In this document: one piece after another, positions 1-35,156 of the stretch
Numbering within the stretch: position 1 is the first letter of the stretch
Layout of the letters: every line of letters begins with the position of its first letter
Source: Nitrosotalea sp.
Lineage (GTDB): Archaea; Thermoproteota; Nitrososphaeria; Nitrososphaerales; Nitrosopumilaceae
Reading direction: 5' to 3'
Length of the DNA: 35,156 nucleotides
Assembly: GCA_025449485.1 (NCBI GenBank)
Contig: JANWJG010000014.1
Coordinates: 1 to 35,156, forward strand
Made by a program: the position numbers and the translations under genes
Notes under the pieces: model-generated
Seen by the model: only the letters and a program-made list of their open reading frames with translations
Database searches by the model: none
Told to the model about the DNA's origin: nothing

Positions 1-2
1 AT

Positions 3-164
3 CAACTAATGTCTTACATCCACAGACTACGACCAAAGCTTAGACGAGTAATTGTAAACCACGGTGAGCGACGCAAGTGTGAAAACTTGGCAAGCTCTGT
101 GCACAGGATGTTTAGAATTGCAACAACATGTCCTCAAGTGCAAGAAGGAATTAGATTACTTTAG
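3..164 (+). CDS. C-terminal fragment of a beta-CASP ribonuclease (aCPSF1/FttA-like); truncated by window start
   Basis: Frame 3 reads QLMSYIHRLRPKLRRVIVNHGERRKCENLASSVHRMFRIATTCPQVQEGIRLL*, resembling the C-terminal HG-(D/E)xxKC region of archaeal beta-CASP RNases. Stop TAG 162-164. Not in the ORF track because it is short and partial. Confidence 0.65.
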   Translation, partial: QLMSYIHRLRPKLRRVIVNHGERRKCENLASSVHRMFRIATTCPQVQEGIRLL

Positions 165-434
165 ATCGTATTCTGCTCGCCAGATCTTGACTCCCGATGG
201 AGTTACAATGATTCTCTCTTCACCAAGTCTTGCGATATCTGCATCAGCATTTTTTGCAATGTTGTAAATTTCCTCAACAGCCTTTCTTAATTCATCCACA
301 TTTTTTTGTGCAAGTGGGGTTACCCTGAGAACCAAAATCATTCCCTTTTTGATGTCCTCTTTTACACTATGCACATCGCTATAGTCCCTCAAAGTTATTG
401 CCTTGAGGTAGGTGGGCGCCTTTTGCTGCTGCAT
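156..434 (-). CDS. sepF: Archaeal SepF-like cell division protein (DUF552)
   Basis: 92 aa; YLKAITLRDYSDVHSVKEDIKKGMILVLRVTPLAQKN fits the archaeal SepF family. Confidence 0.8.
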   Translation of the reverse strand: MQQQKAPTYLKAITLRDYSDVHSVKEDIKKGMILVLRVTPLAQKNVDELRKAVEEIYNIAKNADADIARLGEERIIVTPSGVKIWRAEYDLK

Positions 435-504
435 ACTTTCTAAACGATCAACTCCCCCAAAAAGTCTTTCTAGTCAATTATACCTCACAGATTAGCTTGC
501 GTGG

Positions 505-1551
505 CTAAATTCTATACTGCAGGTATTCTGGTTCTGTTATGGAACCGGTTACAATCTCTGACTTGGTACCATTCTTTTCTATCAAGACTGTACCCTGTTG
601 GTCCCTTGGTGCATCAGAGTATCGCAAAGCAATAGAGGCAGCTAGTTTCATATTTTTTTCAGAATCTTCGCCTCGCAATAATGAAATCGGACCGACATGA
701 TCTTTTGCATCAAACAAAACATCGCCAGGCAATGCAAGTGACTTTATCATTTCATTTTCGTCCTTGTGTCTTCCTACAATGAATTTTGTGGTTCCATCAA
801 ATCTAAAATGTCTTCCAATTTTTAGCAAGTCAATGTCATTTGTGTTTGGAGTTTCAGTATGCTTGAAAAGATCTTTTGCTCGTATAGAAAATGCAGGATC
901 AGTAAGTAAGCAACCTCCTCCAGCATTTGGTGGATTCTCAAAACCAAACTCATGGGCCATCTTTAGTTGTTCTTTTCTAGAACGGCCTCGGATCATTCCA
1001 AGGTTCTCTCGTTTGATTATTCCATCCATCTCAGGTTTTGTCGGTGGCAACAATGCTGCAGATAATGGTCTTACAATAATTCCTTCTAATCCAGATTCTT
1101 TCTCTATTGTTTTCAATGCAGGAGCAAACTGACTCATCGGTCTTTGTCCCAGTACCTCACCTGAGATGATAAACTCTGCACCAATCTCATCCATCACTTT
1201 TTTTCCTGCCTTGAACATCATGGAACGGCAGTCAATGCATGGATTCATTCCAGAACCAAAACCGTGTTTTGGTTTTTTTAGCATCTCGATGTAATCGTCA
1301 CCCAAGTATACAGTCTTCAGGTCAACACCCAAAGAGTCTGCAGTCTCTCTAATTTCAAATCCACATCCTCTACCGCAATCAAAATCACAAAACGGAGTCT
1401 TGATTGCAACAGCAGTTACATCAAATCCTTGGTTCTGCATCATCTTTACAGCTAGCCTACTATCAAGACCTCCTGACAATAATGCTACAACTTTCTTTTT
1501 CTCTTCCACAAAACCACAGGGTCTTTTTCCAATATCTAAACCTTCCAGCAA
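505..1551 (-). CDS. PP-loop ATPase, tRNA thiouridylase-like (MnmA/ThiI-like)
   Basis: SGGLDS PP-loop, CIDCRSMMF cysteine motif; TTG start. Confidence 0.7.
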   Translation of the reverse strand: MLEGLDIGKRPCGFVEEKKKVVALLSGGLDSRLAVKMMQNQGFDVTAVAIKTPFCDFDCGRGCGFEIRETADSLGVDLKTVYLGDDYIEMLKKPKHGFGSGMNPCIDCRSMMFKAGKKVMDEIGAEFIISGEVLGQRPMSQFAPALKTIEKESGLEGIIVRPLSAALLPPTKPEMDGIIKRENLGMIRGRSRKEQLKMAHEFGFENPPNAGGGCLLTDPAFSIRAKDLFKHTETPNTNDIDLLKIGRHFRFDGTTKFIVGRHKDENEMIKSLALPGDVLFDAKDHVGPISLLRGEDSEKNMKLAASIALRYSDAPRDQQGTVLIEKNGTKSEIVTGSITEPEYLQYRI

Positions 1552-1583
1552 ATATAAAATGGTACAATGATACAGTTATCACA

Positions 1584-2645
1584 TTGAACCAACGCAGAAA
1601 GAACCTTTTGAAATATTGCGGTACCATGGGATGCGATGCACTTGTTGCATTTGAGCCTGAAAATCTATTTTACATGACTGGATTTTGGGGAGAGGCAATC
1701 GGTATACTTGACAAAAATGGCTGTACGATTGTATCTCCTGAACTTGAAATGGGAAGGGCAAAAGTAGAGTCTACTGACTGTGACGTGGTAAAATCCGAGC
1801 GTGGCAAGGGCTCCATTGGTACGGTCATAAACAAATTACAAAAAAACAAGGTCTGCACAGACAGCGACAGTTATGGTATAGTATCAAGCCTCAAAAAATC
1901 ACTGCCAAAAGTAGAATCATCAACTGAGCCATTTTATCGCGCAAGAGAGGTAAAAGATTCCAAAGAGATTGCCATTCTGCAAAAGGCATCCTCGATACTT
2001 GATGAGATGTATGAGATGTGTGTTGATACCATGATGATTGGCCAGACAGAGACACAACTCCAGACCATACTCATGCAGTATGGAATGGAGCGAGGAATGT
2101 TTGCAACTGGATACAAGTCAACGTTAAATCCATTGATTATAGCAGGCGGACCAAATGGTTCTCTGCCACATGCCCAAGTGACTGACAGAAAATTCAAGAG
2201 CGGCGACATGGTTGTAGTTGATCTTACTCTACGATACCAGGGATATGTCTCCGATGCAACAAGAACATTTGGTGTTGGCAAAGTTTCTGATGAAGCAAAA
2301 AAGGTCTATGAGATTGTGCGACAATCACAAGAAGCGGGATTAAAAGCTGTCAAGCCAGGAGTTTCATGCAAGTCTGTTGATGATAATTGCAGAAATGTAA
2401 TAGAAAAGAAACACTATGGAAGATTTTTCATCCACTCGACAGGTCATGGAATAGGACTGGAGGTACATGAATTGCCAAACATTGGTCCATCAAGCAAAGC
2501 TGTACTATCAAAGAACATGGCAGTTACAGTGGAACCGGGAATATCCATTCCAAAAAAGTTTGGCATAAGAATTGAAGACTCTGTAATTGTTGGAAACAAG
2601 GTAAACGTAATGCACAAGTTTACAAAAGAATTGATTACGGTATAA
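1584..2645 (+). CDS. Xaa-Pro aminopeptidase / M24 metallopeptidase
   Basis: M24 fold motifs: HAQVTDRKFKSGDMVVVDLT, YVSDATRTF, HSTGHGIGLEVHE, VEPGI. The ORF track starts at 1404, but that extension is antisense to the upstream gene; an in-frame TTG at 1584 is more likely. Confidence 0.85.
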   Translation: MNQRRKNLLKYCGTMGCDALVAFEPENLFYMTGFWGEAIGILDKNGCTIVSPELEMGRAKVESTDCDVVKSERGKGSIGTVINKLQKNKVCTDSDSYGIVSSLKKSLPKVESSTEPFYRAREVKDSKEIAILQKASSILDEMYEMCVDTMMIGQTETQLQTILMQYGMERGMFATGYKSTLNPLIIAGGPNGSLPHAQVTDRKFKSGDMVVVDLTLRYQGYVSDATRTFGVGKVSDEAKKVYEIVRQSQEAGLKAVKPGVSCKSVDDNCRNVIEKKHYGRFFIHSTGHGIGLEVHELPNIGPSSKAVLSKNMAVTVEPGISIPKKFGIRIEDSVIVGNKVNVMHKFTKELITV

Positions 2646-2683
2646 TTGTACAATTCGCTTTTAAATTTCTTGCAAGAAAAATT

Positions 2684-3271
2684 CTAATCTTGATATCGCA
2701 TCAGTTTTTTTTCTTCAAGCAATGTATGCAAATTGTGAACTGATCTATGTACTTCGGATTCTTTTCGCGCTCCTACACATACAAGTTTTCCAGAAACAAA
2801 AATCAAGGTCACAGTTTTTGGGTCAATCATCCTGTGTATGACACCGGGAAATTGCTCTGGCTCATACATGCTTCTTGGGAGGCTTCTTGCAGCCATTGAC
2901 AAGTGAACTCCTCCACCAAGGTCTACTGATGCAACTATGTTTTGAATCGTTATTACAGCATCATTTTTTATCTTTATCTTGGCCTTGCGGAGTTGTTGTA
3001 TCACTGTCTGTATTGCACTAATTGCAGTTTCTTCAGATTTTGAACCTGTGCAAACAAATTTGCCTGAACTAAATATGAGAGTCGCAGTTCTTGGCGATTT
3101 CAATCTAAATACCAGACCTGGAAATTGTGCTGGATTGTATTCTGCTTCTGGAAATGCCTTTGTTATTTCTACAAGATCAATTTTTTGATCAACTGATGCA
3201 GAAGCAACCACATTAACTATTTGTACAATTGGTTTTGTCTGTGGCATCCCCTGAATGCAATGTTGTATCAT
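2684..3271 (-). CDS. tbp: TATA-box-binding protein (TBP)
   Basis: Two imperfect TBP repeats: YNPAQFPGLVFRLKSPRTATLIFSSGKFVCTG and YEPEQFPGVIHRMIDPKTVTLIFVSGKLVCVG. Confidence 0.97.
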   Translation of the reverse strand: MIQHCIQGMPQTKPIVQIVNVVASASVDQKIDLVEITKAFPEAEYNPAQFPGLVFRLKSPRTATLIFSSGKFVCTGSKSEETAISAIQTVIQQLRKAKIKIKNDAVITIQNIVASVDLGGGVHLSMAARSLPRSMYEPEQFPGVIHRMIDPKTVTLIFVSGKLVCVGARKESEVHRSVHNLHTLLEEKKLMRYQD

Positions 3272-3400
3272 ATATATCCAGAATGTGGAATATGTAATGT
3301 ACTAATATTATACCAAACAAGAAAAATTTTTTATTTTTACTTGCATAATGTACAAAACTATTTTGGTAGATTACGAATTATATGTAATTGAAAAATTTAA

Positions 3401-3853
3401 TCACTCTTTTTCTTTGTACAATTTTACAGATTTGGCAATGATATTCACACAGATCATGTATACAATAAATGAAATTGATTGTGCCAAAGCAGATGAAGCA
3501 TATGCTTCATAGTCTCTGACTAGCAGATAGTATTGCAATATCCACCTGCATATGACATAGATTATCTCTCCTGTTCCAAGTGAAGTAATAATTTTTACAA
3601 GATCTGTTTTCAGCCTGGATTTATCCAGTTTGCCTGATTCTAGGAGATATTTTTTCCTATTATCGATATAGAAAAAACCCGAAAAAGCTGCATAATATAC
3701 TGATAGATCAACTACAAGCGTTGCAGAACTATTGACATATTTTGCCTGTAATGCAAATATCTGTGATGCTATGGCAGAGATTGTAACTGATGCAAGAAAT
3801 GCAAAAAAGATATTCTTGTTTAGTTTCAGATATTCTTTATACTGGTTATTCAC
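3401..3853 (-). CDS. Small multi-TM membrane protein, function unknown
   Basis: 150 aa ORF with several hydrophobic segments; no family recognised. Confidence 0.55.
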   Translation of the reverse strand: MNNQYKEYLKLNKNIFFAFLASVTISAIASQIFALQAKYVNSSATLVVDLSVYYAAFSGFFYIDNRKKYLLESGKLDKSRLKTDLVKIITSLGTGEIIYVICRWILQYYLLVRDYEAYASSALAQSISFIVYMICVNIIAKSVKLYKEKE

Positions 3854-3987
3854 TATCTTGTTATTTCACATGTTACAGATAAATTCAATCACTAGAAAAT
3901 CTGTCGCAAAATATTACCATCTTGATATGATAGATGTCATTTTATCAAAACAAGATTTTTCTAGTATGACCTGCTAGTTAGACTGTC

Positions 3988-4110
3988 ATGGTAAGACTAA
4001 GCGATCTTAGGGCATGTAAAAATTGCCACATGGTGTATTTCAAGACTCCATCAGAAAAGTGTGCACATTGCAATGCATCTGTGCAACAAGAAGAAATAAA
4101 ATTTGATTAG
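3988..4110 (+). CDS. 40-aa zinc-ribbon microprotein (Spt4/RpoE2-like zinc knuckle)
   Basis: ATG 3988, TAG 4108-4110: MVRLSDLRACKNCHMVYFKTPSEKCAHCNASVQQEEIKFD; two CxxC pairs. Below the ORF-track length cutoff. Confidence 0.6.
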   Translation: MVRLSDLRACKNCHMVYFKTPSEKCAHCNASVQQEEIKFD

Positions 4111-4342
4111 AACTTTGTGTATAATAACAAATTTCTACTCCTCCATATTCTTGTATGTGTAACTTACTAATTTTAGTCAATCTTGAATAACTGCCAGAAA
4201 ATACCATTTATTTGCTATATTACAGAAATTATTTTTTTATAACTACTATTTAATAGATTTTTTCTATATTAACGGCTAAAATTTGCATCTTATATCATGG
4301 TGATATTTTATATCATAATAATTAGACATTGCATTTGAGAAC

Positions 4343-4501
4343 ATGTTAACTGAGCTACTTACATTAGGTGCAATTCTTGCCAGTTGCGGTCTTTTTACAT
4401 GGTCTGCAATGAAAAAATACCAAACAAAGATTGAATCTAGACTAGAAGAGATTGAATCCAGTGGTACGGAATTAGAAGTGACAGAAAGAAGATACAAGTA
4501 A
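4343..4501 (+). CDS. 52-aa single-TM microprotein
   Basis: MLTELLTLGAILASCGLFTWSAMKKYQTKIESRLEEIESSGTELEVTERRYK; N-terminal TM plus charged C-terminus; ends immediately before the convergent pentapeptide gene. Confidence 0.45.
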   Translation: MLTELLTLGAILASCGLFTWSAMKKYQTKIESRLEEIESSGTELEVTERRYK

Positions 4502-4502
4502 T

Positions 4503-5240
4503 CTAGTGGCAGATTGGGCTTCCATGACAAGAACGATCTGTACCAGCTGTAGCAAATCCTGATACATTAGCTCCAGTAAGATCTGCACCTGCTAAAATAG
4601 TATATGATCCATCAGCAGAATCAAGGTTTGCACCGGATAGATTAGCACCTGTTAGATCTGAAGTGCGCATGTTTACATTTGATAGATCAGCCTTTGAAAA
4701 GTTAGCACCTGCAAAGCTTACTTGTATTGCTCGTACCCATGAAAGGTTGGCTCCTGACAAATCAGCATTTTGAAAATTTGCTATTCCAAATGAAGAGCCT
4801 GCAAGGTTGGCACCTTGTAGATCTGCTCTTGCCAGATTAGCACGGTAAAAATCCATGTTTTGTGCATTAATTCCATTTAGTTTTGCACCTGCCAGATTGA
4901 CATTGTTTAGACTGGCACCTGTGATTTGTGCTCCAACAAGATTTGCACCTGAAAGATTGGTGCCATACAAATTTGCACCCTGCAGGTTTGCACCTGCCAG
5001 ATTGATTCCAGTCAAGTTAAGAAATTCTAAACTGGCACCATGTAAATCGCAATTAGACCAATCTGTATTTGCCGATGGTTTACCAGAACATGATTTTGTT
5101 TGTGTCATGCTAGAATGTGTATAGCTTGAATCTGCATATGCTGCAAGTGTTGATACTGGATTGCTTGACATCATAGTAAATAACAAAACTGATACTGCGC
5201 CAATCCACAGCAATGAGACATTTTTCTTATTTGTTTGCAA
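4503..5240 (-). CDS. Secreted pentapeptide-repeat protein
   Basis: N-terminal signal-like hydrophobic segment, then many A(N/D)LxG pentapeptides (GANLQGANLYGTNLSGANL...). Confidence 0.9.
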   Translation of the reverse strand: MQTNKKNVSLLWIGAVSVLLFTMMSSNPVSTLAAYADSSYTHSSMTQTKSCSGKPSANTDWSNCDLHGASLEFLNLTGINLAGANLQGANLYGTNLSGANLVGAQITGASLNNVNLAGAKLNGINAQNMDFYRANLARADLQGANLAGSSFGIANFQNADLSGANLSWVRAIQVSFAGANFSKADLSNVNMRTSDLTGANLSGANLDSADGSYTILAGADLTGANVSGFATAGTDRSCHGSPICH

Positions 5241-5287
5241 AGCACCAACTGGATCTAATCTTTGTATAAAAGGATGTCTTAAAAAAA

Positions 5288-5330
5288 CGTAAACTACAAA
5301 ATCAGTCTCACAAAGTTATACGTAAACTGC
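5288..5330 (-). repeat. 33-bp-spaced box pair CGTAAACTAC / CGTAAACTGC
   Basis: Boxes at 5288-5297 and 5321-5330. Confidence 0.6.
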
Positions 5331-5446
5331 AAAATTAATTTTTGAATAAATTCTCTAACATGTAAACAATAAATCTATCAGATAAAATCTAATCTGATGT
5401 TACTGTAATTAGAAAATTTATCTAGTAGAATAAATTATACGGTCTG

Positions 5447-6463
5447 ATGGATTATCATCACTTTCATGGAAAAAATATTCCTCACATAGAAATCAATCCA
5501 GATATGAAAATTGATGATCTTGTAGAAATTTATGCAAGCTCAGGTTACAACGCAAGACAGCTTGGAGAAGCTGCAAAATTATTTAGAAAAATGATCGAAG
5601 ATGATGCAACAATATGTCTTACTATTGCAGGTGCCATGACACCAGTTGGATTTGGTGGCCTGTTCAAATCCTTGATTACAAATGGATTTGTAGACTGGAT
5701 AATATCTACTGGTTCTAACCTGTATCACGAAGATCATTTTGCGTGGAACTTGCCTGTGAAGCAAGGACATTTTGAAGTAGATGATATGGTTCTCTACCAA
5801 AAAGATATTGTCAGAATAAGAGATGTCTACATCAAAGGAGAAGAGACACTCAAAGAGCAAGATAGAATTGTATACAAAATGTTTGAAGATAATTTAATTG
5901 AAAAACCATTTACTACAGCAGAATTTGCAAACTGGATGGGCAGGTATTCAAAAGAGCATTCAAAAAATCCAGAAAAAAGTTTTGTTGTTTCTGCATATGA
6001 TTACGATGTTCCTTTGTACATCTCAACTCTGAAAGATTCTTCACTTGCACTTGACTTGGCACCCCTAAGATTGGCTGGCAAGCAATTTCCCCTAGATTTT
6101 GTGAGGGAAATAATTGAACAAGCAGCAATCTTGTACAACTCAAAAAAAGCAGGAATTGTTGAGATAGGTGGGGGTGTTCCTAAAAATACTGCCCAGCAGA
6201 CAGGTCCACTGCTAGACCAGATTCTAGGATTGGGGCACGGCGGACAAAACTATATCATACAAATTACTGATGCAAGACCTGATACAGGAGGTTTGTCTGG
6301 TGCCACACTTCAGGAAGGTAAGAGCTGGGGCAAGGTAAAGGATTCTCATGAAGACGTCATTGTAGTATATGCAGATGCAACCATTGCATTTCCAGTTCTA
6401 TGTCTATATGCATTGAGCATGGAGAGTCCTAGAAAACCAAAACGATTGTACAAAAAGTTGTGA
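5447..6463 (+). CDS. Deoxyhypusine synthase-like protein (bacterial DHSL / homospermidine synthase-like type)
   Basis: ISTGSNLYHEDHF, ITDARPDTGGLSGATLQEGKSWGKV, YADATIAFPVL; catalytic-Lys WGK motif retained. Confidence 0.85.
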   Translation: MDYHHFHGKNIPHIEINPDMKIDDLVEIYASSGYNARQLGEAAKLFRKMIEDDATICLTIAGAMTPVGFGGLFKSLITNGFVDWIISTGSNLYHEDHFAWNLPVKQGHFEVDDMVLYQKDIVRIRDVYIKGEETLKEQDRIVYKMFEDNLIEKPFTTAEFANWMGRYSKEHSKNPEKSFVVSAYDYDVPLYISTLKDSSLALDLAPLRLAGKQFPLDFVREIIEQAAILYNSKKAGIVEIGGGVPKNTAQQTGPLLDQILGLGHGGQNYIIQITDARPDTGGLSGATLQEGKSWGKVKDSHEDVIVVYADATIAFPVLCLYALSMESPRKPKRLYKKL

Positions 6464-6554
6464 AAATATTATGATGAACTGTCTGAAACTTATTTTAACA
6501 AAAAGAAATTAAATCAACCATAAAACAGATTTTTCTATATTTACAAAATTATTT

Positions 6555-7127
6555 TTATAGAATCAAAACTGCAGCAGAAAAAACTGTTGTCCATCTGCCC
6601 TTAGAATCTCCCACTGCACTCTGTGTGATGTTTCTTGTCTTGTATATCTGTCCAGACACCTTCCATTGTTGCCTTTTTTGATCCCAGTTCTTGTCTACAT
6701 CAAATGGTATTCCAATAGATGATGCTAACATCTGAGCTGCAATATCCTCTGCATAATCTCCAGCTTCTTTTTCTGTCTCTCCAAAAGACTGATATTCTGA
6801 TAAATATCCCCACTTTTTCTTGTCAGTTGGCTCTGCCAATCCAACTGATGCAGCCATCAATCTATGTGGTTCATTAGATTGCTGTCGTGCGTAGATTACG
6901 AATTGTACACTACCAGGACGAATCAGCTTTAATCCCTCAGTGCGTGATATTACTTTGGCTCCTGGAGGAAATATGCTTGAAATCAACACCAAATTCGTGT
7001 TTGGTATGCCTGCATCTCGTAGCGCAAATTCAAAACTTGTGAGTTGATCCTGATGTATGCCTTTGCCTCTGGTAAGAAATATTTTTTTTGGAACCAGATC
7101 TAGCATCATCTTCAATCTAGCTAACAT
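6555..7127 (-). CDS. pdaD: Pyruvoyl-dependent arginine decarboxylase
   Basis: LISSIFPPGAKV self-cleavage region and GSVQFVIYARQQSNEPHRLMAASVGLA typical of PvlArgDC. Confidence 0.88.
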   Translation of the reverse strand: MLARLKMMLDLVPKKIFLTRGKGIHQDQLTSFEFALRDAGIPNTNLVLISSIFPPGAKVISRTEGLKLIRPGSVQFVIYARQQSNEPHRLMAASVGLAEPTDKKKWGYLSEYQSFGETEKEAGDYAEDIAAQMLASSIGIPFDVDKNWDQKRQQWKVSGQIYKTRNITQSAVGDSKGRWTTVFSAAVLIL

Positions 7128-7199
7128 GTATTTAAAATCTTTCTAAATACAATAAATGAAATTTCAAGAAATTTATACTACCAAGTAAATTACAAGTGG

Positions 7200-8138
7200 A
7201 TGAAAGCTGGTAACCCAGTAAAAGACATCAAAATAAAAAATGGTGATGACCTACAAGATATCTTCAAACAGTTATCAACTTCAGGCGGATTTGAATCACG
7301 AAATCTTGCTGACGGTTTTGAAATTCTTTCAACAATGATTGATGATAAACACTGTCTGAAATTTCTATCATTTGTTGCAGCAATTACATCTACAGGTCTT
7401 CGAGGAATAATCGTTGATATGCTCAAAAATAAAATGTTTGACGTAGTAATTACCACCTGTGGTGCATTAGACCATGATATTGCAAGATATTTTTCAAATT
7501 ATTTGGAAGGATCATTTACCTTGGATGACACTGAACTTTTAAAGAAAAACATGCACAGGTTGGGAAATGTGCTTGTTCCCATGGAAAGCTATGGACCTAT
7601 AATTGAAGAAAAGATGCAAAAGTTTCTTGAAACTGCCTACAAATCAGGCAAAAAAGAAATGTCAACTGCTGATATAACTAGAATGATAGGTGAAAATCTA
7701 GGAGAAGGCTCATTCTTGTACTGGGCATACAAGAATAACATTCCAGTAATAGTTCCGGGAATAATGGATGGTGGAGTAGGCAGCCAGATCTGGCTTTTTA
7801 GCCAAAAACACAGGGATTTCAGACTCAATGTAGTAACAGACAGCGAGACATTGGCTTCTCTTGTCTTCAAGGCAAAAAAATCTGGAGCTCTCATGTTGGG
7901 TGGTGGGATATCAAAACACCATACTCTTTGGTGGAATCAATACCGAGATGGCCTTGATTATGCAGTCTACATTACTACAGCACAAGAGTTTGATGGAAGC
8001 CTGAGTGGAGCTCTTGTCAGGGAAGCAATTTCATGGGGCAAGGTAACCAAAAATGCAAAACAAACAACGATACATGCAGAAATAACTACAATTTTGCCAT
8101 TTCTTTATTCTGCACTACTTGCCAGAGTAAAACGTTGA
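7200..8138 (+). CDS. dys: Deoxyhypusine synthase (canonical archaeal/eukaryotic type)
   Basis: LMLGGGISKHHTLWWNQYRDGLDYAVYITTAQEFDGSLSGALVREAISWGKV. Confidence 0.93.
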   Translation: MKAGNPVKDIKIKNGDDLQDIFKQLSTSGGFESRNLADGFEILSTMIDDKHCLKFLSFVAAITSTGLRGIIVDMLKNKMFDVVITTCGALDHDIARYFSNYLEGSFTLDDTELLKKNMHRLGNVLVPMESYGPIIEEKMQKFLETAYKSGKKEMSTADITRMIGENLGEGSFLYWAYKNNIPVIVPGIMDGGVGSQIWLFSQKHRDFRLNVVTDSETLASLVFKAKKSGALMLGGGISKHHTLWWNQYRDGLDYAVYITTAQEFDGSLSGALVREAISWGKVTKNAKQTTIHAEITTILPFLYSALLARVKR

Positions 8139-8170
8139 CCGCATAAAATATTTCCAATCAATATTACAAT

Positions 8171-9865
8171 TCAATAATAATGATGGGATGGTCTCTGCAT
8201 CTTTCCAAGCTTGTCAAAATGATCATGGGGCTTGTCCCCTCTTGCATGGGAATGAGCCTTGCCATCTCCATGAGTATGCGTATACATGACAGGCTTTCTC
8301 ATGACAACCTCATCAACACGTATCAATAATGATGCAACTTCTGCAGCTGTCTTGATCACTTGTTCTTTTACAACAAGGGGCTCTATGACATCCTGAGAAT
8401 ACATTTCTCTTACTCTTCTTTCCATAGCATCAATTCCATACCATGAATGGATTCTTCCATTATTGTGTTCCAAATTTTTATTTCTTAGCTGTACAATTGT
8501 ATCAACTACATTCATTCCAGAATTTCTTGCTATGGTCAGTGGAATTTCTTCAAGAGCGTCTGCAAAGTTTTGAACTACAACCTGTTCTCTTCCTTCAATA
8601 GAAAGAGATCGTTTCCTGATCTCATTTGCAATTATCATTTCAGTAGAGCCTCCTCCAGCTACTATTGATGGATTGATAAAGAAATCCTTGAGAACTGCAA
8701 TTGCATCAAGTATGGTGCGATGATATTCATCAAGCATTCTCTTAGAGTTTGCCCGCAATAATATGGTGACAGATTTTGGATTTTTGCATTCAGTTACAAA
8801 TACCATCTTGTCATCGCCTACAAATTTTTCATAAACCTTCCCTGCAAATCCCAAGTTTTTTTCATTCATGCTCTCAAGATTATTCACTATTGAGGCGCCA
8901 GTTGCTTTTTCTAGCCAGTGAATGTCATTTTCTTTTACTCGGCGAATCGATATGATATCTGCTCGTGATAGGTAGTGTAGGGCCAGTCGACTAATTCCTT
9001 TCTGGGAAATCACAACATTTGCACCCGAGTCAATTATCCTCCGTGTTTTCTCTTTGATGGTGTCACTTTCCCTTGAAATGTATGCCTGCATCTCTTGGGG
9101 TGTGTTTATGATTATCTCTGCATCCGTTTTGGTTCGTTCATTGTCAAGCTCTTCGTTTATCAAAAGAATCTTGGCTTTTTCAATGGATCTTGGCATGGCA
9201 GAACTATCTATTGTCTTGTCAATGACTACTCCCTTTACTAGTTCAATATCTGAAGTGTTACCTGGTTTTTCTTCTATTTTTATGTCATCTATCTCAATTT
9301 TCCTATCAACAAAATCTGCTATCATACAAAATGCATCAGTCACAAGTTCAGCTACAGATTTTTTTTCACACAGTATGGAAATGGCCTTTGATCTCAGACA
9401 GGTCTGTGCTAACTTTACCATGACTTCTTTATTTTTATAACTGGAAGATTTTGCAATTGACTTTAAAAATCTAAGAGCTTGCTCTGCAGCATTTTTGTAT
9501 CCTATTTCTATTATGGTTGGTGATATGCCCATGTCCAGTAATTTTTCTGCCCTTTCAAGCAAAGAGCCTGCCAAAAGAACCACTGATATTGTTCCATCTC
9601 CCACTTCATTGTCAACTGAGTTTGAAGCATCTATCATCACCTTTGCCGCTGGATGTTCAACATCTATCTTGCGTAACATTGTAGAGCCGTTCTTAGTTAG
9701 TGTAACCTCTCCTAGAAGATCAATGTACATTTTTTCAAATCCCCTTGGTCCAAATGAGCTCTTGATTAGATCTGCAATTAATTTGCCAGCAAGCAAGTTG
9801 TATCTTCTTGCTTCGTCGCCTGTAGAATATTGTGTACCGTCCCCTAATAGCTCTTTTGAACTCAT
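8171..9865 (-). CDS. Thermosome (group II chaperonin) subunit with His-rich C-terminal tail
   Basis: SSFGPRGFEKMYIDLLGEVTLT, EVGDGTISVVLLAGSLL, ILDAIAVL, IVAGGGSTE; C-terminus HTHGDGKAHSHARGDKPHDHFDKLGKMQRPSHHYY. Confidence 0.95.
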   Translation of the reverse strand: MSSKELLGDGTQYSTGDEARRYNLLAGKLIADLIKSSFGPRGFEKMYIDLLGEVTLTKNGSTMLRKIDVEHPAAKVMIDASNSVDNEVGDGTISVVLLAGSLLERAEKLLDMGISPTIIEIGYKNAAEQALRFLKSIAKSSSYKNKEVMVKLAQTCLRSKAISILCEKKSVAELVTDAFCMIADFVDRKIEIDDIKIEEKPGNTSDIELVKGVVIDKTIDSSAMPRSIEKAKILLINEELDNERTKTDAEIIINTPQEMQAYISRESDTIKEKTRRIIDSGANVVISQKGISRLALHYLSRADIISIRRVKENDIHWLEKATGASIVNNLESMNEKNLGFAGKVYEKFVGDDKMVFVTECKNPKSVTILLRANSKRMLDEYHRTILDAIAVLKDFFINPSIVAGGGSTEMIIANEIRKRSLSIEGREQVVVQNFADALEEIPLTIARNSGMNVVDTIVQLRNKNLEHNNGRIHSWYGIDAMERRVREMYSQDVIEPLVVKEQVIKTAAEVASLLIRVDEVVMRKPVMYTHTHGDGKAHSHARGDKPHDHFDKLGKMQRPSHHYY

Positions 9866-9942
9866 GTAAAGAGAATATATTTAGTAATTATAAAACTTCT
9901 GATCAGAAAAAAATCTAAGAGTCTTTACACAACATTTATGGA

Positions 9943-10824
9943 CTAGCTCTGAATTGTAGGTCCAGTTTTGCTGTACCTGTTAAAATTTCTTAGAATCTCT
10001 GTCAATGATTCTGTCAGAGCTATGATATCAGCAACAGAATCAGCAAGCATTCTGACAATAATGCCTGAATCCCGTGGCAAAGTGGAACAACTAGCCAAAA
10101 GAGGAGTATTTTCTGTAAATGTATTGATTTTATCTACAATGCTTTCTATCTGGATGAGACTGCCAATTATGTACATGCTAGAAAAGACATCTTTTTTGCC
10201 AAATACTGACTCAAGGCTTGCCTTGTCTTTTTGACCAAAACTCATGACATCTGTAAATATGGTCTGACCATTTCTGTGAGCTGTTGTGCGAAGAAAACAA
10301 AGATCGCAGTCAAACTTTTCACCAGATGCAATACGGCCTGCTATTACGATCTCAGAATAAATCAATACTGCATTATCATCTATCTCAAGATCTACTTGTT
10401 GATAAAATCTAGATGATTTGAATGGAATTATCTGGTGTGGAACAAATTCCAGATAACTTTTACTTTTACTGTGTATTCTGATGTATTGTGATGCATAACC
10501 TTCCTCCATCTTGTAAATTTTGGTTGCTGACTGGGTGGTGATTCTTGCCATGGAATTTTTTTCCATTGTGATATCAATTTTCTGTTTGTCTCCTTGTAAT
10601 ATTCCGCCAGACGATGACATGATGTAAATGTGTGCAAAATTAGGATAATCTGATTCTGGATACATTGCTTTTTGAATCAAAAATGGAGCTTTTGATAACA
10701 ATGATTTGATATATGTCTTGGAATCATCATTGTATAATTCAATCTCTATGGTACCATTCTGGCCTGGCATCATGAATTCTTTGTTTGTATAATTTTTGAA
10801 AATGTCAGGAATATGCAGAATCAT
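9943..10824 (-). CDS. ureD: Urease accessory protein UreD/UreH
   Basis: SSSGGILQGDKQKIDITM, TTQSATKIYKM, LEFVPHQIIPF, SFGQ; position in the ure cluster. Confidence 0.93.
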   Translation of the reverse strand: MILHIPDIFKNYTNKEFMMPGQNGTIEIELYNDDSKTYIKSLLSKAPFLIQKAMYPESDYPNFAHIYIMSSSGGILQGDKQKIDITMEKNSMARITTQSATKIYKMEEGYASQYIRIHSKSKSYLEFVPHQIIPFKSSRFYQQVDLEIDDNAVLIYSEIVIAGRIASGEKFDCDLCFLRTTAHRNGQTIFTDVMSFGQKDKASLESVFGKKDVFSSMYIIGSLIQIESIVDKINTFTENTPLLASCSTLPRDSGIIVRMLADSVADIIALTESLTEILRNFNRYSKTGPTIQS

Positions 10825-11489
10825 TTTGTTCTGTCCTTTCTAACTACGGGTTTTTTATCAAACAAGATTGATCTGATTATATCTTCTACAACATCTTCTA
10901 TGCCTTGACCTGTCTGACAGTTGACAAATACATATGGTCTACCACTCCTTATTTTTTCAGCATCTCTTTTCATTATGGATAGATCTGCTCCCACATGTGG
11001 TGCAAGATCAATCTTGTTAATGACAAGCAAGTCACAACTTTCTATCCCCAGTCCACCTTTCCTTGGATACTTGTCTCCTCCTGATACATCGATTATGTAA
11101 ATGAAATAATCTGCAAGGGCAGGACTAAAGGTAGTCATGACATTGTCTCCCCCGCTCTCAATGATTATCAAATCCAAGCTCGGGTCTTTTTTTTCTATTT
11201 CGTCAATTACGGCTAGATTGATTGTTGGATCTTCTCGTATGGCAGTGTGTGGACAACCACCTGTTGCTATTCCAATTATCATGTTTTCAGGCATGACTTT
11301 GAGCTCTGTAGACAAAATTCGCTGCATCCTTTGGGCGTCTTCTTTTGATATGACATCATTTGATATTATGCAGCACCGGTATCCCCTTTCTATCAAGACA
11401 GGTACAACTCTCTCAATGAGGCGCGTTTTTCCAGATCCTACCGGTCCACCAATTCCAATTTTTGGTATCTTTTTATTTTTCAAAACCAT
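10821..11489 (-). CDS. ureG: Urease accessory GTPase UreG
   Basis: GIGGPVGSGKTRLIE P-loop, GIATGGCPHTAIREDPTIN, ESGGDN, NKIDLAPHVGADL. Confidence 0.97.
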   Translation of the reverse strand: MVLKNKKIPKIGIGGPVGSGKTRLIERVVPVLIERGYRCCIISNDVISKEDAQRMQRILSTELKVMPENMIIGIATGGCPHTAIREDPTINLAVIDEIEKKDPSLDLIIIESGGDNVMTTFSPALADYFIYIIDVSGGDKYPRKGGLGIESCDLLVINKIDLAPHVGADLSIMKRDAEKIRSGRPYVFVNCQTGQGIEDVVEDIIRSILFDKKPVVRKDRTK

Positions 11490-11503
11490 TATTTTTCTCC
11501 AAT

Positions 11504-12217
11504 TTATGTGATGAACATCTTTGAGCTTTCATGCTCATGAATCATTTGAAAAATATCTGTCATAGGAGTTAGCTGCCAAATATTGTTCAATGATTCTCTT
11601 TTGTTGTTCTTTGCAATGAAATTGATCTTATCTGAAAGCAGTGCAAGAATTTTTTGGCCACTGATGTGTTCTGTTATTCCAAGCTTGATCGCTGCCGCTA
11701 CTACATTTTGACTAAATGAATAAAGCATCATCCTCATACCGCTCTCTTCCGGAATTCCAAGAAATTCTGCAGCTATGCCAAGACAAACAGGATATGTCCC
11801 AACAGCTTGACCCGTTTCTATCTTTGTCTGAAATTCTTTTGCAAACTTGTTTTTCTGCTTCGATGTAATTTGGGTTATGCAATTGAGTATCTGCGAGCCA
11901 GATCTCACAGACGTATTTCTTACTTCTTTTATCAATCTCATGGAATAGAATAGATTGTCTGCTTCCACAAGTTCTTTGATGTTGTTATTTTTTGCAGCAT
12001 TCATGGCAGTCAAGAAAATTATGCAGTCGCAGGGAACTAGTTGAAACTCTATTTGTTGTGAAATGAAATTTAAAACATCTTCTTCATTTTTAATCATACC
12101 GTGTCTTGCAAGAGACTCTAAACCATTTGATAACCCAAACATTCCTGAGGGAAAAAAGGAATCTGACAGCTGCATTAAAAAAAACTCATGGTCAGTGTTC
12201 ATGCATATATGTTCCAT
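11504..12217 (-). CDS. ureF: Urease accessory protein UreF
   Basis: LMQLSDSFFPSGMFGLSNGLESL; conserved order E-F-G-D. Start may be the internal ATG at 12202. Confidence 0.93.
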   Translation of the reverse strand: MEHICMNTDHEFFLMQLSDSFFPSGMFGLSNGLESLARHGMIKNEEDVLNFISQQIEFQLVPCDCIIFLTAMNAAKNNNIKELVEADNLFYSMRLIKEVRNTSVRSGSQILNCITQITSKQKNKFAKEFQTKIETGQAVGTYPVCLGIAAEFLGIPEESGMRMMLYSFSQNVVAAAIKLGITEHISGQKILALLSDKINFIAKNNKRESLNNIWQLTPMTDIFQMIHEHESSKMFIT

Positions 12218-12692
12218 GTCGAGGTTGAAAAATCTGTTCTTCTGTATAGAACTCTAGATCCTTTCTCACATTCAGTAACAATTTTTCAAACGTCTCAGCC
12301 TCTAAATCTGTATGGATGGGAAATGAAAGAGTGTCATCTTTTATCACTATTGGTTTATGCCTATTTCCTATTACGTGGCCCAAAGTAATCAATTCAAAGG
12401 GATTTTTCTGTAATTTTTTTATCTTTACAGAGAGCACTTTTTCAGGTAATTGTTCCACAATGATGAATTTTTTGAGATTTGACACGATAACATCACCATG
12501 ATGCAATTCCGAGTCCATAATGAGCCCTATGTCTGTACCAAGATCGGTTTTCTTTCTTATTCTGCCTCTTTCCAGCTCTTGGCGTGGGATCTTGAGCTTC
12601 TCGCAGCTCTTTTTTGATTCCATTTGTTTAAATCGAGTCATCAATTTCTTGTCGTCAAAAATATTTCCAATCACTGATGTTATGGTAAGCAT
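12192..12692 (-). CDS. ureE: Urease accessory nickel chaperone UreE
   Basis: LGHVIGNRHKPIVI (conserved His), short C-terminal HGTYMHEH. Confidence 0.92.
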   Translation of the reverse strand: MLTITSVIGNIFDDKKLMTRFKQMESKKSCEKLKIPRQELERGRIRKKTDLGTDIGLIMDSELHHGDVIVSNLKKFIIVEQLPEKVLSVKIKKLQKNPFELITLGHVIGNRHKPIVIKDDTLSFPIHTDLEAETFEKLLLNVRKDLEFYTEEQIFQPRHGTYMHEH

Positions 12693-12782
12693 GATGATCT
12701 GAGTTATTCTATGAAATTATATTTTTTGATCTTAGTAATTTATTATAAATAATAAATACAAGAACCTACAATAGGTACAGAT
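12693..12782. promoter_or_regulatory. Divergent ureE / ureA promoter region
   Basis: 90-bp AT-rich gap between divergent starts with TATA-like tttattataaataata. Confidence 0.5.
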
Positions 12783-13085
12783 ATGATGCTTAATCCACGA
12801 GAAATTGATAAACTCTATATTTTTATGGCAGCTGAAGTTGCAAGGAAAAGAAAAGCAAGAGGATTGAAGCTCAATTATGTCGAATCAGTTGCATTGTTAG
12901 CAGATCATATAGTAGAAGGGGCTAGGGATGGAAAGTCTGTTTCTGAGCTGATGAGTTCTGGAAGAAAAGTCTTGACAAGAGATGATGTATTGCCAGGTGT
13001 ACCAGAATTAATCAAGACAGTACAAACTGAGGCAACCTTTGAAGACGGAACTAAACTTGTCACTGTACATGATCCAATAGTGTAA
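12783..13085 (+). CDS. ureA: Urease subunit gamma
   Basis: [48 protein letters not shown]. Confidence 0.97.
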
Positions 13086-13089
13086 TGCA

Positions 13090-13461
13090 ATGATTCCAGG
13101 AGAATATTTCCTAAATGATATGCCAATTATTGCAAATAAAGGCAAGAAAACAGTAAAGGTCAAAGTAAGCAACTCTGGAGATAGGCCAATACAGGTGGGT
13201 TCTCATACACATTTCTTTGAGACTAACAAGGCCCTTGTTTTTTCTCGCCAGAAATCTTATGGTTGTCATCTCAATATTCCATCAGGCACATCGGTGCGAT
13301 TTGAACCAGGGGATACAAAGGAAATAGAACTGACAGAATTTGGGGGGTTGAAGATAGTTTATGGGTTTAATGGACTTGTCAATGGCAAGCTCAGTACCAG
13401 AAAACAAATTGCACTCAAGAAAGCAAGAAAAAAAGGATTCAAGGATAGTGATAAGACATGA
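13090..13461 (+). CDS. ureB: Urease subunit beta
   Basis: [13 protein letters not shown]...[24 protein letters not shown]...[11 protein letters not shown]. Confidence 0.97.
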
Positions 13462-15170
13462 CACTGGTAATTCCTAGAAAACAATACGTGGATCTCTATG
13501 GACCTACAAAGGGTGATAAGATCAGACTTGCTGATACTGATCTTATAATTGAGATTGAAAAAGATTTTCAGAATTATGGTGATGAGATAGTTTTTGGTGG
13601 TGGCAAAAGTGCAAGAGATGGAATGGGACAAGCAAGTGGTGTCATCAGTAAAAATTCTCCAGATCTTGTCATAACAAACGCAATTATTCTTGATCCAGTT
13701 CTTGGTATTGTCAAGGCTGACATTGGCATCAAAAATGGGTTGATATCTGGAATAGGAAAAGCAGGCAATCCAAATGTTATGGACAAAATAGATATGATCA
13801 TATCTGCAAATACTGAGATAATTGCAGGTGAGCATACCATATGCACCCCTGGAATAATTGATACTCATATTCACTTTATTGCACCCCAGCAGGCAATAGA
13901 CGCAATTTGTAGCGGCACCACTACCATGATTGGAGGTGGAACAGGACCTGCTGATGGTACCAAGGCAACTACATGCACTCCTGGTCCTTGGAACATTCAC
14001 AGAATGCTTGAAGCACTTGATGAACTACCCCTAAATTTTGGCCTGCTTGGAAAAGGAAATGATTCACTAGAGCCTGCATTAATGGAACAAATTGCTGCAG
14101 GAGCTTGCGGCTTGAAACTGCATGAGGATTGGGGTACAACTCCTGCAACCATAGATGCAGCATTAAAAGTTGCAGATAAAACTGACACTCAGGTGGCTAT
14201 CCACACAGATACGCTAAACGAGTGTGGCTTTGTTGATGATACGATAGACGCAATAGGTGGGAGAACAATTCACACCTATCACACTGAAGGTGCAGGTGGA
14301 GGACATGCTCCAGATATCATGAAAATAGCAGGTAACAAGAATATTCTTCCTTCCTCTACAAATCCCACAAGACCATTTACAGTCAACACTCTTGATGAAC
14401 ACCTAGACATGATGATGGTGTGTCATCATCTGAATTCTTCTGTAAGAGAGGATGTAGCATTTGCAGAGTCAAGAATCAGAGGAGAAACAATAGCTGCAGA
14501 AGATGTCTTGCATGACATTGGTGCGCTGAGTATGTATTCTTCTGATAGTCAGGCAATGGGTAGAGTTGGAGAAGTAGGACTCAGAGCATGGCAAACAGCA
14601 GATAAAATGAAAAAAATGTCTGGTCGATTGCCCGATGAAATAGGAGATAATGATAATCTTCGTGTAAAAAGATATCTTGCAAAACTTACAATCAATCCTG
14701 CCATAACACATGGAGTCTCTTATCATGTTGGTTCTCTTGAGCCTGGCAAGTTAGCTGATATTGTAATGTGGTCTCCAGAATTTTTTGGTGTAAAACCAAA
14801 ACTTGTGATAAAAGGAGGTTTCATTGCTTATTCCTTGATGGGAGATCCAAACGCATCAATTCCAACACCAGAGCCAGTCTACTATAGACCAATGTTTGGT
14901 GCAATGGGAAAAGCAAATTATTCTACTTCCGTAACTTTTACTTCAAAACTTGCAATACGAAATGGTCTTGCAAAAAAATTAGGTCTAAAAAAGAAATTAC
15001 TTGCAGTCAAAAACTGTAGAAACATTGGCAAGAAAAATATGCTTTACAACAACGCTACTCCAAAAATAGAGATTGATCCTGAAACATACAAAGTCAAAGT
15101 TGATGGAAAAATAGCTACAACAGAACCGGCACAAAAATTATCCATGGCACGATTGTATCATTTATTCTAG
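13458..15170 (+). CDS. ureC: Urease subunit alpha
   Basis: [39 protein letters not shown] (carbamylated Lys), [23 protein letters not shown]. Confidence 0.98.
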
Positions 15171-15183
15171 TTCGACAATCGAA
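15167..15183. repeat. Palindromic element copy 1, CTAGTTCGACAATCGAA
   Basis: 17-mer identical to 17396-17412; includes ureC stop TAG. Confidence 0.75.
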
Positions 15184-15223
15184 AATCAATATATTTTTAT
15201 ATTTACTAAGTATATAGTATCAC

Positions 15224-15478
15224 ATGACTCCAGTCAAGACACGTGATGAAGTTGAAAAGGCTTCTAGAAAAATAACAGAGTCACTCTATGGCTCTGAAAT
15301 CCAAGATTTCAAGATAAGAGAACTCTTTACATTGCCAGAAAAGGGCCCTCAAGAGGCCTGGGATGTACAAGTGACTTTTCTATTGAATAAACTCAAACAC
15401 ACCGTAGATCTAGTTATTCAACAGAAAGACGGGCATGTAACTAATGCAAGACTGATTGATACAATGGTTCCCTTATAG
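15224..15478 (+). CDS. Small hypothetical protein
   Basis: 84 aa ORF with good start context; no recognised family. Confidence 0.6.
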   Translation: MTPVKTRDEVEKASRKITESLYGSEIQDFKIRELFTLPEKGPQEAWDVQVTFLLNKLKHTVDLVIQQKDGHVTNARLIDTMVPL

Positions 15479-15602
15479 GACCATTGCCAAAAATATTTTT
15501 AATTAATTTTTCCACATTTCTCAAATATCGGTATTTAGAGATAATTATCTTTGATTTTAGTTAAATACTAAGATTTTTAAAATAACATACTGTTCAAACC
15601 TC

Positions 15603-16124
15603 ATGCCTAGTCAAGGATATGGAACCATAGGACTAAAGCCTGCAATCATATCCACACTACAAAAGTCTACGGATGAATATTATCCAGGAATGTTTCTTCC
15701 CAGTGCCTTGATAATCATGATGAATGAAATAAAACGAGAATATTACGAAGTTGGAATGCACAACATAAAGATCGATTTTTCGGGACGATACACATCATTG
15801 ACAGTTAGATCAGACGTTAAAATATGGTTTGAGGAAAACTATAAGATATTAAAAGAAAAGTATGAAAAAAAATACAAAGCAAATAACTTTACAAAATTTG
15901 CAAGTATCTTCATGCTCAACATATTTGAATCCAAAGCAGTCTCACAGAATAACATTATCAAATTAAAGGAGGCAGACTTTGACTGGTTAAAATCAGAATA
16001 TAGTCAAAGAAAGAAAGAATATGAGGTGAAATATGGAATAAGAACATTTGAGCAGTTTGCAGACATGTTCTTAAAGGAACTACTAGAAAGAATTAATTCT
16101 GCAAAAAAAATTCTGTCATTATAA
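15603..16124 (+). CDS. Hypothetical protein with internally duplicated domain
   Basis: Two copies of W(F/L)xxxYxxxKxxYExKYxxxxFxxFAxxF in the C-terminal two thirds. Confidence 0.65.
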   Translation: MPSQGYGTIGLKPAIISTLQKSTDEYYPGMFLPSALIIMMNEIKREYYEVGMHNIKIDFSGRYTSLTVRSDVKIWFEENYKILKEKYEKKYKANNFTKFASIFMLNIFESKAVSQNNIIKLKEADFDWLKSEYSQRKKEYEVKYGIRTFEQFADMFLKELLERINSAKKILSL

Positions 16125-16163
16125 AAATCTGATTTTCCTACATGTTTGACTAATGTTTCACGA

Positions 16164-16478
16164 TTAGTTTGATAAGACAGCAAGATTAGGAATCGTTTGT
16201 TTGCCTAATCCCGTCTTTAAGAGAAGTCTAAAGGTTAACAAAATATCTAACTTTGTTATGTTTGGCATGTCTGTTACTCCTCCATCATGTTTTAGGTCAT
16301 TTATGTAATCAAATATTTCGTCTACTGTTACAGGTTCATCTGCCAATCCTAATTCACCGTTTACTGCATTGTAGGTTGCAATATGATAACTCAAGAATGA
16401 CGTTTTGCTCAGGATTTCTTCAGTGTTTGTACCAAATCCAAGACTGACTCTTTCCATAGTTTTTACTAGATCTTTCAA
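16164..16478 (-). CDS. Hypothetical protein
   Basis: 104 aa ORF; non-repetitive, plausible composition; start uncertain. Confidence 0.5.
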   Translation of the reverse strand: MKDLVKTMERVSLGFGTNTEEILSKTSFLSYHIATYNAVNGELGLADEPVTVDEIFDYINDLKHDGGVTDMPNITKLDILLTFRLLLKTGLGKQTIPNLAVLSN

Positions 16479-16505
16479 AAATGATTTAAGGTTTAGGGTA
16501 AAAAA

Positions 16506-16548
16506 TGTAAACTACTGATTCACAGAGAAAAAATGATGCGTAATCTAC
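16506..16548 (-). repeat. 33-bp-spaced box pair TGTAAACTAC / CGTAATCTAC
   Basis: Boxes at 16506-16515 and 16539-16548. Confidence 0.6.
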
Positions 16549-16649
16549 ATTTTATTTGAAAATTGGTGTAAATTGGTACGTTTTAGCCATAAACCAGCTC
16601 GAATCAAGAGAAGGAAATTATAAATACATTTAGTAATTAAATAATATCT

Positions 16650-17399
16650 GTGAAGATCAAAAATATTCCCCTCAAGCTCATAGACATTGCAGATGAAAAT
16701 GTTCGAAAAGATCATCCTTTTGGCGAAGACTCTAGAGACCAATTAATTAAAGATCATTTATCCAAGTTCGAATTATTACAGCCAGTAGTTGTCCGATTTG
16801 ATAATACAAGCAAGAGATACAAGCTGCTCATAGGTCGCAGGAGATTTTTGTCACTAAGTGCAAAAGGAACAAGAGAGATACCGGCAGTGATAACAGAACT
16901 CGAGGGTGCAGAAGCAGAGGCAGCTTCTTTGTTTGAGAATTTAATTCGTAAAGATCTGCCACCAATTGAAAAAGCAAAAATGGTAAGAAAGTTAGTTGAC
17001 TCAACTCAATCAGGTATTACAGGTGTATCGAAAAAATATGGATTGTCTAAAAGTACAGTAAGTGAGTGGCTAAGCGTTTTGACATTAGCAGAACCATTGC
17101 AACAAGCATTAGAGAGTGGAGAAATAACACTTTACGAAGCAATACAGATTGCAAGAAAACCAAAAGCGCTACAAGAAAAATTGGTTAATGCAGTATCCGA
17201 AGGAAAACTTCAAGAAGTAATGATAAAAACCGGAGTAAAGCGCGGAGCGCCAAAAGGTCTTTTGACTATTCGTCTTGTTTTCAATCCAAAGAAAAAATTT
17301 GATAAAAAAATGTGGGATCAATTAAATGATCAAGCCTCTCAAAATGGATTAGAGGTTACAGATTATGTTAAAAATATACTCACAAAGCGTCTTAACTAG
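16650..17399 (+). CDS. ParB/RepB/Spo0J-family protein
   Basis: LLIGRRRFLSLSAKGTREIPAVI (GERRxRA-like), ENLIRKDLPPIEKA, HTH ITGVSKKYGLSKSTVSEWLSVL. Confidence 0.9.
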   Translation: MKIKNIPLKLIDIADENVRKDHPFGEDSRDQLIKDHLSKFELLQPVVVRFDNTSKRYKLLIGRRRFLSLSAKGTREIPAVITELEGAEAEAASLFENLIRKDLPPIEKAKMVRKLVDSTQSGITGVSKKYGLSKSTVSEWLSVLTLAEPLQQALESGEITLYEAIQIARKPKALQEKLVNAVSEGKLQEVMIKTGVKRGAPKGLLTIRLVFNPKKKFDKKMWDQLNDQASQNGLEVTDYVKNILTKRLN

Positions 17400-17414
17400 T
17401 TCGACAATCGAACT
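17396..17414. repeat. Palindromic element copy 2, CTAGTTCGACAATCGAACT (perfect AGTTCGA-CAA-TCGAACT)
   Basis: Overlaps the stop codon of the ParB-like gene. Confidence 0.8.
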
Positions 17415-17435
17415 GTAACTACAAATCTATTTTGA

Positions 17436-17942
17436 CTATCGTATAGCTAATACTGGACAATGTGCATATGTTATAACATCATTAGCAACACTCCCCATGA
17501 GGAATTTTTCAATTCCAGTCATGCCTTTTGTTCCAACTACAATCAAATCTATTTTCTGTTTTTTAGCATAATCTATGATTGCTTTCTCGGCTGATGAGTC
17601 CATTATAACTTCAGAATGCATCTGTATTCCTTCCTTCTCACCAAATTCTACTGCCTTTTTGAGTAATTTTTCAGCTTCACCTTTTAATGCATCTTGATAA
17701 GCCTTGAGTTTTCCACCTCTGTAATATCCCAGTAAATCTCCCGTAGCCCCAAATGATGACTTTGCTATTACATGAATAACAGTCAACTCTGCTCCTAATG
17801 ATCTTGCCAAAGTTACTGCATATGCAGTTGCCTTGTTCTTGTATCCAGATTTGTCTATTGCAACAAGTATCTTGTTTATAGCTACATTGGAATCTTCGAA
17901 TGTGTTCGTCACATGTTTTTTGGTTTGGCTATTCTTAGACAT
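17436..17942 (-). CDS. Universal stress protein (UspA family)
   Basis: ILVAIDKSGYKNKATAYAVTLA ... VVGTKGMTGIEKFLMGSVANDVITYAHCPVLAIR. Confidence 0.93.
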   Translation of the reverse strand: MSKNSQTKKHVTNTFEDSNVAINKILVAIDKSGYKNKATAYAVTLARSLGAELTVIHVIAKSSFGATGDLLGYYRGGKLKAYQDALKGEAEKLLKKAVEFGEKEGIQMHSEVIMDSSAEKAIIDYAKKQKIDLIVVGTKGMTGIEKFLMGSVANDVITYAHCPVLAIR

Positions 17943-17955
17943 ATCGTTCTAATTC

Positions 17956-19545
17956 CTACACAGGTCCTTTTTTATTTGTGTTAGAAATTTGTCTTACGTC
18001 TATAGGATTAGTCCATTCCTCAACACTAGCACCGCTAACCACATCTGCATCACTTGGAATAAGATAAACCACATCGTGTCTCGATGGTGTTCTTTTTTGT
18101 GTTGCTAGGCTGACTAGTATGAAGACTGCTAATGATATGAGTGGAGGAATCATTGTATCAAGTCCGCCATATTGGTAATAGGGACTATCAGATGGAGCTA
18201 TAGTTATGACAAAGAATAAGATTAGTCGTGTGATAGAACCTACTACAATTGATGCAATAGCACCAGATGCTGTTGATTTTTTCCAAAAGGTTCCAAAAAC
18301 TAGAGGAACAAGACATCCTGCTAAAACAATATCAAATGCCAAGACAAGATATGCGCCTGGTCTTGGAATGAGATAACCTAATGCAAAGGCGGTAAAGAAC
18401 ATGGGGATCACAAAGAGTCTTGTTGCAACAAGTAATTGTCGATCAGTCAGCTTTGGTCTCTTGAGTAATTTTGCTATAATATTTCGTTGCAACATGTTTC
18501 TAGATAGCACACTTGCTATAGCTAATGTACCACCATTGGCAGTAGACATACCACAACTGACTGTACTTACTAGCATCAGTATGCCAATTACTGCAGGTAC
18601 GTGTTTTATTGCAATGATTGGGTACAAAGTATAAGGATCCGCAAGCTTTGGCTCTAATGTAAATCCAATAATTCCTACCATGGTTACAGGTATTAGGATC
18701 AGGAGAGTTATTCCAGCACCCATGTAACAGCTTTTTGTTGCGGTACGGCCTCCATCTGCCGCAAATACTCTTTCCATAAAGTCTAACGCTACAATATCTC
18801 CTAATCCTAGTGATATTATTGCAGCCCAGTTTAACATAGCTCCACTACCTACATTGAGTAAGCCTGACATATCCATGAATCCGGCAGGCGCATTTGCTAC
18901 TATAGTGTCCAATCCACCAGGAATTGGAGACCATGGCCCTATGAAAAATAAAAAGCCCGCCCAAAATCCTACCACAGCTAAATAGATGTGGAAGATGTCT
19001 GTGTATGCACAAGAGAACAGTCCTCCAAAATACGTATACAGTAGAACAACTGCAGTTGAAATCAACATTGCATAAATTAACGGTATTCCTAAAACTACTG
19101 ATAAAATATAGCCACTTGCTGCGAGGTTACCGGCAACAAGAACTATGAAACTGACTGCCATGACAGTTCCTGACATTACTTCAGTAGTGTTTCCATATCG
19201 TCTATAGTAGAAATCTGCAAGTGTAATCATGTTCATACGGTTAAACCGTTTTCCAAAAAATAATCCAGTCAACACAAGACAAATAGCTAAACCCATGGGA
19301 ATGACAGCGCCTCCCCAAAAACCACCTGTGAATGTTAACGCGACATTTCCAAGAGATGCATTGCCATCAACTGCTTCTGACACAAGCATTGTGCCGATGA
19401 AGAAAAGCGGTAAACTTTTTCCAGCAACAATATATCGTTTACTACTTTTCTTGACAAATTTTACTGCGATAACCCCAATGAATGCGGTTACACCAACGAA
19501 TGCCATAACGATGATTGGATAATAAAGTGGAATTGCATCAACCAT
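17956..19545 (-). CDS. Sodium:solute symporter (SSS) family, putative urea (DUR3-like) transporter
   Basis: 529 aa, about 13 hydrophobic segments; SSS signature region around GGLFSCAYTDIFH. Urea specificity is inferred from the urease context. Confidence 0.8.
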   Translation of the reverse strand: MVDAIPLYYPIIVMAFVGVTAFIGVIAVKFVKKSSKRYIVAGKSLPLFFIGTMLVSEAVDGNASLGNVALTFTGGFWGGAVIPMGLAICLVLTGLFFGKRFNRMNMITLADFYYRRYGNTTEVMSGTVMAVSFIVLVAGNLAASGYILSVVLGIPLIYAMLISTAVVLLYTYFGGLFSCAYTDIFHIYLAVVGFWAGFLFFIGPWSPIPGGLDTIVANAPAGFMDMSGLLNVGSGAMLNWAAIISLGLGDIVALDFMERVFAADGGRTATKSCYMGAGITLLILIPVTMVGIIGFTLEPKLADPYTLYPIIAIKHVPAVIGILMLVSTVSCGMSTANGGTLAIASVLSRNMLQRNIIAKLLKRPKLTDRQLLVATRLFVIPMFFTAFALGYLIPRPGAYLVLAFDIVLAGCLVPLVFGTFWKKSTASGAIASIVVGSITRLILFFVITIAPSDSPYYQYGGLDTMIPPLISLAVFILVSLATQKRTPSRHDVVYLIPSDADVVSGASVEEWTNPIDVRQISNTNKKGPV

Positions 19546-19596
19546 CCCACATAATTAGTAACTATATATTAATAAATATGCCGGTATTGGTACAAG

Positions 19597-19611
19597 TTTC
19601 GACAGTCGAAC
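19597..19611. repeat. Palindromic element copy 3, TTTCGACAGTCGAAC
   Basis: TTCGAC-A-GTCGAA, upstream of the SSS transporter. Confidence 0.7.
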
Positions 19612-19750
19612 AATAGCTTAGTACATCGAATAAAATAATTTTTGAATCTAATTTGCAAAAAACTAGAGAGGCAATCAAGTAAACGTAAAAAGATCTGTTC
19701 TGTAATGTGTTGAGAAATTTTTATATAAAAATAAATTTAATAATCTACAA

Positions 19751-19936
19751 TTGTTTGGAAAAAAAAGTTATGGATGCGGTTCTTGTGGTATGCAATTCAA
19801 AGAACGTGAAGATTTGCTCAAACATGCAGAAGAAATTCACGATAAAAATACAACCTATCTATGCATAACATGTGATGAATCTTTTGAAAACGAATCATCT
19901 TTTAGGATACACATGATTCGTAATCACAAAATTTGA
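19751..19936 (+). CDS. Two-finger C2H2 zinc-finger small protein
   Basis: CGSCGMQFKEREDLLKHAEEIH and CITCDESFENESSFRIHMIRNH; TTG start. Confidence 0.75.
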   Translation: MFGKKSYGCGSCGMQFKEREDLLKHAEEIHDKNTTYLCITCDESFENESSFRIHMIRNHKI

Positions 19937-19955
19937 ATAGATTTTTATCAAAAAT

Positions 19956-20471
19956 CTAAGACTTCATTTTCTTTAGTTTACCAAAAAGTAACGGATCTAA
20001 CTTTCTTGCAGTATCAAAACTTCTTTGAGATTCATTTTCTTTTCCTAGCATAGATAGTCCACGGCCTTTGTTGTACCATGCTTTTGCGTATTTTTCATTG
20101 ATTTCTATTGCTTTGTTGAAGCATTCAACTCCTTCAACAAGTTTTCCTAATTTTAGGAGCGTCAATCCTTTGTTGTGCCAGGTTATGGAATTAGACGAAT
20201 CAATCTCTAATGCCCTGGAAAACGATTCTAATGCTTCATTTTTTCTTCCTTTCTTATCCAACATCAAGCCACGATCCCCCCAAGCAAAATCATTTTCTGA
20301 GTTCATTTCTATAGCCTTGTTAAAATATTCAAGGGCTTTGTCATAATGCCGATCGTTAGCAAGATCTTCCCCTAATTGTACCAACTCTTCTGAAGCTTCT
20401 TTTCTGGAAGCTTTTTTGTATTTCACTGTAGGAACTTCTGACTGATTTTTCTTAAACCAAGAAAATATCAT
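19956..20471 (-). CDS. TPR-repeat protein
   Basis: Tandem TPRs (YDKALEYFNKAIEMN..., NEALESFSRALEID..., VEGVECFNKAIEIN...). Track start is 20522; MIFSWFKK at 20471 looks more natural. Confidence 0.85.
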   Translation of the reverse strand: MIFSWFKKNQSEVPTVKYKKASRKEASEELVQLGEDLANDRHYDKALEYFNKAIEMNSENDFAWGDRGLMLDKKGRKNEALESFSRALEIDSSNSITWHNKGLTLLKLGKLVEGVECFNKAIEINEKYAKAWYNKGRGLSMLGKENESQRSFDTARKLDPLLFGKLKKMKS

Positions 20472-20539
20472 ATCATAGTTATGTAACACGCTATGATTTA
20501 AATTAGTATTTATGAAAAACAAATTAGGAAAATTTACGA

Positions 20540-20674
20540 TTAATCAGATTCTTCTACTTTGTGTAATTCATCTTCTTTTTTGTTTCCTCTTATTCCAACT
20601 ATTCCTATAAACAAGAAGAATCCGGCTGCAACAAGTATTGCTGCAAACATTCCGTAAACTCCACTTAAATCCAT
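20540..20674 (-). CDS. 44-aa single-TM microprotein
   Basis: MDLSGVYGMFAAILVAAGFFLFIGIVGIRGNKKEDELHKVEESD; TM followed by acidic tail. Confidence 0.5.
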   Translation of the reverse strand: MDLSGVYGMFAAILVAAGFFLFIGIVGIRGNKKEDELHKVEESD

Positions 20675-20845
20675 CCTCTATTATTAATTCCAGTATATTT
20701 AAAATTTTATTTACATAGAAAAATTTTGCAAATAAATTTTAATCTACAATATTAGTTGGATTGATGCATTTTATCATTTTTTTCTTCAGATTTAACACGT
20801 AGATTACGGAACACTTTTCATAATTTATGAATCAAGTATGAAAAA

Positions 20846-20860
20846 GTTCGACTGTAGAAC
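20846..20860. repeat. Palindromic element copy 4, GTTCGACTGTAGAAC (one arm mismatch)
   Basis: Abuts TATA-like atatttaaaa upstream of the ureohydrolase. Confidence 0.6.
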
Positions 20861-20918
20861 ATATTTAAAAACGTAGATTACTTAGACAAATTTAAGTAGA
20901 TACTAATACAATACTAAA

Positions 20919-22043
20919 GTGATTAATATGGGTGCAGAATTTTATGGAGAATCATACCGGGGCAATGACGAACCAATTTTTGTGGGCATTCCTACGTTCT
21001 TGAAATTGCCTTTGCTTAAAAATAAGGCAGAACTGGAAAAAGTGCGTCCAGATGTTGCCATAATAGGTGAACCTTTTGATTTTGGGACAACTATTAGACC
21101 AGGTGCCAGATATGGACCTAGAGCTATAAGAGCAGCTTCAACAGTACCATCTCCTCCGTACGAGCACTTCAACATTGAAACAGGTGTTGATCCATTTGGA
21201 GTTTTTAAAACAGTTGATTATGGAGATGTGAATATTGTACCAGGCGATGTGGTAGAATCCCACAGAAGAATGACTGACAAGGTTAAAGAAGTGTTAGATA
21301 TTGACGGCATTCCTGTCATGCTTGGTGGTGATCATTCCATCACTTTTGCAAATGTACGAGCCTTTGCAAAGAAATACAAGAACATAGGAATGATTCACAT
21401 TGATACGCATGCTGACTGTGCACCACAGGGTTTGTGTGGTTTCAAGTATGATCATGGGGCTCACATTAGAAGAATAATGGAATTAGGATGTCTAAAAGGA
21501 AAGAATTACACCCTAATTGGACCTCGTGGATACTGGCCAGGTCCAGATCTATACAAGTGGATGGCAGATCAAGACTTTCAATGGTTCACTATGCTTGATG
21601 TAGAAGAGTTAGGCATAGATAGAATTGCCAAAGAGGCAGCAGACAGAGCTAATGACAATGTCGATGCAGTGTACATTAGTTGGGACATTGATACATTTGA
21701 CCCAGCATATGCTCCAGGAACTGGAGAGCCAGAACCAAACGGACTCACCTCCAGAGAAGGAATGAGACTGATGAGATTACTTTCATCCTCGTTTGATCCC
21801 GACAAGTTTGCTTTTGACTTGGTCGAAGTAGCCCCCAACTATGATGTCAGTGATGGTAATTCGTATAGTGGCGGAATCACTTCAGGTCTTGCAAACCGCT
21901 TGATAGTAGAGCTCTTAGCAGGACTATCACTCACAAAGAAAGGAGAGACTGAAGGTAGACCAGTAAGACCAAAATCTTATCGTGGTACAGGGAACACATA
22001 CAGCTTTGGTAAACCTAAAGCCCAGATTCCGAAAAGGAATTGA
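20919..22043 (+). CDS. Arginase/agmatinase-family ureohydrolase (agmatinase, guanidinobutyrase or guanidinase)
   Basis: GVP/GIPTFLKLP, DFGTTIRPGARYGPRAIR, MLGGDHSITF, HIDTHADC, SWDIDTFDPAYAPGTGEPEPNG: all metal-ligand motifs of the family. Confidence 0.93.
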   Translation: MINMGAEFYGESYRGNDEPIFVGIPTFLKLPLLKNKAELEKVRPDVAIIGEPFDFGTTIRPGARYGPRAIRAASTVPSPPYEHFNIETGVDPFGVFKTVDYGDVNIVPGDVVESHRRMTDKVKEVLDIDGIPVMLGGDHSITFANVRAFAKKYKNIGMIHIDTHADCAPQGLCGFKYDHGAHIRRIMELGCLKGKNYTLIGPRGYWPGPDLYKWMADQDFQWFTMLDVEELGIDRIAKEAADRANDNVDAVYISWDIDTFDPAYAPGTGEPEPNGLTSREGMRLMRLLSSSFDPDKFAFDLVEVAPNYDVSDGNSYSGGITSGLANRLIVELLAGLSLTKKGETEGRPVRPKSYRGTGNTYSFGKPKAQIPKRN

Positions 22044-22462
22044 TTAGAATCGAGGTCTTGATAGAGGGAGAGCCAGACATTCTTCCCTCTATCAAACTCT
22101 TTGAATTCAAAGATGAGGATGAGGCAATTTTTCTCAATGTCATAGAAATGGTCAAAGACAAACTCTCAAGAAATTTGAGGCTAAACACTCATGAAACTCT
22201 ACATGTATTTTGTGCATATGTTGTTAGTGAAATTCGTTCAGGAAAATCAGAATCGCAAATCATAGATAACTCATCAAAAATTTTAACAAGAGACAATGTT
22301 TTGTTCGGGGTACCAGAAACCTTAAGACAAATTACGTTCAATATTACCGTAGATAATTTGCCAAAAAAGATAATCCAATTTATTGAACCAATTCCAACTA
22401 TGAATTACGTAATGGCAGATCCCAGAGCAGTTGTGGTAACCAATTGTGAGAAACAGAAATAA
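22040..22462 (+). CDS. Orphan UreA-like (urease gamma fold) protein
   Basis: RNLRLNTHETLHVFCAYVVSEIRSGKSESQIIDNSSKILTRDNVLFGVPETLRQ aligns along its length with UreA of this window; TTG start overlaps the upstream stop (TTGA). Confidence 0.85.
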   Translation: MIRIEVLIEGEPDILPSIKLFEFKDEDEAIFLNVIEMVKDKLSRNLRLNTHETLHVFCAYVVSEIRSGKSESQIIDNSSKILTRDNVLFGVPETLRQITFNITVDNLPKKIIQFIEPIPTMNYVMADPRAVVVTNCEKQK

Positions 22463-22580
22463 AAATATCTTTGAAAAAATCTGGACTTCGATGGCAATTA
22501 TAATTATTTCAGGATTAACTGGAAAAGCTAATGTTGCTACATTCTTTGATGATGAGAGGAAAGAATAGGCTGGTGTAAAT

Positions 22581-22748
22581 TTGAAGGAGATCTACTGTAA
22601 TAACTGCAAGAAATCATTTGGCTCATACAATGAAAAATATTTCTCAGATAAAGATCTTGAAAAAATGAAAACCCATTATGGTTCATTACATATTTTTTAT
22701 GGGCATGATGTAATTATTTCATTAAATACAAAAGATAAAAGATTGTAA
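22581..22748 (+). CDS. 55-aa CxxC/HxxxxH zinc-finger-like microprotein
   Basis: TTG start: (M)KEIYCNNCKKSFGSYNEKYFSDKDLEKMKTHYGSLHIFYGHDVIISLNTKDKRL. Confidence 0.45.
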   Translation: MKEIYCNNCKKSFGSYNEKYFSDKDLEKMKTHYGSLHIFYGHDVIISLNTKDKRL

Positions 22749-22762
22749 CTCTAAATGATACT

Positions 22763-23206
22763 ATGAAGAAAAAACAAAGATCATCTCATGATGACGAGAG
22801 AAATGTCATGAGAATAAGTATGTCCTTATCAGCCAAACTTTTGGCTGAATTTGATCGTGCGATGAAAAAAGCAGGATATTCTGATAGATCAAAGGCAATA
22901 CAGACTGCCCTGCATTCATTTGTAGATGAATATGGATGGAAGGGAAATGATAATCATGAAGGGGCAGGTGCAATAGTTTTGTTGTATGACAATCATACGT
23001 ATAACCATGACTCTGAATCTACAGAATCGCAGCATGACTATACCGACATTATCAGTGCTGTAACGCATACCCATCTTGATCATGAAAATTGTCTGGAAAC
23101 AATAATGGTCAAGGGAGAAATAGGAAGGATAAAAGAACTGGCTAGAAAAATTTCAAAGAATCGTGGAATCAAAAGTTTGAAGATCAATTTCGTAACTATG
23201 GTCTAG
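22763..23206 (+). CDS. nikR: Nickel-responsive regulator NikR
   Basis: RHH N-terminus (VMRISMSLSAKLLAEFDRAMKKAGYSDRSKAIQTAL) plus THTHLDHENCLETI; H-(10)-H-x-H-(5)-C spacing of the four Ni ligands conserved. Confidence 0.93.
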   Translation: MKKKQRSSHDDERNVMRISMSLSAKLLAEFDRAMKKAGYSDRSKAIQTALHSFVDEYGWKGNDNHEGAGAIVLLYDNHTYNHDSESTESQHDYTDIISAVTHTHLDHENCLETIMVKGEIGRIKELARKISKNRGIKSLKINFVTMV

Positions 23207-23215
23207 AATATTTTT

Positions 23216-23258
23216 GCACTTTACGTATGGCATTTTAGAAGCAGTTTGGTAGTTTACG
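23216..23258 (+). repeat. 33-bp-spaced box pair GCACTTTACG / GTAGTTTACG
   Basis: Boxes at 23216-23225 (2 mismatches) and 23249-23258. Confidence 0.5.
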
Positions 23259-23314
23259 ATTTTTTACATCATATTTTTATAGAAATATTATTTACTAAAT
23301 CCGTGCTTTGTTTG

Positions 23315-23342
23315 GTATTACTTTTTAAGAATTTTGTAATAC
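23315..23342. promoter_or_regulatory. Putative NikR operator
   Basis: Perfect inverted repeat GTATTAC-N14-GTAATAC, equivalently GTATTA-N16-TAATAC, between nikR and the nickel permease. Confidence 0.55.
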
Positions 23343-23365
23343 TATGTAACAAGGAGGTTTCTTAG

Positions 23366-24175
23366 ATGGCAGACGCCTGGTCTTTTATCTTGGTGTCAAT
23401 ACCTGTGATGATACTGTTTGGAATACGTCATGGATTAGACGTTGATCATATTACTGCAATTGATAATCTTGTTAGGTTACACAATGCCACAAAAAAATCA
23501 AGACTAGTAGGGGCGGGATTCAGTTCTGGCCACATGATGTCCGTTCTTGCCGAAATGATTTTCATCATATATGTAGTTGGCAGCATTACTAGCACAGGCA
23601 ACCTACAGTTTTGGGGAGGCATCACAGGTGCAATAGCACTAGGTACAATTGGTGCAGTCAACATCTATGCAATGAAAAAATGGGGCAAGAGCGGTTCTGC
23701 AATACTTGCAAGCAAGGTACTCAACAGAGTTGGAATACTTGGTCCAGTAGGCTCTTCTTTTGTAACAGGCATGGTATTTGGCCTGGGCTTTGATACTGCG
23801 ACACAAATTTCTGCAATTACAATATCTGCAGTGGCATCAGCTACTACAGGAATCCAGACAGCACTGATTCTCTCAGGATTCTTTGCACTTGGCATGATCC
23901 CAGTGGATACACTAGACAGTGTCATGATACGCTCTGCATTCTCTAGAATATTTGACACCAAGGGTTTCCGGTACATGACATATGGATTGAGTGGAGTTGC
24001 ACTCTTTGTTGCCGCATTTGAATCATATTCAACAATAACTGGTAACAACATACTTTCACCGTTAGCAGGTCCAGTCTTGGCAGGTTCCATACTTGCGATA
24101 TCATTTGGATATGCATTTGCAACAAGAAAGAAAAAATTGCAGCGTCATACTGAAAGCTCTAAAGAAAAACTCTAG
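23366..24175 (+). CDS. Nickel/cobalt permease, NiCoT (HoxN/NixA) family
   Basis: RHGLDVDHITAIDNLVR signature, VFGLGFDTATQISAI, GMIPVDTLDSVMIRSAF; strong SD aaggaggt upstream. Confidence 0.95.
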   Translation: MADAWSFILVSIPVMILFGIRHGLDVDHITAIDNLVRLHNATKKSRLVGAGFSSGHMMSVLAEMIFIIYVVGSITSTGNLQFWGGITGAIALGTIGAVNIYAMKKWGKSGSAILASKVLNRVGILGPVGSSFVTGMVFGLGFDTATQISAITISAVASATTGIQTALILSGFFALGMIPVDTLDSVMIRSAFSRIFDTKGFRYMTYGLSGVALFVAAFESYSTITGNNILSPLAGPVLAGSILAISFGYAFATRKKKLQRHTESSKEKL

Positions 24176-25404
24176 CTGATTCTTTTTTCAATTTCCTTTC
24201 TGATAAATTTTGCAATCTTTGACTTTTCTTTCCATCCCGATTCAGTGGTACCTTTCAAGTCAACTGACATTACATTGTTGTAACTCGAATTTTCCTTGTA
24301 TCTTTTTGTGCCAATGTCATTTGCGATAACCAGATCACAGTCTGCTTGTACAATTTTCTCTCTTGCTTTTTTAATCAACTGTTCCTTGGATATACCAGTC
24401 TCTGCCTTGAACCCGACAAGAAATGTATTCCTCTGGATCTTTTTGACATCGTTTATCATCTTTGGAACTCGCTCAAGCTTTAAAGAAATCCGTAAAAGAT
24501 CGCTGTCAAGTTTTGTCTTTCTTGGTTTTTCTGGAGTATAGTCAGATACAGCAGCAGCTAGTATCACAATGTCCCATTTTTGTCTCATCTCTTTTTTTAG
24601 CGCCTCACTCATCTGCAAACTTGTCTTGACGTGTACCACTTTGGCGCCTTTTGGAGGCACCTCTGTGCCTGGGCCATAAATCATGGTAACCTTGGAGCCT
24701 GCTGAGACAAACTCTGATGCAAGTAATACGCCGGTCTTGCCAGTACTCTGGTTTGTAATCACTCTCACTGGGTCGATGTATTCTATGGTAGGTCCTGCAG
24801 TTATCAAGACCTTTTTTCCCTTCAAAACAGGTGACGAGCCAAACCTTTGCAGAATCACACCCAGTATCTCCTCGGGTTCAGCAGCCTTTGCCTTTCCCTC
24901 GATAAATTTTGGAGAGATAAAATCAACCTTATTTTTTAAAAATTCAATGTTATGTACCACAGCAGGGTTTTCATACATTGCCTGGTGCATTGCAAGTGCA
25001 ATTATGATTGGAATCTTGGAGCCAAGCCCCACACTTAGCACAGTAGATATCGGAGTGTCATCAATTCCGTTTGCAAGTTTGCCTAGCGTATTTGCAGTGC
25101 ATGGATATACAACAATAAGATCTGATTGTCTATAGTCTGCAACTTTTATGTGCTCCAGGTCTCCCGTAAGTTTTGTTATCACGGGATTTCCAGTTGCCCA
25201 CTTGAAATAACTTGGCTGTATCAAGTCAGTTGCAGCCTTGCTTGCAACACAGGTGACATCTCCACCATGTCGCATCAGTAATCTTGCAAGCTCTATTGAC
25301 TTGTATGCAGCAACACTTCCTGATATGCACAAGACAATTTTTTTTCCTGCAAGTTCTGTACCGTCAGAGCCCACTATATCCAGCGAGGGATGTTTTTCAA
25401 CCAA
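24172..25404 (-). CDS. coaBC: Phosphopantothenoylcysteine decarboxylase/synthetase
   Basis: KIVLCISGSVAAYKSIELARLL; ITAGPTIEYIDPVRVITNQSTGKTGVLLA. Confidence 0.96.
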   Translation of the reverse strand: MVEKHPSLDIVGSDGTELAGKKIVLCISGSVAAYKSIELARLLMRHGGDVTCVASKAATDLIQPSYFKWATGNPVITKLTGDLEHIKVADYRQSDLIVVYPCTANTLGKLANGIDDTPISTVLSVGLGSKIPIIIALAMHQAMYENPAVVHNIEFLKNKVDFISPKFIEGKAKAAEPEEILGVILQRFGSSPVLKGKKVLITAGPTIEYIDPVRVITNQSTGKTGVLLASEFVSAGSKVTMIYGPGTEVPPKGAKVVHVKTSLQMSEALKKEMRQKWDIVILAAAVSDYTPEKPRKTKLDSDLLRISLKLERVPKMINDVKKIQRNTFLVGFKAETGISKEQLIKKAREKIVQADCDLVIANDIGTKRYKENSSYNNVMSVDLKGTTESGWKEKSKIAKFIRKEIEKRIS

Positions 25405-26230
25405 TCTCTTTTCTCAACCTTTCAAGTTCAGATTTTTCCATCAAAAAAGAGTGTTCTGCTCCGGGAAACTTGCCTGATGTTACATCATTTTTGTATGACT
25501 GGATTGCTCCAACAATATCTGTAGACAATTCAAGATATCTTTTTGCAAATTTTGGTTTTATTTTTTCATACAATCCAAGTAGATCGTGGACAACAAGTAC
25601 CTGTCCGTCACAGTCAGGCCCAGAACCTATTCCAATAGTAGGAATACTGACAGAATCTGAAATAATCTTTGATACCTCTCTTGTCACCATCTCAAGTGTT
25701 ATGCAAAAAGCGCCTGCCTTCTCTAGTGCCTTGGCAGAATCAATCAACTTTAACGCAGCATCTTTTGTCTTTGCCTGGACCTTGTAGCCTTCCTGCAGTG
25801 TGGTAGTCTGGGGCTGGAATCCAATGTGGCCCATCACAGGTATGCCAATTTCCACTATCGCATGTATGGTATCTTTAATCTCAGTTCCACCCTCTAGTTT
25901 TACTGCATCTGCACCAGACTTGACAAGCCTTCCAGCATTCTCAATTGCCTGCGACTTGCTTGACTGGTATGACATGAATGGCATGTCTGCAACAACTAGC
26001 GCATTCTGTCTACCCCTTGCAACTGCTTCTGTAAAAAGACACATCTGGTCCATCGTAACTGGTATGGTATTGTCATATCCCAACATCACCATCCCTGCAC
26101 TGTCGCCTACAAGCATCATGTCAACTCCTGCCTTGTCACATAACTGCGATGTGGTATAATCATACGCAGTGATGACTGTAATTTTCTTGGAATTTTTCAT
26201 TGACAAGATATCTCTGACAGACTTAGGCAT
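25397..26230 (-). CDS. panB: 3-methyl-2-oxobutanoate hydroxymethyltransferase
   Basis: ITVITAYDYTTSQLCDKAGVDMMLVGDSAGMVMLGYDNTIPVT; GIGSGPDCDGQVLVVHDLLGL. Confidence 0.97.
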   Translation of the reverse strand: MPKSVRDILSMKNSKKITVITAYDYTTSQLCDKAGVDMMLVGDSAGMVMLGYDNTIPVTMDQMCLFTEAVARGRQNALVVADMPFMSYQSSKSQAIENAGRLVKSGADAVKLEGGTEIKDTIHAIVEIGIPVMGHIGFQPQTTTLQEGYKVQAKTKDAALKLIDSAKALEKAGAFCITLEMVTREVSKIISDSVSIPTIGIGSGPDCDGQVLVVHDLLGLYEKIKPKFAKRYLELSTDIVGAIQSYKNDVTSGKFPGAEHSFLMEKSELERLRKEIG

Positions 26231-26996
26231 TTGCCATTCTCCTCAGGTTTTTTCTTATGGTATTAATTGATTTTTTCAAGTTCTTTTTGTTGTCAAACTT
26301 TTTTTCTACCAGATCTTGCTTTGATAATTTTTTACAGACATCAATCAATATTTTCATTCCGCGGATTACGTTATCCACTATGGTGATATCTGCAGTCTGT
26401 GCAGTACGCGACATGGGGTTCAAGTCAAACGTAATCACATCTTTTCCAAATTTCTTTAGTGCGATAGTCCTGTCCCCATCCTCTAGTGGAACAAGTACCA
26501 CATCTGCAGAAAATATTCCTCGTTTGTCAACAACTCTTCTTGCGCTGTCAAGCTTGGGGATTCTCTTTGCAAATTTTGGATCAATTCCTAGTATCTCTTT
26601 TGCACCGTTTTTCTTCAAGTGTACAGCAATGGCTTTTTTTCGTTTCTCGCTTGCATAAAACAGGTTCACCTCAATCTTTGCACCAGTAACTTTAGACAGT
26701 TCCACAATCTCTTTTGCACAAAGTGCGGCAAAGTTCCCGTTTACTGATATTACAGGTGATTTTGCAGTCAAAAGGGAGACGGCAGCAGCCCTTATTGCCT
26801 TGCGCGAAGTCTTGGTCGTTTTTTCACCTATGAGATAGTCAAACATCTCGCCTCTGCCGTGAGCCAAAAGGCCTTCTTCAACAACAAGCCCATCTCTAAA
26901 ACCATGCACAAGTTTTTCCCGGATGTATAAAGATGCGGCTCTAGGGTGTGTCTTTGGAATCAAAACACTAGGAGACTCTGACTCCGCTCTTGTCAA
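26223..26996 (-). CDS. 4-phosphopantoate-beta-alanine ligase (archaeal phosphopantothenate synthetase)
   Basis: THPRAASLYIREKLVHGFRDGLV..., VPLEDGDRTIALKKFGKDVITFDLNPMSRTAQTADITIVDNVIRGM. Confidence 0.92.
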   Translation of the reverse strand: MTRAESESPSVLIPKTHPRAASLYIREKLVHGFRDGLVVEEGLLAHGRGEMFDYLIGEKTTKTSRKAIRAAAVSLLTAKSPVISVNGNFAALCAKEIVELSKVTGAKIEVNLFYASEKRKKAIAVHLKKNGAKEILGIDPKFAKRIPKLDSARRVVDKRGIFSADVVLVPLEDGDRTIALKKFGKDVITFDLNPMSRTAQTADITIVDNVIRGMKILIDVCKKLSKQDLVEKKFDNKKNLKKSINTIRKNLRRMANA

Positions 26997-27852
26997 TACC
27001 AGTCTTGATTACCAGTCCGTCATATTTTTTTAGAATCTGCATTACTTGGATTTCTTTTGTCTTTGGTACAAGTGTAAATACAGTCTCACCAAACATTGCA
27101 ACACCTGACTTGAATCCGTTCTTTGATAGATCGTCTATCACTTTTTGCATCTGTGGTGTGATTACATCAACATATTTTGCAAACTCTAGTGACATGTCCA
27201 AAAACTCCATCTGATCCCTTGACTTTAATAATTTTGTAACCATCTTTCCTCCAAGACCGTTTATCTTTGACAGTTCTGTCTTGATAAAGTGCTTTGTAGA
27301 TATTGGTGAAAAGCAAATTACAATTGCGGTATAATCTGTATGGATCTTTTGCAGGCTGCCAATTCCTGGAGCGCCATGCTTTGTCCTGATTTCAAACCCA
27401 CCATGATACGATGATAGTACAGTACCAAGTCCTGTCTTGCAATGGATCTCTGCATTGTGTGCAATCTGTCCTATTCTAGTACGGGATAGATTTGTCCCAA
27501 GTGCCTTGTTTAGTGCAAATGCAAGACTTAGTGCAACTGCTCCACTTGAGCCAAGACCATATCCGACAGGAATGGTAGTGCTGTGCTCAATTTCTAAAAA
27601 CCAATTCTCCTTTACAATTTTAAAAAATTCTCTTACAACAAATTCCGAGACCTGTGTATTATCTGACTGGAATCCAGTTACTACAATCTTAAACCCAGGT
27701 TTATCAGAACTTGTAACCTTGACACGTGTTGTCACTCCCTCCTTGATGCAAAATCCTGCACCTATGGAACCTTTCTGCTCTGGCTCTTTCTCCCCGACTT
27801 CGGCCTTGAAAAATCCAGTGATATGTCCTGGTGCAAAGGCTACTGCCTGCAT
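26968..27852 (-). CDS. Pantoate kinase (GHMP kinase family)
   Basis: FAPGHITGFF..., IPVGYGLGSSGAVALSLAFALN GHMP motif; operon with PPS/PanB/CoaBC. Track start 27891; ATG at 27852 preferred. Confidence 0.9.
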   Translation of the reverse strand: MQAVAFAPGHITGFFKAEVGEKEPEQKGSIGAGFCIKEGVTTRVKVTSSDKPGFKIVVTGFQSDNTQVSEFVVREFFKIVKENWFLEIEHSTTIPVGYGLGSSGAVALSLAFALNKALGTNLSRTRIGQIAHNAEIHCKTGLGTVLSSYHGGFEIRTKHGAPGIGSLQKIHTDYTAIVICFSPISTKHFIKTELSKINGLGGKMVTKLLKSRDQMEFLDMSLEFAKYVDVITPQMQKVIDDLSKNGFKSGVAMFGETVFTLVPKTKEIQVMQILKKYDGLVIKTGIDKSGVRVS

Positions 27853-27914
27853 AACTAGCTTAAATTTAAGAGAAAATATAAAAATGATCATTAAATTATA
27901 TAAATTAGTATAAA

Positions 27915-28892
27915 TTGACTAAATTCATTCGACGCCTGCAAAGAATAGGGAGCAGCATACTGGTGTCACTACCAATAGAGTGGGTCCAGGCAAACAAGCT
28001 TGAAAAAAGTGACGAAGTAGAAATTGAAACCGGTACCAACAGTATCTCCATTACACCAACTGGAGGAAGCAGGCCACCAAATGAAGTCATAATTCCATAT
28101 CCTGTATCAAAACAAGAAAACATTAGCGCCTATGTGACAGGTGCATACCTGCTTGGATATGATATAATCAAGATCAGCGGAAGGTCTACAATATCAGCAG
28201 AGGACAGAGAAAAGATCCGTGGCCTGATGCGAAGACTTGTCGGTATGGAGATAGTCGAAGAGGATGCATCAAATGTTAACGTCCAGTTTTTACTTGATGC
28301 AACTACACTAAGCCCTGACAAGATACTAAAAAGAATGAGCTCAATTGTTCTTGGAATGTTCCGTGATACAACATCATGTCTTGTGTCTGATGATCGTTCT
28401 GTACTGGATACAATGTCAAGCAGGGACGATGAAATTGACAGACAATATTTCTTGTTGGTAAGATTGATTCGAAGCGCAATGGTTGACAAGAAACTTGCAA
28501 CTGCACTAAACTTGGGAAATATTGATATCTTGGATTATAGAGTTGCAGCCAACTTGCTAGAGACTGCAGGAGACATCATAACAGATCTTGCTCATTCAAT
28601 ATCCGAGTTACCTATGGCCAAGTCTGATACAAAAAAACTGTACGATGTTGCAAAAGAGATAGAAAACGTTCATGAAAAATCAATCACCTCATTTATTGAG
28701 AACAATAGAAAATTGGCAATTGAGGCAATCACGTTGCACAGAAACTATCAAAAAAAGATCATAAGTGTCGGCTCGTCAATTGATCCAAAAAAACAAGGTT
28801 CCATACAACTTTTGAATTTAATATTTACATTTGAAAAACTATCAAGGTGTTGGGCAGATGTTGCAGACTTGGTAAAACCAGTCTATACGTGA
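27915..28892 (+). CDS. PhoU-domain regulator with N-terminal SpoVT/AbrB domain
   Basis: RRLQRIGSSILVSLPIEWVQANKLEKSDEVEIE AbrB-like N-terminus followed by helical PhoU-type region; TTG start. Confidence 0.85.
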   Translation: MTKFIRRLQRIGSSILVSLPIEWVQANKLEKSDEVEIETGTNSISITPTGGSRPPNEVIIPYPVSKQENISAYVTGAYLLGYDIIKISGRSTISAEDREKIRGLMRRLVGMEIVEEDASNVNVQFLLDATTLSPDKILKRMSSIVLGMFRDTTSCLVSDDRSVLDTMSSRDDEIDRQYFLLVRLIRSAMVDKKLATALNLGNIDILDYRVAANLLETAGDIITDLAHSISELPMAKSDTKKLYDVAKEIENVHEKSITSFIENNRKLAIEAITLHRNYQKKIISVGSSIDPKKQGSIQLLNLIFTFEKLSRCWADVADLVKPVYT

Positions 28893-29404
28893 TGTTTTGT
28901 GGTATAAGCAAGAACTGCACAGATTGTTTTTGAATCAGTAATCTTTCCGGACATTATCATCTTGACTACTTTTTTGATATCCATCTTTACAACTGACATG
29001 ATTTCATCTTGGTCAAGCTGCAAGTCTCCTACTTTTTTTAGTCCAGTTGCTACATAGCAATGGATGATTTCAGTATTGTATCCAATCGATGGATAGTACT
29101 TGATTAGTGGAACCATCTTTTTTGCAGTGTGTCCAGTTTCTTCGCGCAGTTCCCTGTGGGCACACTTTAACGGCTTTTCTCCCTTTTCAAGTGTCCCTGC
29201 CGGAATTTCAAGCACATACCCATGGGGAAATCTGTGCTGTCGCACAAGCAGTATCTTGCCTGATTCAATTGCAAGTATTGCAGCAGCACCTGGGTGCTCT
29301 ATTACTTCACGTGTAACTTTTCGCTTGTTTATTGATAAAGTGTAAAGACTAAGTGAGAGAACTCTGCCCTTGAAGACATTTTTCCTCATTTGATGGAACC
29401 ACAA
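28883..29404 (-). CDS. Nudix hydrolase (ADP-ribose pyrophosphatase-like)
   Basis: Nudix box GTLEKGEKPLKCAHRELREETGHTA. Confidence 0.93.
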   Translation of the reverse strand: MWFHQMRKNVFKGRVLSLSLYTLSINKRKVTREVIEHPGAAAILAIESGKILLVRQHRFPHGYVLEIPAGTLEKGEKPLKCAHRELREETGHTAKKMVPLIKYYPSIGYNTEIIHCYVATGLKKVGDLQLDQDEIMSVVKMDIKKVVKMIMSGKITDSKTICAVLAYTTKHHV

Positions 29405-29413
29405 AATAATATG

Positions 29414-30319
29414 TTATGAATGTATCTCAGACATGAGGTGCAGTTTTTTGGATTTCTTGGCCTGTATGATTGCTCTCTCAACCCACTTGCCTTGCAATGT
29501 AATTTTTTTTGGAATAAACAAGTCAACAGAATGTATTCCTTCTATGCCATGTGCCTTGGCAGAAAGATCGTCCATCTTGTAGATGTTATCAGTATACATG
29601 AATAGCACAATCTGGTCCATGTGCACAAATGGTTTTTGCAAAAATGATCCAGAAAATGTCTTGTCTAATATAGCAAGTGTCTTTTTCACATTTTCTTTTA
29701 CCCTAACCAATATGACAAACGGAATAAACTCTTCCATCTTTTTTGGATTGTATATTACAGTAAACTGGATGGCTTCATCATTTTGTAATTTATCAAGTGA
29801 GCGAGTCACAGTCTTTGTAGAAAAACCAGATTTTTTTGCAATCTCTTCTATTTTTAGCCGTGGGTTTTTTAATAAAATGTCAATGATCTCAATGTCTGTC
29901 TTTGTCAGGTCTGATCGAATCTCTGGATTTTTTGCCTCAAAGATGCTAAGCACTCTTACATCTCGCAACAAATTTTTTGCAATCTCCATCTTTTGTGCAG
30001 GATCTTCTTTTACTACAATACTGCATACTGCTATGCCTCCAACACATGGAACAACAAAGAACGGATCCCCTACCAATTTTATCTGATTGATTATATCATC
30101 AATCTCTTTTCCTGTAACAACAAAATACAAAACACTGTACCCAAGAACAGGAGGCTCTATCTTTAGCACAAACTCTTGGATAATTTTTTTGTCAAGCATT
30201 TTTTGAATTCTTGATTTTACCGAAACGCCAGAGATGCCAATCTCTTGTCCTATCTGCCTGTCAGGTTTTCTACAGTTGTTAAGAAGATGTGAGAGAATCT
30301 GTATGTCTAATTTGTCCAT
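29414..30319 (-). CDS. Lrp/AsnC-type regulator with two HTH units
   Basis: LDIQILSHLLNNCRKPDRQIGQEIGISGVSVKSRIQKM and IEIIDILLKNPRLKIEEIAKKSGFSTKTVTRSLDKL. Confidence 0.88.
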   Translation of the reverse strand: MDKLDIQILSHLLNNCRKPDRQIGQEIGISGVSVKSRIQKMLDKKIIQEFVLKIEPPVLGYSVLYFVVTGKEIDDIINQIKLVGDPFFVVPCVGGIAVCSIVVKEDPAQKMEIAKNLLRDVRVLSIFEAKNPEIRSDLTKTDIEIIDILLKNPRLKIEEIAKKSGFSTKTVTRSLDKLQNDEAIQFTVIYNPKKMEEFIPFVILVRVKENVKKTLAILDKTFSGSFLQKPFVHMDQIVLFMYTDNIYKMDDLSAKAHGIEGIHSVDLFIPKKITLQGKWVERAIIQAKKSKKLHLMSEIHS

Positions 30320-30436
30320 TTGTTATGCAATTACCCCATCAATTATATCAAATCGAACATGTATTATTTATAATTGTCTGATATGACAAGTATACATCGC
30401 TAAAACATTAAATAACAGACTAATCATGATCGTCTA

Positions 30437-31633
30437 TTGGATTATCGCGCACAAATTGGCATTAGATTCATCACAAGGCGCAAAGGCAGCCTCATTGCGG
30501 CAAGCCTTGCAGTTGCAATTGCTATACTTGTAGTCCAGGTAAATTCTGTTATATTCCAGGGACTGTACGATGCAATTGTCCGTGATCAGATAAACTATCG
30601 ATTCGGACATGTATACATTACACGACAAGAGAACTTTATCACAAAATCTGATTTTGTACTGGTAAACTGGCTTGAAAGAATTCCATATGTCCAGGCCGCT
30701 GCTCCAAGAATAGAGTCTGTTGCTTCAATCAACGCAACAGTAAATGGAAAAATAATTCGTGATTATTCTGTACCGGTCATTGGAGTCGATCCAGTTCTTG
30801 ACAGGGAAGCATCTACAATGTATCAGACTGTGGGTGCTGGCGGTCAGTATGTGACATACAGAGATTCAGTGGTGGTTGGAGCAATGGTAGACAGAGATCT
30901 TGGTGGCCCGCAAGTAGGTGACACTATCAAACTAAAATTCAAAGATCAGTTTGGAAATGATGTTCTACGAAGATTAACTATAGTTGGAATAACTGCAACT
31001 GCAGGTTCAGTAGGTCTTGACAATGGTATCATAATGAATATTGATACATTGCGAGAAATTTTAAACAGACCTCATGAAACACAAGCAATTATAGTAAAAC
31101 TAAACGATCCCACAAAGGATGTAGATGTCAAGAACTTGTTTCTTGCAGCATATCCTTCAACTGCTGACAAATTCAAAGCTCAAACAATCGAAGAATCAGC
31201 AGAGCAGACACTTAGCGGTTTTCGTTCAGGTATTGCGCTGATTAATTTAGTTGGATATTTTGGAATGATGTCTTCTGCATTTGCTGTAGTTACAATACAA
31301 ATGATGCAGGTATCAAGCAAGACTAGAGACATTGGTGTGATGAGGGCAATTGGCGCAAAAAGAAAAGATGTACTGCTAGTTTTCATATTTCAAGGAATGG
31401 TCATTGGTATAATAGGTGCAGGACTTGGGACTGTCATGGGAGTAGCATATACCGCATACGCAAAAGAGACCCACATGACATTTCAGGGAAGCTTGGCACT
31501 TGAGGTGAAATACAACTGGACAAGCATAATCCAGACCGATATTCTGGCATTTGTACTTGCAGTTGTAGCGTCAATCTATCCTGCATACAAGGCTACGAAA
31601 TTAGAGCCTGTGGAGGCAATGAGAGTTGGCTGA
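30437..31633 (+). CDS. ABC transporter permease, FtsX/MacB family
   Basis: N-terminal TM, large extracytoplasmic domain, C-terminal DIGVMRAIGAKRKDVLLVFIFQGMVIG and AYKATKLEPVEAMR. Confidence 0.92.
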   Translation: MDYRAQIGIRFITRRKGSLIAASLAVAIAILVVQVNSVIFQGLYDAIVRDQINYRFGHVYITRQENFITKSDFVLVNWLERIPYVQAAAPRIESVASINATVNGKIIRDYSVPVIGVDPVLDREASTMYQTVGAGGQYVTYRDSVVVGAMVDRDLGGPQVGDTIKLKFKDQFGNDVLRRLTIVGITATAGSVGLDNGIIMNIDTLREILNRPHETQAIIVKLNDPTKDVDVKNLFLAAYPSTADKFKAQTIEESAEQTLSGFRSGIALINLVGYFGMMSSAFAVVTIQMMQVSSKTRDIGVMRAIGAKRKDVLLVFIFQGMVIGIIGAGLGTVMGVAYTAYAKETHMTFQGSLALEVKYNWTSIIQTDILAFVLAVVASIYPAYKATKLEPVEAMRVG

Positions 31634-32324
31634 TTACGTATTAGAAGTTCAAAACATCGACAAGGTATACGGACAGGGAGAGACCGAGGTCTATGCCTTG
31701 AGAAATCTCTCATTTAAGGTCAAGCGCGGAGAATTCATGCTAATTGTAGGAAGCTCAGGCTCTGGCAAGTCTACGTTGCTTAACATGATTGGATTGCTTG
31801 ACAGGCCAACAAGGGGAAAAGTGATAATTGATGGAGTGGACACGTCAGAGCTTACTGACAACCAACTTTCTGCGTTTAGAAACACAAAACTTGGATTCAT
31901 ATTTCAATTTTCAAATCTCTTGTCAGATCTTACAGTTCTTGAAAACGTTACACTACCAAGAAAGATTCAGGGTACCATACAAAATTCTTCAGACGAGGCA
32001 AGGACATTACTCAAAACAGTTGGACTAGAAAATCAGATGCACAAGTTTGGAAACCAAATATCTGGTGGACAGGCACAAAGAGTAGCAATCACAAGGGCAT
32101 TGATTGCAAAACCAGCTGTAGTACTTGCAGACGAGCCTACAGGAAACTTGGATTCAATATCTGCTGAAACTACTGTACAGCTACTAAAATCCTTGAACAG
32201 AAAACTATACCAGACATTTATCATTGTAACACACGACAGACACCAGTTTGGAGAGGTGGATAAAGTAGTAACAATAAAAGATGGCCGAATTTTAAAAGAA
32301 GAGATGGAGGCAAATCTGACATGA
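31626..32324 (+). CDS. ABC transporter ATPase, LolD/MacB type
   Basis: GSSGSGKST Walker A, ISGGQAQRVAITRAL signature, VVLADEPTGNLD Walker B. Confidence 0.96.
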   Translation: MADYVLEVQNIDKVYGQGETEVYALRNLSFKVKRGEFMLIVGSSGSGKSTLLNMIGLLDRPTRGKVIIDGVDTSELTDNQLSAFRNTKLGFIFQFSNLLSDLTVLENVTLPRKIQGTIQNSSDEARTLLKTVGLENQMHKFGNQISGGQAQRVAITRALIAKPAVVLADEPTGNLDSISAETTVQLLKSLNRKLYQTFIIVTHDRHQFGEVDKVVTIKDGRILKEEMEANLT

Positions 32325-33976
32325 TCTACAAAAGTATTCTTCTTCTAGTATTATTGTCTGTAGGACAGATTGTAATTCCAAGCTATGCCCAAACTGCTGA
32401 GCACCTTGCACCAGGTCAGTCACCCTTTGAGCATGGATTCAATGATGTAAAACTTCTTGATGCATACTTTGGTCCTGCTGGACAAAAGATCGAGGCAGAG
32501 CCAGGTGACAAGAATGTTCCATTAACAATCGTATTATCAAATGTTGGAACAGAAGACATCTCTGGAATACAAGGTCTACTTAGCTTGCCAGCAGGATTTT
32601 CAGGGGCTGTTTCAAACAATGGACTCATCCAGGCAGACAACATCCAGACCGCTACTGCAGGCCAATCCTTTACGCTTACATTCTTTGTAAATGTGGATAA
32701 GACAATCAATATCCACGACTATTCAGGTACAGTCAAGGTTACATATTCAAGGGTACGAGAAAATGGAGAACGAACAGCATTTCTTGACTTTAATTTCAAA
32801 GTTACAGGAAAGAGCGTGATAAACCTCAAGGCAGAAAATCCATTCTTGGATCCTGCATCAAATAATGAAATAACAATCCAGATATCAAATGCCGGAACTG
32901 CACCGCTCAATGACGTCGATGTTGTAATTCAAAGAGATCAAAATAGCGGTACTACCTCTAGCACAAACAACCTACAAGGAATTGTGCTTGACCAGAATCA
33001 CTGGAAGGTGGGAACAGTCCAGCCTGGCTCATCAAACACATTTACAATCCAGACATTTATCCCACAAAGTGTTGCAGGCCAGACAATACATGCACCATTT
33101 ACTGTAACATATTTTGACGGGCAAGGAAACCAAGTTACAACAGCAAGGACTGTAGACTTTATTGTTGGACCAACAAGTTCTGTATCAATAATAAAATTGT
33201 CATCCCCTCCATATCTTTTGACTGCAGTTATGCAAAACCTAACACTAGGAATTGAAAACTTGTCCCCCTCAAAGATATCTGATCTATCAATTTCAATCAC
33301 ACCAAACTCTAACAGCTTGAAGATTCTACAAGACAACAAGTGGTTCATAAAAGAAATAAACCCACTTGAAAAGACCGACCTTGTAATCCCAGTATTTGCA
33401 GACAAGAGCATCGAGGGCCAGGCAGTAGATTATGAAGTTGATGTACAGTATACAAAGGACGGTGCAACAGTAATTGAGAAACAAAACTTTGCAACCTACA
33501 TCAGGGGAGTAATTGATATCTCAGTTCATGACATTGGCCTAACAGAGATTGCAGGTCAGAAGATGATAACTGGAGACGTACTCAACCAAGGAAATGTCAA
33601 GGCAGTCTTTGGCCAAGTGACCGTAATGCCTCTAGATAATCAAGCAATCAAAAAGTCAAGCCAGTATATTGGAGACATTGACATTGACGCACCAGTTCCA
33701 TTTAACATTCCACTAAGTTATGATTCCCCACCATCAGGTGACCAAAAAATCCAAGTGACACTGACATGGAAGGATACTTTATTGCAGCAGCATACAATAA
33801 CAGAAATTGATACTGTATCATTTGGAGCTCCCCCGGTACAATCAAGTGACAGCTCTAACGCAAGCCAACTCCAAATCATCATACTTGTGGCAATTGCAGC
33901 AGGAATAGGTGGTATTGTATTCAAGGTACGAAAGAAAAAGATTGTACTTGAAAAGAAAATCGAAGAATCAAGCTAA
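32321..33976 (+). CDS. Secreted/membrane-anchored protein with CARDB/NPCBM-like beta domains
   Basis: N-terminal signal, repeated ...NVGTEDISG.../...NAGTAPLNDV... modules, C-terminal TM plus KVRKKK anchor. Confidence 0.8.
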   Translation: MIYKSILLLVLLSVGQIVIPSYAQTAEHLAPGQSPFEHGFNDVKLLDAYFGPAGQKIEAEPGDKNVPLTIVLSNVGTEDISGIQGLLSLPAGFSGAVSNNGLIQADNIQTATAGQSFTLTFFVNVDKTINIHDYSGTVKVTYSRVRENGERTAFLDFNFKVTGKSVINLKAENPFLDPASNNEITIQISNAGTAPLNDVDVVIQRDQNSGTTSSTNNLQGIVLDQNHWKVGTVQPGSSNTFTIQTFIPQSVAGQTIHAPFTVTYFDGQGNQVTTARTVDFIVGPTSSVSIIKLSSPPYLLTAVMQNLTLGIENLSPSKISDLSISITPNSNSLKILQDNKWFIKEINPLEKTDLVIPVFADKSIEGQAVDYEVDVQYTKDGATVIEKQNFATYIRGVIDISVHDIGLTEIAGQKMITGDVLNQGNVKAVFGQVTVMPLDNQAIKKSSQYIGDIDIDAPVPFNIPLSYDSPPSGDQKIQVTLTWKDTLLQQHTITEIDTVSFGAPPVQSSDSSNASQLQIIILVAIAAGIGGIVFKVRKKKIVLEKKIEESS

Positions 33977-34009
33977 GGGTATATTTACAGCAAAGGCATT
34001 TTTTTAGAC

Positions 34010-34402
34010 ATGATATGGGATGAAATCGAGATCCCAAAAGAAGTTCGCCATTTTATGCTTGAAGGAGCAGAGGAGACAGTACTGGGTCAACAAAATGGCG
34101 CAAAAAAACAGTATCGTTATGGTAATCTACACATAAGAGAATATGACGACAAGTATTTGGTTCACATGGATAAAGTTGATCCAAGAAAAGATCCACTAGG
34201 ACATCTTGTAAAAGATGCTCCAGAAATTCTAGTTGGAATCACAAGCGGTATAGTTGCGGCAAAAAAAGTTTCATCAAGTGTTTACAAATTACAAAAGAAC
34301 ATGCCATTTGCAAAGAGCACATCTATCTTTGCAGGACTTGTGGCATCAGTACTTGCAGGCTATGCAGGCTATACCATAACAAAAAAACTAAAAGAGTTCT
34401 AA
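34010..34402 (+). CDS. Conserved small membrane-associated hypothetical protein
   Basis: 130 aa with C-terminal hydrophobic helices; directly upstream of the UbiB-like gene. Confidence 0.6.
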   Translation: MIWDEIEIPKEVRHFMLEGAEETVLGQQNGAKKQYRYGNLHIREYDDKYLVHMDKVDPRKDPLGHLVKDAPEILVGITSGIVAAKKVSSSVYKLQKNMPFAKSTSIFAGLVASVLAGYAGYTITKKLKEF

Positions 34403-34417
34403 GGGAGGAGAAGACAA

Positions 34418-35156
34418 ATTTCCCGACTTCGAACAATCCAAACCTTCATCAAACTAGTGCCACTTGTTTTTGCATTACGAAAGGACAGAAGAGAGTGGGT
34501 AAGAAAACAAGGAAAAAATGTTGACACCAAAAGATACCAAAAAAATGCACGCAAGGCACTTGATACATTTCTGTCACTTGGACCTGTATACATCAAGTTG
34601 GGCCAATGGCTCTCATCACGGGCTGATATATTGCCACAGCCATATCTTGAGGAGCTTGCAAAACTGCAAGATGAGGTTCCAGCAGAATCATTTGACAAGG
34701 TAAAGCCAATCATAGAAAAAGATCTTGGGCCAATGGACCAGAGTTTTGATTTTGTTGACACCAACGTAATTTCTGGCGCATCACTTGGACAGGTCTACAA
34801 GGCAAGGCTCCAAGGAAAAGATGTAATCATCAAGGTCAAAAGACCAGGGATTGAAAAAGTCGTTGAAGAAGATATCCGCGTATTAAAAAAAATTATTCCG
34901 TTTGCAATGAAGTTTGTCGATCCCAATCTACGATATTCTGCCGAGGCAATGCTTTCACAGTTTATCGAAACAATAAACGAAGAGATGGATTACCGAATCG
35001 AGTCCCAGAACCTAAAGGCAATCAAGAAAAACATGCAGAGCTATCCAAAGCTGATAATTCCATCTGTAATAGACAACAGGTCAAGCAAAAACGTACTAAC
35101 AATGGAGTATCTCCCAGGAATAAAAATAACAAATGTCAAGGCACTTGATGAGGCAG
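34418..35156 (+). CDS. ABC1/UbiB/AarF-family atypical kinase, truncated at window end; start uncertain (ATT 34418 or GTG 34457)
   Basis: LGPVYIKLGQWLSSRADILPQPYLEELAKLQDEVP, ISGASLGQVYKARLQGKDVIIKVKRPGI, DYRIESQNL. Missing from the track because it is open at the 3' end. Confidence 0.9.
   Translation, partial: MSRLRTIQTFIKLVPLVFALRKDRREWVRKQGKNVDTKRYQKNARKALDTFLSLGPVYIKLGQWLSSRADILPQPYLEELAKLQDEVPAESFDKVKPIIEKDLGPMDQSFDFVDTNVISGASLGQVYKARLQGKDVIIKVKRPGIEKVVEEDIRVLKKIIPFAMKFVDPNLRYSAEAMLSQFIETINEEMDYRIESQNLKAIKKNMQSYPKLIIPSVIDNRSSKNVLTMEYLPGIKITNVKALDEA

Follow-up and report, generated by a model that had tools for sequence, protein, structure and literature searches.

A UreA-like protein encoded with a lineage-specific ureohydrolase in ammonia-oxidising archaea, possibly as its accessory factor

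The locus and its urease genes

The window, i.e., the whole stretch of DNA that was analysed, comprises 35,156 nucleotides of Nitrosotalea sp. (GenBank assembly GCA_025449485.1, contig JANWJG010000014.1, positions 1 to 35,156 of the forward strand). It carries a complete set of urease structural and accessory genes, followed by an arginase-family gene with a small UreA-like gene directly behind it, and by genes related to nickel:

8171..9865, minus strand: divergent group II chaperonin with a His-rich C-terminus, adjoining ureD (Cpn60_TCP1, 1.9e-151)
9943..10824, minus strand: UreD (PF01774, 4.6e-48)
10821..11489, minus strand: UreG (TIGR00101, 2.0e-72, over the cut-off)
11504..12217, minus strand: UreF (8.4e-32)
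12192..12692, minus strand: probable UreE, from its position upstream of ureF on the same strand (same order in two other loci, L136 and L148)
12783..13085, plus strand: canonical UreA, urease gamma (Urease_gamma, 7.6e-45)
13090..13461, plus strand: UreB, urease beta, from its position as the reading frame between ureA and ureC (same order in other loci)
13458..15170, plus strand: UreC, urease alpha (Urease_alpha, 4.5e-52)
17956..19545, minus strand: SSS-family transporter, probably for urea (Pfam SSF, 1.9e-24)
20919..22043, plus strand: arginase-family ureohydrolase, 374 aa, GTG start (Pfam Arginase, 3.1e-79)
22040..22043, plus strand: TTGA, in which the UreA-like start codon overlaps the ureohydrolase stop codon (conserved across the class)
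22040..22462, plus strand: UreA-like partner, 140 aa, TTG start (Pfam Urease_gamma, 2.5e-11), with an N-terminal β-hairpin (residues 2-23), a UreA-fold core (about 24-117) and a tail predicted to be disordered
22763..23206, plus strand: NikR-type nickel-responsive regulator (NikR_C, 7.5e-26; NCBIfam nickel responsive regulator, 4.4e-37, over the cut-off)
23366..24175, plus strand: NicO-family nickel permease (Pfam NicO, 1e-19)

The original prediction for this stretch had described the 374-aa and 140-aa reading frames, the overlap of the TTG at 22040 with the ureohydrolase TGA, and a real UreA at 12783 that is followed by ureB and ureC about 9 kb from the UreA-like gene. All of these are present as described. 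The UreA-like gene is also an orphan, as had been claimed, with neither ureB nor ureC beside it, and the whole genome contains exactly two Urease_gamma genes, i.e., this one and the normal ureA.

Urease is present in practically all genomes of good completeness that encode the ureohydrolase, and the apparent exceptions are incomplete assemblies. The most striking of these, G202, is a broken contig carrying the end of ureC. Genus g41 had seemed to be a urease-free case, with UreD, UreF, UreG and the gene pair, and seemingly no UreA or UreC. Its ureC is truncated at a contig edge, so the support that it had lent to shared maturation proteins was dropped. A normal UreA is also retained in every well-assembled genome that has the UreA-like protein.

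Two further observations concern the urease genes themselves. At G079:C1:1734136-1735491, second copies of ureG and ureD that are broken by frame breaks and stops lie about 6-8 kb from the pair, which suggests that a second accessory gene set for urease has decayed there. In the window, an Rfam match to 5_ureB_sRNA at 13611-13901 on the minus strand is antisense to ureC. Such matches recur in other urease loci of ammonia-oxidising archaea (AOA), and probably reflect recognition of urease coding sequence by the model.

The ureohydrolase

All six metal ligands of the ureohydrolase, H139, D162, H164, D166, D256 and D258, are present and conserved in the alignment. With both the Arginase profile and the six ligands satisfied, the protein is placed by its sequence within the arginase/ureohydrolase superfamily. 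The ligands are compatible with nickel and with manganese alike and do not discriminate between them. Against the NCBIfam agmatinase equivalog the protein scores 156.1 bits, below the cut-off of 174.3 bits, and the closest PDB chains are a guanidinobutyrase and the guanidinases 7esr and 9fek. The enzyme represents a distinct clade under the agmatinase cut-off, adjoining urease genes. The genome of the window encodes three arginase-family proteins including this one, the other two being closest to the agmatine ureohydrolase 3pzl. Most AOA have two to three copies of speB, annotated as agmatinase (PMC10753782), and the present ureohydrolase is presumably one of these annotated copies.

The specificity pair of guanidinase consists of Thr97 and Trp305 (PMC11410670). 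When these residues, taken from that study, were mapped onto the ureohydrolase by us, T58 aligned with Thr97 and Glu270 with Trp305. The motif around Glu270 reads GTGEPEP in 66 of 67 genomes and GTGQPEP in the other one. A simple GdmH-type guanidinase was rejected as an identity for the enzyme, Trp305 being replaced by Glu270 and only the Thr of the pair being kept. The acid at Glu270 may serve to bind a positive charge carried by some larger guanidino compound. A Guanidine-I riboswitch near a GdmH-type gene is typical, although not strictly defining. In the window and nine related loci, no guanidine riboswitch, Guanidine-I included, reached the Rfam gathering threshold.

The ureohydrolase ends in a conserved C-terminal tail with the pattern PVRPxxYRGxGxTYxFG...IPKR. 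A role of this tail as a peptide docking the partner was ruled out, since it is equally kept where the UreA-like protein has been lost and is therefore not partner-specific.

For the survey beyond the class, the ureohydrolase was used as query rather than the UreA-like protein. A scan of GTDB with two conserved peptide patterns gave 89 relatives; among the 80 listed, all were from this archaeal group, and the close relatives of the locus were Thaumarchaeota and Nitrosopumilales records, which identifies the source of the window as an ammonia-oxidising archaeon. Moreover, when 200 genomes were sampled from the phylum, ureohydrolase matches at E ≤ 1e-60 occurred only within the window's own family. 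As far as seen in these genomes, the enzyme appears to be confined to ammonia-oxidising archaea.

Homology and fold of the UreA-like protein

The likeness of the 140-aa protein to UreA, proposed in the original prediction, was borne out by the Urease_gamma profile (PF00547), against which it scores 44.3 bits with a cut-off of 23.9, and by PDB urease gamma chains matching it at about 1e-8. The structure search that had also been proposed gave the same answer. An AlphaFold model based on 58 orthologues (pLDDT 89.9, pTM 0.81) found 2fvh, a urease gamma, as its best Foldseek match (E 2.1e-6, TM 0.80 over the target), and the top 18 matches were all ureases. In the model, an N-terminal hairpin with strands at 2-9 and 17-23 precedes the UreA helices and the C-terminal hairpin. 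The N-terminal extension, estimated at about 35 aa in the original prediction, is actually about 19-23 aa long, as UreA Met1 corresponds to about residue 20 and the Pfam match starts at residue 24; it bears the conserved motif V-x-G-[ED]-P-D-x-x-P. The C-terminal tail exists as claimed, but it is predicted to be disordered (pLDDT below 50 for residues 130-140) and its length and sequence vary among orthologues.

The protein shares with urease gamma the core fold and the motifs N-x-x-E, V-x-x-GVPE and P-I. It differs in its added hairpin, in its faster evolution, in being without a UreB/UreC partner and tied to the gene of another enzyme, and in the loss of many invariant residues. At most positions that are strictly conserved in UreA, the residue differs; E45, G46, A47, Q81, E83-F86 and H96 (UreA numbering) are gone, and the H of HDPI is among the missing invariant residues. 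Both urease gamma equivalogs score below their cut-offs (42.6 against 123 bits for the NCBIfam model, 36.2 against 82.3 for TIGR00193). The alignment of the UreA-like protein contains no conserved His or Cys fit for a metal carrier role, which would argue against the protein carrying metal itself. Altogether, a UreA paralogue rather than a duplicate urease subunit is supported.

Conservation and evolution of the gene pair

To define the spread of the pair, 400 genomes of the class were sampled, and a UreA-like match was counted if it scored above ordinary UreA. All 67 matches, found in 65 genomes, lie directly behind the ureohydrolase gene on the same strand, and among these matches there is no case of a UreA-like gene without the enzyme. 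In most genomes checked, the start and stop codons of the pair overlap or abut (ATGA, TTGA, GTGA or TAATG). The overlap in the window is therefore not a matter of chance, as it recurs with the stop codon of the same enzyme. In an independent collection, the named GTDB genomes, the pair was found in 67 of the 74 loci with enough downstream sequence, in records labelled Nitrososphaera, Nitrosocosmicus, Nitrosarchaeum, Nitrosotenuis, Nitrosopumilus and Cenarchaeum. The ureohydrolase itself, accompanied by urease and urea transport, occurs in part of the class (86/400 sampled genomes, at least 24 genera). In five loci, the genes of the pair share a reading frame, and a fold of the read-through fusion, computed from a shallow alignment, gave pLDDT 62 and pTM 0.56.

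The original prediction had suggested a survey of the pair in related genomes, and both the adjacency throughout the class and the Urease_gamma match came out in its favour. Its idea of a co-opted UreA fold stands as far as partnership with the ureohydrolase is concerned, which the adjacency, the overlap and the constant presence of the enzyme support. As judged from the genomes compared, the pair is a fixed unit in ammonia-oxidising archaea, in which a lineage-specific ureohydrolase is joined by a urease subunit that has been exapted, and a partnership of the two predicted proteins is well supported by genomics. The suggested link to the urease complex is unlikely to run through the urease slot, since much of what is invariant in UreA has been lost and a normal UreA is kept in every well-assembled genome.

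In the tree, the UreA-like proteins form one clade, cleanly apart from UreA (support 96/91), and their identity to the UreA of their own genome is 17-36%. Over 24 genomes, the ureohydrolase has a median identity of 83% and UreA one of 76%, against 40% for the UreA-like protein (minimum 22%), and the ureohydrolase shows 72-100% identity across the class. The UreA-like protein evolves about 10 times faster than the enzyme. Its dN/dS is 0.12-0.40 compared to 0-0.045 for the ureohydrolase; it is therefore a maintained protein under purifying selection, albeit a faster-evolving one. The copy nearest to UreA, with 36% identity to its own UreA and without the hairpin, is found in the deep-branching genome G112, although this placement is not firm because of a long branch. 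Six examined genomes keep the enzyme and miss the UreA-like protein, corresponding to about three losses on the enzyme tree. These lineages retain urease and a ureohydrolase of nearly unchanged sequence, so the UreA-like protein is not essential for activity everywhere. Fast yet purifying evolution, together with losses in which the enzyme is retained, fits an accessory protein.

Nickel and urea genes in the neighbourhood

Besides the NicO permease of the window, a different NicO/HupE-like permease is found in 16 other neighbourhoods, directly after the pair or after the enzyme where the UreA-like gene is missing. In G112 (L148), ureohydrolase, UreA-like, NicO, ureA, B, C, E, F, G and D follow one another in this order on one strand. 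The ureohydrolase of this genome (L148 9524-10837, minus strand), and of this genome only, has a C-terminal extension with the His-rich stretch HKHSDRFGRTHIHSHKHGHHAHNH, which hints at a putative nickel-binding tail. The SSS-family transporter lies near the pair in 26 of the 39 neighbourhoods; urea transporters of the SSS type have been described in AOA urease loci (PMC5797428). Judging from this context, i.e., the permease, NikR and the His tail in one genome, the ureohydrolase is probably nickel-dependent. The nickel genes near the pair may also serve urease alone. HypA (0/71 genomes) and HypB (0/50 genomes) gave no match over the cut-off, and the best matches to the HypB model in the 50 genomes were UreG.

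Other genes recur in these neighbourhoods. The chaperonin behind ureD has a His-rich, nickel-like tail, THTHGDGKAHSHARGDKPHDHFDKLGKMQRPSHHYY, and about 23 neighbourhoods of the ureohydrolase pair contain an orthologue with 48-60% identity that has the same tail. An Hsp60 homologue has been described in AOA urease loci and reported absent from Nitrosopumilales (PMC5797428). Here the chaperonin was found in Nitrosopumilales, unlike in that report, of which the sections consulted do not mention the tail. A 173-aa protein at 15603-16124 (plus strand), with no Pfam or NCBIfam match, is near the pair in 20 of the 39 neighbourhoods, and a TPR-repeat protein at 19956-20522 (minus strand), divergent from the ureohydrolase gene, in 22 of the 39.

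Possible roles of the UreA-like protein

It is quite possible, if still short of an even chance, that the UreA-like protein is an accessory factor for the assembly or metallation of a probably nickel-dependent ureohydrolase, perhaps by way of UreEFGD. This proposal is based on the combination of an enzyme from the superfamily of the nickel ureohydrolases and a HupE/NicO permease with a UreA-derived protein, in cells that have UreEFGD and where HypA and HypB were not found. Nickel chaperones activate the nickel ureohydrolases MefH, DmgH and GdmH, and the MefH genes have those for HypA and HypB next to them and one for a HupE homologue downstream (PMC11399263). In the proposed scenario, an ancient duplication of ureA, probably inside the urease operon of an early ammonia-oxidising archaeon, would have yielded a small protein that stopped serving urease. 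It would now be synthesised by coupled translation with the lineage-specific ureohydrolase and would aid the assembly of this enzyme or the nickel loading of its dinuclear site. UreEFGD, already in the cells for urease, would probably take part, with the UreA-like protein perhaps presenting the ureohydrolase to them. We infer nickel use by the enzyme, contact between the two proteins and involvement of UreEFGD. The specific form of this proposal, in which the exapted subunit is a maturation adaptor and UreEFGD load nickel into an unrelated arginase-fold enzyme, so that one metallochaperone system would serve both enzymes, is possible but less likely than not. In solved activation complexes, UreD touches UreB and UreC, and the HpUreA residue involved is E177 (PMC10121161), which by its number we assign to the beta part of the fused chain. 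A contact between the gamma domain and UreD is thus not known, which argues against the UreEFGD step.

The main rival, that the UreA-like protein is a permanent non-catalytic subunit, structural or regulatory, of a hetero-oligomeric ureohydrolase, is a real though doubtful possibility. Strict pairing and overlapping start and stop codons are typical of stoichiometric partners, UreA itself is a structural subunit, and the nickel ureohydrolases MefH and DmgH can need a second, non-catalytic subunit (PMC11399263). An obligate interface would however be unusual between an enzyme so strongly conserved and a partner so variable, and the losses occurred without obvious change in the enzyme; both points speak mildly against a permanent subunit. 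Docking of the ureohydrolase to urease, with the UreA-like protein as a scaffold through which released urea is handed on, is improbable. The UreA fold, the shared neighbourhood (a single operon in G112) and the presence of urease in practically all sufficiently complete genomes that have the pair would agree with it, but metabolism alone predicts that co-occurrence equally well, and urea is small, abundant and diffusible. Moreover, the residues listed above from E45 to H96 are gone, and the UreA slot is occupied by normal UreA. That the protein is a spare gamma subunit, or the decaying remainder of another urease, has been largely refuted and is very improbable. The Urease_gamma homology and the second urease gene sets of some AOA (PMC4084955) could point that way, but ureB and ureC are not adjacent, identity to the genome's own UreA is low, the clade is separate, dN/dS indicates maintenance, and the protein has a conserved N-terminal hairpin of its own. 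Among the three options of the original prediction, a partner, metallation or docking subunit, metallation would, from the gene context, be the most economical, and it is this accessory role that we retain.

Comparison with known systems and significance

GdmH from Synechocystis and the comammox guanidinase (7esr/7oi1 and 9fek) resemble the AOA enzyme in their superfamily, in the threonine (T58, Thr97) and in the genetic link to urease and nickel. The AOA enzyme differs by Glu270 in place of Trp305, by the lack of a detected guanidine riboswitch and by a different accessory protein. A screen of AOA did not find guanidine-degradation genes (PMC11410670), and none of the known guanidine pathways was recovered from these archaea in published screens (PMC11410670, PMC12625717). 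The operons for metformin and dimethylguanidine hydrolases (hypA, hypB, mefH alpha, mefH beta, hupE) likewise combine a ureohydrolase with accessory genes and a HupE-type nickel permease, with urea-metabolism genes near. The AOA locus differs in that HypA and HypB were not found, in its single ureohydrolase gene, and in the UreA-derived protein located between enzyme and permease. No published description of the pair was found in the open-access literature, to which the search was confined.

The range of organic nitrogen compounds available to AOA, which rank among the major nitrifiers, is still being worked out. The substrate of this uncharacterised, highly conserved ureohydrolase would add a nitrogen source for AOA. 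The pair may also bear on how the comammox guanidinase acquires its metal with no known nickel chaperone, a point left open by PMC11410670. If the partner works in metallation, a urease subunit would have been re-used as an accessory factor.

Follow-up and report, generated by a model that had tools for sequence, protein, structure and literature searches.

A predicted NikR operator between nikR and a nickel permease gene of Nitrosotalea, and its recurrence at metal importers of ammonia-oxidising archaea

The NikR operator of nikABCDE in Escherichia coli is GTATGA-N16-TCATAC (PMC7055735), and the site, as read from MG1655, is GTATGACGAATACTTAAAATCGTCATAC. For delta-proteobacteria, a NikR signal of the form GTGTTAC-[N13/14]-GTAACAC has been predicted upstream of nickel transporters (Rodionov et al. 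2004, PMC545781). The literature searched, which was covered in part, yielded no NikR operator for ammonia-oxidising archaea (a 2006 comparison of nickel/cobalt transporters may describe archaeal ones) and no operator sequence for the NikR protein of Pyrococcus horikoshii.

Here we analyse a stretch of 35,156 nucleotides from Nitrosotalea sp. (contig JANWJG010000014.1), henceforth the window, in which nikR is followed by the gene of a NiCoT/NicO-family permease and the intergenic DNA between them contains the dyad GTATTACTTTTTAAGAATTTTGTAATAC (Table 1). According to a preliminary description of this DNA, a perfect inverted repeat lies upstream of the nickel permease gene, downstream of a TATA-like element and just before the Shine-Dalgarno sequence, and all these elements were confirmed. 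The 6-16-6 geometry it assigned to the repeat refers to the same site with shorter arms: the perfect arms comprise 7 bp and enclose a spacer of 14 bp, i.e. the layout is 7-14-7. The dyad thus has the length (27-28 bp), the arms (7 bp) and the spacer (N13 or N14) characteristic of NikR operators, its half-site is one base away from both GTATGAC and GTGTTAC, and it lies in a promoter that serves a predicted nickel importer and co-occurs with nikR, the exceptions being three genomes (G079, G097 and G157) discussed below. Comparison of this locus with its counterparts elsewhere indicates that the dyad is very probably the operator of the adjacent NikR, and that Ni-NikR would repress the NiCoT permease gene by binding just downstream of the transcription start.

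Table 1. Features of the nikR-NiCoT locus and of related loci. Positions are those of the window, except in the last row, which lists loci of other genomes.
Feature	Position	Strand	Remarks
Predicted NikR operator, 28-bp dyad GTATTAC-N14-GTAATAC	23315..23342		Motif and spacing kept at importers linked to nikR
Left half-site GTATTAC	23315..23321	+	
Right half-site (GTAATAC on +)	23336..23342	-	
Off-centre AA of the spacer (positions 16-17)	23330..23331	+	Conserved across aligned operators
TATA box TTTTTATA of the NiCoT promoter	23274..23281	+	Exact copies in 10/27 aligned promoters
Expected transcription start	23302..23308	+	Inferred from the usual archaeal TATA-to-start distance
Shine-Dalgarno sequence AAGGAGG	23351..23357	+	
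nikR, Ni-responsive ribbon-helix-helix regulator, 147 aa, presumed binder	22763..23206	+	PF08753, NF002169, 2bj1
NiCoT/NicO-family permease, 269 aa, presumed target	23366..24175	+	PF03824
Urease gene cluster, likely nickel consumer	9943..15170	ureDGFE on -, ureABC on +	ORFs read by eye
Dyad-bearing ZnuA-type operons	L136:120-2763, L141:2243-4910, L135, L137, L140, L206		

The identity of the presumed binder rests on matches of the nikR product to the C-terminal nickel-binding domain PF08753 (E 7.5e-26, 90.6 bits, cut-off 22) and to NF002169 (127.2 bits, cut-off 111), as well as on its similarity over nearly the whole length to P. horikoshii NikR, its closest solved relative (2bj1, E 3.7e-23). 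The Pfam search gave no separate match to the N-terminal ribbon-helix-helix domain; alignments with the P. horikoshii and Helicobacter pylori NikR proteins begin at residues 12-15 and cover the whole of this domain. The H-H-H-C nickel ligands, which the preliminary description regarded as retained, are H91, H102, H104 and C110, and an alignment of 15 NikR proteins shows no variation at them. Their spacing of 11-2-6 is that of the E. coli protein, in which the ligands are H76, H87, H89 and C95. The permease belongs to PF03824 (E 1e-19, 71.4 bits, cut-off 27.7), its scores lying under the stricter NCBIfam cut-offs of TIGR00802 and NF052500. The signature of NiCoT permeases is HX4DH in transmembrane segment II, and the translation carries HGLDVDH, in agreement with it. 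The ureC gene of the window has orthologues in relatives. Between the urease cluster and nikR, positions 20919-22462 encode an arginase-family ureohydrolase, whose closest solved relatives are the guanidinobutyrase 3nio and the agmatinase-2 entries 7esr, 7oi1 and 9fek, and, after it, a UreA-like protein of 140 aa that stands alone. This pair is kept near nikR in two other genomes (G403 and G136), and it is conceivable that a second nickel enzyme is encoded here.

The arrangement of the promoter allows for a mechanism to be proposed. The exact copies of the TATA box, which come from both Nitrosopumilaceae and Nitrososphaeraceae (with both copies of G121 counted among the 27 promoters), lie 30-34 bp before the dyad, or 27 bp in G157, and the promoter of G132 has TTTTTATC in this position. 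As the start is expected at the usual distance from the TATA box, the dyad would be located downstream of it and span about +10 to +38 of the NiCoT transcript. The two GTATTAC half-sites, separated by two turns of the helix, may each be occupied by one ribbon-helix-helix dimer of a Ni(II)-loaded NikR tetramer, which would then sit just downstream of the start and block initiation or promoter escape. Under nickel shortage, NikR would be released, the permease would be made and urease would be supplied. The dependence on nickel and a repressing, not an activating, role of NikR are inferred here, as is where the site lies relative to the start. In promoters of CbiM genes the TATA box precedes the dyad by 0-6 bp, and at either distance a bound NikR could repress by occluding initiation or the escape from the promoter.

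The motif and its spacing recur well beyond the window. The nearest relative with the locus, a Nitrosopumilales MAG (G403, locus L207, JANXYF010000229), keeps the order nikR-dyad-NiCoT, and so does G136, a member of another family. We gathered 80 archaeal and bacterial nikR loci by protein similarity alone, counted the near-perfect GTRTTAC dyads in them for each spacer of 10-18 nt and found 18 with N14, 7 with N13, one with N11 and none with any other spacer, while the reversed control gave a single dyad over all spacers. Among 400 Nitrososphaeria genomes, 22 contain exact copies of GTRTTAC-N14-GTAAYAC, 23 sites in total, which is about as many as in the reversed controls and hence no genome-wide enrichment; the signal is therefore the location of the sites rather than their number, with 20 of the 23 situated at nikR, NiCoT, a ZnuA-type ABC operon, CbiM, or a pair of FmdE and binding-protein genes. 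Three exact sites (in G347, G015 and G210), which adjoin unrelated or unidentified genes, were taken as chance occurrences. The spacer is conserved in part as well: when the operators are oriented towards their genes, A16 is found in 27 of 29 (a count of 25 was reached in none of 5000 shuffles) and A17 in 22 of 29. The off-centre A16 thus has a fixed polarity toward the target gene, for which a symmetric contact gives no explanation.

If the dyad is the site of NikR, it should follow the regulator, and we called it present at 12 or more of the 14 arm matches, with 13 as a stricter threshold. It was found in ZnuA-type promoters of 13 of the 16 genomes with the window-type NikR vs 0 of 9 without it (p=1e-4), in NiCoT promoters of Nitrososphaeraceae in 8 of 16 vs 1 of 11 (p 0.03), and in NiCoT promoters of the window's own family in 2 of 2 vs 3 of 29 (p 0.02), all these p values being optimistic because the genomes are related. 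One or two of the 12/14 matches in the ZnuA-type promoters may be due to chance, and at the threshold of 13 the numbers become 11 of 16 vs 0 of 9. Two observations count against the operator reading: in Nitrososphaeraceae genomes with NikR, half of the NiCoT promoters do not reach 12/14, and a perfect dyad is present without the window-type NikR in G079, G097 and G157, which belong to the same genus as the window. The lone exception in Nitrososphaeraceae among the genomes without NikR, G185, shows before its dyad what appears to be the terminal part of a nikR with a frameshift. For NiCoT promoters of the window's family, an association of the dyad with urease was also seen, since it was found in 5 of 8 urease-bearing and in 0 of 11 urease-negative genomes (p 0.005). 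Poor conservation of the dyad at loci where NikR is conserved, which the preliminary description had named as grounds for abandoning its proposal, was looked for, and the dyad was found to recur with NikR and at the same spacing; likewise, the search for the pattern upstream of NiCoT genes in related archaea returned it at nikR-linked metal importers. The predicted NikR operator is therefore supported by its presence at these importers, by its following NikR, and by its resemblance to the E. coli and delta-proteobacterial operators.

Within its own genome the site is singular. In the 1.49-Mb assembly (G000) it is the sole exact copy of the motif and the sole match with fewer than two mismatches, and 10 of the 11 places with two mismatches are inside an ORF. 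No further site was found before nikR itself, where the best match reaches 9/14, or in the urease cluster. Because the two-mismatch places are almost all in ORFs and neither nikR nor the urease cluster has a site, the predicted NikR regulon in this 85%-complete assembly would consist of one promoter.

A repeat of this kind could in principle be a chance product of AT-rich intergenic DNA, since some 7-bp perfect dyad with a spacer of 8-20 nt arises in 17.7% of the dinucleotide shuffles of the 159-bp intergenic region, which makes symmetry alone weak evidence. However, a match to the motif itself with at most two mismatches appeared in only 4 of 3000 shuffles, and promoters in equivalent positions show the same sequence and spacing in different genera, families and domains, while the controls yield almost none, so that the chance origin is already contradicted by the comparative data and its probability is negligible. 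The preliminary description also considered that the repeat might act as RNA, which could take the form of a leader hairpin masking the Shine-Dalgarno sequence or of an attenuator. In the window leader the arms indeed extend into a longer helix that reaches the Shine-Dalgarno sequence (-14.8 kcal/mol, z -1.9), and one leader of a relative (G079b) reaches z -4.0; most related leaders, however, have z between -2 and 0, and the hairpin is therefore not shared. Among the aligned sites, the 16 changed arm pairs comprised 10 broken ones, 5 G-U pairs and only 1 compensated pair, so that compensatory changes do not support a cis-regulatory RNA hairpin; it is the arm sequence itself that is conserved. 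Moreover, the dyad of the CbiM promoters abuts the TATA box and lies upstream of or at the transcript start. Thus the hairpin is disfavoured, and we regard a role of the repeat as RNA as very improbable.

A slightly more serious alternative, though still an improbable one, is that the dyad is bound by another regulator, such as the second NikR-family protein NikR2, and that its link to the NikR of the window is indirect. NikR2 has 137 aa; in the genome of the window its locus is L127 (contig C35, positions 4800-7000), further loci examined being L101-L126, and in most of these archaea its gene is divergent from that of a ZnuA paralogue. Three genomes of the same genus have a perfect dyad before NiCoT and no window-type NikR (L129:1794-1821, L051:1433-1460 and L130:3443-3664); among them only G157 shows a relic of nikR, 28 residues adjoining the dyad, while G079 (one contig) and G097 have NikR2 only. 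NikR2 keeps the His and Cys residues of the metal site, with a loop two residues longer. Nonetheless, the Arg that NikR has in front of the conserved S-x-S of its DNA-contacting strand is missing from NikR2, and NikR2 is nearly universal in these archaea, while the dyad follows the window-type NikR instead. Since NikR2 is paired with another ZnuA and its upstream region has a conserved dyad of another kind, TTATTAA-N15-TTAATAA, binding of NikR2 to the window dyad is unlikely, although NikR2 could explain the orphan sites.

The predicted NikR operator can also be used as a tag that tells which of the look-alike metal importers carries nickel. In NiCoT-lacking relatives of the window genome the dyad precedes an ABC operon of the ZnuA/TroA type (PF01297, an ABC ATPase and PF00950; Table 1), none of which is present at the window locus. 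In many genomes these operons adjoin nikR or have ureC at a distance of no more than about 7 kb, and the dyad is usual in front of them where NikR is present. Among the 41 genomes of Nitrososphaeraceae, 20 have NiCoT only, 18 the ZnuA-type system only, none both and 3 neither (p 7e-9), and this mutual exclusion suggests that the ZnuA-type system imports nickel. Known members of the ZnuA/TroA type are annotated for Zn, Mn or Fe, whereas the archaeal group has two of the metal ligands changed: all 25 binding proteins have His, His, Ser and His/Asn at the positions of His, His, Glu and Asp in the Mn-binding homologue 5hx7, and a Glu that follows the substituted Ser may still reach the metal. We therefore lean towards the prediction that in ammonia-oxidising archaea without NiCoT a ZnuA/TroA-type ABC importer, under the control of NikR via GTATTAC-N14-GTAATAC, would be the nickel importer that feeds urease; no such claim was found in the part of the literature that was searched. 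In addition, a perfect dyad in G278 precedes a gene of the FmdE family and one for a periplasmic binding protein of PF01497 (L143:2273-4156), which makes this system another candidate for nickel uptake.

The use of urea by ammonia-oxidising archaea is of importance for nitrification, and these results provide for them a concrete predicted circuit of nickel control with a testable operator. The operator of the window follows a known type of switch, and the replacement of the importer is the more interesting outcome: the tag predicts that in lineages without NiCoT its place has been taken by an ABC system of the zinc type.

Among the described systems, the nik operator of E. coli has the same layout as the window site. 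Both are 28 bp long with the 7-14-7 arrangement, 12 of the 14 arm bases are identical, in accordance with the similarity of half-sites noted in the preliminary description, and the spacer of both contains A16A17, oriented alike with respect to the target; to these likenesses may be added the location of the E. coli site, 38 bp before the nikA start. They differ in the half-site (GTATGAC in E. coli, GTATTAC in the window), in the target (NikABCDE and the NiCoT permease, respectively), and in that the window site belongs to an archaeal TATA promoter, in which it follows the expected start. In delta-proteobacteria, the predicted signal is likewise an inverted repeat of 27-28 bp before nickel transporters, but the third base of its half-site is G where the window has A, N13 occurs besides N14, and its targets are nikMQO rather than NiCoT. 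As far as can be judged from sequence comparison, the code of the NikR operators, known and predicted, appears to be almost the same in bacteria and archaea, although the two domains differ in their promoter machinery.
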